From Pseudomonas sediminis (lineage in GTDB: Bacteria; Pseudomonadota; Gammaproteobacteria; Pseudomonadales; Pseudomonadaceae), in the NCBI RefSeq assembly GCF_039555755.1, contig NZ_CP154631.1, positions 2,852,001 to 2,916,000 of the forward strand: 64,000 nucleotides of DNA. Reading direction: 5' to 3'. Positions 1 through 64,000 of this stretch are shown here, one piece after another (the first letter of the stretch is position 1; each line of letters begins with the position of its first letter). The translations under genes were made by a program, and so were the position numbers. Under the pieces are notes generated by a model. The model had not been told where the DNA came from, did no database searches, and was given only the letters and a program-made list of their open reading frames with translations.

Positions 1-645
1 GCCAAGCTGTTGCGCGTGCTGCAGAGCGGCCAGTTGCAGCGGGTCGGCTCGGATCGTGAGCACCGCGTCGATGTGCGAGTGATCGCCGCCACCAACCGCG
101 ACCTGGCAGCCGAAGTACGTGCCGGACGCTTTCGCGCCGACCTCTATCACCGCCTGAGCGTCTATCCGCTGCCGGTGCCGCCGCTGCGCGAGCGTGGCCG
201 CGATGTGTTGTTGCTGGCCGGCTACTTCCTCGAAGAGAACCGCGCCCGGCTGGGGCTGCGCAGCCTGCGACTGAGTGCGGAGGCGCAGAAGGCGCTGCTG
301 GGCCACGACTGGCCGGGCAACGTGCGCGAGCTGGAACACCTGATCGGCCGCGCGGCGATCAAGGCGCTGGCGCGCCATGGCGAGCGACCGCGCATTCTCA
401 GCCTCGACGTGCAGGACCTGGATCTGCCGATGGCCGAGACGCCGCCCTTGATCGACGAAGTGCTGGCGCCTGGTGAGCCGATGCCGACAGGTGTGGAGCT
501 GCGGACGGCGGTGGACGCCTTCCAGCGCAGGTTGATTGAACAGTGCCTGACACGGTATCAGGGCAAATGGGCCGACGCGGCGCGTGAGCTGGGCGTGGAT
601 CGCGCCAACCTCAGCCGCCTGGCCAGGCGCCTAGGCATTCGCTAG
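1..645 (+). CDS. norR: NorR-type sigma-54-dependent activator, 3' part
   Basis: The reading frame is open from the first base, so the gene is cut by the window edge. What remains is the second half of an AAA+ sigma-54 activator domain (DVRVIAATNRDL, FRADLYHRL, HDWPGNVRELEH) followed by a C-terminal Fis-type helix-turn-helix (WADAARELGVDRANLSRLA). This layout is that of bacterial enhancer-binding proteins. The C-terminal LGVDRANLSRLARRLG stretch resembles NorR, the nitric oxide sensor that activates NO-detoxifying genes. The N-terminal GAF domain that would prove NorR lies outside the window, so another NtrC-family regulator remains possible. A truncated globin operon lies nearby on the other strand. 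Confidence 0.75.
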   Translation, partial: AKLLRVLQSGQLQRVGSDREHRVDVRVIAATNRDLAAEVRAGRFRADLYHRLSVYPLPVPPLRERGRDVLLLAGYFLEENRARLGLRSLRLSAEAQKALLGHDWPGNVRELEHLIGRAAIKALARHGERPRILSLDVQDLDLPMAETPPLIDEVLAPGEPMPTGVELRTAVDAFQRRLIEQCLTRYQGKWADAARELGVDRANLSRLARRLGIR

Positions 646-654
646 CGGATTGTA

Positions 655-704
655 GGGAGGGGCTTTAGTCGCGATCTGTTCATGTCGCGGCTAAAGCCCC
701 TCCC
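655..704. repeat. REP-like hairpin, family A, between convergent genes
   Basis: The arms at 655-674 and 685-704 are an almost perfect 20-bp inverted repeat (GGGAGGGGCTTTAGTCGCGA and its complement) with a 10-nt loop. It lies between the stop of the NorR-type gene and the stop of the opposing methyltransferase gene, where it could act as a bidirectional terminator. Related hairpins with the same GGGAGGGGCT core occur at 32951-33011 and 56326-56384. Confidence 0.8.
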
Positions 705-710
705 ACAGGT

Positions 711-1640
711 TTATCCTTGCTGAAACACCAGCGCCTTCAATCCGCTCTCGGGCGAGATATCGGGAAACTCCGGTGGGTTGTCCAGGCGCTCGACGAAGCG
801 CAGTTGTGGCGCCTCTTTTGCCATGCCGTCGATGATGAAATCCGGGCCGATATCCGGGTCGTTGACGCAGGCCAGCACGGTACCGTGTTCGGTCAGCAGC
901 TCAGGCAGGCGCCGGAGAATCTTGGCGTAATCTTGGGTGAGGGCGAAGCTGCCTTTCTGGAAGCTTGGCGGGTCGATGATCACCAGGTCGTACGGGCCGC
1001 TCTTACGCACCTTGCCCCAGGACTTGAACAGCTCGTGACCGAGAAACTCCACCCGGGAGAGGTCATGCCCGTTCAGGCGATGGTTGTCGCGCCCGCGCGA
1101 CAGCGCAGCGCGTGCCATATCCAGATTGACCACATGCGCAGCACCGCCAGCGATGGCGGCCACGGAGAAGCCGCAGGTGTAGGCGAACAGGTTGAGTACG
1201 CGTTTGCCGGTGGCCTGCTCACGCACCCACTGGCGACCCAGGCGCATATCGAGGAACAGCCCGCTGTTCTGCTTGCTGCCCAAATCCAGCAGGTAGTGTA
1301 GGTCGTCCTCGATAATCGGCCATTGCGCCTGCGGCTCACCAGCCAGCCACTCGCTCTCGCTGCCCTGCACGTAGCGGTGCTGCAGCAGCAGGCCGCGCGC
1401 ACCGCTGGCCTGCCATTGCGGCGTTTCCAGCAACTCCATGAGCAGCGGCCTTAGCGCTGGCGACGGTTCGCGAAAAAACATCACCAGCACCATGCCGGAC
1501 AGCCAGTCGACGGTGATCTGCTCCAGCCCAGGCCAGCAGCGACCACGGCCATGGAACAGGCGACGAGTCTCGCTGCCGGGGTGGTTGTCCAGCGCCTGCA
1601 ACAGGTGCTCGCGCAGGGTGGCGAGGGCGGTATCAGTCAT
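711..1640 (-). CDS. Class I SAM-dependent methyltransferase, RlmI/YccW-like
   Basis: 309 residues. A Rossmann-fold methyltransferase: the SAM-binding motif I is RVLNLFAYTCGFSVAAI and the NPPY-like catalytic motif appears as IIDPPSFQKG, both typical of the 23S rRNA m5C1962 methyltransferase family (RlmI) and close relatives. The N-terminal PUA domain of true RlmI is not evident and the protein is shorter than E. coli RlmI (about 396 residues), so the substrate is uncertain. The start codon overlaps the 3' end of the FKBP gene by 8 bp, which implies translational coupling within a three-gene operon. Confidence 0.8.
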   Translation of the reverse strand: MTDTALATLREHLLQALDNHPGSETRRLFHGRGRCWPGLEQITVDWLSGMVLVMFFREPSPALRPLLMELLETPQWQASGARGLLLQHRYVQGSESEWLAGEPQAQWPIIEDDLHYLLDLGSKQNSGLFLDMRLGRQWVREQATGKRVLNLFAYTCGFSVAAIAGGAAHVVNLDMARAALSRGRDNHRLNGHDLSRVEFLGHELFKSWGKVRKSGPYDLVIIDPPSFQKGSFALTQDYAKILRRLPELLTEHGTVLACVNDPDIGPDFIIDGMAKEAPQLRFVERLDNPPEFPDISPESGLKALVFQQG

Positions 1641-1971
1641 CGCGGGTCAGCACTTCCAGCAGTTCGATCTCGAAGGTCAGGTCAGAATTGGGCGGAATTG
1701 CGCCCATGCTGCGCTCGCCATAACCCAGATGCGCCGGCACCTGCAGCTTGCGTTTGCCGCCGACCTGCATGCCCATCAGGCCCTGATCCCAGCCCTTGAT
1801 CACGCGGCCGGTGCCGATCACGCACTGGAAGGGTTTGCCGCGCGAGTAGGACGAGTCGAACTCGCTGCCATCGGCCAGCCAGCCGCGATATTGGGTGGTG
1901 ATCAGGGCGCCCTTGACCACGGCCTTGCCGTCGCCCAATTGCAGGTCTTCGATGATCAGTTGGTCAGTCAT
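1633..1971 (-). CDS. FKBP-type peptidyl-prolyl cis-trans isomerase
   Basis: 112 residues from the MTDQLIIED start; a longer upstream frame exists but would run into the globin gene. It is a single small FKBP domain with the family hallmarks YRGWLADGSEFDSS, VIKGWDQGLMGM and HLGYGERSMGAIPPNSDLTFEIELL. It is predicted to be a cytoplasmic prolyl isomerase, since no signal peptide is visible. It is the middle gene of an operon: it starts one base after the globin stop and overlaps the methyltransferase start. Confidence 0.9.
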   Translation of the reverse strand: MTDQLIIEDLQLGDGKAVVKGALITTQYRGWLADGSEFDSSYSRGKPFQCVIGTGRVIKGWDQGLMGMQVGGKRKLQVPAHLGYGERSMGAIPPNSDLTFEIELLEVLTRDD

Positions 1972-1972
1972 G

Positions 1973-2401
1973 TCAGATTTCCTTGCGGTGACGGTTTTGG
2001 CTGGCCTGCACCGAGCGTTCGGCGGGTACGCGCAGTTGAACCAGCAGGTAGTCGGCGAAGGCCGGGTCATAGTTCTGCAGGGCGATGGCGCCGGCCATGC
2101 AGCTCAGCCAGCTTTCCGCCAGCGCCTGGTCGATTGGCCACTGGGCATGGAAGGCTGGAATACTGATGCTGCCGTATTTTTCGGCGAACAGGCGTGGGCC
2201 GCCCAGCCAGCCACTGAGAAAGCACGCCAGCTTGTCGCGTGAGGCGCTCAGGTCGGCTGGGTGCAGGGCACGCAGTGCGGCGGCTTCGGGGCGTTCGTCC
2301 ATCAGTCGGTAGAAATCATCGACCAGGTGGCGCAGGCCGTCGATGCCACCGGCAGCCTGGTAGGAGGCATCGCCGGTGCCGTAGGGAGGGGTGTGGCTCA
2401 T
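1973..2401 (-). CDS. Group II truncated hemoglobin
   Basis: 142 residues starting MSHTPPYGTGDASY. Visible globin landmarks are the B10 tyrosine in DDFYRLMDE, the GGPRLFAEKYG turn, a histidine in IPAFHAQWPI at the place of the proximal F8 haem ligand, and a tryptophan in AESWLSCM at G8; together these point to group II. Such proteins bind O2 or NO and are linked to oxidative or nitrosative stress. It is the first gene of the operon with the FKBP isomerase and the methyltransferase. The nearby NorR-type gene fits an NO theme, but no shared promoter is visible. Confidence 0.85.
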   Translation of the reverse strand: MSHTPPYGTGDASYQAAGGIDGLRHLVDDFYRLMDERPEAAALRALHPADLSASRDKLACFLSGWLGGPRLFAEKYGSISIPAFHAQWPIDQALAESWLSCMAGAIALQNYDPAFADYLLVQLRVPAERSVQASQNRHRKEI

Positions 2402-2496
2402 CGCGTTATTCCGCGGAAAAGGCGCCATTGTAACCGCTCGCGTAGAATGGCCGGCCAGTTTGGTTTGAGGTAATGGGCAACTGCAGAGGCTGTTTT

Positions 2497-2587
2497 CTCC
2501 CCTCTCCCATTCATGGGAGAGGGGCCGGGGGAGAGGGGAAAAGCTCACACCCTCTCCCCAGCCCTCTCCCGCAAGCGGGAGAGGGGG
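2497..2587. repeat. CTCTCCC-rich double hairpin repeat
   Basis: Two hairpins in a row: CCCTCTCCCATTCATGGGAGAGGG followed by the pair CCCTCTCCCGCAAGCGGGAGAGGG, with an inverted GGGGGAGAGGGG / CCCTCTCCCC match between them. It sits between the divergent globin operon and polB, so promoter spacing on both sides includes this repeat. This is a common type of dispersed bacterial intergenic repeat; I make no functional claim. Confidence 0.75.
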
Positions 2588-2609
2588 CAGATCGTGCTTG
2601 CCTGAAAAG

Positions 2610-4976
2610 ATGATGATGCAACCCCAGCAAGGCTTCGTGCTCAGCCGCCATTGGCGCGATACGCCGGAAGGCACCGAGGTGGCCTTCTGGCTGGCGACCG
2701 ATGCCGGCCCGCGTCAGATACGCCTGCCGTGCCAGGAGACGGTGGCTTTTATCCCCGCCGAGCAGCGCGCCTGGGCCGAGCCATTGTTACGTAATGAGAA
2801 GGGCGTCGAGCTGCGCGAACTGACCTTGCGCGACTTCAAACACCGCCCGGTGCTGGGCCTGTATTGCCGCCAGTACCGCCAGTTGCTGCAACTGGAGAAG
2901 AAGCTGCGCCAGGTCGGCGTCGACGTCTACGAGGCCGATATCCGCCCGCCGGATCGCTACCTGATGGAGCGCTTTATCACCGCCAGCGTGCTGTTCGACG
3001 GTATCGAGCAGGAAGACGGCAGCCTGCTGTGCAAGTCGCTCAAACCCGCCACCGATTACCGCCCGGCGCTGCGCCTGGTGTCGCTGGATATCGAGACCAG
3101 CGCCCGCGGCGAGCTGTATTCCATCGCCCTGGAAGGCTGTGGTCAGCGCCAGGTGTATATGCTCGGCCCGGCCAATGGCGACGCGAGTATCGTCGACTTC
3201 GAACTGGAGTACTGCGACAGCCGCAAGGTGCTGCTCGAACGCCTGAACGACTGGCTGCAGCGGCATGATCCGGATGCCATCATCGGCTGGAACCTGGTGC
3301 AGTTCGACCTGCGCGTGCTGCGCGATCACGCCGAGCAACTCAAGGTCCCGCTGCTGCTGGGGCGTGGCGGCGACGTGATGGGCTGGCGCCAGCACAACAG
3401 CAGCCAGCACTACTTCGCCGAGGCGGCCGGGCGTTTGATCATCGACGGTATCGAGGCGCTGCGCTCAGCCACCTGGAGCTTCCCTTCGTTCAGCCTGGAA
3501 TCGGTGGCGCAGACCCTGCTCGGCGAGGGCAAGGCCATCGACACGCCCTATGCACGAATGGACGAGATCCAGCGCATGTTCGACGAGGACAAGCCGGCGC
3601 TGGCGCTCTACAACCTGAAGGACTGCGAGCTGGTCACGCGCATCTTTGCTCATACCGATCTGCTCGCCTTCCTGCTGGAGCGCTCCAGCGTCACTGGTTT
3701 AGCCGCCGACCGCAGCGGCGGCTCGGTGGCGGCCTTCACCCACCTGTACCTGCCGCCCATGCACCGTCTGGGTTTCGTCGCGCCCAATCTCGGTGACATT
3801 CGTGGCGAGAACAGCCCTGGCGGTTTCGTCATGGACTCGCGCCCCGGTCTGTACGATTCGGTGCTGGTGCTGGACTACAAGAGCCTGTACCCGTCGATCA
3901 TCCGCAGCTTTCTGATCGATCCGCTGGGGCTGGTCGAAGGGTTGCACCAGCCGGATGACGAACATTCGGTGGAGGGTTTTCGCGGCGCCCGTTTCTCGCG
4001 TACCCGGCATTGCCTGCCGGCCATCGTCGAGCGCGTCTGGCAGGGCCGTGAGGCGGCCAAGCGCGAGGGCAACGCGGCCTTGTCACAGGCGCTGAAGATC
4101 ATCATGAACGCCTTCTACGGTGTGCTTGGCTCCAGCGGCTGCCGCTTCTTCGACCCACGCCTGGCATCGTCCATCACCCTGCGCGGGCACCAGATCATGA
4201 AGCGCACCCGCGAGCTCATCGAAGCTGAGGGGCATGCGGTGATCTACGGCGACACCGACTCCACCTTCGTCTGGCTCGGCCGCGCCCACGACGAGGACGA
4301 GGCGACACACATCGGTCGCGCGCTGGTGGCTCGCGTCAACGCCTGGTGGCGCGAGCATCTGCAGCAGGAATACGGCCTGACCAGCGCCCTGGAGCTGCAG
4401 TTCGAGACCCATTACCGGCGCTTTCTCATGCCCACCATTCGCGGCACCGAGGAGGGCAGCAAGAAGCGTTATGCCGGCCTGGTTCACGACGTAGACGGCA
4501 GCGAACGCATGGTGTTCAAGGGGCTGGAGACGGTGCGCACCGACTGGTCGCCGCTGGCCCAGCGCTTCCAGCAGGAGCTGTATCGCCTGGTGTTCGCCGG
4601 CCAGCCCTACGAGGACTACGTGCGCGACTACGTGAAACGTACGCTGGCCGGCGAGCTGGACGAGTTGCTGGTCTATCGCAAGCGCTTGCGCCGGCGCCTC
4701 GATGACTACCAGCGCAACGTGCCGCCGCATGTGCGCGCCGCACGCCTGGCCGACGAGCACAACCAGCGTCTGGATCGACCGTTGCAGTACCAGCGCGGCG
4801 GCTGGATCAGCTACCTGATCACCACTAGCGGGCCGCAACCACTGGAGCGCCTGCTGTCACCGGTGGACTACGAGCACTACATCAGCCGTCAGTTGAAACC
4901 TGTGGCCGATGCCATCCTGCCGTTCGTCGGCGGTGAGTTCGAGCGGCTGGTAGATGGGCAGCTCGGGCTGTTCTGA
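2610..4976 (+). CDS. polB: DNA polymerase II (family B)
   Basis: 788 residues from the first ATG of an ATG-ATG-ATG run; a TTG twelve bases earlier and the third ATG are alternatives. It has the full family B layout: 3'-5' exonuclease motif I with DIE at about 160-162, motif [16 protein letters not shown] and motif [12 protein letters not shown], then polymerase motif [14 protein letters not shown], motif [17 protein letters not shown] and motif C YGDTDS at about 546-551. All acidic catalytic residues are present, so it should be active. In E. coli the enzyme is SOS-induced and restarts or bypasses damaged templates. No LexA box was spotted in the short repeat-filled leader. Confidence 0.95.
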
Positions 4977-5114
4977 AATGCGCCGGCCGCCGCTCTGGGT
5001 AGAACCTCCGCGCGAGAAATGGGCTAATTGCCTTGAAATACTTTGCAAAATTCGCCCCGTTGAGCGGAGTTCGCGGCCTGAATATATTTGCGCCCGTGAT
5101 GCCGGGCCCCTCTG

Positions 5115-5162
5115 GCGGTTAACACCGCGATGTCGGAATCACAGTCTGTTCAATCTGACTGT
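5115..5162 (+). other. terC leader with two small hairpins
   Basis: Upstream of terC a GCGGT/ACCGC hairpin (about 5116-5129) and an ACAGTC/GACTGT hairpin (5141-5162) directly precede the AGGAGGGG ribosome binding site. The second stem ends at the edge of this site and could affect translation. I do not see the GGGGAGTAGC signature of the yybP-ykoY manganese riboswitch here, although TerC-family genes often carry it. Confidence 0.4.
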
Positions 5163-5173
5163 AGGAGGGGCTC

Positions 5174-6160
5174 ATGACTGCCCTCGAACCGTTTCTCTTC
5201 GCCGACTTCCTCGGCACGGCCACCTGGTTGTGGCTGGTCTTCATCGCTGTCGTCATCTCCCTGCTGGCCTTCGACCTTGGCGTGCTGAATCGCGATAACC
5301 GCGAGATCGGCGTGCGCGAGAGCCTGTTGCTCTCGGGTGGCTACATCACTGCGGGTCTGTTGTTCGGTGTCTGGGTGTTCTTCCAGAAGGGCGGCGACGC
5401 CAGCATGGATTACCTCACCGGCTTTCTGATCGAGAAATCGCTGTCGATGGACAACGTGTTTCTCATGGCCATGATCTTCAGCTTCCTCGCCATCCCGCGG
5501 CAGTACCAGCACAAGGTGCTGTTCTGGGGAATCATGGGCGTGCTGGTGCTGCGGGCGATCATGATCGGCCTGGGTGCAGCGCTGATTCACGAGTTCAGCT
5601 GGATTCTCTATGTGTTCGGCGCCTTCCTGTTCTTCACCGGCGTGAAGATGCTGTTCTCCAAGCTCGACGATGCGCCGGACCTGCAGAACAACGTGCTGGT
5701 CAAGTTCCTGCGCAAGCACCTGCGCGTGACTGATGAGCTGCACGGCCAACGCTTCTTCGTGCGCCAGGACGATGGCAAGGGGCGCAGCGTGCTGTGGGTG
5801 ACGCCGTTGTTCCTGGCGCTGATCCTGATCGAGTGCGCCGACCTGGTGTTCGCCATCGACAGCGTGCCGGCGATCTTCGCCATCACCCAGGATCCGTTCA
5901 TCGTCTACACCTCGAACATCTTCGCCATCCTCGGCTTGCGCGCCCTGTACTTCGCCCTGGCGGCGCTGATCCACCGCTTCGCCTACCTCAAGTACGCGCT
6001 GGCCCTGGTGCTGGTGTTCATCGGCGCGAAAATCTTCCTGGTCGGCATCATCGGCAAGATCCCGGCTGCGGTGTCGCTGAGCGTGACCCTGGGCCTGCTG
6101 ATCGGTGGCGTACTGCTGTCGCTGTACAAGACTCGCGGCCAGCCGCCCGCCAACATCTGA
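5174..6160 (+). CDS. TerC/Alx family membrane protein
   Basis: 328 residues with about nine predicted membrane segments. TerC family signatures include FDLGVLNRDNREI near the N terminus, EKSLSMDNVFLMAM, and IECADLVFAIDSVPAIFAITQDPFIVYTSN in the second half, with membrane-buried acidic residues thought to bind metal. Relatives such as E. coli Alx take part in manganese export or metal loading of exported enzymes. A strong AGGAGGGG site precedes the start. A Mn exporter gene, mntP, lies two genes downstream, which fits a metal homeostasis neighbourhood. Confidence 0.9.
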   Translation: MTALEPFLFADFLGTATWLWLVFIAVVISLLAFDLGVLNRDNREIGVRESLLLSGGYITAGLLFGVWVFFQKGGDASMDYLTGFLIEKSLSMDNVFLMAMIFSFLAIPRQYQHKVLFWGIMGVLVLRAIMIGLGAALIHEFSWILYVFGAFLFFTGVKMLFSKLDDAPDLQNNVLVKFLRKHLRVTDELHGQRFFVRQDDGKGRSVLWVTPLFLALILIECADLVFAIDSVPAIFAITQDPFIVYTSNIFAILGLRALYFALAALIHRFAYLKYALALVLVFIGAKIFLVGIIGKIPAAVSLSVTLGLLIGGVLLSLYKTRGQPPANI

Positions 6161-6219
6161 CATATGAACCGAGCCTCGTCACACTGGCGAGGTCCGGTTT
6201 CGCAAGTGGAGAAATCGAG

Positions 6220-6522
6220 ATGTATCAAACCTGGAAAAAACGCCTGACGCCTGTCGTCCTGGGCGTAGCGCTGATCACCCTGGCGGGCTGCGATGCTGCC
6301 GAGCAGTCCGCGCAGAAGCTCGCCGAAGAGGCGAAAAAGGAAGCACAGGCGCTGATCAGTGATTCAGTTGGCGAGGTGGTGGATGAGGTCAACCGCCAGG
6401 TGGACTCCCTGCAAGAGTCCACCAACCGAGCACTTGGCGAGGACGACAAGGAGAACGAGCAGGACGCCGAGACACCGCAGGCGAAGCCCGAGAAACCGCT
6501 CGAGCAGGGCGTCGAGACCTGA
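6220..6522 (+). CDS. Small predicted lipoprotein
   Basis: 100 residues. The N terminus is a lipoprotein signal, with charged MYQTWKKR, a hydrophobic run and the lipobox LAGC at residues 22-25. The mature part is very acidic and charged, with a predicted helical stretch (AEQSAQKLAEEAKKEAQALISD) and a proline- and glutamate-rich tail. GGAG lies eight bases before the ATG. No known domain is recognised; it is probably a periplasmic or outer-membrane-attached protein of unknown role. Confidence 0.75.
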   Translation: MYQTWKKRLTPVVLGVALITLAGCDAAEQSAQKLAEEAKKEAQALISDSVGEVVDEVNRQVDSLQESTNRALGEDDKENEQDAETPQAKPEKPLEQGVET

Positions 6523-6604
6523 TGCAAGGTCGGCGGTGCAGGCACCGCTGAGCGGTTGCTGGGCGCCGCCACTTCCGCCCCGGCGCGCTTGGGTTTATCC
6601 TGCG

Positions 6605-6712
6605 CACCTCTTTGGGGAGTAGCCTGCCGTCGCGCTAGCGTCGGCGCGTTGGTCAACATTCTCGGCAACCTGCCGTGGCCAACGCATCCGCTGGGATTGG
6701 TGAGACCAACGA
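6605..6712 (+). ncRNA. yybP-ykoY manganese riboswitch
   Basis: The leader of mntP holds the conserved pieces of this riboswitch class: GGGGAGTAGC at 6614-6623, GGTCAACATTCTCGGC near 6651-6666 and GTGAGACCAA near 6700-6709. The basal stem can pair TTGG (6612-6615) with CCAA (6706-6709). The E. coli mntP leader has the same element, and the class binds Mn2+ to switch on Mn export genes. Exact borders are approximate. The location, orientation and downstream gene all fit. Confidence 0.85.
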
Positions 6713-6776
6713 CAGTCCTGTGCCAGGTCGGGCGCGCAGTGGCTTGTCGTTGACTCAGGCCCGGCTGGAGTTTCCC

Positions 6777-7346
6777 TTGAATCCTCTCTCGCTGCTTCTT
6801 CTGTCATTCGCCATGTCGACGGATGCCTTCGCTGCTGCCATCGGCAAGGGCTCGGGCCTGCACAAGCCGCGCTTCGCCGAAGCCCTGCGTGCCGGCTTGA
6901 TCTTCGGCACCATCGAGGCCATCACGCCGATCATCGGCTGGCTGATCGGCCAGGCGGCCAGCCGCTTCGTCCTTGAGTGGGATCACTGGATCGCCTTCGT
7001 GCTGCTGGTCGGGCTCGGCGTGCACATGATTCACGCGGGCCTCAGTGCCGATGACGATGCGTCTGAAGACAAACCCTCGCGCCATTCCTTTTGGGTGCTG
7101 GCTGTCACCGCGGTGGCCACCAGCATCGACGCCCTGGCCGTTGGCGTGAGCCTCGCCTTTGTCGAGGTGAACATACTGGTCGCAGCACTTTGTATCGGTT
7201 TGGCCACCACCCTGATGGTGACATTGGGCATGTTGCTCGGTCGTATGCTCGGTCAACTGGTTGGCAAGCGTGCCGAGATCGTCGGCGGTGTAGTGCTGAT
7301 GCTGGTTGGCGCGACGATTCTCTACGAACACTTTGCGAGTCTGTGA
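6777..7346 (+). CDS. mntP: Manganese efflux pump MntP
   Basis: 189 residues from a TTG start at 6777, chosen because GGAG lies six bases upstream and because the protein then begins [24 protein letters not shown], aligning with E. coli MntP. A longer upstream frame would run through the riboswitch and is unlikely. About six membrane segments arise from two related halves ([14 protein letters not shown] and [12 protein letters not shown]), each with a buried Asp in an S-x-D-A motif. It exports Mn2+ from the cytoplasm and is controlled by the leader riboswitch. Confidence 0.92.
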
Positions 7347-7348
7347 AC

Positions 7349-8254
7349 ATGAACATGTCCCTGCGTTTTCTGAGAAACGCACTGCTGGCAGCTGCTGCGC
7401 TGATCGCCGCTGCCCTGGCGTTCTTCGCCTGGCAATACTTCTTTCCGGTGCAGGCCGCCAGTGGCTGGTCGTATCGCGTCGCCTACGACGGCGTACAGAA
7501 GGCGGCCGGGCTGGCACGAGCGCCGGGTGGCGGCATTCTGGTCAGCCAGGAACTGCAGGATGGTCGCGGCAGTATCCTGTTGATGCAGCCCGACGGCGAC
7601 CGCGAAGTGGTGGTCGAAGGCCTGTCCAAACCCGATGGCCTGCTCAGCGCCCGTGGTGGCCTGGTGTTCAGCCAGGAGTCGGGTGATAAGCCGGTCAGCT
7701 TCCTGCAGGGCAAGCGTGTTTCCGAGCTGTTCGCGGGCGATCAGGTGCAGGGGCTGTGGGACGATGGTCACTACCTGTATGCCATCGAGGACCGCAAGGG
7801 AAATGGCCGGCTATGGCGCTACCGCTGGGATGATCGGCAACTGAGCGTGGTGCGTGACAACCTCTCGGAGACCGAGTCGATCACCCGCTGCACCGACGGC
7901 CGCATGCTATATAGCGAAAAGGAAACCGGGGTGATTCGCGAGCTGCGCGAGGATGGCCGCGACCCGGTAGTGATCGATGGCCTACGCAACCCGACCTTCC
8001 TGCTGTGCGACGAGCAGGGGCTATGGATCAGCGAGGACTCGACCCATCGCGCCCGCCTGCTGCTGGTCGACGCCCAGGGCGAGCAGACCACCGTGTTGTC
8101 GTTCCTCAAGGCGCCGCAAGCGATCCTGCCCTTGGACGATGGTCGTTACCTGATCGCCGAAGGTGGGCGTGATCGAGTGCTGGAATTGAGCGTGGTGAGA
8201 TCGGCAGGCGGCCTTAAAAAAACCGAGATTGCCAGCGACCGGCAGGGCGGTTGA
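7349..8254 (+). CDS. Membrane-anchored beta-propeller (SMP-30/gluconolactonase-like) protein
   Basis: 301 residues. A single hydrophobic N-terminal segment (ALLAAAALIAAALAFFAWQYFF) serves as signal or anchor. The rest is a series of short repeated blades such as GLARAPGGGILVSQE, GLSKPDGLLSARGGLVFSQE and GLRNPTFLLCDEQGLWISED, as in SMP-30/NHL-type propellers. The start follows mntP by only two bases, so it may be co-transcribed and so placed under the Mn riboswitch. The substrate is unknown; the lactonase name reflects fold only. Confidence 0.65.
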   Translation: MNMSLRFLRNALLAAAALIAAALAFFAWQYFFPVQAASGWSYRVAYDGVQKAAGLARAPGGGILVSQELQDGRGSILLMQPDGDREVVVEGLSKPDGLLSARGGLVFSQESGDKPVSFLQGKRVSELFAGDQVQGLWDDGHYLYAIEDRKGNGRLWRYRWDDRQLSVVRDNLSETESITRCTDGRMLYSEKETGVIRELREDGRDPVVIDGLRNPTFLLCDEQGLWISEDSTHRARLLLVDAQGEQTTVLSFLKAPQAILPLDDGRYLIAEGGRDRVLELSVVRSAGGLKKTEIASDRQGG

Positions 8255-8269
8255 GGCCCGGCTGACGGC

Positions 8270-9403
<1,134 letters not shown>

Positions 9404-9425
9404 TCAATCAACGGGGTCAAATGAA

Positions 9426-9453
9426 AAAGGCGAAGCTGGAGGGCTTCGCCTTT
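9426..9453 (-). terminator. Rho-independent terminator of rhlB
   Basis: Perfect 11-bp stem AAAGGCGAAGC / GCTTCGCCTTT with a short loop, followed on the minus strand by a T run (CCTTTTTCATTT). It lies just downstream of the rhlB stop and before dauA, both on the minus strand, so it separates the two transcripts. Confidence 0.88.
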
Positions 9454-9470
9454 GTTCTGCTTCGGCCTTA

Positions 9471-10919
<1,449 letters not shown>

Positions 10920-11029
10920 GGGCTTCTCATCGACTGGTTAAGGAGTGAACGCCCGCCAGTGTAATGCAAGACGCGGGCGTGGCGAAGTGCTTCGCTCGCG
11001 TCTGTCAAGAGGACCGTGCGCCCAGCACC

Positions 11030-12193
11030 TTATTTCTCCGGCAGGCTGGCCAGCAGCAGGCGCTGTACATTGCCGCCCATGATCGCGGCAATGGCGTCAT
11101 TGTCGAAGCCGGCGGCTTGCAGGCCTTCGGTAATCTGCGCCAGGCCGGTGACGTCGAACGGGGTGTGTACGGTGCCATTGAAGTCCGAGCCCAGGGCGAC
11201 ATGCTCGACGCCGACCTTGTCCGCCGCGTAGCGGATGGCTTTGACGATGGCGGCGACCGAGGTGTCGCACACCGCGGTGCTCCAGTAGCCGATGCCGATC
11301 ACCCCGCCCGTGGCCGCGATGGTCAGCAGGTGCTTGTCGCTGAGGTTGCGGGTGCCGGCGCAGGTGCCTTCGACGCCGGTGTGCGAGACCAGCACCGGGC
11401 GCTTGGCCATGGCCAGTACATCATCGATCAACGGGCGTGAAGCGTGGGCCAGGTCCACCAGCATGGATTTTTCTTCCAGGCGCGCGATGACCTGGCGCCC
11501 CAGTGGGGTCAGCCCGCCTTTTTCCAGGCCATGGGCCGAGCCGCCGACTTCGTTGTCGAAGAAGTGAGTCAGGCCGGCGATGCGGAAACCCGCGTCATAC
11601 AGCACGTCGATGTTCTCCAGCTTGCCCTCGATAGGTTGCAGGCCTTCGGTGGCGAGCAGGCCGGCGACGCGGCGCGGGTCCTTTTCCCAGGCATCGACGA
11701 AGTTCGCCAGGTCCGCGCGGGTGCGGATCAGCACCAGGCGCCCATCGCTGCCGGCGCTGGCGTCCTTGAGTTTCTGCGCCTGGTACAGGGCGCGCTGTAG
11801 CAGGCTGCTCCAGGTTTCCCGTGGCCAACGCTGGGCCATGGCCAGCAGTGTGATGTTGTCGCTGTCGGCGCCGTTGCTCTCCATGTTCAGGCCGCGTGGG
11901 GTTTTGGTCACGGTGGAGAACACCTGCAGGCCGAGGCGGCCTTCGAGCATGCGTGGCAGGTCCGAGTGGCCGTAGTCGTAACGCTTGAGCAGGTCGCGCT
12001 CCCAGAGCAGGGCGTCGTCGTGCAGGTCGGCGACGAATAGCCCTTGGTGCAGCTTCTGCGCGCTGGCGCTAGTCGGATAGGGCGGTGGGCTGGCCACGCT
12101 GTTCATCTGTGCGTCGAGTACCTGGGGCAGGCCCAGAACAGCGAGGGCGGAAAGGGGGACTAGCAGAAGCACAGCAATCAGCAGTTTGCGCAT
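11030..12193 (-). CDS. Membrane dipeptidase (peptidase family M19)
   Basis: 387 residues. It starts with a signal/anchor (RKLLIAVLLLVPLSALAVLG). The M19 renal dipeptidase-like fold is marked by the metal ligands in FVADLHDDALLWERD, a glutamate in LLATEGLQPIEG, and histidines in LVDLAHASRPLIDD and PVLVSHTGVEG, with ALGSDFNGT near the end. These enzymes hydrolyse dipeptides with broad specificity, including D-amino acid peptides. Its place near dauA suggests a link to D-amino acid or peptidoglycan-derived dipeptide use; this is inference. Confidence 0.9.
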   Translation of the reverse strand: MRKLLIAVLLLVPLSALAVLGLPQVLDAQMNSVASPPPYPTSASAQKLHQGLFVADLHDDALLWERDLLKRYDYGHSDLPRMLEGRLGLQVFSTVTKTPRGLNMESNGADSDNITLLAMAQRWPRETWSSLLQRALYQAQKLKDASAGSDGRLVLIRTRADLANFVDAWEKDPRRVAGLLATEGLQPIEGKLENIDVLYDAGFRIAGLTHFFDNEVGGSAHGLEKGGLTPLGRQVIARLEEKSMLVDLAHASRPLIDDVLAMAKRPVLVSHTGVEGTCAGTRNLSDKHLLTIAATGGVIGIGYWSTAVCDTSVAAIVKAIRYAADKVGVEHVALGSDFNGTVHTPFDVTGLAQITEGLQAAGFDNDAIAAIMGGNVQRLLLASLPEK

Positions 12194-12255
12194 GAGAAGC
12201 CATCCAGGCGTGTTGTTATGTGCGCCACTCTAGCAGGGAAGCGCGACGCGCGGTG

Positions 12256-13194
12256 TCAGCCGCTGAGGCAGTTACGCCCCTGCTGCTTGGCCTGGTACAG
12301 CGCGGCATCTGCACGCGCGATCAGGCCCTGCAGGCTGTCCTGATGCTGCATCTGCGCCAGGCCAATGGAGATGGTGACGCCCGGCAGAACGCCGACTGGC
12401 GAGTAGAAGGAGGCGATATGCTCCAGGCTGAAGCGCAGGCGTTCGCCGATACTGCGTGCCGCCTCGGCACAGATATCCGGCAGGAGAATGACGAACTCCT
12501 CGCCTCCGAACCGTATCAGGCTGTCCTTGGGCCGCAACTGGCTGCGCAAGGTGTGCGCCACCATGCACAGGGCGTAGTCCCCTGCAAGATGTCCGTGCTG
12601 GTCGTTGTAGGCCTTGAAGTGGTCGACATCGAGCATCAGCAGCGAGATGGGGGCGTCGTTGAAGGCACAGCGGGTGCTTTCGCGTTCGAAGACGTGCTCC
12701 AGCCAACGTCGGTTGAAGCAACCGGTGAGGGTGTCGACATTGGCATTCTGCTCGCTGTCGAGAATCTGCCGGTTGCCCTGGCGCACACGCTCACAGAGCA
12801 GCTCCAGCAGGTTCTGCATCATCTGCGGTGATTGCTGAAACAGCGCGACCAGCGATTCGCGATGCAGGCGCAGCACCGTGGAGGGGCGCTCGGCTACGAC
12901 GTAGGCAGAAGGATGTTCGTTGTCGATGAAGCTGATCTCACCCGCGCAGTCGCCGACTTCGAGGGTGCTCACGGCCTGGTTGTCCAGTGACCCGAGATAG
13001 ACACGCAACTGGCCCTCGATCAGCAGATAGAGGTACTGGTTGCGATTGAAGGGGGAGAGCAACACTTCGCCGGCTTCCAACTCGCACGCGCGAAACCCCT
13101 GCAGCAACTGATCCAGGCTGCTGGTAGCGACATTCTGAAATAGTCGCAGGTGCTGAACTTGCTGCAGGTCTGCCTGCCAGTGCGCCGGTTTCAT
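12256..13194 (-). CDS. Diguanylate cyclase with N-terminal cyclic-nucleotide-binding-like domain
   Basis: 312 residues. Residues about 15-135 form a cNMP-binding fold (CELEAGEVLLSPFNRN, LYLLIEGQLRVYLG, GDCAGEISFIDNEHPSAYVVA). Residues about 150-310 are a GGDEF domain with the active-site motif GGEEF at 230-234 and an intact RxxD inhibitory site (RPKD, 221-224) five residues before it. It should make c-di-GMP under product feedback, with output gated by the N-terminal sensor. No membrane segments are present. The nucleotide ligand, if any, is unknown. Confidence 0.88.
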   Translation of the reverse strand: MKPAHWQADLQQVQHLRLFQNVATSSLDQLLQGFRACELEAGEVLLSPFNRNQYLYLLIEGQLRVYLGSLDNQAVSTLEVGDCAGEISFIDNEHPSAYVVAERPSTVLRLHRESLVALFQQSPQMMQNLLELLCERVRQGNRQILDSEQNANVDTLTGCFNRRWLEHVFERESTRCAFNDAPISLLMLDVDHFKAYNDQHGHLAGDYALCMVAHTLRSQLRPKDSLIRFGGEEFVILLPDICAEAARSIGERLRFSLEHIASFYSPVGVLPGVTISIGLAQMQHQDSLQGLIARADAALYQAKQQGRNCLSG

Positions 13195-13385
13195 TGCGAT
13201 CTCGTCGGGCCTGGCCGGGCGAATAGGCCTGAGGGCACCACCAACGCTCCCTGTCGTGTCTACGAATAGAGTTCGACATTATTCCCGGGCTCCACGCGTG
13301 GCAATGTCTGCCAGTGGCTCGGCCGACCAGTGGTTGCACGAAAGTGCAAAGCTGTTAACTGGCGCGCGTCCTTGCGCGCTCTGGA

Positions 13386-15287
13386 TCACGCTGCGAAGTG
13401 GATGCGATGGCCCACCGCGTAGCCGGACAGCCGTTCGCCAATGCTGGCAGCCAAGACCTGATCCTGATTCGGCAGGTGGATGTGGGCCAATTGACCAGCC
13501 TTGTCATCGCTCAGCACTTCGACCCGAACAGCCGGGTGCAACTCATCGATAGCCGCCTGGTAAACCCGGGCGATGGCATCGAAGCGCAGCGCTGGTTTGA
13601 AAGTCTTGCCCACCGCGGTAAGCGGAATGGCATCGATGATCCAGGCGTCCTTGGGTACCGCGGCGCGCTCGGGGATATGGGCGGCGGCATGCTCCAGCAA
13701 TTCGACCTCGCTGACCTGTGCACCGGGTTTGAGCTGGACGTAGACCACCGGCAGTTCGCCGGCCTTCTCGTCTGGCTTGCCCACTGCAGCGGCCATGGCC
13801 ACTGCCGGGTGCTTGTGCAGCGCTTCCTCGATCATCTGCGGGTCGATGTTGTGGCCGCCGCGGATGATCAGATCCTTGCTGCGGCCGGTCAGCCAGATGT
13901 AGCCGTCGGCATCGACGCGCCCCAGGTCACCGGTATTGAACCAGTCGCCATCGACCCAGATGCCGGCGTTCTTGCTCGCCTGCAGATAGCCCTTGAATAC
14001 CGTGGCACCGCGGATGCACAGGTTGCCGATTTCGTTGGGCGCGGCTTCGCGCAGATATTGCCCCTGCTCGTCGAGTACCTTGATACGCACTTCGCAGTAG
14101 GGCATGGGCAGGCCGATCGAGCCAGGGCGGCGCTCGCCGGCTGGAGGGTTGGCGCAGCTGCCGCAGGTGCCCTCGGTCAGACCATAGCCTTCGAGCAGAG
14201 TCAGCCCGGTCTTGGCTTCGAACTGGCGAATCAGCTCCACCGGCATGGGCGCTGCGCCGCACAGGGCGTACTTCAGCGAGGACAGGTCATGGCCTTCGCT
14301 GGGAATCTGCAGGAGGCCGGCATAAATGGTGGGCACTCCGCTGAAGAAGCTGACCTTGTGGCGTTCGATGACCTTCCAGAAATTGCCGATCAAGGTGGTG
14401 TTGCGATAGCCCTGAGGCGTGGCCAGCAGCACTTCGGCACCGCCGATGAAAGCCGCCAGGCCGGTGACGATGACGCCGTTGACGTGAAACAGCGGCAGGC
14501 CGCAGAGGGTTACGTCACCGACGCCGAAGCGCGTCACCTGGTTCATGCTGTAGGCCATCGCCACTTCGTTGCCGTGGCTGTGCGGCGCCAGTTTTGGCGT
14601 GCCGGTGGTGCCGCCGGTGTGGAAGTAGCTGGCGATATCGTCGGCGGCGATCACGCGGCCACTTTCTAGGTGATCGGCTGGGCAGGCGGCGATGGTCTCG
14701 TCGAAGTCCAGCACGCCCTCTGGTAGCGGGCCGCGCTGGGCCTTGAGTACGCTGCGTTGTGGCTCCGGCAGCAGGTTGGCCATATCCACGCAGAGAATCG
14801 CTTTCAACTCCGGCAACTGATCGCGCAGAGCGTTGACCTTGTCCCACAGGTCGGTGCCGGGGAAGGGCGCCAGGGTCACCAGCAGTTCGGAGTCCGACGC
14901 GTGGATCAGCTCGGCGATATGCTCGGCGTCGAGCAGCGGGTTGATCGCGTTGACGATCCCCGCCGCCTCGCCGCCCCAAATGGTGTAGTGGGTCTGCGGC
15001 AGGTTAGGCAGCAGGAATGACACCGCCTTGCCCGGGCGCAGGCCCAGACGATGGAAGGCGTTGGCCGTCTGGGTGATTTTGCCGAGCAACTCGGTGTAGT
15101 TCAGGCGTAGCGGGGCTTCTTCGGCCGTGCCCTGGAGGATGAACGACAGCGCTGGTGCATGCGGACTGGCCTGGGCCGTGCGGCGGATCAGATCAAAGGT
15201 GCTCTCGGGCAGGCCGCGATCACTCAGCGGCGTGCTCTCGATCTGTTGAATATCCTGCAGGGTACGAATGAGGGGCGCTGTGCTCAT
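13386..15287 (-). CDS. Acyl-CoA synthetase, AMP-forming
   Basis: 633 residues, ANL superfamily. The P-loop is SYFHTGGTTGTPK, the adenylate motif is LEGYGLTEGT, and the C-terminal hinge and lid include FNTGDLGRVDADGYIWLTGRSKDLIIRGGHNI. The conserved lysine region near the C terminus reads PLTAVGKTFKPALR. It activates a carboxylic acid, likely fatty or aromatic, as an acyl-CoA; the substrate cannot be read from the sequence. The protein extends about 70 residues past the usual end. It corresponds by position to PAO1 PA3860, and the carboxylesterase gene lies immediately upstream on the same strand. Confidence 0.88.
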   Translation of the reverse strand: MSTAPLIRTLQDIQQIESTPLSDRGLPESTFDLIRRTAQASPHAPALSFILQGTAEEAPLRLNYTELLGKITQTANAFHRLGLRPGKAVSFLLPNLPQTHYTIWGGEAAGIVNAINPLLDAEHIAELIHASDSELLVTLAPFPGTDLWDKVNALRDQLPELKAILCVDMANLLPEPQRSVLKAQRGPLPEGVLDFDETIAACPADHLESGRVIAADDIASYFHTGGTTGTPKLAPHSHGNEVAMAYSMNQVTRFGVGDVTLCGLPLFHVNGVIVTGLAAFIGGAEVLLATPQGYRNTTLIGNFWKVIERHKVSFFSGVPTIYAGLLQIPSEGHDLSSLKYALCGAAPMPVELIRQFEAKTGLTLLEGYGLTEGTCGSCANPPAGERRPGSIGLPMPYCEVRIKVLDEQGQYLREAAPNEIGNLCIRGATVFKGYLQASKNAGIWVDGDWFNTGDLGRVDADGYIWLTGRSKDLIIRGGHNIDPQMIEEALHKHPAVAMAAAVGKPDEKAGELPVVYVQLKPGAQVSEVELLEHAAAHIPERAAVPKDAWIIDAIPLTAVGKTFKPALRFDAIARVYQAAIDELHPAVRVEVLSDDKAGQLAHIHLPNQDQVLAASIGERLSGYAVGHRIHFAA

Positions 15288-15311
15288 TTATTGTGCATCT
15301 CTTCGGTTCGG

Positions 15312-16031
<720 letters not shown>

Positions 16032-16107
16032 CTAATCTGTGAATAAGTTGTCGCACGGGTGAATCTTTTGCCCTTGCCCCTTGCATATCCGGCCATTTGC
16101 CATGTGC

Positions 16108-16123
16108 TGGTACGGGGCTTGCT
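16108..16123 (+). promoter_or_regulatory. Sigma-54 (-24/-12) promoter for the aap operon
   Basis: TGGTACGGGGCTTGCT fits the sigma-54 consensus TGGCACG-N4-TTGCW with one mismatch; GG (16109-16110) and GC (16121-16122) are ten bases apart as required. The predicted start lies about 315 bp upstream of aapJ. Amino acid ABC transporters in Pseudomonas are often under NtrC or a two-component sigma-54 activator. The rest of the 477-nt gap 15972-16448 shows no coding potential and no other site I can name. Confidence 0.65.
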
Positions 16124-16448
16124 AAGGCTCATCTGAACTGACGACGCGGTGCGGTAACGGTAACACTGTGCCACTGCGCACCGCTCAACAGGCAGGAATC
16201 TGCTGTGTGGGGTTCCTAATAGACCGTCAGGGCGATCAATCGCTCAGGCGGATGACGATCCGTCTCTTGCCCGTTCAACCAATGGGCTGGGCAGGAGCAG
16301 TTGGCCAGCAGAGGGAAATGCCGACTAGACTCCTGCCTGACGTTCGAACTTCTCGTCGATACCGTTGCTGCCAGCGGGTCGCGTGCCTCAAAAGGGTGGA
16401 GAAGGCGGACGGAGACTCCAACACAACAAGAGCAACTGGAGGTTTTTG

Positions 16449-17477
16449 ATGAAGATGGTGAAATCCACCCTGGCTGTGCTGACCACCGCAGCTGTGCTCG
16501 GTGTCAGTGGCTTTGCTCAGGCAGGCGCCACCCTGGATGCAGTGCAGAAGAAAGGCTTCGTGCAGTGCGGTATTAGTGACGGTCTGCCTGGCTTCTCCTA
16601 CGCCGATGAAAAAGGCAACTACCTGGGTATGGACGTTGACGTCTGCCGCGCTGTTGCCGCCGCTGTATTCGGCGACGCTACCAAAGTGCGTTACAGCCCG
16701 CTGACCGCCAAGGAGCGCTTCACTGCGCTGCAGTCCGGCGAAGTCGACATCCTATCGCGTAACACCACCTGGACCAGCTCGCGCGACGCCGCACTGGGCC
16801 TGAACTTCACGGGTACCAACTACTACGACGGCCAGGGCTTTTTGGTTAACAAGAAGCTGGGCGTTTCCAGCGCCAAGGAACTGGACGGGGCTACCGTCTG
16901 CATCCAGGCCGGTACCACCACCGAGCTGAACCTCTCCGACTACTTCCGTGCCAATGGCATGAAGTACACCCCCATTACCTACGATACCTCTGACGAGAGC
17001 GCCAAGTCGGTCGAAGCTGGTCGTTGCGACGTGCTGACCTCCGACCAGTCGCAGCTGTACGCACAGCGCATCAAACTGGCCAACCCTGACGATTATGTCG
17101 TGCTGCCGGAAGTCATCTCCAAGGAGCCTCTGGGCCCGGTCGTGCGCCAGGGTGACGAAGAGTGGTTCGACATCGTGCGCTGGACCCTGTTCGCCATGGT
17201 CAACGCCGAAGAGCTGGGTTTGACCTCGGCCAACGTCGAAGCCACCGCCAAAGACACCAAGAACCCGGACGTAGCACGTCTGCTGGGTACTGAAGGTGAA
17301 TTCGGTAAAGACCTCAAGCTGCCGAAAGACTGGGCAGTACAGATCGTCAAGCAAGTCGGTAACTACGGCGAGTCCTTCGACCGTAACGTTGGTGCCGGTA
17401 GCGAGCTGAAGATCGAGCGTGGTCTCAACGCCCTGTGGAACAAGGGTGGTCTGCAGTACGCACCGCCGGTGCGTTGA
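16449..17477 (+). CDS. aapJ: Polar amino acid ABC transporter, periplasmic binding protein
   Basis: 342 residues from the ATG after a clear GGAGG. The signal peptide is MKMVKSTLAVLTTAAVLGVS.. with cleavage after AQA near residue 23. SBP_bac_3 family features are LDAVQKKGFVQCGISDGLPGFSY, AKERFTALQSGEVDILSRNTTWT and SDQSQLYAQRI. Its length and the two downstream long permeases mark the general L-amino acid (Aap/BztA) subfamily rather than the smaller HisJ type. It corresponds to PAO1 PA3858. It is the first gene of the operon, and codon choice looks highly biased, as for an abundant protein. Confidence 0.92.
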   Translation: MKMVKSTLAVLTTAAVLGVSGFAQAGATLDAVQKKGFVQCGISDGLPGFSYADEKGNYLGMDVDVCRAVAAAVFGDATKVRYSPLTAKERFTALQSGEVDILSRNTTWTSSRDAALGLNFTGTNYYDGQGFLVNKKLGVSSAKELDGATVCIQAGTTTELNLSDYFRANGMKYTPITYDTSDESAKSVEAGRCDVLTSDQSQLYAQRIKLANPDDYVVLPEVISKEPLGPVVRQGDEEWFDIVRWTLFAMVNAEELGLTSANVEATAKDTKNPDVARLLGTEGEFGKDLKLPKDWAVQIVKQVGNYGESFDRNVGAGSELKIERGLNALWNKGGLQYAPPVR

Positions 17478-17483
17478 CCGTCC

Positions 17484-17512
17484 ACAGCGGCAGGCCTAGC
17501 GCCTGCCGCTGT
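17484..17512 (+). terminator. Intra-operon hairpin after aapJ
   Basis: Perfect 12-bp stem ACAGCGGCAGGC / GCCTGCCGCTGT with a 5-nt loop, followed by GTTTCC rather than a strong T run. A second GC-rich stem (CCGGCCG/CGGCCGG) follows at about 17533-17556. Hairpins behind binding-protein genes commonly protect the 5' mRNA or attenuate readthrough so that the binding protein exceeds the permeases. Confidence 0.7.
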
Positions 17513-17574
17513 CGTTTCCGATTAAGTGAACTCCGGCCGGCTTGCGTGCGGCCGGGGCTTCCATGAGGGTTGTT

Positions 17575-18759
17575 ATGCAAACGACTGCTAATGCCCCGCG
17601 CCCGCGAGGATCGCTTCTGAACGATCCGCAGGTGCGCGCTTGGGCTTTCCAGATCATTGCCGTTGTCGCCGTTGTGGCGCTCGGCTGGTTTCTCTTCCAG
17701 AACACCCAGGCCAACCTGGAGAAGCGCGGGATCATTTCCGGCTTCGCTTTTCTCAATAACAGCGCCGGTTTCGGTATTGCCCAGCACCTGATCGACTACA
17801 CGGAAAGCGACAGCTACGCCCGTGTGTTTCTGGTTGGTTTGCTCAATACCCTGCTGGTGTCTTTTATCGGTATCGTGCTGGCCTCCATCCTTGGCTTCCT
17901 GCTGGGTGTGGCGCGGCTGTCGCCTAACTGGCTGATCAGCAAGCTGGCCACCGTTTACATCGAGATCTTCCGCAACATTCCGCCGTTACTGCAGATCCTC
18001 TTCTGGTATTTCGCTGTCTTCCTTGCCCTGCCTGGTCCTCGGCAAAGCCTGGACGTGGGTGAGGTCTTCTTCCTCAACAGCCGTGGTCTGTACATGCCGG
18101 CGCCGAGTCCTTCGGAGAGCTTCGGTCTGTTTGCCGTGGTGCTGCTAGCAACCATCGTCGGCATCATCGCCCTTGGACGCTGGGCCAAGAAACGCCGTGA
18201 AGCCACCGGCCAGATCTTCCCGCTGCTGTGGACATCGCTGGCGCTGATTGTGGTGATTCCAGGCCTGACCGCATTGGTCGCGGGCAATCCGCTGGTGTGG
18301 AGTGTGCCGGAGCTGACCGGTTTCAACTTCCGTGGCGGCTGGGTGATGATCCCCGAGCTGATGGCGCTGACCCTGGCACTGACCATCTACACCGCGGCAT
18401 TCATCGCCGAGAACGTGCGTTCCGGGATCATGGCGGTCAGCCATGGTCAGACCGAAGCCGCGCGTTCGCTGGGTTTGCGTCCGGGCGTCACTCTGCGTCT
18501 GGTGATCATCCCGCAGGCGCTGCGCGTGATCATTCCGCCGCTGACCAGTCAGTACCTCAACCTGGCGAAGAACTCGTCCCTGGCTGCCGGTATCGGCTAT
18601 CCGGACATGGTGTCGCTGTTCGCCGGCACTGTGCTCAACCAGACCGGCCAGGCCATCGAGGTGATCGCCATCACCATGAGCGTGTACCTGGCGATCAGCA
18701 TCAGCATTTCCCTGCTGATGAACTGGTACAACAAGCGCATTGCGCTGACTGAGCGGTAA
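17575..18759 (+). CDS. aapQ: Polar amino acid ABC transporter permease
   Basis: 394 residues from the ATG after GAGGG; an upstream in-frame start without a ribosome site was rejected. Long Aap/BztB-type permease: an N-terminal membrane segment (IIAVVAVVALGWFLF), a further core, and the EAA loop in GQTEAARSLGLRPGVTLRLVIIPQALRVIIPPLTSQ that contacts the ATPase. About eight membrane segments. It pairs with AapM to form the heterodimeric channel. Confidence 0.9.
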   Translation: MQTTANAPRPRGSLLNDPQVRAWAFQIIAVVAVVALGWFLFQNTQANLEKRGIISGFAFLNNSAGFGIAQHLIDYTESDSYARVFLVGLLNTLLVSFIGIVLASILGFLLGVARLSPNWLISKLATVYIEIFRNIPPLLQILFWYFAVFLALPGPRQSLDVGEVFFLNSRGLYMPAPSPSESFGLFAVVLLATIVGIIALGRWAKKRREATGQIFPLLWTSLALIVVIPGLTALVAGNPLVWSVPELTGFNFRGGWVMIPELMALTLALTIYTAAFIAENVRSGIMAVSHGQTEAARSLGLRPGVTLRLVIIPQALRVIIPPLTSQYLNLAKNSSLAAGIGYPDMVSLFAGTVLNQTGQAIEVIAITMSVYLAISISISLLMNWYNKRIALTER

Positions 18760-18768
18760 GGAGCAGCC

Positions 18769-19866
18769 ATGCAGACTCATACATTCAAACCGGACCTGCC
18801 GCCACCGCGCATGAGCGTCGGTGTGGTGGGCTGGCTTAAGGCCAACCTGTTTTCCAACTGGTTCAACAGCCTGCTGACCGTTTTTGCGATGCACCTGATC
18901 TGGTTGATCGTGCCGCCGCTGCTGCAGTGGGCGATCATCGATGCCAACTGGGTCGGCAGCACCCGCGCCGACTGCACCAAGGAAGGCGCGTGCTGGGTGT
19001 TCATCCAACAGCGCTTCGGTCAGTTCATGTACGGCTTCTACCCGACCGAGTTGCGCTGGCGTGTGGATGCCACTCTGTGGCTGGCGATCATCGGCATGGC
19101 GCCGCTGTTCGTGCCGCAGATGCCGCGCAAGGCGGTGTACGGTCTGGCTTTCCTGGCGATCTATCCGTTCATCGCCTGGACCCTGCTGCACGGTGGTGTA
19201 TTCGGCCTGGACGTTGTTTCCACCAGCCGCTGGGGCGGCCTGATGCTGACCCTGGTGATTGCTGCTGTCGGCATCACCGGTGCGTTGCCGCTGGGCATCC
19301 TGCTGGCGCTGGGGCGACGCTCCAACCTGCCGGCGATCAAGGTCATCTGCGTCACCTTCATCGAGTTCTGGCGCGGTGTGCCGTTGATCACAGTGCTGTT
19401 CATGTCCTCGGTGATGCTGCCGCTGTTCCTGCCCGAAGGCATGCATTTCGACAAGCTGATGCGTGCGCTGATCGGGGTGATCCTGTTCCAGTCCGCCTAC
19501 ATCGCCGAAGTGGTGCGTGGTGGCTTGCAGGCCATTCCCAAGGGCCAGTACGAAGCCGCTGCGGCCATGGGCCTGGGCTACTGGCGGATGATGGGCCTGG
19601 TGATCCTGCCGCAGGCGCTGAAGCTGGTGATTCCGGGCATCGTCAACGTCTTCATCGCCCTGTTCAAGGACACCAGCCTGGTGATCATCATCGGCCTGTT
19701 CGATCTGCTCAACAGCATCAAGCAGGCGACCACCGACCCGGCGTGGCTGGGCATGGCCACCGAGGGCTACGTGTTCGCCGCGCTGATCTTCTGGATTTTC
19801 TGTTTCGGCATGTCCCGCTATTCGCTGCATCTCGAGCGGAAGCTGGATACCGGCCACAAGCGTTAG
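18769..19866 (+). CDS. aapM: Polar amino acid ABC transporter permease
   Basis: 365 residues, nine bases after aapQ with AGGAG before the ATG. Second permease of the pair: membrane segments including FVPQMPRKAVYGLAFLAIYPFIAW and LMLTLVIAAVGITGALPLGILLAL, and the EAA motif in GQYEAAAAMGLGYWRMMGLVILPQALKLVIPGIVN. An extra-cytoplasmic loop with paired cysteines (STRADCTKEGACWVF) near residues 60-75 is a feature of this subfamily. Confidence 0.9.
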   Translation: MQTHTFKPDLPPPRMSVGVVGWLKANLFSNWFNSLLTVFAMHLIWLIVPPLLQWAIIDANWVGSTRADCTKEGACWVFIQQRFGQFMYGFYPTELRWRVDATLWLAIIGMAPLFVPQMPRKAVYGLAFLAIYPFIAWTLLHGGVFGLDVVSTSRWGGLMLTLVIAAVGITGALPLGILLALGRRSNLPAIKVICVTFIEFWRGVPLITVLFMSSVMLPLFLPEGMHFDKLMRALIGVILFQSAYIAEVVRGGLQAIPKGQYEAAAAMGLGYWRMMGLVILPQALKLVIPGIVNVFIALFKDTSLVIIIGLFDLLNSIKQATTDPAWLGMATEGYVFAALIFWIFCFGMSRYSLHLERKLDTGHKR

Positions 19867-19900
19867 GAGCTGATCAGTATTTGCTGCGCGTCGGCCGGGC

Positions 19901-19967
19901 GGCGTTGAAAACACTCTCGGGATGCTCATGTACAGCCGTACATTGCGCTCCCTCGAATGTTTTCGCC
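19901..19967. repeat. Imperfect 67-bp palindrome in the aapM-aapP gap
   Basis: GGCGTTGAAAACA at one end pairs imperfectly with TGTTTTCGCC at the other, and the centre ATGTACAGCCGTACAT is a near-perfect smaller palindrome. It occupies most of the 156-nt gap between aapM and aapP. It resembles a dispersed Pseudomonas repeat and may reduce or stabilise distal expression. Confidence 0.65.
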
Positions 19968-20022
19968 TTGCCTGGCTCTAGCTCGCTAAATCCTGAATCG
20001 AGCCCCTCAAGAGGAGTGAGTC

Positions 20023-20784
20023 ATGAGTGAAGCAATCAAACAACCCAGCGCCGAGCCGATGATCCTGCTGCAGGGCGTGAACAAGTGGTACGGCCAGTTC
20101 CACGTACTCAAGGACATCAACCTGAGCGTGCAGCAGGGCGAGCGTATCGTCCTGTGCGGGCCGTCCGGTTCGGGCAAGTCCACCACCATTCGCTGCATCA
20201 ACCGTCTGGAAGAGCACCAACAGGGGCGTATCGTGGTCGATGGCACCGAGCTGACCAGCGACCTCAAGCACATCGAGGCGATTCGCCGCGAAGTGGGTAT
20301 GGTATTCCAGCACTTCAACCTGTTCCCGCACCTCACCGTGCTGCAGAACTGCACCCTGGCGCCGATGTGGGTACGCAAGATGCCCAAGCGCCAGGCCGAG
20401 GAAATTGCCATGCACTTTCTCGAGCGCGTGCGCATCCCTGAGCAGGCCAACAAGTTTCCGGGCCAACTCTCCGGTGGTCAGCAGCAGCGAGTGGCGATTG
20501 CCCGCGCGCTGTGCATGAAGCCGAAGATCATGCTGTTCGACGAGCCGACCTCGGCCCTCGACCCGGAAATGGTGAAAGAGGTGCTCGACACCATGATCGG
20601 TCTGGCCGAAGACGGCATGACCATGCTCTGCGTGACCCATGAGATGGGCTTTGCCCGCACCGTGGCCAACCGCGTGATCTTCATGGACAAGGGCGAGATC
20701 GTGGAGGAGGCCGAACCGAACGCCTTCTTCACCAACCCGCAGAACGAGCGCACCAAGCTGTTTCTCAGCCAGATCCTGCACTGA
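20023..20784 (+). CDS. aapP: Polar amino acid ABC transporter ATPase
   Basis: 253 residues. Walker [11 protein letters not shown]-loop [13 protein letters not shown], signature [15 protein letters not shown], Walker [15 protein letters not shown] and the switch histidine in VTHEMGFA are all intact. It is the GlnQ/AapP-type ATPase that drives uptake through AapQM. A terminator follows, so the operon is aapJQMP. Confidence 0.93.
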
Positions 20785-20805
20785 GTCGGCTTTGCGCCAT
20801 CGATC

Positions 20806-20829
20806 AGGGAGTCTTCAGGCTCCCTTTTT
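20806..20829 (+). terminator. Terminator of the aap operon
   Basis: GGGAG...CTCCC stem with a short loop followed by TTTTT, 22 bases after the aapP stop. It also faces the 3' end of the opposing AraC-type gene. Confidence 0.85.
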
Positions 20830-20841
20830 CGTTGCCTGGGT

Positions 20842-21783
20842 TTAACTGCGCCGCATGCGCTTGCGGAAGGCGCCCGGCGTTTCCCCGCACAATTGCTTGA
20901 AGCGCTTGGCGAAGGTCGCGCGGTCGGTGAACCCGACCTGGTTGGCGACCTGCTCCAGTGACTGCGCCGAGCCGGCCAGCGCCTGCTGTGCCAGGCTGAT
21001 GCGCAGGCGTTGCAGGTAATCGCCTGGGGTCAGCCCGGTGGCCTGCTTGAAGCGGCGCAGCAGGGTACGCGGCGAACAATGCGCCTGCTGCGCAAGGCGG
21101 TTGAGATCGATCACCTCGGCGTGGTGCTCGCGTAGCCAGGTCAGCAGCGGGGCAAGGGTTTTATCGTCGCTGCTGGGCAGCAGCGGCGCGAAGCGGGTCT
21201 GCGTGCCGCGCTGGCGTTCGATCACCATGGCGCTGGCAACCTGCTGCGCCAGCCATTCACCGGCATGCAGGGCAATCAGATGCAGACACAGGTCGAGCCC
21301 GGCCTGAGCCCCGCCGGAGCAGAACAACAGGCCATCCTCGGTCAACAGCAGGTCGCTGCGCAGCTTCACCTGGGGAAAGTGCCGGGCGAAGGCGTCAGCC
21401 AGGGCCCAGTGGGTGGTCGCCTGGCGGCCATCGAGCAGGCCAGCAGCCGCCAGCAGAAAGGCGCTGCTGCACAGGCTGGCCACCTGTTGCTGGTCGCGCC
21501 GGGCCAGCCAGGGCAGCAGCTTGGCGTTGCTCTCCAGGGTACGGCTGATGGCGCTGCCGGTGGCGGGAACGATCAGCAGGTCTGCCTGTTCGGCCAACGG
21601 TAGGCCACCATCGACCTGAATTTGCGCGAAATCCAACTGTACGGGCTGGCCATCAAGGCTGAAACGCTGCAACTGAAAGTGCGTTGTGCCGGCCAGGCGA
21701 TTGGCGAGACTGAAGGCATCCTGCGCCATGCTCAGGCTGGAACAGACGGTTTGTTGGCAGACGTACAAAGCGATGCGCAGCAT
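20842..21783 (-). CDS. GlxA-type AraC family transcriptional regulator
   Basis: 313 residues. Residues 1 to about 190 form a DJ-1/PfpI-like domain (ADLLIVPATGSAIS, ASLCSSAFLLAAAGLLDGRQATTHW). The C-terminal ~100 residues are an AraC helix-turn-helix pair (VIDLNRLAQQAHCSPRTLLRRFKQATG, SLEQVANQVGFTDRATFAKRFKQLCGETPGAFRKR). Members regulate amine, amino acid or quaternary ammonium catabolism. It lies convergent to the aap operon and divergent from the SnoaL-like gene. The ligand is unknown. Confidence 0.9.
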   Translation of the reverse strand: MLRIALYVCQQTVCSSLSMAQDAFSLANRLAGTTHFQLQRFSLDGQPVQLDFAQIQVDGGLPLAEQADLLIVPATGSAISRTLESNAKLLPWLARRDQQQVASLCSSAFLLAAAGLLDGRQATTHWALADAFARHFPQVKLRSDLLLTEDGLLFCSGGAQAGLDLCLHLIALHAGEWLAQQVASAMVIERQRGTQTRFAPLLPSSDDKTLAPLLTWLREHHAEVIDLNRLAQQAHCSPRTLLRRFKQATGLTPGDYLQRLRISLAQQALAGSAQSLEQVANQVGFTDRATFAKRFKQLCGETPGAFRKRMRRS

Positions 21784-21893
21784 GACGATGGCCTGGAGTG
21801 AAGTTGGCGATTATTGACACAAAGTTGTCTTTATAGCCAATCGCCACGTCCCCGCCGGATGAACAGACTGGAGTGAACCATCCTTGCGAACGT

Positions 21894-21956
21894 GTAGGGT
21901 GCGCTGTGCGCGCCAGTGAGCGACGCGGTGACAGCGGTGCGCGCGGCGCACCCTAC
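21894..21956. repeat. GTAGGGTGCGC-type hairpin repeat
   Basis: Ends GTAGGGTGCGC and GCGCACCCTAC are exact inverted repeats, with inner GTGCGCGC / GCGCGCGG similarity. It lies between the divergent AraC gene and the SnoaL-like gene. The same GTAGGGTG edge is found at 31740-31824. Confidence 0.7.
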
Positions 21957-21983
21957 GTAATGAAAAGCCTGTAGGAGCGACTC

Positions 21984-22454
21984 ATGAGCCACCCCAATGC
22001 CGATCTGATCCAGCGTTTCTACAGCGCCTTCCAGAAACTCGATGCCGAGACCATGGCAGGCTGCTACGCCGAAGATGTGCGTTTCTCCGACCCGGTCTTC
22101 GTCGACCTGCACGGCGCTGAGGCCGGCGATATGTGGCGCATGCTGTGCAGCCGCGCCGAGGGATTCTCGCTGACCTTCGATTTGGTGCATGCCGACGATC
22201 ATGTCGGCAGTGCGCGTTGGGTCGCCAGCTACCGTTTCAGCGCCACCGGTCGTCAGGTGGTCAACCACATCCAGGCGCGCTTCGTGTTTCGCCACGGGTT
22301 GATCGTCGAGCATCGCGATCATTTCGATCTATGGCGTTGGGCACGTCAGGCGCTAGGTGGCAAAGGGCTTCTGCTGGGGTGGGCACCACCGGTGCAGGCT
22401 GCCATTCGTCGACAGGCGGCACGTGGTCTGGCCCAGTTTCGCGGTACGCGCTGA
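21984..22454 (+). CDS. SnoaL/NTF2-like protein
   Basis: 156 residues. The start is preceded by GTAGGAG. NTF2-like (SnoaL) fold: an N-terminal helix pattern ADLIQRFYSAFQKLDAETMAGCY, then strands VRFSDPVFVDLHG, GSARWVASYRFSATGRQV and a histidine-containing RFVFRHGLIVEHRDHFDLWRWA. Such proteins are small enzymes or ligand-binding proteins; the substrate is not evident. Not clearly in an operon with pcs, but only about 100 bases separate them. Confidence 0.8.
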   Translation: MSHPNADLIQRFYSAFQKLDAETMAGCYAEDVRFSDPVFVDLHGAEAGDMWRMLCSRAEGFSLTFDLVHADDHVGSARWVASYRFSATGRQVVNHIQARFVFRHGLIVEHRDHFDLWRWARQALGGKGLLLGWAPPVQAAIRRQAARGLAQFRGTR

Positions 22455-22553
22455 GGCGGGCGAATGAACGCAGTGGTAGGCTATCCGGTCTTAGCCTTCA
22501 ATAAAGAGTGCGCACATCGGGTGCCGCACCTCCACTGCCAATCGAGACCTGCC

Positions 22554-23273
22554 GTGACCGAATTGATCGTTGCCGTAAAACAGGCCAAAGCCTGGGGGGT
22601 CCACGCTGTTACCGCCAGCGGCGTGATCCTCGCCCTCCTGGCATTGTTGGCCGTACTCGACGGCCAGCCCAAGCAATGCCTGTTGTGGCTCGGCCTGGCG
22701 CTGCTGGTCGATGGGCTGGATGGTTCGCTGGCGCGGCGTTACGACGTCAAGGTTGTGCTGCCGCATTTCGACGGCTCGACCCTCGACCTGGTGATCGACT
22801 ACCTCACCTACGTATTCATCCCCGCGATCTTCCTCTATCGCTTCATTCCGCTGCCGGATTACACGCCGCTGTTCGCCGTGGGCCTGATTCTGCTGTCCTC
22901 GCTGTTCTGCTTCTGCAACCTGAACATGAAGAGCAAGGACAACTACTTCGTCGGCTTCCCGGCGGCGTGGAACGTGGTCGTGCTGTATTTCTACATCCTC
23001 GACGTGCATCCCTGGATCACCCTGGCCATGATCGTCCTGCTGGCCGGCCTGACCCTGACCAAGATGAAGTTCCTGCACCCGTTCCGCGTGCGTCAGTTCA
23101 TGCCGCTGAACATCCTCGTGACCTTCGTCTGGATGCTCTCCAGCGCATTGCTGATTCTGCAGTACCCGGTCAGTCAGTTCTGGCTGCTGGCGCTCTGGTG
23201 GTTGGCTTCAGCCTACTTCGTCGGCATGTGCCTGTGGCGCTCTGCGCGTGAGTGGTTTCCTGCTCGCGGATGA
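22554..23273 (+). CDS. pcs: Phosphatidylcholine synthase
   Basis: 239 residues from a GTG start, chosen because it gives a protein of the same size as PAO1 Pcs (PA3857) beginning with [11 protein letters not shown]; a frame open further upstream has no support. The CDP-alcohol phosphotransferase motif is DGSLAR-x12-GSTLDLVID, and the 12-residue spacing is characteristic of Pcs rather than the 8 of other family members. Eight membrane segments. It condenses choline with CDP-diacylglycerol to give phosphatidylcholine in the inner membrane. Confidence 0.88.
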
Positions 23274-23551
23274 ATGCAGCAGTCGAAAAAGCCTGGTTCG
23301 TCTATCTGGTGCGCGCCGCCAATGGCGCGCTGTATTGCGGCATCAGCGATGATCCGCAGCGGCGTTTCGCTCAGCACCAGAGTGGCAAGGGCGCTCGCTT
23401 CTTCCATACCAGCCCGGCGCTGGCGCTGGCCTATATCGAAGCCTGTGCCGGCAAGGGCGATGCATTGCGCCGTGAACGGGCGATCAAGCGCCTGAGCAAA
23501 AGCGCCAAAGAAGCGCTCATTCTGGCCGTTGATGGTGGCACATCAGCCTGA
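23270..23551 (+). CDS. GIY-YIG domain protein
   Basis: 93 residues; the ATG overlaps the pcs stop by four bases (ATGA). A compact single GIY-YIG domain of the UPF0213 type: [18 protein letters not shown], an arginine in [18 protein letters not shown] and a C-terminal lysine-rich helix [18 protein letters not shown]. The family has been linked to DNA processing but its substrate is unclear. Coupling to pcs looks accidental in function. Confidence 0.85.
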
Positions 23552-23613
23552 GGCGGTTGCGTGCACGTGCCGCGCGGGTAAGCTGAGGACTTTGATCCGA
23601 CGCGGAGCGCGCC

Positions 23614-24549
23614 ATGCATGAGTTGATCCTTCATCACTATCCGACCTCGCCGTTCGCCGAGAAGGCCCGCCTGATGTTGGGCTTCAAGCAACTGTCCTGG
23701 CGTTCGGTGATGATCCCGCCGCTGATGCCCAAGCCCGATCTCACTGCGCTGACTGGCGGCTACCGCAAGACCCCGGTGCTGCAGGTCGGCGCCGACATCT
23801 ATTGCGATACCGCGCTGATCGCTCGCCGCCTGGAAGCCGAGAAGGCCACCCCGGCGCTGCTGCCCGACGCTCAGGCGTTCAATGTCAGCCTGCTGGCGCA
23901 GTGGGCCGACTCGGTGCTGTTCCAGCATGCCGCGGCGCTGGTGTTCCAACCCGAGTCGATGGCGCTGCGCTTCGCCAAGGTGCCGCCGGAGTTCGCCAAG
24001 GCCTTTGCTGCCGACCGCGGTGCGCTGTTTTCCGGCGGTACGGCGAGTCGTCTGCCACTGGAGCAGGCCAAGCATCAATGGCCGGCGCTGATGGGGGCCT
24101 TGCAGCGACAGCTGCAAGGCGGGCAAGGCGATTTCCTTTTCGGTGAAGCGTCGCTCGCCGATTTTTCCGTAGCTCACTGTTTGTGGTTCCTGCGCGGTAC
24201 GCCGGTCACCGCGCCACTGGTCGACGATTACCCTGAGGTCGCCGCATGGCTTGCCCGTGTGCTCGGCTTCGGCCATGGCTCGCTGAGCGAGATGAGCAGC
24301 GAACAGGCGATCGCAGTGGCGCGTGAAGCGACGCCGGCAGCGCTGCCGAACGAAGATTTCGTCGACCCCAATGGCTTCAAGGCGGGCCAGGCGGTGAGCA
24401 TCGCGGCAGTGGACTATGGTGTCGACCCGGTGCAGGGTGAGTTGCTGCATGCCGGGCGTGACGAGCTGATTCTGCGTCGCGAGGACGAGCGTGCCGGCAT
24501 CGTACACGTGCACTTCCCGCGCCTGGGCTTCCGTATCGAGGCGCACTGA
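23614..24549 (+). CDS. Glutathione S-transferase family protein
   Basis: 311 residues. N-terminal thioredoxin-like domain (LILHHYPTSPFAEKARLMLGFKQL, YRKTPVLQVGADIYCDTALIARRLE) with a serine where many GSTs have a Cys or Tyr, then an all-alpha C-terminal domain (LFGEASLADFSVAHCLWFL). It is about 80-90 residues longer than standard GSTs; the extra C-terminal part (AVSIAAVDYGVDPVQGELL, RAGIVHVHFPRLGFRIEAH) looks like a small beta domain. Detoxification or reductase role is likely but not specified. Confidence 0.82.
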   Translation: MHELILHHYPTSPFAEKARLMLGFKQLSWRSVMIPPLMPKPDLTALTGGYRKTPVLQVGADIYCDTALIARRLEAEKATPALLPDAQAFNVSLLAQWADSVLFQHAAALVFQPESMALRFAKVPPEFAKAFAADRGALFSGGTASRLPLEQAKHQWPALMGALQRQLQGGQGDFLFGEASLADFSVAHCLWFLRGTPVTAPLVDDYPEVAAWLARVLGFGHGSLSEMSSEQAIAVAREATPAALPNEDFVDPNGFKAGQAVSIAAVDYGVDPVQGELLHAGRDELILRREDERAGIVHVHFPRLGFRIEAH

Positions 24550-24691
24550 TAGCGTCCTTAGCTCGCATGCAAGCCGGGGACGACGAGTCAGGGATGCCTG
24601 GATTGCATTCGGGTTACGTGGGTGGTCAGTGCGGGTGGATGATGATCTTTTCGTCCACCACGGCGTGCATCGTAGGCGCTGACCAACCGCC

Positions 24692-25501
24692 TCAACGCTG
24701 ATCCGGCAGCAGAAAATTACCCAGCCCGGCGTTGTCCAGCGTCGGCACTTCGGCTTCGTCCTTGAGATCGACGCCCGAGAGCTGGCGGCGGCAGGCCTCG
24801 CGCATCAGGTACATCAGGCGGAAGGTGGCCATGCCATAGCTCAGACCCTCCAGGCGCACGTTGGAGATACAGTTGCGGTAGGCGTCGTTGAGGCCGATCC
24901 GCGGCGCGTAGGTGAAATACAGGCCCAGGCTGTCCGGCGAACTGAGGCCGGGGCGTTCGCCAATCAGGATCACCGTCATCTTCGCCCCCAGGCGCTGTCC
25001 CACTTCATCAGCCACTGCAACCCGGCCCTGCTCCACCAGGGTGACCGGCGCCAGCGACCAACCTTCTGCCTGCACCTGCTCCAGCAAACGGTCGAGAAAC
25101 GGCAGGCTGTGCTTGTGCACCGCCAGCGATGACAGGCCGTCGGCGATGACGATGGCCAGGTCATAGCCCCGGCCGTGCTCGGCGGCGTAGTCATCGAGCA
25201 GGCGTGCGGCATCTTCGTGCAGGCGCCGGCCCAGATCCGGGCGTTGCAGGTAGGTGTGCCGGTCGGCGGCGGCGCTGTGCAGCAACAGCGTGGGTAACTG
25301 GCGATCATGCAGCGCTTCGCGCAGGGCGGTGTGGTCGAACGGCAGATGCACGGCGTCACGCGCCTGGGCGTGGGCGAACTGGAAATCCAGTTGCGCAGCG
25401 GTCGGCAGGCTGGTGCCGGCGCGGCCCAGGGCGATGCGTGCCGGTGTCAATTGGCGCAGTTGCTGCCAGGGGTTTGCGGTGGCGGGGGACTTTTCGCTCA
25501 T
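24692..25501 (-). CDS. eutC: Ethanolamine ammonia-lyase small subunit
   Basis: 269 residues. EutC features: [75 protein letters not shown] and [16 protein letters not shown]. With EutB it forms the adenosylcobalamin-dependent lyase that splits ethanolamine to acetaldehyde and ammonia. It is the last gene of the operon, 15 bases after eutB. Confidence 0.95.
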
Positions 25502-25516
25502 GACGGCCTCGATTGA

Positions 25517-26911
25517 TCAGGACAACTGCGCCAACGCCTGGCGAAATGCCGGGGGCAGCTCATCGCCCATGCGCAGGCGGCCACCCTGTTGCTGGAAAAT
25601 CCCCATGCGCGCCAGCCAGGCCTCGAACTCTGGCGCGGCGTGCAGGCCGAGCACCTTGCGGGCGTAAAGCGCATCGTGGAAGGAGGTGGTCTGGTAGTTG
25701 AGCATCACGTCATCCGAGCCGGGAATGCCCATGATGAAGTTGATGCCCGCCGTGCCGAGCAGTGTCAGCAGCATGTCCATGTCGTCCTGGTCGGCTTCGG
25801 CATGGTTGGTGTAGCAGATGTCGCAGCCCATGGGCACGCCGAGCAGCTTGCCGCAGAAGTGATCTTCCAGCCCGGCGCGGATGATCTGCTTGCCGTTGTA
25901 CAGGTACTCCGGACCAATGAAGCCGACCACGGTATTGACCAGAAACGGATTGAAGTGGCGGGCCACGGCGTAGGCGCGGGTTTCACAGGTCTGCTGGTCG
26001 ACGCCGTGGTTGGCGTTGGCCGACAGCGCGCTGCCCTGGCCGGTCTCGAAGTACATCAGGTTGTTGCCGAGGGTGCCGCGCTTGAGGCTCAGGCCGGCTT
26101 CGTAGCCTTCCTGCAGCACCTTGAGGCTGACGCCGAAGCTGGCATTGGCCGCCTCGGTGCCGGCGATGGACTGGAACACCAGATCCAGCGGCGCGCCGCG
26201 CTCGATGGCAGCGATGGAGCTGGTGACGTGGGTCAGCACGCAGGATTGGGTGGGAATCTCGTAGCGCTGGATCACCGCATCGAGCATCTCCAGCAGGGTG
26301 CATACGGCGCTCATGCTGTCGGTGGCCGGGTTGATGCCGATCATGGCATCGCCGTTACCGTAGAGCAGCCCATCGACCACGCTGGCGGCGATGCCGGCCG
26401 GATCGTCGGTCGGGTGGTTCGGTTGCAGGCGGGTGGACATGCGCCCGCGTAGCCCCTGGGTGTTGCGAAAGCGGGTGACCACGCGGGTCTTCTGCGCCAC
26501 CAGAACCAGATCCTGAATGCGCATGATCTTCGACACCGCTGCGACCATCTCCGGCGTCAGCCCAGGGGCCAGCGCCGTGAGGCTGGCTTCGTCGGCGTCG
26601 TCGCAGAGCAACCAGTCGCGAAACCCACCCACCGTCAGGTGGCTGACCGGGGCGAAGGCCTGGGCATCATGGGTGTCGATGATCAGGCGGGTGACTTCGT
26701 CGCTCTCATAGGGAATCAGCGCCTCCTGCAGAAAGGTCTTCAGCGGCACATTGGCCAGCGTCATCTGCGCGGCGGCGCGCTCGGCATCGCTGCCGGCCGC
26801 GACCCCAGCCAGGTAGTCGCCGGAGCGTGCCGGCGTAGCCTTGGCCATCAGTTCGCGCAGGCTGTCGAAGCGCCAGGTCTGGCCGGCCATGCTGTGGGAG
26901 TAGCTTGCCAT
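25517..26911 (-). CDS. eutB: Ethanolamine ammonia-lyase large subunit
   Basis: 464 residues starting MASYSHSMAGQTWRFDSL; this start was preferred over an upstream in-frame one because it matches the usual EutB N terminus. Catalytic barrel signatures include GRMSTRLQPNHPTDDPAG, DAMIGINPATDS, SCVLTHVTSSIAAIERGAPLDLVFQSIAGT and MGCDICYTNHAEADQDDMD. It binds the substrate and B12 cofactor together with EutC. No reactivase (EutA) or microcompartment genes are in this cluster. Confidence 0.95.
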   Translation of the reverse strand: MASYSHSMAGQTWRFDSLRELMAKATPARSGDYLAGVAAGSDAERAAAQMTLANVPLKTFLQEALIPYESDEVTRLIIDTHDAQAFAPVSHLTVGGFRDWLLCDDADEASLTALAPGLTPEMVAAVSKIMRIQDLVLVAQKTRVVTRFRNTQGLRGRMSTRLQPNHPTDDPAGIAASVVDGLLYGNGDAMIGINPATDSMSAVCTLLEMLDAVIQRYEIPTQSCVLTHVTSSIAAIERGAPLDLVFQSIAGTEAANASFGVSLKVLQEGYEAGLSLKRGTLGNNLMYFETGQGSALSANANHGVDQQTCETRAYAVARHFNPFLVNTVVGFIGPEYLYNGKQIIRAGLEDHFCGKLLGVPMGCDICYTNHAEADQDDMDMLLTLLGTAGINFIMGIPGSDDVMLNYQTTSFHDALYARKVLGLHAAPEFEAWLARMGIFQQQGGRLRMGDELPPAFRQALAQLS

Positions 26912-26996
26912 GTATCTGTCCTCAACCAGTCTCTCTCGGTCGCCGTTGGGCAACGCCCGACGTCTGCTTGGCAGGCATCAGGCGTTGCGGCGGTTG

Positions 26997-28256
26997 TCAG
27001 GCCGGGCTGACCTGTGGCTTGCCTGCGACCGGGTACTCATCCTGTTCGATGATGCCGACAGCGCGATCCTGTTGCTCCAGTTCCAGCGCCTTGGGCACTG
27101 ATAGCCAATAGGCCAGGCCGATGGCGGCAAAACCTGCGATCAGCTTGCCGATCAGCACTGGCAGGATGATGGTGGGCTGGAAGTTGGCCGTAAAGGACAA
27201 GTGGTCACCCAGCAGGAAGGCCGCGCAGACGGCGAAGGCGATGTTGATTACCTTGTCCTTCGGTGGCATGAAGCGCACCAGGCGGAACATGGCCAGGATG
27301 TTGGCGATGGTCGCGAGCATGCCGGCGCTGCCCACGGCGCTCAGGCCGACCTTGCTGCCCAGGTGTTCCAGCGGGCCGCCGAAGTATTTGCGCAGCAGGT
27401 AGACCATGGGGAAGGCGCCCGCCAGCATGATGCCGATGTAGCCGGCGGTTTCTAGGGCGCGGGTCTGGTCTTCGGCGTCCGCGATGATTGGGTCGAAGCC
27501 CCAGCCACCAAAGACTATGGTGAACACCCCGGTGAAGTATTCGACGATGGAGAATACCAGCACCAGTTTGATCATCGCGTCCAGGCCACGGCCGAAACCG
27601 ATGAAGCCCTTGATCATCAGATCCGGCAGAAAACGCAGACCGGCAGCCAGGGCGACGACGAAGACGATGATCGGCAGCAGATTGGCGAAGATGCTGCCCA
27701 GGCCCATGGCCAGCTGATAGGTCGCCTCGCCATTGGTGGCGACCACTTCGCGGATCATCGGGTCGCTCGCCACCAGCAATACGCTGGCAATCAGTACGCC
27801 GAGCGGAATGGTCAGGATGCCGGACATGATGCCCAGTGCCATGTATTTGTGGTCACGCTTGTCGAGCATCGCAAGCCCCATGGGGATGGAGAAGACGATG
27901 GTGGCACCACCCATGAAGCCGGTGATCAGCGCCATGACCAACGCTTCCTTGCTCGACGCCAGCGCCGATGCCAGGTGATAGCCGCCCATGTCCGAGGCGA
28001 TGATCATGGTCGCGGCCAGTGCCGGGTCGGCGCCGAGGGCGTTGAAAAACGGCCCGCAGGCCTTCTCGATGAGCACCGTGAGGTACGGGATGGAGGCCAT
28101 GATGCCGGCCGCCGGCACGAAGATGTAGCCGGTGGCGTGGATGCCCTCCATGAACTCCTTGCCCAGGCTCTTCTCGCTGTCGTAGATGGCCGCGAAAGCC
28201 CCTGCAACGGCGCAGGCCATGATGATGTAGAGAACGTAATTACCTATTTGATCCAT
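26997..28256 (-). CDS. eutH: Ethanolamine permease EutH
   Basis: 419 residues with about ten to eleven membrane segments. Resembles EutH: MDQIGNYVLYIIMACAVAGAF at the N terminus, GYIFVPAAGIMASIPYL, DMGGYHLASALASSKEALVMA, and LGDHLSFTANFQP near the C terminus. EutH allows ethanolamine entry in enteric bacteria; many pseudomonads use an APC-type permease (Eat) instead. It lies between the aldehyde dehydrogenase gene and eutB, same strand. Confidence 0.9.
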   Translation of the reverse strand: MDQIGNYVLYIIMACAVAGAFAAIYDSEKSLGKEFMEGIHATGYIFVPAAGIMASIPYLTVLIEKACGPFFNALGADPALAATMIIASDMGGYHLASALASSKEALVMALITGFMGGATIVFSIPMGLAMLDKRDHKYMALGIMSGILTIPLGVLIASVLLVASDPMIREVVATNGEATYQLAMGLGSIFANLLPIIVFVVALAAGLRFLPDLMIKGFIGFGRGLDAMIKLVLVFSIVEYFTGVFTIVFGGWGFDPIIADAEDQTRALETAGYIGIMLAGAFPMVYLLRKYFGGPLEHLGSKVGLSAVGSAGMLATIANILAMFRLVRFMPPKDKVINIAFAVCAAFLLGDHLSFTANFQPTIILPVLIGKLIAGFAAIGLAYWLSVPKALELEQQDRAVGIIEQDEYPVAGKPQVSPA

Positions 28257-28418
28257 TGCTGTGCCCTGACTGTCTTTATTGAGTGACGGTGCGGTATTGG
28301 CCCGCTCGAACGCTGCCTTGGCCGAGCCCTCTGCGCAGAGGCAGCAGGGCCGGCTTGCGGACGATCCGAACGGGCGTGAGCCGCGTCTTGTGCATGGCAG
28401 ACCGTAAACAACGGTGGA

Positions 28419-29939
<1,521 letters not shown>

Positions 29940-30059
29940 GAGCGTTCTCCGAAACGATGTTGTTGTAGTTGTACGTAGCAGGTGAGCTGACGTTCAGCCT
30001 GGGTCGATCATGAGCCGATTTCATGGGCGCAACTTGACTGCACAGGGGGCTTGCTGTCG

Positions 30060-30077
30060 TGCAAAGTCAACTTTGCA
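30060..30077. promoter_or_regulatory. 18-bp palindrome, candidate operator
   Basis: TGCAAAGTCAACTTTGCA is an 8+8 perfect inverted repeat with a 2-nt spacer. It lies in the 324-nt divergent gap (29940-30263) between the aldehyde dehydrogenase operon and the AraC-type gene, about 120 bp from the former start. A related GCAACTTGACTGCA stretch sits at about 30029-30042. It is well placed to be the operator of the neighbouring regulator. Nothing else is recognised in the gap. Confidence 0.55.
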
Positions 30078-30263
30078 GGCGCCGACGCTGCCTGTGTCGT
30101 AATGGGTCAAGTCGTCTGCTGCGTTTTGGTGCGGATGTTTCAAAATGACTCACTCGCCCGGTAAGGCGGGGCACGGTGGTGGCGTTTGAACCGTGGTTTT
30201 GCGGTGCGACAGTGCAGGCGTATTTCTTGCTTGCCGAAACGCATTGTTACCAAGGAGGCCCCG

Positions 30264-31343
30264 ATGAGTGCATTTCTCTCCCAGGCAGGTGGTTCGTTCG
30301 GCGCTTCGCTGTTGTCCGGTCCGCCGGCTAATGCGGGTGTGCTGGCGGCTGCTGCGAGTGGCTTGTGCGGCTTCATCGAAAAGCAGGGCGGTGACCCGGA
30401 TCGTATCCTCGGGGTCTCCGGCATCGACCCCGAGTGCCTGCGCCATCCGACCCTGAGCCTGGCGCTGCCCAATTACTGCCAGGTGCTGGAAGAAGCCGCG
30501 CATCAGTCCGGCTGCGACAACTTCGGTCTGTACTATGGCCAGCAGTTCAAGCCGCAGGCGCTTGGCCTGCTCGGTTATATCGGGCTGTGCTCGGCGACGC
30601 TGGAACAGGCGCTGATCAACTTCGCCCGCGCCTTCCCGCTGCACCAGCGCAACAGCCTGATCCGCCTGGTCGACGAGGGCGAGTGCTACCGCTTCGACTA
30701 TCAGGTACGCCATGGCGCCATTCTCAGCCGCCGCCAGGATGCCGAGTTGACTCTGGGCATGGCCCTCAACCTGGTGCGCCATGTGCTTGGCCCGCAGTGG
30801 GCGCCGCGCGCGGTGCACTTCGAACACCCACGGCCGGAGCATTGGCACGAGCACTGTAAGGTGTTCGATGCGCCGGTGTATTTCGAGCAGCCGTGCAATT
30901 CCCTGCTGATTCCCAAACGCGGCCTCGACCGCGCCATGCCGGACAGTGATCCGGTACTGCTGATGGTCATGCAGGACTCGCTGAACCAGATCAGCGCGCT
31001 ATGCGGACGTGGTGAGCGGGATATGGTCAATGACGTGCGCGAGCAGATTCGCCAGCGTCTGCTGTACGGCGAGCCGGCGCTGGAAGATGTCGCGGAAATG
31101 CTCGGCATGGCCAGTTGGTCGCTGCAGCGGCGCCTGCGTGAGCAGGGGCTGAGCTTCTCGCAACTGGTGGACAACGTGCGTCGCGAACTGGCCAACCGTT
31201 ACCTGCGCCAGTCGCAGCTACCCATCTCGCACCTGGCGCCATTGCTCGGCTATTCGGAAACCAGCGCCTTCTCGCGCGCCTTCCGCCGCTGGTTCGGCGT
31301 TAGCCCACGGCAGTGGCGGCGTGAGGACAGTTCGCTGAGTTGA
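30264..31343 (+). CDS. AraC family regulator, divergent to the ethanolamine operon
   Basis: 359 residues from the ATG after AAGGAGG. N-terminal ~220 residues are an Arabinose_bd-like (OruR/ArgR type) ligand domain (LCGFIEKQGGDPDRILGVSGIDPECL, FGLYYGQQFKPQALGLLGY). The C-terminal domain is an AraC HTH pair (PALEDVAEMLGMASWSLQRRLREQG, PISHLAPLLGYSETSAFSRAFRRWFGVSPRQWRR). Position and divergence suggest control of exaC-eutH-eutB-eutC. PAO1 uses a sigma-54 activator for its related operon, so this would be a different wiring. Confidence 0.85.
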   Translation: MSAFLSQAGGSFGASLLSGPPANAGVLAAAASGLCGFIEKQGGDPDRILGVSGIDPECLRHPTLSLALPNYCQVLEEAAHQSGCDNFGLYYGQQFKPQALGLLGYIGLCSATLEQALINFARAFPLHQRNSLIRLVDEGECYRFDYQVRHGAILSRRQDAELTLGMALNLVRHVLGPQWAPRAVHFEHPRPEHWHEHCKVFDAPVYFEQPCNSLLIPKRGLDRAMPDSDPVLLMVMQDSLNQISALCGRGERDMVNDVREQIRQRLLYGEPALEDVAEMLGMASWSLQRRLREQGLSFSQLVDNVRRELANRYLRQSQLPISHLAPLLGYSETSAFSRAFRRWFGVSPRQWRREDSSLS

Positions 31344-31345
31344 GG

Positions 31346-31666
31346 TCAGTAGGCGGCGCGGATGGCGCGCACGTCGTAGCCGTGAATCACCTGACCGCGC
31401 AGGTCGATCACCGGTACACCGCGGCCGCCAAGCGCTTGGTATTGGGCGCGGCCGGCGGTATCGGTCTCGATGTTCACTTCGCGGTAGGCGATGCCATCCT
31501 CGGCGAATAACTCGCGGGTCTTGGCGCAGTAACCGCACCACGGCGTGGCGTAGAGCACGATCTCGCCGCTGGCATTGCCGGCCTGTGGCGGGTTTAGCCA
31601 GCGGTCGATCTTGTCCCAGTTCTGCCACAGAGCCAGGGCGGCGAGCAGCAGCACAATCGTCTTCAT
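31346..31666 (-). CDS. Membrane-anchored glutaredoxin-like protein
   Basis: 106 residues. One N-terminal hydrophobic segment (IVLLLAALALWQNW) then a glutaredoxin fold with the redox motif TPWCGYCAKTRELF, the cis-Pro region RGVPVIDLRGQVIHGYD. It ends two bases from the AraC stop, convergent. The anchor would place the redox site at the periplasmic face if the segment is a type II signal anchor. Partner unknown. Confidence 0.85.
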   Translation of the reverse strand: MKTIVLLLAALALWQNWDKIDRWLNPPQAGNASGEIVLYATPWCGYCAKTRELFAEDGIAYREVNIETDTAGRAQYQALGGRGVPVIDLRGQVIHGYDVRAIRAAY

Positions 31667-31739
31667 GGTTTCGCATCCTTGTGTGATGGCACGTTCCGCT
31701 CAGCGTAAACCGAGCCAGGACACTCCGCCATGTGAGGCC

Positions 31740-31824
31740 GTAGGGTGGGCTTCAGCCCACCAGAACGCGAGGTAGTACGCCTTCTTTGGTGGGCTAAAGC
31801 GGATCGCCGCCCGGGCCACCCTAC
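31740..31824. repeat. GTAGGGTGGGC-type hairpin repeat
   Basis: GTAGGGTGGGC at the left and GCCACCCTAC at the right form the outer stem; an inner TGGGCTTCAGCCCACCA hairpin and a second TGGTGGGCTAAAGC copy lie within. It sits between the glutaredoxin start and the ndpA stop, both on the minus strand. Same family edge as 21894-21956. Confidence 0.65.
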
Positions 31825-31831
31825 AAATATT

Positions 31832-32839
31832 TCAATCCTGACGGCGCTTGAGCTGGTCCTTCAATTGGGTGGGCAACTGGCGAATGATCAGCATGTCGCG
31901 GCCTTCGTCGTACTCGACCTTGGAGCCCAGCAGGTGCGCCTCGAAGCTGATCGACAGGCCCTCGGCACGGCCGGTGAAACGCTGGAATTGGCTCAGGGTA
32001 CGTTTGTCCGCCGGAAACTCCGGGGCCATGCCGTAATCCTTGTTGCGGATGTGCTCGTAGAAGGCCTTGGGGCGCTCCTCATCGATCAGTCCGGAAAGTT
32101 CTTCCAGGGTGATCGGTTCGCCCATCTTGGCCTGGCCGCTGGCGTAGCCGACCAGGGTTTTGGTCTTCTCGCGCGCCTGCTCTTCGGGCAAATCCTCGCT
32201 CTCGACGAAGTCGCTGAAGGCCTTGAGCAGGGTGCGGGTCTCGCCCGGGCCGTCGACGCCTTCTTGGCAGCCGATGAAGTCGCGGAAGTAGTCCGAGACC
32301 TTCTTGCCGTTCTTGCCCTTGATGAAGGAGATGTACTGCTTGGACTGCTTGTTGTTCTGCCACTCGCTGATGTTGATGCGCGCGGCCAGGTGCAACTGGC
32401 CGAGATCCAGGTGCTTGGCCGGGGTCACGTCCAACGCGTCGGTCACCGCCACACCTTCGCTGTGGTGCAGCAGGGCGATGGCCAGGTAGTCGGTCATGCC
32501 TTGTTGGTAGTGAGCCAGCAGCACGTGACCGCCAGTGGAGAGGTTGGATTCCTCCATCAGCTTCAGCAGGTGTTCGACGGCCTGACGGCTGAAAGCGGTG
32601 AAATCCTGCTCGCCATCGAGATAGGCCTTGAGCCTGCCACTGAACGGGTAGGCGCCGGATTCTTCGTGGAACAGACCCCAGGCCTTGCCCTGCTTGGCGT
32701 TGTAGCTCTCGTTGAGGTCGGCCAGCAGGTTCTCCATGGCTTGCGACGTGGCCAGCTCGCTGTCGCGAGCGTGAAGCACGGCAGGGCTGCCGTCGGGCTT
32801 CTTGTCGATCAGGTGGACGATGCAGTGGCGGATCGGCAT
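31832..32839 (-). CDS. ndpA: Nucleoid-associated protein NdpA/YejK
   Basis: 335 residues starting [20 protein letters not shown], the usual YejK N terminus; a longer frame upstream was rejected. Conserved blocks include [38 protein letters not shown] and [10 protein letters not shown]. The family binds the nucleoid in gammaproteobacteria; its exact role is unsettled. It appears monocistronic, with a REP-like hairpin beyond its start. Confidence 0.9.
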
Positions 32840-32950
32840 GGCGGTCTCGTGGGTAAATGAAACAGGGGCGCAGTTTACCCGAAGCAGAAAATGGATTGCG
32901 GGGCTGGGTGTGGATCTATCCGTGAAAAGCGTTGAAGACCACATAGCAGA

Positions 32951-33011
32951 TCGCGGCTAGAGCCACTCCCACGGGTATCGCGAACATCCGTGGGAGGGGC
33001 TCTAGCCGCGA
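32951..33011. repeat. REP-like hairpin, family A
   Basis: TCGCGGCTAGAGCC...CCCACGG at 32951-32974 pairs with CCGTGGGAGGGGCTCTAGCCGCGA at 32988-33011, with one mismatch. It lies in the 265-nt gap between the TAXI gene stop and the ndpA start and belongs to the same family as the hairpins at 655-704 and 56326-56384. The remainder of the gap (33012-33104) holds another short GTAGGGTGGA repeat and no gene. Confidence 0.75.
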
Positions 33012-33104
33012 TGCTTCTCTACTGGCGGCGTTGCTGTTGCGGCGTAGGGTGGACGACGCTTTTTCCATCCACCGCTTCGGGGCGTCAATGAAGCGTGCTT
33101 CGCC

Positions 33105-34430
33105 TTACGCCTGTCGGCGCCGTTGCAGCTCGCGCAGTCGTTCGATCACGTAGCGCACATGCATGTGCAGTTCGTACAACTCGTTGGAGTAAGACAGCGG
33201 CACTTCCACAGCCGCGAGTTCGTCCTCCATCACCTCCAGGCGTTCGATCTCGCTGTCCAGCTCGTTGGGCAAGGAGCCTGCGTGCAGCTTGCGGTCGATC
33301 TCGCGCAGGTACTTGTACCAGCGGTAGATGCGCGCGCGAATGCGCCACTGGTAGATCGGGCCGACAGCCTTGAACAGTGGGATCATCACCACGATCAAGG
33401 GGATCAGCAGGATGATGTAGCGGTCGGCCAGCGAGGCGATGCGAAAAGGCAGGTAGCGCTGTAGGATCGGCAGGCCCTTGTCGTAGTAATGCCCGGCATC
33501 CTTGTGCAGCTCGAAGGTGCGAGGCTCGGCACTGGGAAAGGTGCCGGCGGCGTCGAGCAGGGTACCGCTGCGCATCACTTCACGGCTGGCTTCGAGAAAC
33601 AGCGGTACCAGGCCAGGGTTGAAGTCGTCGTTGACCACCAGGGTAGCGACCGGGGACAGGGTAACGATATCGCGGTCTGGTGCGTTGCTGGCCAGATCCA
33701 GCAGGCCTTCACCGACCTTTACCTGATTGAAGAACGGCAGTCGCGCCTCGTAAGCGGCGGCGCGCCGAAAGTGTGCCAGGGCGATGTCCGGGTTGGCCGC
33801 CAGTTGCTGCACCAGTGCGTTCTCGGCCGGACCGACGAAGAACGCTGCATCCAGTTCGCCGGCCATCAGCGCCCGAGCGGCTTTGCCACCGCCGATGCTC
33901 TGCCAGCTTTCGGGGTGTTGTTCCGGCTCGATGGCATTGGCGCCGAGAATGGCATCGCTGGCGGCACGGGTGCCGCTGCCTTCACCGCCCAGACCGACGC
34001 GCAATGGCAGCAGGTCGGCAATGCGATCCAGCTTCACGTCTCGTCGATAGAACAGCCACAGGGGCTCCTGATAAATCGCCCCCAGACTTTCCAGCTGACG
34101 CCGCTCGTCGGGAGCCAGCTGGCGCTCCAGGCCGCTCTGGACCAGGGCGATCTCCACTTGCGGGTCCTTGGCCAGCAGGCGTTGCAGGTTGTCACGCGAG
34201 CCGGAGGTCGGTACCAGTGTCAGCTCAAAGCCTTCCTTGGCCAACTCTTCCTTCAGGCGTTCGGCAAACTGCTGGTAGGCGCCCCCTTGGGTGCCGGTGG
34301 CCATGCTGGCGCTCATCGGTGGTGGCGGCGCGACGAACTGGAACAGTGCCCAGACCAGGCCTGCCACCACCGGGACGATCCACAGGTTGGCCAGGATCAT
34401 GATTTTCAGGTCATTGAGTACGCGGAGCAT
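33105..34430 (-). CDS. TAXI-family TRAP solute-binding protein with C-terminal membrane and helical region
   Basis: 441 residues from MLRVLNDLKIMILANLW; AGGA precedes this ATG. An N-terminal membrane segment is followed by a TAXI binding domain (MSASMATGTQGGAYQQFAERLKEELAKEGFELTLVPTSGSRDNLQRL). Around residue 330 a second hydrophobic segment (YIILLIPLIVVMIPLF) appears, then a charged helical tail (~80 residues, LDSEIERLEVMEDELAAVE). No TRAP permease gene is nearby. The two membrane segments suggest a tethered periplasmic sensor-like binding protein with a cytoplasmic tail rather than a free binding protein. Confidence 0.82.
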   Translation of the reverse strand: MLRVLNDLKIMILANLWIVPVVAGLVWALFQFVAPPPPMSASMATGTQGGAYQQFAERLKEELAKEGFELTLVPTSGSRDNLQRLLAKDPQVEIALVQSGLERQLAPDERRQLESLGAIYQEPLWLFYRRDVKLDRIADLLPLRVGLGGEGSGTRAASDAILGANAIEPEQHPESWQSIGGGKAARALMAGELDAAFFVGPAENALVQQLAANPDIALAHFRRAAAYEARLPFFNQVKVGEGLLDLASNAPDRDIVTLSPVATLVVNDDFNPGLVPLFLEASREVMRSGTLLDAAGTFPSAEPRTFELHKDAGHYYDKGLPILQRYLPFRIASLADRYIILLIPLIVVMIPLFKAVGPIYQWRIRARIYRWYKYLREIDRKLHAGSLPNELDSEIERLEVMEDELAAVEVPLSYSNELYELHMHVRYVIERLRELQRRRQA

Positions 34431-34582
34431 GGGGCTTCCTTTCAGCGTTTGTCGCTTCAAGGATAGAACCCTGGAGCAACGATGGTCACGCATCGGCGGC
34501 GATACCGCTCGGGTTAAGCCGTTTTCGACCGTCACCTGCCGGGAAGGTGCAAGCTGCGTTGCCGTGCTTATTATCTGCTGCG

Positions 34583-35836
34583 CTAGGCCAGCGCCTTACC
34601 CAGCGTGCGCAGGCGATCAAGCAGCAGCAACACCCCAAGCAATGCCACTGCATACAGCGCATCGCCGCCAAGCATCAGCAGCACCCCAGCGCAGAGCAGG
34701 GCACTGAGACCGGCAAGCAGGCGCCAGACGCCACTGAGCAGCACCCAGCCAGCGGCCATGCTCAGCAGGTAGATCAGCACGAAGTTGCCGTTGGCATAGC
34801 GGATTAGATCGTCCACCGACAGGTTCAAGGTGGCCGAGAGCATGGCGCACAGCGCGCAGCTGATCACCACCAGCAGCAAGGCTTTGCCGGGTACACCATG
34901 GCGGTTGCGCACGGCCAGCCTGGCCGGCAGACGGCCTTCATCGGCCAGGCTCCAGATCAGCCGGGCGAAGCCCTGGATGTACACGTTCATCGAGGCGAAG
35001 CAGGCCAGGTAACCGAGCACCGCGACCAGCACGCGTGCGTGCTCACCCAGCAGCTGTTCAAACAGACGGGGCAGGGCGGTAATGTCGCTGTGCACGTCGC
35101 CGTAAGTGGCAAAGCTCAGCACCGCGACCGAGCAGGCCCAGTACACCAGGCCGGCCAGTACTACGCCGAGCAATAGCGCCAGGGGGAAGTCGCGCTCGGG
35201 GTGTTTGAACTCCTCGCCCAGGTGGGTGAAGGCCTCGATACCGACGAAGCACCAGAACATCACCCCCAGCGCCGTCGGCAGCAGGTGCCACTGGCCGTCC
35301 ATTGCCGGCAGCAACGGCTGGCTGGCGTGCGGCAGGTCGCCGACCCACCAGATCAGCGCCACGCTGGCGAAGATGGCTACAGCGATCAGCCCCTGCAGCA
35401 TGCCCGATGCTTTCGCTGGGCGCTGACCAAGCAGGAGAATGGCGCCCAGCGTCGCCAGTTCGATGAGCAGCAGGTTGGTGCGATCGAGGTCGAACAGCGC
35501 CAGCCAGAAACCGCTGGCGATATGCAGCGCAGCGGGCAGACCGACCGGCAACACGGCGAGGAACAGCAGGGCGCTGACGCCCTCCATGCGCAGACCGAAG
35601 GCACGGCCGATCAGGTGCGGCGCGCCGCCGGCATGAGGGAAGCGCTTGCCCAACTGGGCGAAGGTGAACGCCACCGGCAGCACCAGGGCAATCAAGATCA
35701 TCCATGCCCACAGCGACGCTTCGCCGGCTCCCGTGGCTGCCAGTGCCGGCACCACGAAGATGCCGGTGCCGAGCAGCGAGGTGCTGAGCAGGGCGATGCC
35801 CTGCAGCAGGCCCAATTCCTTGTTCAATCGACTCAT
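34583..35836 (-). CDS. yjeH: YjeH-like amino acid exporter (APC family)
   Basis: 417 residues with about 12 membrane segments. APC-type N terminus GLLQGIALLSTSLLGTGIFVVPALAA with the conserved G-x-G-I-F helix break, and AQLGKRFPHAGGAPHLIGRAFG, close to E. coli YjeH, which exports methionine and branched-chain amino acids. It is divergent from an Lrp-type gene that is a natural candidate regulator. The symbol is by similarity; substrate is not proven. Confidence 0.82.
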   Translation of the reverse strand: MSRLNKELGLLQGIALLSTSLLGTGIFVVPALAATGAGEASLWAWMILIALVLPVAFTFAQLGKRFPHAGGAPHLIGRAFGLRMEGVSALLFLAVLPVGLPAALHIASGFWLALFDLDRTNLLLIELATLGAILLLGQRPAKASGMLQGLIAVAIFASVALIWWVGDLPHASQPLLPAMDGQWHLLPTALGVMFWCFVGIEAFTHLGEEFKHPERDFPLALLLGVVLAGLVYWACSVAVLSFATYGDVHSDITALPRLFEQLLGEHARVLVAVLGYLACFASMNVYIQGFARLIWSLADEGRLPARLAVRNRHGVPGKALLLVVISCALCAMLSATLNLSVDDLIRYANGNFVLIYLLSMAAGWVLLSGVWRLLAGLSALLCAGVLLMLGGDALYAVALLGVLLLLDRLRTLGKALA

Positions 35837-35959
35837 GGGGTATGCTCATCATTTTCCAGATACCGCCATGGTAGGGCGCCGGCCAGTTGCAGGCTGTCGC
35901 CTTTTGCCGACGAAATGGCGGTTTTCACCGTCAATCCGATAACCGCCCGAGAAGCCCCA

Positions 35960-36379
35960 GTGGACAAGTTCGATCGCCAGATCCTCACTCTGCTGCGCAG
36001 CGATGCGCGCACCTCCGTCAGCCAGATCGCCCGTGAGATCAATCTGTCACGTTCGGCGGTAAGCGAGCGGATTCGCTATCTGGAGGAGAGCGGGGTGATT
36101 CGTGGTTATCACGCGCAGGTCGCGGTGCCGGGCGAAGGTGGAGTCAGAGCTTATCTCGAGCTTTTCTACCAAAACGCCCGTTGTCAGGATTACGTCGAGC
36201 GTATGCGCGAATACCCGGAAATCCGCCATTGCAGTGGCATCAGCGGCGAGACCGACATGCTGGTACTGGTCGAGGCGCCGAGCATGGCGCGCCTGAGCGA
36301 AGTGCGCGCGGCCATCGAGGCCTTCCCGCAAATGCAGCGGGTCAAGACTCATGTCGTCGTACAGGACTGGCCGCTATGA
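35960..36379 (+). CDS. Lrp/AsnC family transcriptional regulator
   Basis: 139 residues from a GTG start giving the typical N terminus (V/M)DKFDRQILTLLRSDARTSVSQIA; an ATG 45 bases upstream lacks a ribosome site. HTH: VSQIAREINLSRSAVSERIRYLEESGVI; then an effector (RAM) domain with YVERMREYPEIRHCSGISGETDMLVLVEAP. It is divergent from the exporter gene and overlaps sbcD by four bases (ATGA). Confidence 0.88.
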   Translation: MDKFDRQILTLLRSDARTSVSQIAREINLSRSAVSERIRYLEESGVIRGYHAQVAVPGEGGVRAYLELFYQNARCQDYVERMREYPEIRHCSGISGETDMLVLVEAPSMARLSEVRAAIEAFPQMQRVKTHVVVQDWPL

Positions 36380-37596
36380 GCTTGCGCATCCTGCACACCT
36401 CCGACTGGCACCTGGGCCAGCATTTCATGGGCAAGACTCGGCAGGCCGAGCACCAGGCCTTCTGCGCCTGGCTGCTGGAGCAGGTGCGCGTGCACGACGT
36501 AGACGTGCTGTTGATCGCCGGTGATGTGTTCGACACCGGCGCACCGCCCAGTTACGCCCGCGAGCAGTACTACCGGCTGGTGGTGGAGTTGCGCGACGCC
36601 GGCTGCGCCCTAGTGGTACTCGGCGGCAACCACGACTCGCCGGCCATGCTCGGTGAAAGCCGCAGCCTGCTGGGGCAACTGGGCACCCAGGTGGTGCCGA
36701 GCGTGGGCGTCGACCTGGCTGAACAGGTACTGGTACTCAATGATCGTACTGGCCAGCCGGGCGCCATTCTCTGCGCCATTCCCTTCATCCGCTCGCGCGA
36801 CGTGCTGGCCAGCCAGGCGGGGCAGAGCGCACAGAACAAACAACAGTCGCTGCAGCAAGCTATCGCCGAGCATTACCGAGCACTGTACGAGCTGGCGGCG
36901 AGCAAGCGTAACGAGCTGGGCCTGACGCTACCGATCATCGCCACCGGTCACCTCACCACAGTTGGCGCCAGCGCCAGCGAATCGGTGCGCGAGATCTACG
37001 TCGGCAGTCTGGAGGCCTTCCCCACCAGCGCCTTCCCGCCGGCGGACTACATCGCCCTTGGCCATATCCACCGCCCGCAGAAGGTCGGCGGCCTGGAGCA
37101 CATTCGCTACAGCGGCTCGCCGATTGCCCTGTCCTTCGACGAGGCGCGCCAGCAGAAGGAAGTTCTGCTGCTGACGTTCGCAGGCGCCACCCTGCAGTCG
37201 ATCACGCCACTGCCCGTGCCGGTGTTCCAGCCCATGGCCAGCCTGCGCGGCTCGCTCAAGGAGTTGGCAGGCTCCATCACCGAGGCAGCTGCACAAGGCA
37301 CCCCCGAGCGGCCTGTATGGCTGGAAGTGCAAGTGAGCACCGACGACTACCTGAGCGACCTGCAAAGCCGCATCAACGCTCTGTGCGAAGGGCATCCCGT
37401 GGAGGTGCTGCGTATCCGCCGCGAGCGCGGCAACGCCATGGCCAGCCTGGCCAGCGAAGCACGGGAAACGTTGGACGAGCTGAGCGTGGAAGACGTCTTC
37501 GCCCGGCGCCTGCTGCAAGAGACATTGGAAGAAGAGGATGCCCAGCGCCTGCAGGGTTTGTATCGGCAGGTGCTGGAGGCGCTGCCCAAGGCCTAG
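36376..37596 (+). CDS. sbcD: Exonuclease SbcCD, D subunit (Mre11-type nuclease)
   Basis: 406 residues. Metallophosphoesterase motifs: LHTSDWHLGQ, LIAGDVFDTG, VLGGNHDSPAML, ATGHLTT and ALGHIHRPQ, so the di-metal nuclease centre is complete. SbcCD cleaves DNA hairpins and protein-blocked ends. In most Pseudomonas the sbcC gene follows directly; here it starts almost 5 kb downstream, with an integron and three other genes in between. The start overlaps the Lrp-type gene, so transcription probably comes from there. Confidence 0.95.
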   Translation: MSLRILHTSDWHLGQHFMGKTRQAEHQAFCAWLLEQVRVHDVDVLLIAGDVFDTGAPPSYAREQYYRLVVELRDAGCALVVLGGNHDSPAMLGESRSLLGQLGTQVVPSVGVDLAEQVLVLNDRTGQPGAILCAIPFIRSRDVLASQAGQSAQNKQQSLQQAIAEHYRALYELAASKRNELGLTLPIIATGHLTTVGASASESVREIYVGSLEAFPTSAFPPADYIALGHIHRPQKVGGLEHIRYSGSPIALSFDEARQQKEVLLLTFAGATLQSITPLPVPVFQPMASLRGSLKELAGSITEAAAQGTPERPVWLEVQVSTDDYLSDLQSRINALCEGHPVEVLRIRRERGNAMASLASEARETLDELSVEDVFARRLLQETLEEEDAQRLQGLYRQVLEALPKA

Positions 37597-37667
37597 CGGC
37601 ACAGACCTCGTAGCCCGAATGCAATTCGAATGGCGGTCGTTACAACCCAGCCAAGTGCTTGCCGCGC

Positions 37668-38774
37668 TCACCCCAGCGGGCTGACTACACCGGCAAAGCC
37701 CTGTCCCAGCACATGCGTATAGATCTGCGTCGTACGTATATCCGCATGCCCCAGTAGCGTCTGCACTGTGCGAATGTCACTCCCTCGACGCAGTAACTCG
37801 GTGGCGAAACTGTGGCGAAAGGTATGGCAACTGGCAGGCTTGTGCAGATTGGATTGCCGCACGGCATGTCTGACAGCTTTCTGAATGGCACTGACATGAA
37901 GGTGATGACGAACGATCTGCCCGTCCTCATCCGTGCAAAGTCCGGTCGACGGGAACAGCCACTGCCACTCGAATGAACATCCCGCCTTGGGGTATTCGCG
38001 ACGTAGCGCAAATGGCAGGCTGACGGGAGCGTGATAAAAACTGTCCCGCTGCTTCCAGGCGCGAAACATACGCTCTCTGCGCTCCAGCAGCTGTGTGATC
38101 AAGGGCGCCGGCAGAAGTGTCGTTCGGTCTTTGGCGCCTTTGCCGTCGTGAATGGTGATGATCTGCTTATCGAAATCCACATCCTTGATACGCAAGCGTG
38201 CAGCTTCCACCACTCGCAAGCCGGCGCCATACATCAGCGAAGCCAGTAGCTGATGCGGTTGGCCGAGCCTGGCAATGAGCGCCGTGGCTTCCTCATGCGT
38301 AAGTACGCAAGGAATACGCGCTGAGCGTTTTGCGCGCACCACCTCGCCCACTTGCCCGAGCGGTTGTTGCAAGACCTTGTCGTATAGGAAAACCAGCGAA
38401 TTGAGTGCCAGATTCTGGGTGGCGGCAGCCACCTGACGCTCAACTGCCAACCAAGTGAGAAAAGCATTGACCTCGGTAGGGCACTGCTAAAAACGTAGGC
38501 GAGGCAGTCAGCACAAGGCAAAAATAGGCGAAAAAGCGGAGTTTACGTGCTGTAAATGAGCATTTTGAGCCTGTTTTTAACGCAGTGATGGCAACGCAGG
38601 TAGTTTTTAGAGGTGTCCTACAGCGCCAAGCTCCATTGGATGGCGCAGCTTATGGAAACGGATGAAATAGCGAATCCAGTACCAGTAGGTTTTTTCGGCG
38701 CGGATGCTGTAATGATGCTAGCGCATCACCGCCCTGAACTGCTCCTGCAGGCGAGGTTTGCTGGAGGTTTCCAT
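37668..38774 (-). pseudogene. intI: Integron integrase IntI, disrupted
   Basis: Reading from the ATG at 38774 (AAGGAG upstream) the protein begins METSSKPRLQEQFRAVMR, then TAG at codon 19 (38718-38720), then continues HHYSIRAEKTYWYWIRYFI and reaches codon 51. A MITE-like insert of about 145 bp (38476-38621), bringing another in-frame TAG (38487-38489), interrupts it. The frame resumes at [15 protein letters not shown]. The catalytic half is intact: [19 protein letters not shown], the integron-specific insert [45 protein letters not shown] (Arg, His, Arg, His, Tyr present). Without the insert it would encode about 319 residues, the normal IntI length. It is divergent from the cassettes as in all integrons. 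A shorter frame from about 38450 lacks the N-terminal domain and should not be functional. Confidence 0.9.
38476..38621. mobile_element. MITE-like element inserted in intI
   Basis: About 140-146 bp with terminal inverted repeats: GTAGGGCACTGCTAAAAAC at 38476-38494 and, in complement, GTAGGACACCTCTAAAAAC at the right end (38603-38621). It has no open reading frame of its own. Internal sequence is richer in A/T than its surroundings. The ends look like those of IS5-type elements in Pseudomonas as I remember them, but this is unverified. Target duplication is not clear; the interrupted frame regains register if 144 nt are removed. Confidence 0.8.
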
Positions 38775-38788
38775 GGCCGACTCCTTGG

Positions 38789-38804
38789 CTGTGTTTTTGT
38801 ACAG
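38789..38804. promoter_or_regulatory. LexA box upstream of intI
   Basis: CTGTGTTTTTGTACAG fits the CTG-N10-CAG LexA operator and is very close to the class 1 integron box CTGTTTTTTTGTACAG as remembered. It lies 15 bases before the intI ATG, where LexA would repress integrase expression, as known for SOS-controlled integron integrases. Confidence 0.75.
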
Positions 38805-38974
38805 TGGTAATGGTAGAGCAAAAAGAGGAAGTCAAGCGAATACATCCAGACATCAGGAGCTGGCTGGTAATGCCATGATTTTAAAAAGAATTTCCCAGGG
38901 TAACCATGCTAATGGTGCGGAGTTAGATGGAAGGTTCTAATATCGCGTTAGTACCGCCTTCCGTCTAATCACTG
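38805..38974 (+). other. attI: attI region of the integron
   Basis: The 170-nt stretch between the LexA box and the first cassette holds no gene. It ends at the recombination point G^TTATATG (38974/38975). It contains an inverted repeat, GTTAGATGGAAGG (38922-38934) against CCTTCCGTCTAAT (38957-38969), with one mismatch and a nested CTAA/TTAG pair in the loop. Position identifies it as attI; the exact integrase binding sites are not determined. GTTAGAT at 38922 also fits the GTTRRRY core consensus. Confidence 0.65.
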
Positions 38975-39671
38975 TTATATGCCAGCAAAGGATCGCACAT
39001 GAATAAACAAATTCTAAACGTTGCCTTCGAAGATGATATCGATACTGACGCGATCCTAAGCATGAAGGAGGCTTTGGCAGCCTTTGGCGAAGAAGTATCG
39101 TTTCACGAGCTTCCGAAACGTGGGCCCCAGGCGTCAATTTTGCTTCTTACCATGAGCTCTATAGTCTTGGTTTTTGGAGTTTCCTTCGCTAAAAAAATTG
39201 GAGAGAAATCTGCAGAAGCCACCTGGCAGCTCGTCGAGAAAGGCTTGTCAAAGCTCTATAAAAAATACTTTGGCGAAACTCCAGGGCATGTGATTTATTA
39301 CGTTTCCGGCAGCGAAAAGAAACTCCCTAATACAAAGTACTCCCTTACGCTCTCTCTCCTCTGCACTGGTAGCAAAGGAGAAAACATAAAATTCATTTAC
39401 GAAACAAAATTGTCGCAAGCCCAATTCAATAAGGCAACAAGAGCTTACCTTCGTGCAATGCCTGAATTCACATCCAGCAGCACGGGTGTAATACAGAATC
39501 TAATCGAAAAAAACCCAACCCGAGTCAGCCCCTTCCTTATTGCATGGGATGCAGTTTCAGAAGAGCTTATTTTCGTAAACGTTATGCCTGCTGCAGCTGA
39601 CATATAACAACTGGTTCAAACCGTTCGCTTCGCTCACTGGGACGGGCTAAAGCCCGCCCCTTAACCAAACT
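38975..39671 (+). mobile_element. Integron gene cassette 1
   Basis: The cassette runs from TTATATG (38975) to the base before TTATAAG (39672). Its first bases are the exact complement of the start of its attC (CATATAAC at 39601-39608), the pairing expected of the R' and R'' arms when a cassette is circular. It holds one gene that nearly fills it, and the stop codon TAA lies inside the R'' arm, as in many cassettes. Base composition is clearly more AT-rich than the chromosome around. Confidence 0.85.
38999..39607 (+). CDS. Cassette 1 protein of unknown function, one membrane segment
   Basis: 202 residues, preceded by AAAGGA eight bases upstream. No known family recognised. An acidic N-terminal region of about 45 residues (VAFEDDIDTDAILSMKEALAAFGEE) is followed by one strong hydrophobic segment (SILLLTMSSIVLVFGVSFA, residues about 46-64), a positively charged amphipathic stretch (KKIGEKSAEATWQLVEKGLSKLYKKYF), and a globular part of about 110 residues ending in strands (PFLIAWDAVSEELIFVNVMP). 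The layout suggests a membrane-tethered protein with two cytoplasmic or split domains. Codon use and AT content indicate acquisition from elsewhere. Confidence 0.8.
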   Translation: MNKQILNVAFEDDIDTDAILSMKEALAAFGEEVSFHELPKRGPQASILLLTMSSIVLVFGVSFAKKIGEKSAEATWQLVEKGLSKLYKKYFGETPGHVIYYVSGSEKKLPNTKYSLTLSLLCTGSKGENIKFIYETKLSQAQFNKATRAYLRAMPEFTSSSTGVIQNLIEKNPTRVSPFLIAWDAVSEELIFVNVMPAAADI

Positions 39672-39678
39672 TTATAAG
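39601..39678 (+). repeat. attC: attC site of cassette 1
   Basis: Arm order: R'' CATATAAC, L'' GTTCAAACC, central GTTCGCTTCGCTCACT and a GGGACGGGCT/AGCCCGCCCC stem-loop, L' CCTTAACC, R' TTTATAAG. Of 54 central bases (39614-39667), 51 are the same in the attC of cassette 2, as expected of a resident chromosomal integron lineage. The cut point base is T (39671) rather than the usual G. Confidence 0.85.
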
Positions 39679-40269
39679 TATGAAGTAAGTGAATAATAAG
39701 TTCATGATGAAGTGCCTTTTAGTTATAGTCACCCTAATACTATCCGGATGCGGCTCTAGTCCAATTAAATACAAAACAACAGAGATGGAAATAAATTCCG
39801 CAATTAATTTGGCAGAAGAAATAACTTGGTCACAACATGAAAATTGGAGGCCGGATGGATTTGTAGTAAACGAAAAATACATTTCATGGGGGTTCGGCGT
39901 TATATCAAGAAGTAGCTCTTGGGCCACAAATGTAGGAAATACAGGTTTAGCTGTGGGCGGTGGTACTTCAATTCACCGAAATGCAGGAAGTAGAATGTAC
40001 TATCGCTACATTGATAGAGTGCAACTTTACTCATGGAAAAGAAAATTCAGGCAGTGGTATGCAGTGGCTATCATTGACAAAAGTGGTGCCCAAAAATTTA
40101 TTCTACGTACAAGAAGCCTTGAGGATGCAGAGCTATTTACAAGCGCCATGACGTCAATCGTCGATTTCTACAAAGTTAAAAATTAGGCGTCAACTTATAA
40201 CCATTACAGCATTCAAACCGTTCGCTTCGCTCACTGGGACGGGCTAAAGCCCAGCCCTTAACCAATACG
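39672..40269 (+). mobile_element. Integron gene cassette 2
   Basis: Begins TTATAAG, complementary to its own attC start CTTATAAC (40194-40201). It carries one AT-rich lipoprotein gene. The right border is less certain because the R' arm at about 40269-40277 (GCTATCGAG) has drifted from the expected GTTATAAG; after it the DNA returns to host-like composition. Confidence 0.8.
39689..40186 (+). CDS. Cassette 2 predicted lipoprotein of unknown function
   Basis: 165 residues from a GTG; ATG codons at 39704 and 39707 are alternative starts and would keep the signal. The N terminus MMKCLLVIVTLILSGCGSS is a lipoprotein signal with lipobox LSGC. The mature protein has alternating strands (GFVVNEKYISWGFGVISRSSSW, MYYRYIDRVQLYSWKRKFRQWYAVAIID) and a conserved-looking FILRTRSLEDAELFTSAM helix near the end, similar in feel to a PH-like barrel. 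No family is recognised. Expression probably depends on readthrough from cassette 1 or upstream. Confidence 0.78.
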   Translation: MNNKFMMKCLLVIVTLILSGCGSSPIKYKTTEMEINSAINLAEEITWSQHENWRPDGFVVNEKYISWGFGVISRSSSWATNVGNTGLAVGGGTSIHRNAGSRMYYRYIDRVQLYSWKRKFRQWYAVAIIDKSGAQKFILRTRSLEDAELFTSAMTSIVDFYKVKN

Positions 40270-40277
40270 CTATCGAG
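40194..40277 (+). repeat. attC: attC site of cassette 2
   Basis: R'' CTTATAAC (40194-40201), L'' ATTCAAACC, the same central GTTCGCTTCGCTCACTGGGA block and GGGCTAAAGCCC loop as the first attC, L' CCTTAACC, degenerate R' near GCTATCGAG. This marks the end of the array; seven bases later an unrelated host-like gene begins. Confidence 0.82.
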
Positions 40278-40284
40278 CCTCTAA

Positions 40285-40890
40285 ATGATCCCTCTGCCAT
40301 CATCTTGGGCCAGTGCCTGGTCAGACCTTGGCCTACAGCCTCCGTCAGGTCTGTTCGAGCTGCTCGTTCGTGCCTATGAGGAGCCGCAGCGGCACTATCA
40401 CTCGCTGCAGCATCTGCGCGAATGCCTGATGCATTTCGAGCAGGCGCGGCATCTGGCGCAGCAGCCGGGGGAGGTGGCCATCGCGCTCTGGTTCCATGAC
40501 GCCATCTACGATGTGCGCGGCAAGGATAACGAGCGCCTGAGCGCAGATTGGGCCATCCGGGTGCTTGCGAGCTGTCACGCCAGCCAGGTGACGTTGGCGC
40601 GGGTCAAGCAACTGATCATGGTCACCCGGCATGATGCGACGCCGAGCGAGCCGGATGAGCAGTTGTTGGTGGATATCGACCTGGCCATTCTCGGCGCCAC
40701 GCCGGAGCGTTTCGCCGAATACGACGCTCAGGTGCGCGCCGAGTACGCCTGGGTGCCGGGCTTCGCCTACCGCATGAAGCGGCGCAGCGTTCTTCAGTCA
40801 TTTCTGGCGCGCCCAACCATCTACAGTACGGATCATTTCAGGGCGCGCCATGAGGCGCAGGCGCGGAACAATCTGGCCGGCGTGGTTTGA
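40285..40890 (+). CDS. HD-domain phosphohydrolase-like protein
   Basis: 201 residues. Predicted metal-dependent HD superfamily: histidines in QRHYHSLQHLRECL, the HD pair in ALWFHDAIYD, and the later aspartate in LLVDIDLAILG. The family is widespread and its substrate unknown. High-GC and host-like, so not obviously a cassette, although its ATG lies within a few bases of the last attC, and no attC follows it. Its own promoter may have been displaced by the integron. Confidence 0.85.
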   Translation: MIPLPSSWASAWSDLGLQPPSGLFELLVRAYEEPQRHYHSLQHLRECLMHFEQARHLAQQPGEVAIALWFHDAIYDVRGKDNERLSADWAIRVLASCHASQVTLARVKQLIMVTRHDATPSEPDEQLLVDIDLAILGATPERFAEYDAQVRAEYAWVPGFAYRMKRRSVLQSFLARPTIYSTDHFRARHEAQARNNLAGVV

Positions 40891-40977
40891 ACGCGACTCA
40901 ATAGCGGGGCCCACATCGCATTCTGCGCAACAAGCGTTCTATGCTGTGAATGGTGGCGTTTCGACAGGGGAGCGAAA

Positions 40978-42075
40978 GTGCCGTTGTTCAATGCCTTGCT
41001 GCGTGCGCTTGACCCTTTGCATGGAGTGCCAGAGGCGACTCGGCAGGCGTTCGCCTGCTGGTACCTGCAGGCGAAGATTCCGCAGATCCGCTACGTGGCG
41101 TTCCTTACCACCGGGCTGTATCTGATCTATGCCGCCATCGAGCAGAACGTCGAGACCGATCAGTCCGTCGCGCGGCTGATCTGTCATGCGTTGTTGGTGC
41201 CAGCGGCGTTGCTGAGCATCGGCTTGCTGAGTTTCCAACCCAAGCGACAGCCCTTGATGTTGGGGTTACTGACAGCCGCTCCAATTTTCTCGGTACTGGC
41301 CAACCTCTACTTCAACTTCGGTTCGCCGCGCTTTGCTTTCTACGCACCGGAGATTTACCTCAACCTGATGTGGACCTTCGCCATCTCCGGTCTCACGCTG
41401 AAGCGCGCGATGCTCACGTCGTTGGTTTCGCTGGCGGCGATCCTGCTGGTCACGCTGGAGCACTCGCTGACGCCCGGCATGCAGCGCCTGCACCTGATCT
41501 GGATTCTGGCGTCGTTCTCCTTCGGTCTGCTCAGTGCTTTTCTGCTGGAGAAGGCGCACAAACGTATGTTCCTGCATCAGGACAGTCTGGCCCTGAGCGC
41601 CAGCATCGACAGCCTGACCGGCCTGTGGAATCGCGCGCGCACTCTGCATTTTCTGATCGAGGAGGTGGCACGGGCCAATCGCTACGGCACGCCGTTCTCG
41701 GTGGTACTAATCGACATCGACCACTTCAAGAGCGTCAACGACACCCATGGCCATGCCGTGGGCGACAGCGTGCTGCGGCAGTTTGCCGGGTTGTTGCGCG
41801 ACGGCGTGCGAGTCATGGACAAGGTCGGCCGGCTCGGCGGCGAGGAGTTTCTGATCATCCTGCCGGAGAACGATGCGGCGCACGCCGAGCGCGCCATGCA
41901 GGCTCTGCAGAAGCGCATCAACGGTTTCGCCTTCGACCGTGTGCAACGCAAGAGCGCCAGTTTCGGCATTGCCGAGTATCGCCCAGGCGAGAGCCTGGAC
42001 AGCCTGATGGAGCGTGCGGACCAGGCGATGTACCTCGCCAAGGCCAATGGCCGCGACCGTATCGAGATACTGTGA
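40978..42075 (+). CDS. Membrane diguanylate cyclase (GGDEF)
   Basis: 365 residues from a GTG after GGGGAG. About six membrane segments fill residues 37-185, resembling a 6TM sensor (GLYLIYAAIEQN, LLVPAALLSIGLLSF, LTSLVSLAAILLVTL). The GGDEF domain follows, with DIDHFKSVNDTHGH and the active motif GGEEF at 287-291, and an RxxD inhibitory site (RVMD) five residues before it. It should synthesise c-di-GMP at the inner membrane; its signal is unknown. Confidence 0.9.
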   Translation: MPLFNALLRALDPLHGVPEATRQAFACWYLQAKIPQIRYVAFLTTGLYLIYAAIEQNVETDQSVARLICHALLVPAALLSIGLLSFQPKRQPLMLGLLTAAPIFSVLANLYFNFGSPRFAFYAPEIYLNLMWTFAISGLTLKRAMLTSLVSLAAILLVTLEHSLTPGMQRLHLIWILASFSFGLLSAFLLEKAHKRMFLHQDSLALSASIDSLTGLWNRARTLHFLIEEVARANRYGTPFSVVLIDIDHFKSVNDTHGHAVGDSVLRQFAGLLRDGVRVMDKVGRLGGEEFLIILPENDAAHAERAMQALQKRINGFAFDRVQRKSASFGIAEYRPGESLDSLMERADQAMYLAKANGRDRIEIL

Positions 42076-42142
42076 ACTCGAGCCTGAACCGCGCATCAGC
42101 GGTCGGGGTCGAAATCGCTACACCCTTCCAGTGGAGAGCGTC

Positions 42143-42508
42143 ATGCAAAGAGCGGCACATTTTCTTCTCGCGGCTGCGGCCATTCCCCTGTTGTTGGCCG
42201 GCTGCGCGACATCTTCCAGCGAGCAGGATGCCAAGGTGACCGAGCAGTGGTTGGGGCGCTGGACCGGGCCAGAGGGTACTTACCTGGATATCAGCGGCAC
42301 GCCGGCTGACTACCGCCTGACCATCGCCAACCTCGACGGCCCGCGACGGTTTGTCGGCCGTGCGCAGGGCGCGAAGATCGTCTTCGTGCGCGATGGCGTG
42401 GTGGAGAGCGTCAGCGCCACCGACGGCGAAGCCACCGGCATGAAATGGCTGCTGGACAAGCAGAACTGCCTGACTGTGCGCAGCGGTGAGGGTTATTGCC
42501 GCGACTGA
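42143..42508 (+). CDS. Small predicted lipoprotein
   Basis: 121 residues; GGAGAG upstream. Lipoprotein signal MQRAAHFLLAAAAIPLLLAGC with the lipobox LAGC. The mature part contains WLGRWTGPEGTYLDISGTPADYRLTIANLDG, which looks like a small beta-barrel or lipocalin-like fold, with two cysteines at the C-terminal end (NCLTV, YCRD) that may form a disulfide. Function unknown. It lies 54 bp before sbcC. Confidence 0.8.
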   Translation: MQRAAHFLLAAAAIPLLLAGCATSSSEQDAKVTEQWLGRWTGPEGTYLDISGTPADYRLTIANLDGPRRFVGRAQGAKIVFVRDGVVESVSATDGEATGMKWLLDKQNCLTVRSGEGYCRD

Positions 42509-42561
42509 ATCGCTACCGGGATATGCCAGAATGACGGCCTTCAACGGCTTATGACCTGTGC

Positions 42562-45500
42562 ATGAAAATCCTCAGCCTGCGCCTCAAGAACCTCAACTCC
42601 CTCAAGGGTGAATGGAAGATCGACTTCGCTGCCGAGCCTTTCGCCGGTAGCGGTCTGTTCGCCATCACCGGGCCAACCGGGGCGGGCAAGACCACTTTGC
42701 TCGACGCCATCTGCCTGGCGCTGTACCACCGCACACCGCGTATGAGCACGCTGTCGGCCAGCGGTAATGAGCTGATGACGCGGCACACCGCCGATTGCCT
42801 GGCCGAAGTCGAGTTCGAGGTTAAAGGGCAGGGCTACCGCGCCTTCTGGAGCCAGCGCCGCGCGCGGGACAAGGTCGACGGTGCGCTGCAGGCGCCCAAG
42901 GTGGAGCTGGCGCGTATCGCCGATGGCGAAATTCTCACCGACAAGATTCGCGAGAAGGAAAGCCTGACCGCTGAACTGACCGGCCTGGATTTCGAGCGTT
43001 TCACCAAGTCCATGTTGCTCGCTCAGGGCGGCTTCGCGGCGTTTCTCGAGGCCAATGCGAACCAGCGAGCCGAGCTGCTGGAGGAGCTGACCGGCACCGA
43101 GGTCTATGGGCAGATATCCCAGCAGGTTTACGAACGCACCAAGGCCGCCGAACAGGCACTGGGCCTGCTGAAAAGCCGCGCCCAGGGCATGGAGCTGCTG
43201 GATGAGGCGCAGCGTGCCGAATTGCAGGCCGAAGCCGAGCGCCTGGCGCAGGAACAGGCCCCGTTGCAGGCTGAGCAACAAACGCTGCTGGCTGGGCAGC
43301 GCTGGCGTGAGGCGCTACAGCGAGCCGAGCAACAAGCCGGCGAGGCAGCGCAAGGGCTGGAGCAGGCCCAGCAACGTCAGGCTGCTGCGGCCGATGACTT
43401 ACAGCGTCTGGCCGCCAGCGAGCCGGCAGCGCGTTTACAACCGCTGCACCAGGCCTGGCAGCAAGCGCAGCACGACAGTCAGCAGGCCGAGCACGGTCTG
43501 TTCGCACTGCGTGAGCAGATGCAAATGTGTGCCGAGCGTGAACGTCAGGCGCTGTGGCAGGCCAGCCATCATGCGGGGCACTGGCGTGAGCAGCGGCACG
43601 TCGCGTTGACGCAAGCGCAGCACCAGCACGCCGAGGTGCAAGCCTGGCTGAACGAGCGCAGTTCGCATGCGCGCCTGGGCGAGTTGCTCAGTGGTTGGGA
43701 CGAGCGCTTCACGCAACGGGCCAAGGCTGAGCAGGCGCTGCAGACAGCGCAAACGCGCCAGAGCGAATCCGCGGTACAACTGACGACGTTGCAGCGCCAG
43801 CGTGACGAGCAGGGTGTGCGTCTGACCACGCTACAACTGCAGGTGCAGCAGGCGCGTGACGCCGAGGGGCAGCAGCAGGGCGCCTTGCAGGCTCTGCTGG
43901 GGGATGCCGGTGAGGCAGGCTTGCGCCAGGACTGGCAGCGCCTGCAAGCGCGCAGTCGGGTGTTCGACCGCCTGCAGCAATTGGCGCAGAGCCGCGAGGC
44001 CTTGGCCGTACAACTGGCCGAGCTGCCACCGCGCCTGGCTGAGCTGCAGCGCCGACAGGCGCACAAGAACACCGAGATCAACGCCCTGCGCGAGCGTTAC
44101 AAGGCACTCAAGCAGCAGGTCGCCGACAAGGAAAAATTGCTGGAGCAGGAAAAACGCATTCAGGATCTGGAGGCCTATCGCGCCCGCCTGCAACCGGGCG
44201 ACGCTTGCCCGCTGTGCGGCTCGCACGAGCATCCGGCGATCAGTCAGTACCAGGCGCTGAACGTCTCGGCCACTGAGCAGGCGCTGGTGCAGTGCCGCAG
44301 TGAGTTGGCTGAGCTGGAGAGCCAGGGCGCCAACCTGCGTGATGAGCTGACCCGTCTCGCCGCGCAGATCGAGCAGGTGCAGCAACAACAGGCTCAGGCC
44401 GAGGCGCAATTGCTGCCGTTGGATCAGCAGTGGCAGCAGCAACTGAGCGAACATGACATCCGCCTGCAGGACGTCGCTGAGCTGACAGGTGTGCAGCAGC
44501 AGCACGAGCAGGAATTGGCTGCGCTCCAGGCGCGCCTGGAAGCGGCGCAAGCACAGCAAACCGAGCTGCAGCGCCTGCGCGAGTTGCGCGAAAGCGCTGA
44601 GCGCGAGCAGGCCGAGGCAAAGCGGCAGCAGGCAGTACTCAGTCGTGATCTGGACAACACCCAGGCGCGCCTGGCCGAGCAACTGGCGCATCTGAACGCG
44701 CTGCAGACTGAATTAGCGCAACAGGCCCAAGAACTGCTTGCCAGCCTGCAGGGCTTCGCCAGCGAGCTGCCGGCCGACGGCTCAGGCTGGTTGATGCAGC
44801 AGAAAGCCGCCTGGCACGCCTGGCAACAGACGCAGGCGCGTGAGCAGCAGTTGCTCGAACTCACGCGCGAGGCGCAACGACAACTGGACGAAGCTCAGAC
44901 GCAGGCCGAGCACTGGCAGCAGCGTTGGCAGGACGCAGGTGCGCCGGGTCTGGCGACCCCGGAACCGCCAGCCGATCCGCAGCAGGCCCTGCGTGAATCC
45001 GCCGAGCGGTTGGCCGCGACCCTGCGTGAACGTGATGGCCTCGCTGGCAGCCAGCAAGCCCAGGAAGCCTTGCTGGCGCGTGAGCAGCAACGTCTGCAAA
45101 GCTGTCAGCAGGCTTGGCAACAGGCGCTGCTGAGCAGCCCCTTCGCCGATCAGGCGGCGTTCGAAGCGGCGCTGTTGAGTGAGGATGAACGCCAGCGTTT
45201 GGTGCAACTCAAGGTGGATCTCGAGCGTGCGCACACCCAGGCCGCGACCCTGCTGGCGGCGGCTCAGGCCGAGGTGCAGCGCCTCTCGGCAGAAGCGCAA
45301 ACCGCCTTGAGCCCGGAGCAGTTGGCCGAGCAGCTCCAGACATTGCAGAAACGCTTGCGCGCCCTGAGCGAGCGTCAAGGTGAGCTGCGCGCGCAGTTGC
45401 AGGCCGACGAGGCGCGGCGCAGCAGCCAGCAGGCACTGTTCGCCGAAATCAGTGCGCAGGAGAGTGAGCAGGGCCTGTGGCAACAGCTCAACGGCCTGAT

Positions 45501-45996
45501 CGGCTCGGCCGACGGTGCCAAGTTCCGCAAGTTTGCCCAGGGCCTGACCCTCGATCACCTGATCCACCTGGCCAACCGCCAACTGACGCGCTTGCATGGA
45601 CGCTATCAATTGGCGCGCAAGGGCAGCGGCGAACTCGAGCTGGAGGTGCGCGACACCTGGCAGGCCGATGTGGCGCGCGATTGCCGCACGCTGTCCGGCG
45701 GCGAGAGTTTCCTGGTCAGCCTGGCGCTGGCGTTGGCGCTGTCCGATCTGGTCAGCCACAAGACCAGTATCGACTCGTTGTTCCTCGATGAAGGTTTCGG
45801 CACGCTCGATGGGGAAACCCTGGAGGTGGCGCTCGATGCCTTGGACAACCTCAACGCCAGCGGCAAGACCATCGGCGTGATCAGTCACGTCGAGGCGATG
45901 AAGGAGCGTATTCCCGTGCAGTTGCGGGTGCACAAGGGCGTCGGTCTCGGTTACAGCCGGCTCGATGCGCGTTTTGCGGTGAAGGAAGGAGCGTAG
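42562..45996 (+). CDS. sbcC: Exonuclease SbcCD, C subunit (Rad50-type ATPase)
   Basis: 1144 residues. N-terminal Walker A GPTGAGKT at 37-44 with the Q-loop region; two long Gln/Glu/Ala-rich coiled coils; the zinc hook CPLCGSHEH with cysteines at 549 and 552; then the C-terminal ATPase half with signature CRTLSGGESFLVSLALALALSD, Walker B SLFLDEGFGTLD and the switch ISHVEAMKERI. It forms the ATP-driven clamp that works with SbcD on hairpin and palindromic DNA. The operon partner sbcD is almost 5 kb upstream. Confidence 0.95.
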   Translation: MKILSLRLKNLNSLKGEWKIDFAAEPFAGSGLFAITGPTGAGKTTLLDAICLALYHRTPRMSTLSASGNELMTRHTADCLAEVEFEVKGQGYRAFWSQRRARDKVDGALQAPKVELARIADGEILTDKIREKESLTAELTGLDFERFTKSMLLAQGGFAAFLEANANQRAELLEELTGTEVYGQISQQVYERTKAAEQALGLLKSRAQGMELLDEAQRAELQAEAERLAQEQAPLQAEQQTLLAGQRWREALQRAEQQAGEAAQGLEQAQQRQAAAADDLQRLAASEPAARLQPLHQAWQQAQHDSQQAEHGLFALREQMQMCAERERQALWQASHHAGHWREQRHVALTQAQHQHAEVQAWLNERSSHARLGELLSGWDERFTQRAKAEQALQTAQTRQSESAVQLTTLQRQRDEQGVRLTTLQLQVQQARDAEGQQQGALQALLGDAGEAGLRQDWQRLQARSRVFDRLQQLAQSREALAVQLAELPPRLAELQRRQAHKNTEINALRERYKALKQQVADKEKLLEQEKRIQDLEAYRARLQPGDACPLCGSHEHPAISQYQALNVSATEQALVQCRSELAELESQGANLRDELTRLAAQIEQVQQQQAQAEAQLLPLDQQWQQQLSEHDIRLQDVAELTGVQQQHEQELAALQARLEAAQAQQTELQRLRELRESAEREQAEAKRQQAVLSRDLDNTQARLAEQLAHLNALQTELAQQAQELLASLQGFASELPADGSGWLMQQKAAWHAWQQTQAREQQLLELTREAQRQLDEAQTQAEHWQQRWQDAGAPGLATPEPPADPQQALRESAERLAATLRERDGLAGSQQAQEALLAREQQRLQSCQQAWQQALLSSPFADQAAFEAALLSEDERQRLVQLKVDLERAHTQAATLLAAAQAEVQRLSAEAQTALSPEQLAEQLQTLQKRLRALSERQGELRAQLQADEARRSSQQALFAEISAQESEQGLWQQLNGLIGSADGAKFRKFAQGLTLDHLIHLANRQLTRLHGRYQLARKGSGELELEVRDTWQADVARDCRTLSGGESFLVSLALALALSDLVSHKTSIDSLFLDEGFGTLDGETLEVALDALDNLNASGKTIGVISHVEAMKERIPVQLRVHKGVGLGYSRLDARFAVKEGA

Positions 45997-45998
45997 TG

Positions 45999-46541
45999 AT
46001 GCTGATGCGAGCGAAGGATTCCACCCTGCTGGTGATCGATCTGCAGGAGCGGCTGCTGCCAGCCATTGACGGTGGCGCGGCAGTGGTCGAGCAAGCCACC
46101 TGGCTGGTGCAAGTGGCGCAGCGCCTGCGCGTTCCGGTGATCGCCACCGAGCAGTATCCGAAGGGGCTGGGTTATACCGAGCCGGGCCTGCATGAGTTGC
46201 TGCCGGGCGATGGGTTGCGGGAGAAGATTCATTTTTCGGCAACCGCCGGGGCCGGGCTGTTCGACTTGCCCGGTGGCGAGCGCAGGCAGTTCGTCGTCTG
46301 CGGCACGGAAACCCATGTCTGCGTGCTGCAGACGGTAATGGGCCTGCTGGCGGCCGGGCGTGAAGTGTTCGTGGTCGACGAGGCGGTGGGATCGCGCCGG
46401 CCACGCGACAAGGCCTTGGGGCTGGCGCGCATGGAACGTGCCGGCGCGGTGATCGTCTCGCGTGAGATGGTCGCCTTCGAGTGGCTGGAACAGGCTGGCA
46501 CCGAGCTGTTTCGCGAGGTCAGCAAGGGCTTTATTCGCTGA
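45999..46541 (+). CDS. Isochorismatase-like hydrolase
   Basis: 180 residues from the ATG three bases after the sbcC stop; a GTG overlapping that stop and an ATG two codons later are alternatives. Cysteine hydrolase triad: Asp in LLVIDLQERLLPA, Lys in EQYPKGLGYT, Cys in GTETHVCVLQTVMGL. Substrate is not evident; relatives include hydrolases of amides and isochorismate. It is likely co-transcribed with sbcC, though a functional link is unclear. Confidence 0.88.
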   Translation: MLMRAKDSTLLVIDLQERLLPAIDGGAAVVEQATWLVQVAQRLRVPVIATEQYPKGLGYTEPGLHELLPGDGLREKIHFSATAGAGLFDLPGGERRQFVVCGTETHVCVLQTVMGLLAAGREVFVVDEAVGSRRPRDKALGLARMERAGAVIVSREMVAFEWLEQAGTELFREVSKGFIR

Positions 46542-46564
46542 TCATTGACTGCTCATTTTTTGGT

Positions 46565-46624
46565 CCCCGCCTTCGCGGGGATGACGACTGTCTGGAGTTC
46601 TCGTCATTCCCGCGCAGGCGGGAA
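46565..46624. repeat. CCCGC-type hairpin pair between convergent genes
   Basis: Two hairpins, CCCCGCCTTCGCGGGG (46565-46580) and TTCCCGCGCAGGCGGGAA (46607-46624), themselves in inverted relation (GGGGATGACGA / TCGTCATTCCC). They lie between the isochorismatase stop and the opposing solute-binding gene stop and may end both transcripts. This is a widespread proteobacterial dispersed repeat type. Confidence 0.7.
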
Positions 46625-46645
46625 TCCAGACACCGAGTTTTTCGG

Positions 46646-47434
46646 TTATGGCGCGGCATCTTCCGGCACGGGTTGGTAGTGGCCAGCCTGCAGGTCGTCG
46701 AAGTACTTCTGGTAACGGCCGTCGTCGCGGAATTGTTGCAGGCGAGCGTTGAAACGTTCGCGTAGCGCTTCGCTCTGCGCCAGGCGCTTGGGCAGCATCA
46801 GGTAACTGAGGTTGACCAGCAGCGGCTTGGGATGGTGGGTGATGCGCTCGGCATCGGCGCTGGAGAACTCGTTACGCAGCGCGGCGTAGCCGACGTTGAG
46901 CTCCTGCGGGTAGAGCACCACGCGCTCTTTGAGCAGCTTCTCGAAGTTCTGCCGGTCGCTGGACACTCGTTCGATGCGCACATTGCCTTCGGCGAGAAAG
47001 GCATCGAACGCCGGCCCGTAGCTGTATTCCAGGCCGCCGCCGAGGGTCATGCCGCTGAGGTCGTCGAAGCGCTGCCAGTCGAACGGCTGGGTTTTCAGGT
47101 GGAAGAACACGAACTGTTCGTTGAGCAGTGGGGCGCTGAAGAGAAAGTCGGCCTCACGCTCGGTCTTGTGCATCCATACCGCGGTGGCGTCGAACCGGCC
47201 TGCGGCGGCTTCGGCGTAAGCGCGGGGCCAGGGCAGGAACGTGAATTCGACACGGTAGCCTTCCTCGGCCAGCAGGTCGCGCAGCAGATGGGCCACTGGC
47301 CCCTGGTGTTCGAGTCTGGCTGACAGATAGGGAGGCCATTCGCCGGCGCTGATCCGCAGCAAAGGTGCCTCTGCAGCCCCAAGCGGGCTGCAGCAGAACA
47401 GGCTAAACAGCACAATCAACAGGCCGTGACGCAT
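46646..47434 (-). CDS. Periplasmic solute-binding-like protein (SBP_bac_3 type)
   Basis: 262 residues. Signal peptide MRHGLLIVLFSLFCCSPLGAAE with cleavage near AA-E. Family traits: ISAGEWPPYLSARLEHQGPVAHLLRDLLAEEGY, FTFLPWPRAYAEAAAGRFDATAVWM. No permease or ATPase lies beside it, so it is probably one of the orphan binding-like proteins abundant in pseudomonads. It is divergent from a second protein of similar kind. Confidence 0.82.
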   Translation of the reverse strand: MRHGLLIVLFSLFCCSPLGAAEAPLLRISAGEWPPYLSARLEHQGPVAHLLRDLLAEEGYRVEFTFLPWPRAYAEAAAGRFDATAVWMHKTEREADFLFSAPLLNEQFVFFHLKTQPFDWQRFDDLSGMTLGGGLEYSYGPAFDAFLAEGNVRIERVSSDRQNFEKLLKERVVLYPQELNVGYAALRNEFSSADAERITHHPKPLLVNLSYLMLPKRLAQSEALRERFNARLQQFRDDGRYQKYFDDLQAGHYQPVPEDAAP

Positions 47435-47690
47435 CTGTAGTCCTCGACGGCTCGGGCAACAGGATGATGGCACTTTAAAGGTTTTGTCCTGTTGATCCTA
47501 GTCATGCCGCTGGCTGCCAGGCAGTGCAATGATCGAAGTCTGGCGTCTGACCTGGTGAGCGCAAACGTGCACCAAATTGCTGCAGACGACTCAGGGCGAA
47601 TATGCCTATGCTTGGAGCAGGACAAGAAGTCGGTGACAAACCGCGGATCGAACGCCTGCTCTCAGGCGTTCCGGTGATGGAGTCTGGTTT

Positions 47691-48464
47691 TTGCACAAAG
47701 CGCTGCATTACTGCCTGCTCTGGCTATTGGCCGGCACCTGCTACGGTGCCCAGCCAACCTTGACGTTCTGTCATGAGGATCAGAACGCCTACCCTTGGGT
47801 GATGACCGATGGCACAGGCCTCAACCTGGAGCTGCTCAATCTGGTGCAGCAGGCGCTGGCATTGCAGGTGGTGTATGTAGCAGTGCCGTGGAAGCGCTGT
47901 CTGTCGGGCATGCAGCAGGGCCTCTATGACGGTGCTTTCGCTGCCAGCGTCAAATCCGAGCGGCTGCAGATGGGCCATTACCCCACCAATGCCGATGGCC
48001 GCCCGGATGCCGCCAGGCGTTTGCACACCTCGCGTTATACCCTGTACCGCCGTATCGGCAGCGCGGTGTCCTGGGACGGCCAGCGTTTCAGCCAGGTGAA
48101 TGGCCGGGTCGGCTCGCTCAGTGGCTTCTCCATTCGCGATCTGCTGCTGGCGCACGGGCTGGAGGTGGATGAATCGAGTCGCGATCCACTGGCGCTGTTG
48201 CAGATGCTGGTGCACGGTCGGGTCGAGGCCGTTGCCTTGCAGACCATGCGTGGCGATTTCGTCTTGCAGGCCAATCCGCAGTTGGCTCAGCGGGTGGAGA
48301 AACTACCGCAACTGCTCGAGGAAAAGCCCTATTACCTGATGCTGTCCAACGCGCTGCTGGCGCGTGACCCCGAGTTGGCCGAACGAATCTGGGCCGAGGT
48401 GCAGCGTCAGCGCGAGTCGCCGGCCTATCTGGGGCGGGTGGCGACTTACATGTCGCGGCCCTGA
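47691..48464 (+). CDS. Periplasmic solute-binding-like protein (SBP_bac_3 type)
   Basis: 257 residues from a TTG start after GGAG; signal peptide LHYCLLWLLAGTCYG. Solute-binding fold: LTFCHEDQNAYPWVMTDGTGLNLELLNLVQQALAL, YVAVPWKRCLSGMQQGLYDGAFAAS, and VGSLSGFSIRDLL. Two paired cysteines may bridge. Orphan, divergent from the previous one; the 256-nt gap between them (47435-47690) shows no other feature. Confidence 0.78.
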   Translation: MHKALHYCLLWLLAGTCYGAQPTLTFCHEDQNAYPWVMTDGTGLNLELLNLVQQALALQVVYVAVPWKRCLSGMQQGLYDGAFAASVKSERLQMGHYPTNADGRPDAARRLHTSRYTLYRRIGSAVSWDGQRFSQVNGRVGSLSGFSIRDLLLAHGLEVDESSRDPLALLQMLVHGRVEAVALQTMRGDFVLQANPQLAQRVEKLPQLLEEKPYYLMLSNALLARDPELAERIWAEVQRQRESPAYLGRVATYMSRP

Positions 48465-48559
48465 AACGCGCAAAAAACCATGCCGTAGCTATTCCCGCGC
48501 GGCACTGGCATGGCTAGAGTCCGCTGCTTCCAACCTGCATCCATTTGGGTGAATCGCGC

Positions 48560-49804
48560 ATGACCTTCGCTGCCTGGCTGACCCTCGGCCTTTTCGTTCT
48601 CACCTACCTGGGCATGGCCGCTGGCGGCGTTCGCGGCCTGCGTATCGACCGCAGCTGGATCGCCTGCTGCGCGGCAGTGCTGTTGCTGGTCAGCGGTGCG
48701 CTGAGCATGGAGGATGCGGCCCATCATCTCGACCCCGGCGCGTTGTTGCTGCTGTTGGCGTTGATGCTGATCTCGGCGCAGTTCGATTTTTCCGGGGTGT
48801 ATGCCTGGCTCAACCTCTACCTGACCGAGCATGCCGAGCGCCCGGCTGTGCTGCTGATGGGCGTGGTGCTGCTGGGTGGCTTGCTCTCGGCGGTGCTGGT
48901 CAACGACATCGTCGCTTTCGCCCTGACTCCGCTGCTGTGTCGCAGCCTGCATCTGCGCGGGCTGGAGCCGCGGCCGTTTCTGCTGGCGCTGGCGTTATCG
49001 TGCAATGCCGGCTCGGCAGCGAGCCTGATCGGCAACCCGCAGAACATTCTCATTGGCCAGGCCGGTGGTCTGGATTTCTGGGGGTATGTGGCCGTGGCTG
49101 GGCCACCGGCAGTGATCGCGATGGCCATCGTTTATGCGGTGATCTGGCTACAGTGGCGTCATCGCTGGGGTGAGGCCAGGCCGCTGACCGCGGACGATAC
49201 GCCGGTCGAGCATATCTACGGCGCGCACAGCTATCTCAAGCCGCTGCTGGCCAGCCTGGCGCTGCTGGCGCTGTTCGCCACGGCGCTGCCGCGCGAGCTA
49301 TCGGCGCTGTTGATGGCGGTGTTGGTGATGGTGTCGCGGCGGGTGGACAGCCGCGACTACGTGAACAAGGTGGACTGGAACCTGCTGTTGCTGTTCGTGG
49401 GCTTGTTCCTGGTCAGCGGCGCCGCGCTGCAGTTGCCGCAAATGACGCAGGGAGCCACCTGGCTGGCCGAGCACGGGTTGTTGCCGCAGGGCGTGATTTC
49501 GCTGGCGACCTCGTCGCTGCTGGCGAGCAACCTGATCGGCAACGTGCCCTTCGTGGTGTTGCTGCTGGGGCTGATGCCGGAACTGTCGCATTCGGTGCTG
49601 ATCGGCCTGGCGCTGATGTCGACCCTGGCCGGCAACCTGCTATTGATCGGCAGCGTGGTCAACCTGATCGTCGCTGAAGGGGCGAAGCGTCAGGGCGTCA
49701 GGCTTGGTTTCGTCGATTATGCGCGCAGCGGCGTACCGGTGACGCTGCTGAGCATGACGGTGGCCGGGTTGTGGCTGGTGTTGGGTGGCTGGTTGCCCTG
49801 GTAA
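48560..49804 (+). CDS. SLC13/ArsB-like anion or ion permease
   Basis: 414 residues, about eleven membrane segments. An ATG at 48560 is used; a start five codons earlier is possible. Ion transporter superfamily marks: LVNDIVAFALTPLLCRSL and NAGSAASLIGNPQNILIGQAGG, then ASNLIGNVPFVVLLLGL and STLAGNLLLIGSVVNLIVAE, the duplicated S-N-x-x-G-N-P/V hairpins. Substrate cannot be assigned between arsenite, dicarboxylate and Na+ couplings. Confidence 0.85.
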   Translation: MTFAAWLTLGLFVLTYLGMAAGGVRGLRIDRSWIACCAAVLLLVSGALSMEDAAHHLDPGALLLLLALMLISAQFDFSGVYAWLNLYLTEHAERPAVLLMGVVLLGGLLSAVLVNDIVAFALTPLLCRSLHLRGLEPRPFLLALALSCNAGSAASLIGNPQNILIGQAGGLDFWGYVAVAGPPAVIAMAIVYAVIWLQWRHRWGEARPLTADDTPVEHIYGAHSYLKPLLASLALLALFATALPRELSALLMAVLVMVSRRVDSRDYVNKVDWNLLLLFVGLFLVSGAALQLPQMTQGATWLAEHGLLPQGVISLATSSLLASNLIGNVPFVVLLLGLMPELSHSVLIGLALMSTLAGNLLLIGSVVNLIVAEGAKRQGVRLGFVDYARSGVPVTLLSMTVAGLWLVLGGWLPW

Positions 49805-49822
49805 CGGCGTGTAGCGGCGTAG

Positions 49823-49928
49823 GGCGGACTCAGGAGCCTAAGCGAACAGTCCGCCATAGTGGCCGGTCAGAGGATTGTGGTGTGTACTGCTTCGCACCCT
49901 ATTTAGCTACGGATAGCGCCTAGGGTGC
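49823..49928. terminator. Two hairpins between convergent genes
   Basis: GGCGGACT/AGTCCGCC (49823-49855) and GCACCCTA/TAGGGTGC (49894-49928) lie between the ends of the permease and rlmF genes and probably act as a bidirectional terminator. Edges resemble the GTAGGGTGC repeat family. Confidence 0.6.
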
Positions 49929-49948
49929 GTCGTGCGCACCAGCAGGTC

Positions 49949-50950
49949 TCAGCGCCAGCGACTCTTGCTCCAAGCGCTGCGCTCTTCGGCATTCTTGAAC
50001 GTCCAGGCCACCAGGCGGCTCTGCTTCTGCCCCTGCGACATTCCGAGAATACGCACCTCAAGCGCGCCTGACTTGGCCAGCCAGCCCTGTAGCAATTCCA
50101 CATGGCTGCCTTTGGAGACCAGGCTGCTGAACCACAATACCTGCTCAGCCACTTGCGCGCTTTCGTTGGCCATGCGCTTGAGAAAGGCGGCTTCGCCACC
50201 GGGGCACCATAGCTCGGCCGCCTGGCCGCCGAAGTTGAGCACCGGTAGCTTGCGTTTCGGGTCGAGCTTGCCCAGGTTGCGCCACTTGCGCGTGCTGCCA
50301 CGGGTGGCTTCATCGGCGCTGGCGTGGAAGGGCGGGTTGCACAGGGTCAGGTCGACTGCCTCGTTCGATTGCAGCAGACCGAGAAATACGTGCTCGGTAT
50401 TGGCCTGCTGGCGCAATTCGATGCCACCCGCCAACTGCGGATTGGCCCTGATGATGGCGCGCGCAGAGGCCAGCGCCGCGTCTGCGATATCGGCCCCGAG
50501 AAACTGCCAGCCGTACTCGCAATGACCGATCAGTGGGTAGATGCAGTTTGCGCCGACGCCGATATCCAGGGCTTGCACCTTTGCGCCGCGGGGAATCTGC
50601 CCGTCGTTGTCAGTCGCCAGCAGGTCGGCCAGGTTGTGCAGGTAGTCGGCGCGACCGGGAATCGGCGGGCACAGGTAGCCATCGGGAATGTCCCAGTGGC
50701 GGATGCCGTAGTACTGCGTCAGCAGCGCGCGGTTGAACACCTTGACCGCTGCCGGGTTGGCGAAGTCGATGCTTGCATTGCCGTAAGGATTGTTGATGAC
50801 GAAGTCGCCCAGCTCGGGGCTGGCCTTGATCAGCGCGGGGAAGTCGTAACGCCCCTGGTGGCGGTTGCGCGGGTGCAGCTCACCCTTGGCCGGCGCGGTT
50901 TTCACAGCGGCGGGAGTGGGCTTGCGGGGACGTTTCGGCGGCTGGGGCAT
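49949..50950 (-). CDS. rlmF: 23S rRNA (adenine(1618)-N(6))-methyltransferase
   Basis: 333 residues. A basic Pro/Lys-rich N-terminal tail is followed by the RlmF-specific [23 protein letters not shown], the SAM site [18 protein letters not shown], and the catalytic [12 protein letters not shown] motif. It methylates adenine 1618 in 23S rRNA. Confidence 0.93.
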
Positions 50951-51004
50951 GAACAGGCTTCGGCGATTCGGGGGCGGGATTTTCCCATAGTCGGGCAGGG
51001 CTTT

Positions 51005-51091
51005 GTAGGAGCGAGCTCTGCTCGCGAATTCGTTGGCCTTCAGCGAACCTGGCCAGCGGCAAAAAGCTTCGCGAGCAGAGCTCGCTCCTAC
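51005..51091. repeat. REP-like hairpin, family B
   Basis: Perfect 24-bp inverted repeat GTAGGAGCGAGCTCTGCTCGCGAA (51005-51028) and complement (51068-51091) around a 39-nt loop, between the divergently placed rlmF start and the end of the downstream SLC13 gene. An identical arm pair is at 60454-60519. Confidence 0.85.
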
Positions 51092-51109
51092 GCTTGGTTA
51101 TCCCCCGCA

Positions 51110-52939
51110 TTACAGCGGAAAGATCAGCGGCACCAGCAGCACGCTGACGATCATCACCAGCAGGGTGAAGGGCACGCCGATGCGCACGAAGTCGCCGAAG
51201 CGGTATTGGCCAGGGCCGAGCACCAGAGTGTTCACCGGCGAGGAGATCGGCGTCATGAACGCGGCCGAGGCAGCCAGTGCGACGGTCATGGCGAAAGGGA
51301 GCGGCGAGGCGCCCAGCGCCTGCGCGGTGGCGATGGCCACCGGCGCCATCAGCACCGCCGTGGCGGTGTTGGAGATGAACAGGCCAATCACTGCGGTCAG
51401 GACGAACAGGCTGGCCAGGATCAGATGTGGCCCGGCATCACCCAGACCGCCGACCAGGCCCTGTACCGCCAGTTCGACGCCTCCGGTCTGCTGCAGCGCC
51501 TGGGCGAAAGGCAGCATGCCGACGATGAGGATCAGCGTCGGCCAGTGGATGGCGCGGTAGGCGCTGTCCAGGTCGATGCAGCGAAACGCGCCCATCAGCA
51601 GGCAGGCGATCAGTGCGGCCTGCACGTTGGGCAGCAGGCCGCTGACCATCAGCAGCACCATCACCGCCAGGCTGAGCAATGCATAGGGCGCCTTGCGTGC
51701 GGCAGGTGCCACCTCGGCCACTTCCGCCGGCAGGCTGAGCACCAGGAAATCGCGGCTCAGCCCCTGCAGGCGGTGTATATCACGCCAGGCGCCGGCTACC
51801 AGCAGGGTGTCTGAAGCCTTGAGTTTCTCGTCCACCAGCACGCCTTCCAGCGCTTGTCCCTGACGACGCAGGCCAACCACGTTGAGCTTGTGCCGCGAAC
51901 GAAAGCCCAGTTCCTGAATGCTCTTGCCCGGCAGTTGCGACTCCGGCGGCAGCGCCACTTCGGCCAGGCCCAGTTCATGGGCGTGCAGGCTGAAATACGA
52001 ATGCGGCAGCGGCATGGGTTCCAGGCCCAGCGCCTGGTAGCTGCCGAGCAGGCCGATGGTGGGGCTGGCGATATCCACCAGCAGTACGTCGCCCGGTTCC
52101 AGCAGGGTATTGCCACTGGCCATCAGCAGCAGGGTGCGCAGGCGCTGGCGGCGTTCGATGGCGATGACGTTGATGCCATGATCACGGCGCAACTGCAGCT
52201 CGTTGAGCACCTGATTGGCCAGGGGCGAGTCGGCGCGCACCTGCAGGCGCCGCTCGCGCTCGCTGAGGCGATAGCGCTCGGCCAGGTCGGCCAGGGTCAG
52301 ACGTGGTGGCTCGGCATTGCCACCTGCTTCGCTGCGTACCAGCCAGCGTCGGGCGATCAGCATGTAACCGATGCCGAGCACCAGCACTGCCAGGCCGATG
52401 GGCGTGAGATCGAAAAAGCCAAAACCATCCAGCCCAGCACGGCGCAGTTCGGCATGCACCACCAGGTTCGGCGGTGTAGCGACCAGCGTCAGCAGGCCGC
52501 TGATCAGCCCGGCAAACGCCAGTGGCATCATCAGTCGTGCCGGGGCTATGCGCAGGCGCGCGGCGACACCGAGCACCACGGGGATGAAGATTGCCACCAC
52601 GCCGGTGGAACTCATCACCGAACCCAGGCCGGCCACGGCCAGCATCAGCAGGATCAGCAGACGCGTTTCGCTGCTGCCCGCTTTGGCCACCAGCCAGTCA
52701 CCCAGGCGGTAGGCGATGCCGGTGCGCACCAGACCGTCGCCGATGATGAACAGCGCGGCGATGAGGATGACGTTGGCGTCGCTGAAACCGGCCAGTGTCT
52801 GTTGCAGGTTGAGTACGCCAGTCAGCGGTAGGGCGACCAGTACCAGCAGGGCGACCACGTCCATGCGTGGCTTACCGATGACGAAAAGAGTGACGGCGCC
52901 GGCCAGCAGGCCTAGCACCCAGAACAGATCCGGATTCAT
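51110..52939 (-). CDS. SLC13-type permease with TrkA-C domains
   Basis: 609 residues. The N-terminal ~180 and C-terminal ~220 residues are membrane halves (GDGLVRTGIAYRLGDWLVA, FAGLISGLLTLVATPPNLVVHAELRRAG; ISNTATAVLMAPVAIATAQAL, SAAFMTPISSPVNTLVLGPGQY). Between them sit two cytoplasmic TrkA-C (RCK_C) domains (LQVRADSPLANQVLNELQLRRDHGINVIAIER and EVALPPESQLPGKSIQELGFRSRHKLNVVGLRR). Substrate is uncertain (sulfate, dicarboxylate or sodium coupling). Next to it are sodium/proton antiporters. Confidence 0.88.
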   Translation of the reverse strand: MNPDLFWVLGLLAGAVTLFVIGKPRMDVVALLVLVALPLTGVLNLQQTLAGFSDANVILIAALFIIGDGLVRTGIAYRLGDWLVAKAGSSETRLLILLMLAVAGLGSVMSSTGVVAIFIPVVLGVAARLRIAPARLMMPLAFAGLISGLLTLVATPPNLVVHAELRRAGLDGFGFFDLTPIGLAVLVLGIGYMLIARRWLVRSEAGGNAEPPRLTLADLAERYRLSERERRLQVRADSPLANQVLNELQLRRDHGINVIAIERRQRLRTLLLMASGNTLLEPGDVLLVDIASPTIGLLGSYQALGLEPMPLPHSYFSLHAHELGLAEVALPPESQLPGKSIQELGFRSRHKLNVVGLRRQGQALEGVLVDEKLKASDTLLVAGAWRDIHRLQGLSRDFLVLSLPAEVAEVAPAARKAPYALLSLAVMVLLMVSGLLPNVQAALIACLLMGAFRCIDLDSAYRAIHWPTLILIVGMLPFAQALQQTGGVELAVQGLVGGLGDAGPHLILASLFVLTAVIGLFISNTATAVLMAPVAIATAQALGASPLPFAMTVALAASAAFMTPISSPVNTLVLGPGQYRFGDFVRIGVPFTLLVMIVSVLLVPLIFPL

Positions 52940-52971
52940 CGTAATTCCCAGGAGATATGGGACGAATTATC

Positions 52972-53268
52972 TCAGGGATAACCGAGCGTGGTTTTGATCT
53001 GCTGCAGGTTAGCGGCGATCCAACGCTTGTCGATCGGCCCCCAGTCGCGAATCTGGTAGTGACCGGCGTTGTTGCGTTCGCCCTCGTTCTGCTCGAACTG
53101 GCAGTCGATATCCAGCTCGGCGAGGGCGGTGAGGGTGTCCTGTGCGGTGCGCCGGGGCATGCCGGTGGCGTCCATCAGTGCCGGCACGCTGACAGCCTGG
53201 CCGCTGTCGATCAGCCAGGCCACGTAGAGGCGGCGGTAGAAGCTGGTGCGGGTCTTGCTCGTCTGCAT
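52972..53268 (-). CDS. Small winged-helix DNA-binding protein
   Basis: 98 residues. A predicted winged-helix/HTH: SFYRRLYVAWLIDSG, VSVPALMDATGMPRRTAQDTLTALAELDIDCQFEQ, and a wing-like GHYQIRDWGPIDKRW. It lies between the SLC13 permease and nhaD on the same strand, only tens of bases from each, so it may regulate this ion-transport group. No characterised relative recalled. Confidence 0.75.
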   Translation of the reverse strand: MQTSKTRTSFYRRLYVAWLIDSGQAVSVPALMDATGMPRRTAQDTLTALAELDIDCQFEQNEGERNNAGHYQIRDWGPIDKRWIAANLQQIKTTLGYP

Positions 53269-53304
53269 GGCAACTTCCTTCTCTGAGCCGAGGGCCGCCG
53301 CGTG

Positions 53305-54681
53305 TCAGGCGGCGAACATCAGCATATAGGTGACGGCACCGGCCAGGTAGCCGATGAAGGCCAGGCCGCTGATCTTCTTCAGGTACCAGATGAAGTTGAT
53401 CTTCTCCATGCCCATGGCCGCCACGCCAGCAGCCGAGCCGATGATCAGGCAACTGCCGCCGGTACCGGCGCAGTAGGCGAGCATTTCCCAGAAGTTGCCG
53501 TTGACCACGAAGTTGCGCAGCCATGGCAGCTCGCTTGCTGCGGCGGCCGCCAGGTTTTCAGGGCTGACAAGTGGATACATCTTCATGGCGCCGGCAACCA
53601 TCGGCACGTTGTCCACCACGGCCGAGAGCATGCCGATGGAGATGGCGATGCTGTAGATATTGCCCAGGCTGTCCTTGAGCAGGGTCGCCACCTGGATCAG
53701 GTGGCCGGCGCTGGACAGCGCGGAAACCGCTAGCAGGATGCCGAGGAAGAACAGCACGCTGGTGATGTCGATACGGCGCAATACGCCCACTACCGACAGC
53801 GGGTCCTTCTCTTCGCTGTTCTTGCTGCGGTGGATGATCTCGGTAGTGATCCACAGCAGGCTGAGGCCGAAGAGGATGCCCATGTATGGCGGCAGATGGG
53901 TGATGGTCTTGAACACCGGCACGAAGATCAACGCACCGAGGCCTAGGCAGAAGACCAGGTTACGCTCGAAGGGCGTGGTCGGGTCGCGACGGCTCTCGGC
54001 GCTTTCCTTGATGCGCGGTTCAGCCACTTCACCCTTGAGGCGGAAGCTCATGATCAGCAGCGGCACCAGCAGGCAGATCAGGCTGGGCAGAAACAGCTTG
54101 GTGATGATGCCGGTGGCGGTGACCTGATTGCCAATCCACAGCATGGTGGTGGTCACGTCACCAATTGGCGACCAGGCGCCGCCGGCGTTGGCGGCGATGA
54201 CCACGATGCCGGCGTAGAACCAGCGCTCGTGGCGGTCGGCGATCAGCTTGCGCAGCAGCGAGATCATCACGATGGTGGTGGCCAGGTTGTCCAGTGCAGC
54301 GGACAGGAAGAAGGTGATCAACCCCACCAGCCACAGCAGGTGCACGCGCTTGTGGGTGCGGATGCGATCGGTGATGACCTTGAAGCCCTCGTGGGCGTCG
54401 ATCAGTTCGACGATGGTCATGGCGCCCATGAGGAAGAACAGGATCTCGGAGATCTCGCCGAGGTGGTGGCGCAGTTCTTCGACCACATGATGGGTGTTGG
54501 TGCTGGAGCCGGCGGTGCCGGTGCCAAGCAGTGGCAGGATGCTGTCGGCGCCAAGAACCAGCAGGGTCCAGGCGATCACGGCGGTGAGCAGGGCGGAGGC
54601 TGCCTTGTCGATCTTTAACGGGTGCTCGAGGGCGATGCACAGGTAGCCGAGGACGAAGACGAGTGCCATCAACGCATACAT
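53305..54681 (-). CDS. nhaD: Sodium:proton antiporter NhaD
   Basis: 458 residues and about 12 to 13 membrane segments. NhaD markers: FFLMGAMTIVELIDAHEGFKVITDRI, LSAALDNLATTIVMISLLRKLI, NAGGAWSPIGDVTTTMLWIGNQV and LSAVVDNVPMVAGAMKMYP. It exports Na+ for protons, mainly in alkaline or salty conditions. NhaC follows on the same strand upstream in transcription, an unusual pairing. Confidence 0.92.
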   Translation of the reverse strand: MYALMALVFVLGYLCIALEHPLKIDKAASALLTAVIAWTLLVLGADSILPLLGTGTAGSSTNTHHVVEELRHHLGEISEILFFLMGAMTIVELIDAHEGFKVITDRIRTHKRVHLLWLVGLITFFLSAALDNLATTIVMISLLRKLIADRHERWFYAGIVVIAANAGGAWSPIGDVTTTMLWIGNQVTATGIITKLFLPSLICLLVPLLIMSFRLKGEVAEPRIKESAESRRDPTTPFERNLVFCLGLGALIFVPVFKTITHLPPYMGILFGLSLLWITTEIIHRSKNSEEKDPLSVVGVLRRIDITSVLFFLGILLAVSALSSAGHLIQVATLLKDSLGNIYSIAISIGMLSAVVDNVPMVAGAMKMYPLVSPENLAAAAASELPWLRNFVVNGNFWEMLAYCAGTGGSCLIIGSAAGVAAMGMEKINFIWYLKKISGLAFIGYLAGAVTYMLMFAA

Positions 54682-54868
54682 GTTCGGAGTTCCGCTCTGA
54701 TTTTTATTAGTGGGGACGTGCCGGAGGGCTGCTGCCAGGCGGGTGAAGATGCCTGAAACAATTGGAAAAAGGGAAGGTTTTTATAGCGAAAGGAGCAAAG
54801 AGATGAGCGTTTTGCTGCTTAATGAGGCGTTCGGGCCGCTGCGCTGACCGGCCCGAACGGCTGTGAAA

Positions 54869-56299
54869 TCAAACGGCAGTCTGCGGTTTGGGCGGCAGCA
54901 GGTAGGCGAGGGCGATGGCCAGCACCGGCATGATCAGGTTGAAGAAGCAGTACGGCAGGTAGCTCAACGTCGCCACGCCTAGCGTCGCGGCCATGTAGGC
55001 GCCGCAGGTATTCCAGGGCACCAGTACCGAGGTCAGGGTGCCGCCGTCTTCCAGAGCGCGTGACAGGTTGGTTGGCGCCAGGCCGCGTTTTTCGTATTCA
55101 GCGCGATACATGCGCCCTGGCAGCACCAGGGCGATGTACTGATCGGCGGTGATGACGTTGGTGCCGATGGTGGTGGTGATGGTGCTGGCGACCAGGCCGC
55201 TGTCGCTGCGCACCAGGCGCAGGGCACTCTGCAACAGGCGCTGCAGCAGACCGAGGCGCTCCAGCACGCCGCCGAAGCACATGGCGCAGATGATCAGCCA
55301 CACAGTGGTGAGCATGCTGGCCATGCCGCCCTTGGACAGCAGGCCATCGAGCTCGGCGTTGCCGCTGGCCGATTCATAACCGGCAAACAGCGCAGTCCAT
55401 ACCGTTTTCAGCGGCGCCAGGGCGCCCGCTTGTGGGTCAGCCAGGCGCGCCATCACCTCCGGCTGGAACACCACTGCGAATACCGCACCGAGCAGGGCGG
55501 CGAGAAACACCGCCGGGAATGCGGCCCACTGGCGCACCGCGAGCAGCAGCAGGAAGGCCACCGGCAGCAGCAGGTGCCAGCCGAGATTGAACTGTGCCTC
55601 CAGCGCGCTCAGCACCTCGGCGATACGGCTGGTGTCATGTTCGGCGCTGGCCTGCTGGCCAAGGGTGAAGAAGATCGCCAGGGCGATCAGCAACGCCGGC
55701 ACCGTGGTGCGCAACATGTTGCGGATATGCGCGAACAGGTCGGCGCCGGCTGCCGCTGGCGCCAGGTTGGTGGTGTCCGATAGTGGCGACAGCTTGTCGC
55801 CGAAGTAGGCGCCGGAAATGATCGCGCCGGCGGTGATCGCCGGGTCCAGCCCCAGGCCTGCTGCCACGCCCATCAGACCGATGCCGAGGGTGCCGGCCAC
55901 CGTCCACGAGCTGCCGATGGACAGCGCGGTGAGCGCGCAGATCAGGCAACTGGTGAGGTAGAAGTACTCGGCGCTGATCAGCTTCAGGCCCAGCCAGATC
56001 ATGGTCGGCACCGTGCCGGCGAGAATCCAGGTGCCGATCAGCGCGCCGACCGCCAGAAGAATCAGGTTGGCTTTCATCGCCATATGGATGCCAGCGAGTA
56101 TGCCTTCTTCGATCTCGGCCCAGCGCAGACCATTCTTCAGGCCGACCAGGCCGGCGACGAAGGCGGCGCTCATCAGCGCGATCTGGTTCGGGCCGCTGGA
56201 GGAGGCGTCACCGAACAGGTAAACGGAGAGGCTGAGCAGCACGACGAGTACGCCAATGGGCAGCAAGGCATCGAGCAGGGAAGGGGAGCGAACAGTCAT
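54869..56299 (-). CDS. nhaC: Na+/H+ antiporter NhaC
   Basis: 476 residues, about 12 membrane segments. NhaC features: GSSWTVAGTLGIGLMGVAAGLGLDPAITAGAIISGAYFGDKLSPLSDTTNLAP and ITTTIGTNVITADQYIALVLPGRMY. Sodium extrusion at high pH or, in some relatives, malate/lactate exchange. It precedes nhaD in transcription order with a 187-nt gap (54682-54868), so they may have separate promoters. Confidence 0.92.
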   Translation of the reverse strand: MTVRSPSLLDALLPIGVLVVLLSLSVYLFGDASSSGPNQIALMSAAFVAGLVGLKNGLRWAEIEEGILAGIHMAMKANLILLAVGALIGTWILAGTVPTMIWLGLKLISAEYFYLTSCLICALTALSIGSSWTVAGTLGIGLMGVAAGLGLDPAITAGAIISGAYFGDKLSPLSDTTNLAPAAAGADLFAHIRNMLRTTVPALLIALAIFFTLGQQASAEHDTSRIAEVLSALEAQFNLGWHLLLPVAFLLLLAVRQWAAFPAVFLAALLGAVFAVVFQPEVMARLADPQAGALAPLKTVWTALFAGYESASGNAELDGLLSKGGMASMLTTVWLIICAMCFGGVLERLGLLQRLLQSALRLVRSDSGLVASTITTTIGTNVITADQYIALVLPGRMYRAEYEKRGLAPTNLSRALEDGGTLTSVLVPWNTCGAYMAATLGVATLSYLPYCFFNLIMPVLAIALAYLLPPKPQTAV

Positions 56300-56325
56300 G
56301 GGTGTTCCGGGAAATCAAACTAACC

Positions 56326-56384
56326 GTGGGAGGGGCTTCAGCCGCGACTTTGCCGTTAAAGCTCGCAGCTGAAGCCCCTCCCAC
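56326..56384. repeat. REP-like hairpin, family A
   Basis: GTGGGAGGGGCTTCAGCCGCGA (56326-56347) pairs imperfectly with TCGCAGCTGAAGCCCCTCCCAC (56363-56384). It lies between the nhaC start and the valS end, next to the valS terminator. Same family as 655-704 and 32951-33011. Confidence 0.75.
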
Positions 56385-56417
56385 AAAAAACAAACCCGCG
56401 CCGGTTGGGGCGCGGGT
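56385..56417 (-). terminator. Rho-independent terminator of valS
   Basis: On the minus strand, ACCCGCGCC / GGCGCGGGT stem (56394-56417) with a six-base loop followed by TTTGTTTTTTG. Clear intrinsic terminator 20 bases after the valS stop. Confidence 0.9.
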
Positions 56418-56437
56418 CTGTGGGTGTCGCGCGGTGA

Positions 56438-59269
56438 TCAGAGTGCGGCGATCTTGCCGCGCTGCTCGACCATCTTGGCCAGGGCTTGTTCAGCCTCGGC
56501 CAGTTTGGCGCGTTCCTTCTCCAGCACTTCTGCCGGCGCCTTGGCGACGAAGCCCTGGTTGCTCAGCTTGCCGCCGACGCGCTGCACTTCGCCTTCCAGA
56601 CGACCGATTTCCTTGTCCAGGCGCGCCAGTTCGGCGTCCTTGTCGATCAGCCCGGCCATCGGTACCAGCACTTCCATCTCGCCGACCAGAGTGGTGGCGG
56701 ACATCGGCGCTTCTTCACCGGCAGCCAGCACGCGCACTGACTCGAGCTTGGCCAATTTGCTCAGCAGCGGCTCGAAGTCGGCCAGGCGGCGCAGGTCTTC
56801 GGCACTGGCGTTGGCAACGATGATATCGATGCGCTTGGCCATGGAGATTTTCATCTCACCACGGATCTGGCGCACGCCAAGCATCAGTTGCTTGACCCAC
56901 TCAATGTCGCCTTCGGCGGCGGCGTCGATGCGGCTCTCGTTGGCCACCGGCCAGGGTTGCAGCATCAGGGTATCGCCCTGCACGCCGGCCTGGGCCTTGA
57001 TGCGCTGCCAGATTTCTTCAGTGATGAACGGCATGAACGGGTGGGCCAGGCGCAGGATCACTTCCAGTACGCGTACCAGGGTGCGGCGGGTGCCGCGCTG
57101 GCGCTCGATGGGCGCGTTCTCGTCCCACAGTACCGGCTTGACCAGCTCCAGGTACCAGGCGCAGTACTCGTCCCAGATGAACTCGTACAGGGTTTGCGCC
57201 GCCAGGTCGAAGCGGAAGGCGTCGAGGTGGCGGGTCACGTCTGCCTCGGTGCGCTGCAGCGCGGAGATGATCCAGCGATCGACCGGCGACAGTTCGACTG
57301 CCTCGCCACCTACGCCAGTGTCCTTGTCATCGGTGTTCTCGATGACGAAGTTGGCGGCGTTCCACAGCTTGTTGCAGAAGTTGCGGTAACCCTCGACGCG
57401 GCCCATGTCGAACTTGATGTCGCGGCCGGTGGAGGCCAGCGCCAGGTTGGTGAAGCGCAGCGCGTCGGTGCCGTAGGCGGCGATGCCGTCGGGGAATTCG
57501 GCGCGGGTCTGCTTGGCGATCTTCTCGGCCAGCTTGGGCTGCATCATGCCGCTGGTGCGCTTGGCCACCAGGGCTTCGAGGTCGATGCCGTCGACGATGT
57601 CCAGCGGGTCGAGCACGTTGCCCTTGGACTTGGACATCTTCTGGCCCTGGCCGTCGCGTACCAGGCCGTGCACATAGACGGTCTTGAACGGAATCTGCCC
57701 GGTCAGGTGGGTCGACAGCATGATCATCCGGGCGACCCAGAAGAAGATGATGTCGAAGCCGGTGACCAGCACGTCGGTAGGGTGGAAGGTCTTGAGGAAG
57801 TCGGTCTGCTGCGGCCAGCCGAGGGTGGAGAAAGTCCACAGACCGGAGCTGAACCAGGTGTCGAGCACGTCTTCGTCCTGGCGCAGGGCGATGTCACCGA
57901 GGTTGTGCTTGGCGCGTACTTCCGCCTCGTCACGGCCGACGTAGACGTTGCCGGCATCGTCGTACCAGGCCGGAATGCGGTGGCCCCACCACAGCTGACG
58001 GCTGATGCACCAGTCCTGAATGTCACGCATCCAGCTGAAGTACATGTTCTCGTACTGCTTGGGCACGAACTGGATTTCGCCACTCTCGACCACGGCGATG
58101 GCTTTCTCGGCCAGCGGCTTGGTGGAGACGTACCACTGGTCGGTCAGCCACGGCTCGATGACGGTGCCGGAGCGGTCGCCCTTCGGCACTTTCAGGGCGT
58201 GGTCTTCGATCTTTTCCAGCAGGCCGGCGGCGTCGAAGGCGGCGACGATCTGCTTGCGCGCTTCGAAGCGATCCAGACCGGCGAACTGCGCCGGAATGTT
58301 CGCTTCGATCTGCTCGTTGACGCTACCGTCGAGGTTGAACACCTGGGCCTGAGCCAGCACGGCGGCGTTCTTGTCGAAGATGTTGATCAGCGGCAGGTTG
58401 TGGCGCTTGCCCACTTCGTAGTCGTTGAAGTCATGCGCCGGGGTGATCTTCACGCAGCCGGTGCCGAACTCGGGGTCGCAGTAGTCGTCGGCGATGATCG
58501 GGATGCGGCGGCCCAGCAGCGGCAGTTCGACGAAGCTGCCGATCAGCGCCTTGTAGCGCTCGTCTTCCGGGTGCACGGCCACGGCGCTGTCGCCGAGCAT
58601 GGTTTCCGGGCGGGTGGTGGCGACGATCAGGTAATCATTGCCTTCAGCTGTTTTCTTGCCGTCGGCCAGCGGGTAGCGCAGGTTCCACAGCGAGCCTTTC
58701 TCGTCGTGGTTTTCCACTTCGAGGTCGGAGATGGCGGTGTGGAACTTGGTGTCCCAGTTGACCAGGCGCTTGCCGCGATAGATCAGGCCGTCTTCATGCA
58801 GGCGTACGAAGGCTTCTTTCACGGCTTCGGACAGGCCGTCGTCCATGGTGAAGCGCTCGCGCGACCAGTCCACCGAGCTGCCCAGGCGGCGAATCTGACG
58901 GGTGATGGTGCCACCGGACTGTTCCTTCCATTCCCAGACCTTCTCCAGGAATTTCTCGCGGCCCAAGTCGTGGCGGCCAATACCGTCGGCGGCCAGCTGA
59001 CGCTCGACCACCATCTGCGTGGCGATGCCCGCGTGATCAGTGCCCGGCTGCCACAGGGTGTTGCGGCCCTGCATGCGGCGGAAGCGGATCAGCGCATCCA
59101 TGATCGAGTTGTTGAAGCCGTGGCCCATGTGCAGGCTGCCGGTGACGTTTGGCGGCGGGATCATGATGGTGTACGGCTCGCCCGAGCCTTGCGGGGCGAA
59201 GTAGCCCTTGGCTTCCCAGTTCTGGTACAGGGCGGTTTCAATGGCGTGCGGCTGGTAGGTCTTGTCCAT
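56438..59269 (-). CDS. valS: Valyl-tRNA synthetase
   Basis: 943 residues starting [19 protein letters not shown]; a longer upstream frame is not used. Class I signatures: [16 protein letters not shown] (HIGH) and [10 protein letters not shown] (KMSKS), an editing domain in between ([19 protein letters not shown]), and the C-terminal coiled coil typical of ValRS ([25 protein letters not shown]). It charges tRNA-Val in the cytoplasm. valS - small gene - holC order matches PAO1. Confidence 0.97.
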
Positions 59270-59350
59270 GCGCGGCGGGACCCTTTGACGGCTGATCGGA
59301 AAAGCCGACAAGTATACCGCTTCTGAGCGCCAAGCCATAAGCCTTGAGCT

Positions 59351-59403
59351 GTAGGGCGGGTGCAACCCGCCATCCGTGGTGTGGCGGGTTGCACCCGCCC
59401 TAC
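59351..59403. repeat. GTAGGGCGGGTGCAACCCGCCA perfect hairpin
   Basis: A perfect 22-bp inverted repeat with a 9-nt loop between the valS start and the downstream end of the Pro-rich gene. Adjacent at 59432-59504 is a looser hairpin GTAGGAGCC...CTCCTGC. Such GTAGGGCGGGT repeats are dispersed in pseudomonads. Confidence 0.85.
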
Positions 59404-59431
59404 GGGAAATGGCAGACCGCGTCCAGTTTTT

Positions 59432-59504
59432 GTAGGAGCCCCCGCCCCGGGGCGAAGCTTTTGCTCTTTGCTGTCAAGCATTCGTCCCGAGGCGAGGCTC
59501 CTGC
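59432..59504. repeat. GTAGGAGCC imperfect hairpin
   Basis: GTAGGAGCCCCCGCCCCGGG at the left and, at the right, CCCGAGGCGAGGCTCCTGC form an imperfect inverted repeat of the GTAGGAGC type. It is a diverged relative of the family at 51005 and 60454, in the gap between valS and the next gene. Confidence 0.6.
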
Positions 59505-59515
59505 GAGGCAGGGGA

Positions 59516-59950
59516 TTACTTGCGTGGCGGTAGCAGGCGTGGCAGGCGGGCTTCGAGGCGGCGCTTGAGTTCGGCCTCGATCTGCGGCACGAAATCGTCG
59601 ATCACGTCCTGCAGGATCAACTGGGCGGCGGCGCGCAACTCGCCATTCAAATGCTGCAGATCGCGGGCGCTGTCATGCAGGCGCGGTTCGATGCGCTCGC
59701 GCAGCGGGCTTGGCGCTGGCGCAGGCTGCGGGGCTGGTGTCGGTTTGGGCGTCGGCGTTGCATGAAAAGGCGGCGGCGGGCCAGGCGGCGCGCTGACGAT
59801 ATCGGACAGTACCGGAATGCTGTCCGGGTCCAGCGAGTCGATCAGCAGCGGTGGTTCACTGCCGTTATCGCCCAGCAGCTCGCGAATCGACTCCAGGTCG
59901 TGCAGCAGTTGAGCAGGTTTTTGCGGAGGCTTGGGGGTGTCCATGATCAT
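59516..59950 (-). CDS. Proline-rich small protein between holC and valS
   Basis: 144 residues (142 from a second ATG two codons later). N-terminal charged segment QLLHDLESIRELLGD, a central Pro/Ala-rich linker (PPGPPPPFHATPTPKPTPAP), and a C-terminal helix (LQHLNGELRAAAQLILQDVIDDFVPQIEAELKRRLE). It is conserved in position in Pseudomonas as I recall, without known function. The two helices tied by a flexible linker suggest an adaptor-like protein. It lies 54 bases downstream of holC. Confidence 0.75.
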   Translation of the reverse strand: MIMDTPKPPQKPAQLLHDLESIRELLGDNGSEPPLLIDSLDPDSIPVLSDIVSAPPGPPPPFHATPTPKPTPAPQPAPAPSPLRERIEPRLHDSARDLQHLNGELRAAAQLILQDVIDDFVPQIEAELKRRLEARLPRLLPPRK

Positions 59951-60004
59951 CGGTGCAGCGAGAAAAAGGGCTGGAGTGACTTGTGTTGTGAGCGTGCACG
60001 GACA

Positions 60005-60424
60005 CTAAAGTTCGACGCGTTGCGGATCATACCCGCGCTGGCGATAGGTACGGAAATTCTCGCGACAGGCGTTGAGCAGTTCAGGCTGCTGATTGACGAT
60101 CTCGATGATGCGAGAAAAGCGCTCGACATGCGGCGACAAGCTGCTGCCGAGGTTGATCAGCACGCCCTGCTCGGCACTGGGCACTTCGTCGATGCCCAGC
60201 ACCACGGGCGACAGCGGAGCATCGCGATGCAGATCATGAGGCACGAAACGTTCGGCTTTGAACGTCCACAGCAGTTCGTCGAGTTCACCGCACTGCGCCT
60301 CGTCGCTGCCGCGAACGAATACCGGCAGGCCGGCGCTCCAGGCCTTGAGCGCCAGTTGGCAGGCCGCGCGCAGGCGTCCTGTGGCATCGCTGGAGGAGAG
60401 GACGTAGAACTCGATTCTGGGCAT
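60005..60424 (-). CDS. holC: DNA polymerase III chi subunit
   Basis: 139 residues. Chi-family pattern: RIEFYVLSSSDATGRLRAACQLALKAWSAGLPVFVRGSDEAQ, LDELLWTFKAERFVPHDL, VLINLGSSLSPHVERFSRIIEIV. Chi links the clamp loader to SSB at the fork. It follows pepA on the same strand, as in PAO1 PA3832. Confidence 0.9.
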   Translation of the reverse strand: MPRIEFYVLSSSDATGRLRAACQLALKAWSAGLPVFVRGSDEAQCGELDELLWTFKAERFVPHDLHRDAPLSPVVLGIDEVPSAEQGVLINLGSSLSPHVERFSRIIEIVNQQPELLNACRENFRTYRQRGYDPQRVEL

Positions 60425-60453
60425 CAGGAAATTTTCGACATTGAAGAGCGGCC

Positions 60454-60519
60454 GTAGGAGCGAGCTCTGCTCGCGAATCTTGGAAATACAAAAGCTTCGC
60501 GAGCAGAGCTCGCTCCTAC
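60454..60519. repeat. REP-like hairpin, family B
   Basis: Arms GTAGGAGCGAGCTCTGCTCGCGAA and complement, 24 bp each, with an 18-nt loop. The arms are identical to those at 51005-51091, while the loop differs, as expected for inverted pairs of one REP unit. Confidence 0.85.
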
Positions 60520-60529
60520 GATATCCATC

Positions 60530-60554
60530 GTAGCCCGGACTGTGTCCGGGCTAC
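60530..60554 (-). terminator. Perfect hairpin downstream of pepA
   Basis: GTAGCCCGGAC TGT GTCCGGGCTAC, a perfect 11-bp stem with a 3-nt loop, seven bases after the pepA stop. No T run follows, so it may act through RNA stabilisation or be another dispersed repeat. Confidence 0.6.
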
Positions 60555-60561
60555 AGGCGCA

Positions 60562-63309
<2,748 letters not shown>

Positions 63310-63317
<8 letters not shown>

Positions 63318-64000
63318 GTTGGATCGCTACATTGGCACCCAGGTGTTCTTCGCCATTCTGGCGGTGCTGGGCATCATTCTCGGCCTGGCACTGCTGTTCG
63401 CTTTCATCGACGAGTTGGGCGACCTGAACAAGGGCGATTACGGTCTTGGTCAGGCGCTCTGGTACGTCTTGCTGACCGCGCCGCGTCGCGCCTACGAGAT
63501 GCTGCCGATGGCGGCGCTGATCGGTTGCCTGATCGGTCTCGGCACGCTCGCCAGCAACAGCGAGCTGACCATCATGCGTGCGGCCGGTGTTTCCATCGGG
63601 CGCATCGTTTGGGCGGTAATGAAGCCCATGCTGGTGCTGATGCTGGCCGGCATTCTGATCGGTGAATACGTTGCGCCGCTGACCGAAAACCAGGCGCAGG
63701 CGGATCGCGCCCTGGCTCAGGGGGGCGGTGCGGCGCAGAGCTCCAAGCGCGGTATGTGGCACCGTCAGGGGCAGGAATACGTGCACATCAACGCCGTGCA
63801 GCCCAGTGGCGTCCTGCTCGGGGTGACGCGTTATCGCTTCGATGACGAGCGTCGTCTGCTTTCCTCCAGTTTCGCCCGTCGCGCCGAATACCGTGATAAC
63901 CACTGGATGCTGCGCAACGTGCAGACCACGCTGCTGCATGAGGACCGTTCCGAGGTGATCAACCAGCCGGAAGATCGCTGGGAGATCGAGCTCAATCCGG
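63310..64000 (+). CDS. lptG: LPS export ABC transporter permease LptG, 5' part
   Basis: The ATG overlaps the lptF stop by eight bases; the frame stays open to the end of the window (230 codons seen). Begins MAKLDRYIGTQVFFAILAVLGIILGLALLFAFIDEL, then APRRAYEMLPMAALIGCLIGLG and the coupling-helix region LTIMRAAGVSIGRIVWAVMKPM that contacts LptB. The gene continues outside the window (usual length about 350). Confidence 0.95.

Follow-up and report, generated by a model that had tools for sequence, protein, structure and literature searches.

The DNA analysed (64 kb; here called the window) carries a small integron (37668-40276) just 3′ of sbcD (36376..37596, + strand; NF008206, exonuclease subunit SbcD, 637 bits, cutoff 450). 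It comprises an integron integrase pseudogene, intI (37668..38774, − strand; start codon at 38772-38774), a LexA box, an attI block and two gene cassettes. Its right border is marked by an ORF of 201 amino acids 3′ of the array (40285..40890, +), the first of three genes between the integron and sbcC (42562..45996, +; NF007600, 939 bits, cutoff 750). The others encode a GGDEF protein (40978..42075, +; PF00990, 149 bits) and a small lipoprotein-like product (42143..42508, +), the latter ORF being kept at the locus in relatives. The original prediction of an integron between sbcD and sbcC holds, with the correction that three further genes precede sbcC.

The open C-terminal part of intI encodes 260 amino acids (37671-38450, −) and aligns with profile positions 53-312 of 315 of the integron integrase family TIGR02249. 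In the profile search, the ORF at 37668-38450 (−) scored 336.6 bits against this model (cutoff, 265), and the remaining 12 models listed, including XerC and XerD, were all under their cutoffs, which rules out a phage integrase identity. Vibrio cholerae IntI4 (2a3v) was the best solved relative (E 2.7e-67). The gene thus encodes an IntI-type tyrosine recombinase, as foreseen from the sequence; that it is broken had been missed.

Two lesions make the window integrase a pseudogene: an in-frame TAG at codon 19 (38718..38720, −) and the insertion of a 142-bp repeat. The TAG occurs in the window's genome only, among the genomes compared, and is absent both from G115, a genome assigned to the same species, and from the open copies. 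Translation ends after 18 amino acids in the window and after 55 in G115, and the open frame has 320 amino acids in G371, G246, G221, G314, G182, and others, so that the reading frame in the window is not intact. The repeat (38478..38619, unstranded) has the features of a MITE, being short, bounded by terminal inverted repeats (imperfect, AGGGCACTGCTAAAAAC and GTTTTTAGAGGTGTCCT, with ends judged on 20 own-genome copies, self counted) and present in many copies (40 among the matches listed in its own genome, again counting itself). Some copies, though not others, suggest a 2-bp target site duplication (AC or TT). The insertion is common to the window and G115, and its left side differs between them.

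A truncated IntI protein could still be made, as the 260-amino-acid ORF retains a TTG start along with the catalytic region. It is nevertheless scarcely credible that intI still works weakly, from an internal start or as a truncated protein, and keeps the array active: the frame stays open and the C-terminal half is conserved, but ∼50 N-terminal residues are missing (the profile match starts at position 53), and with them the greater part of the SAM-like N-terminal domain (PF13495, match starting at position 53 of 85), and the repeat cuts the promoter and start off from the frame, with the TAG upstream. A search of the window's own genome found no second IntI, two further matches being partial (51-52%). 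Integrons with inactive intI genes are still counted in the family; 43% were predicted to be inactive in the available part of one study (PMC3108266), and nearly one third in another (PMC2426708).

Upstream of intI lies the predicted LexA box, CTGTGTTTTTGTACAG (38789..38804, unstranded), the sole exact match to CTGT-N8-ACAG in the window. By itself the motif is weak evidence, because ∼0.9 matches would be expected by chance, but a perfect box lies 14 to 16 bp from the intI start at 15 of the 16 loci with an intI N-terminus, including the window. The attI block (38919..38977, +; crossover region GTTA at 38974-38977) corresponds to a conserved 59-nt block ending in CACTGTTA that adjoins intI in relatives, giving the divergent attI/intI layout. 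The block differs from the clade consensus at five positions in the window, three in G122, one in G246, and none in G115, G371, G314, G221, and G221b; that of G008 is truncated, with two differences in the remaining part. These counts suggest a relaxation of constraint; they are too few, however, and the absence of differences in G115, with its dead intI, opposes this reading. An inverted repeat in attI is strong only within the window's clade, and no hairpin is claimed. A sigma-70 promoter scan gave one site compared with 2.8 expected in shuffled sequences, and no Pc is therefore claimed.

A covariance model, R1, built from 38 attC sites, all from other genomes, gave two matches over the 64 kb (reporting up to E 10, default filters). 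The first, attC1 (39601..39678, +; 94.7 bits, E 4.2e-28), has a core triplet whose first base is unlike that of relatives; the second, attC2 (40194..40276, +; 49.1 bits, E 4.7e-13), is terminal and has a degenerate R′. Two cassettes with attC sites beside an attI, in the canonical divergent layout, had been predicted and were recovered. The canonical GTT core of R′ is absent from both sites, and the terminal attC core also departs in five relatives. At gathering scores, Rfam gave nothing at the integron. Within attC2, a nine-base trace, CCATTACAG (40201-40209), is a possible insertion sequence scar: the same bases occur beside attC stems at five other loci, and an IS110 family transposase gene lies next to them at both of the two loci checked. 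A supposed transposase gene beside a lone cassette (L224) was dropped, being an ORF of 113 amino acids with no Pfam match. The 3′ part of attC2 matches the terminal attC of G371, whose terminal cassette is missing in the window.

The bounds of cassette 1 (38975..39671, +) were read from attI and attC1, and those of cassette 2 (39672..40269, +) from attC1 and attC2. At its start and at its attC end, cassette 1 has the 14-nt R′ and R″ arms of an inverted repeat (93% complementary), which is the pattern expected of a true cassette. Its ORF (38999..39607, +) encodes 202 amino acids, and that of cassette 2 (39704..40186, +; 160 amino acids) has, by eye, a lipoprotein-like signal; neither matched Pfam or NCBIfam. 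Among 5.8 billion proteins, the cassette 1 product has 13 relatives, not counting its own entry from the window. The cassette 2 product has 7 relatives. The structure model of the former (pLDDT 57) was too poor for a structure search, and that of the latter (pLDDT 71) had no PDB match with an E of ≤0.001. Some PH/PTB-like domains appeared among the low-ranking rows of this search.

Of the 54 genomes that encode a close SbcD, 32 were surveyed at the sbcD locus. An open full-length intI lies 3′ of sbcD at five loci, an intI with the shared repeat insertion at two (the window's genome and G115), intI fragments at three, and array remnants at two; nine fit none of the categories. At the remaining 11, all with an SbcD 76 to 78% identical to that of the window, sbcC directly follows sbcD, and the two genes overlap in the six integron-free junctions inspected. 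Adjacency of sbcD and sbcC, supposed to be the rule in most Pseudomonas, was thus found at 11 of the 32 loci, and the suggested comparison across relatives did reveal empty sites as well as open, broken, and remnant integrons. The site is, on sequence comparison, not peculiar to the window's genome.

Whether the integron is a recent, independent insertion between sbcD and sbcC of the window's genome can be judged from the same survey. The empty junctions, and related integrons carried away from sbcD in G126, G332, G224, and G008, are compatible with such an event, which we consider very improbable: open or partial copies adjoin sbcD in G115, G371, G246, G221, G314, G122, and G012, as well as in G182 and G286, where SbcD identity is only 76 to 77%, and the place and left border are common within the window's clade. 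Integrons thus occupy the locus in G371, G246, G221, G314, G115, and G182, and fragments of intI do so in G122, G012, and G286. In the last of each group, G182 and G286, the sbcD-intI spacer is shorter, and a separate insertion may account for these two. The window's genome is a single contig, and the locus is chromosomal and common to several related genomes; comparison shows the site just 3′ of sbcD to be a long-standing integron home in the clade. It offers a natural series at one locus, from an open integrase through repeat-cut, mostly deleted, and array remnant states to no trace, and the integron holds sbcD and sbcC apart.

The insertion and a neighboring base that is absent in the other seven aligned rows unite the window and G115, but the two have no cassettes in common: neither window cassette protein matched the sbcD-orf3 stretch of G115 or anything elsewhere in that genome. 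The allele is known from these two genomes only. As the cassettes of G115 differ despite the shared insertion in intI, we infer an exchange of one or both arrays subsequent to the entry of the repeat. The histories of the flanks are not simple, since beyond the right end of the array G115 is no nearer to the window than G371 is; the border on the orf3 side is 96% identical to G371 and 90% to G115. Compared with G314, identity along the locus is mosaic (81 to 98% in sbcD blocks, 98 to 100% in intI C-terminal blocks), which supports exchange but could also mean that the dead intI segment moved onto different arrays instead. Trees of IntI and SbcD had few well-supported forks and were used solely to place the window and G115 as SbcD sisters.

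Exchange most likely occurred by homologous recombination of flanks and between near-identical attC repeats. Integrases can recombine noncognate attC sites, and the arrays might have been changed in trans, for example by the second IntI of G115. This protein, on another contig, has 337 amino acids and 48% identity to the window's IntI, is of the class 1 type (NF011946, 798 bits, cutoff 435), and is encoded ∼0.6 kb from an attC 97% identical to attC1. We regard action in trans as unlikely, given that the window's genome has only the partial matches described above, that its attI has diverged and attC1 departs at the core, and that the greater similarity to G371 at the orf3-side border is a sign of exchanged flanks. 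Homologous exchange would operate without IntI, and we tentatively propose that cassette arrays turn over after integrase death, fed by flanks and near-identical attC repeats, with attC2 as one deletion joint. If so, a dead integron stays an exchange locus in which attC repeats provide recombination homology independent of IntI. This pair, with different arrays on a single lesion, allows array change without an own integrase to be tested.

As a family, integrons take up circular gene cassettes through attI × attC recombination catalyzed by IntI, and the platform drives cassette expression. The integron of the window is very probably a degenerate, sedentary chromosomal one with a dead recombinase and a long-standing home at sbcD. 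A MITE-like repeat, also present in G115, entered intI, and the stop codon is present, among the genomes compared, in the window's genome alone. One or both of the arrays on this allele would have been exchanged later, and the present two cassettes should now be static as regards their own integrase. The kind of element is known; its least ordinary part is the presence of different arrays on one dead integrase allele.

IS110 family transposase genes adjoin attC stems both in G115 and in the window's own genome, a point of resemblance to IS1111-attC insertion sequences, but attC2 keeps only a nine-base trace, which may be a scar. Vibrio super-integrons are related through V. cholerae IntI, the nearest solved relative, but contain very many cassettes, in contrast to two cassettes and a lost integrase here. 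Sedentary chromosomal integrons of Pseudomonas likewise combine IntI, a LexA box, attI, and attC arrays in the chromosome; that of the window differs in that its integrase is dead by repeat insertion and stop. Such integrons are described in P. stutzeri Q and BAM, P. alcaligenes, and P. mendocina, and the available part of that report does not mention sbcD as a locus (PMC3108266). For the Xanthomonas integron at ilvD, the accessible sections of PMC12444791 describe a constant home site, an intI that is often inactivated, traces of recombination between this gene and its neighbor, and attC clusters at other places in the genome, all of which have counterparts here. Earlier work summarized in those sections found that an intI lesion shared by Xanthomonas strains usually goes with identical arrays (PMC12444791), whereas the window and G115 have a lesion in common but no cassette.

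The interval from sbcD (36376-37596) to a 201-amino-acid ORF (orf3, 40285-40890) contains an integron integrase gene on the minus strand and, on the plus strand, attI and two cassettes. The ORF at 37668-38450 on the minus strand is an IntI (TIGR02249, 336.6 bits; cutoff, 265); the remaining 12 models listed score under their cutoffs. Its closest solved relative is the V. cholerae integron integrase (2a3v), and its Pfam match spans the catalytic domain of phage integrases but, of the N-terminal SAM-like domain, includes just the end. A LexA box is located 14 bp from the intI start. Chance alone would give ∼0.9 occurrences of this motif in the window, and a perfect box is kept in 15 of the 16 loci that have an intI N terminus, the window counted (G208 is the one without). 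No promoter is claimed at the integron. Elsewhere in the window, Rfam matches to terC RNA and an Mn2+ riboswitch (yybP-ykoY) lie at 5094-5145 and 6599-6771.

The intI frame of the window runs for 18 amino acids from its start to a TAG, downstream of which the gene is interrupted by a 142-bp element (38478-38619). The element is a MITE-like repeat with a single core and two end types, AGGGCAC.. and CAGGCCGTTG.. (20 copies viewed, loci L113 to L132), and has 40 matches listed in the window's own genome (4.6 Mb), itself counted. In G115, a genome called as the same species, this element is inserted at the identical position, and the reading frame stops after 55 amino acids. From the aligned start, the frame is 320 codons in G371, G246, G221, G314, G182, G208, and G008, as well as in G126, G332, G224, and H. 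yangmingensis; the second intI copy of G221 (109) and the intI of Aeromonas tecta (41) are broken too. One base beside the insertion is common to the window and G115 and absent from the seven other aligned rows, which makes a single insertion event likely. The SbcD tree joins these two genomes (99/85). Aeromonas tecta CECT 7082 (L033) belongs to another bacterial order; its integrase is 88% identical over 260 amino acids to that of the window, with a frame that stops after 41 amino acids from the start codon.

A search of 398 genus genomes with SbcD gave 54 at an E value of ≤1e-100, and the 3′ side of sbcD was examined in 32 of these (the 30 best matches, along with G182 and G208). An open full-length intI follows sbcD in five (G371, G246, G221, G314, and G182), an intI cut by the element in two (the window and G115), an intI fragment in three (G122, G012, and G286), and an array remnant without intI in two (G413 and G347). 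In 11 (G332, G268, G126, G224, G304, G119, G060, G425, G266, G068, and G302), sbcC comes directly after sbcD, and the two genes, as we read them, overlap in the six of these integron-free loci whose junction sequence was inspected. The other nine fall into none of these groups (G063, G008, G157, G292, G299, G368, G177, G229, and G208). Among them, G208 has a related integron with ten attC matches on the opposite side of sbcD, next to an Lrp-type regulator gene (L214 and L262), and no integron was found in the sbcD-orf3 interval of G157 (L177), where a restriction-modification-like pair and an acetyltransferase-like gene were noted by eye. Left borders are more uniform than right borders; the array of G314 continues into unrelated sequence on its right, and in G221 intI and orf3 are on different contigs. 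IntI was found at an E value of ≤1e-60 in 44 genomes of a 398-genome draw of the genus. Related integrons in G126, G332, G224, and G008 are not beside sbcD, so the integron can change place as well. The sbcD-intI spacer of G182 and G286 is shorter than that in the window's clade, and this group may therefore have acquired its integron there independently.

A repeat search of the window returned two 54-nt copies with 96% identity. From other loci, 51 distinct attC-like sites with a full-length match were gathered, and a covariance model was built on an alignment of 38 attC sites, all of them from genomes other than the window's own. This model recognizes attC1 (39601-39678; 94.7 bits, E = 4.2e-28) and attC2 (40194-40276; 49.1 bits, E = 4.7e-13), with no further match in the 64-kb window up to an E value of 10. 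Over 14 nt, the beginning of cassette 1 is 93% complementary to the end of its own attC. Compared with relatives, attC1 has a different initial base in the R′ core; in attC2, the spacer is longer and R′ reads GCT. This noncanonical end, CGCTATC, is found at the orf3 border of every one of the six genomes compared at that position (the window, G115, G371, G246, G122, and G413). The 3′ part of attC2 and the border after it are near-identical to the terminal attC of G371, and the window lacks a terminal cassette, kept in G371, G246, and G122, whose small ORF looks hydrophobic. We infer that both the missing cassette and the G371-like end of attC2 could result from a deletion between attC repeats. 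In addition, attC2 contains CCATTACAG, also found beside attC stems in G115, G221, G182, G425, and the window's own genome; in two of these genomes, G115 and the own one, a transposase gene of the IS110 family (PF02371) lies next to it. The motif in attC2 may be a scar of such an element. Far from the integron, the own genome has an attC cluster without an integrase (L223; G000:C1:3296745-3296817 and 3297258-3297320), where two attC sites are accompanied by a pair of small ORFs and a transposase gene of the IS110 family. At L224 (G000:C1:1284486-1284537), with a lone cassette-like ORF of 172 amino acids, the attC stem runs into foreign sequence, which recurs in G314 at an identical position of the attC stem (L207); a Pfam search with this piece gave no match.

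The window and G115 share the lesion but differ in their arrays. Neither cassette protein of the window has a match within the sbcD-orf3 stretch of G115. Among 338 genomes, cassette 1 is found only in the window's own, and cassette 2 has matches in 16, its own and 15 others at 26 to 33% identity, G115 not included. In blocks of 120, identity between the window and G115 is 98 to 100% in sbcD (one block, 89%), and mostly 98 to 100% in the C-terminal part of intI, followed by 93, 97, 93, and 89%; the attI block stands at 81%. On the right side of the array, the first block has 90%, after which identity is 96 to 100% as far as 42864, 85, 75, and 92% at 42865-43224, and 93 to 97% beyond. The window and G314 are 81 to 98% identical in sbcD and 98 to 100% identical in the C-terminal part of intI. 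Segments of the locus have thus recombined between genomes. The sbcC stretch 42865-43104, at 75 to 85% amid 92 to 98%, is likely a further exchange tract. In the simplest reading, the insertion in intI would predate one or both arrays, and homologous recombination would have replaced an array. The dead intI segment itself may instead have moved. Alternatively, an integrase acting in trans may have changed the arrays on the shared dead allele: G115 has a second integron integrase (L217, G115:C31; 337 amino acids), which scores as class 1 type, and a nearby attC is 97% identical to that of the window. Integrases scoring nearly as that of L217 occur in G004, G299, G388, G405, and G408.

According to PMC3108266, which covers species including P. 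mendocina, P. alcaligenes, and P. stutzeri, 43% of 1,135 integrase homologs are apparently inactivated, and PMC2426708 gives nearly one third as nonfunctional. The present locus is undescribed in the titles and abstract starts of the matches listed for Pseudomonas integrons (P. mendocina, P. stutzeri, and P. alcaligenes) and for IS1111-attC, MITE, and sedentary integron inactivation, in searches that left subscription papers mostly outside their reach. In Xanthomonas, according to the earlier work quoted in PMC12444791, strains sharing one intI lesion usually have identical arrays, whereas the window and G115 combine the same lesion with different arrays.
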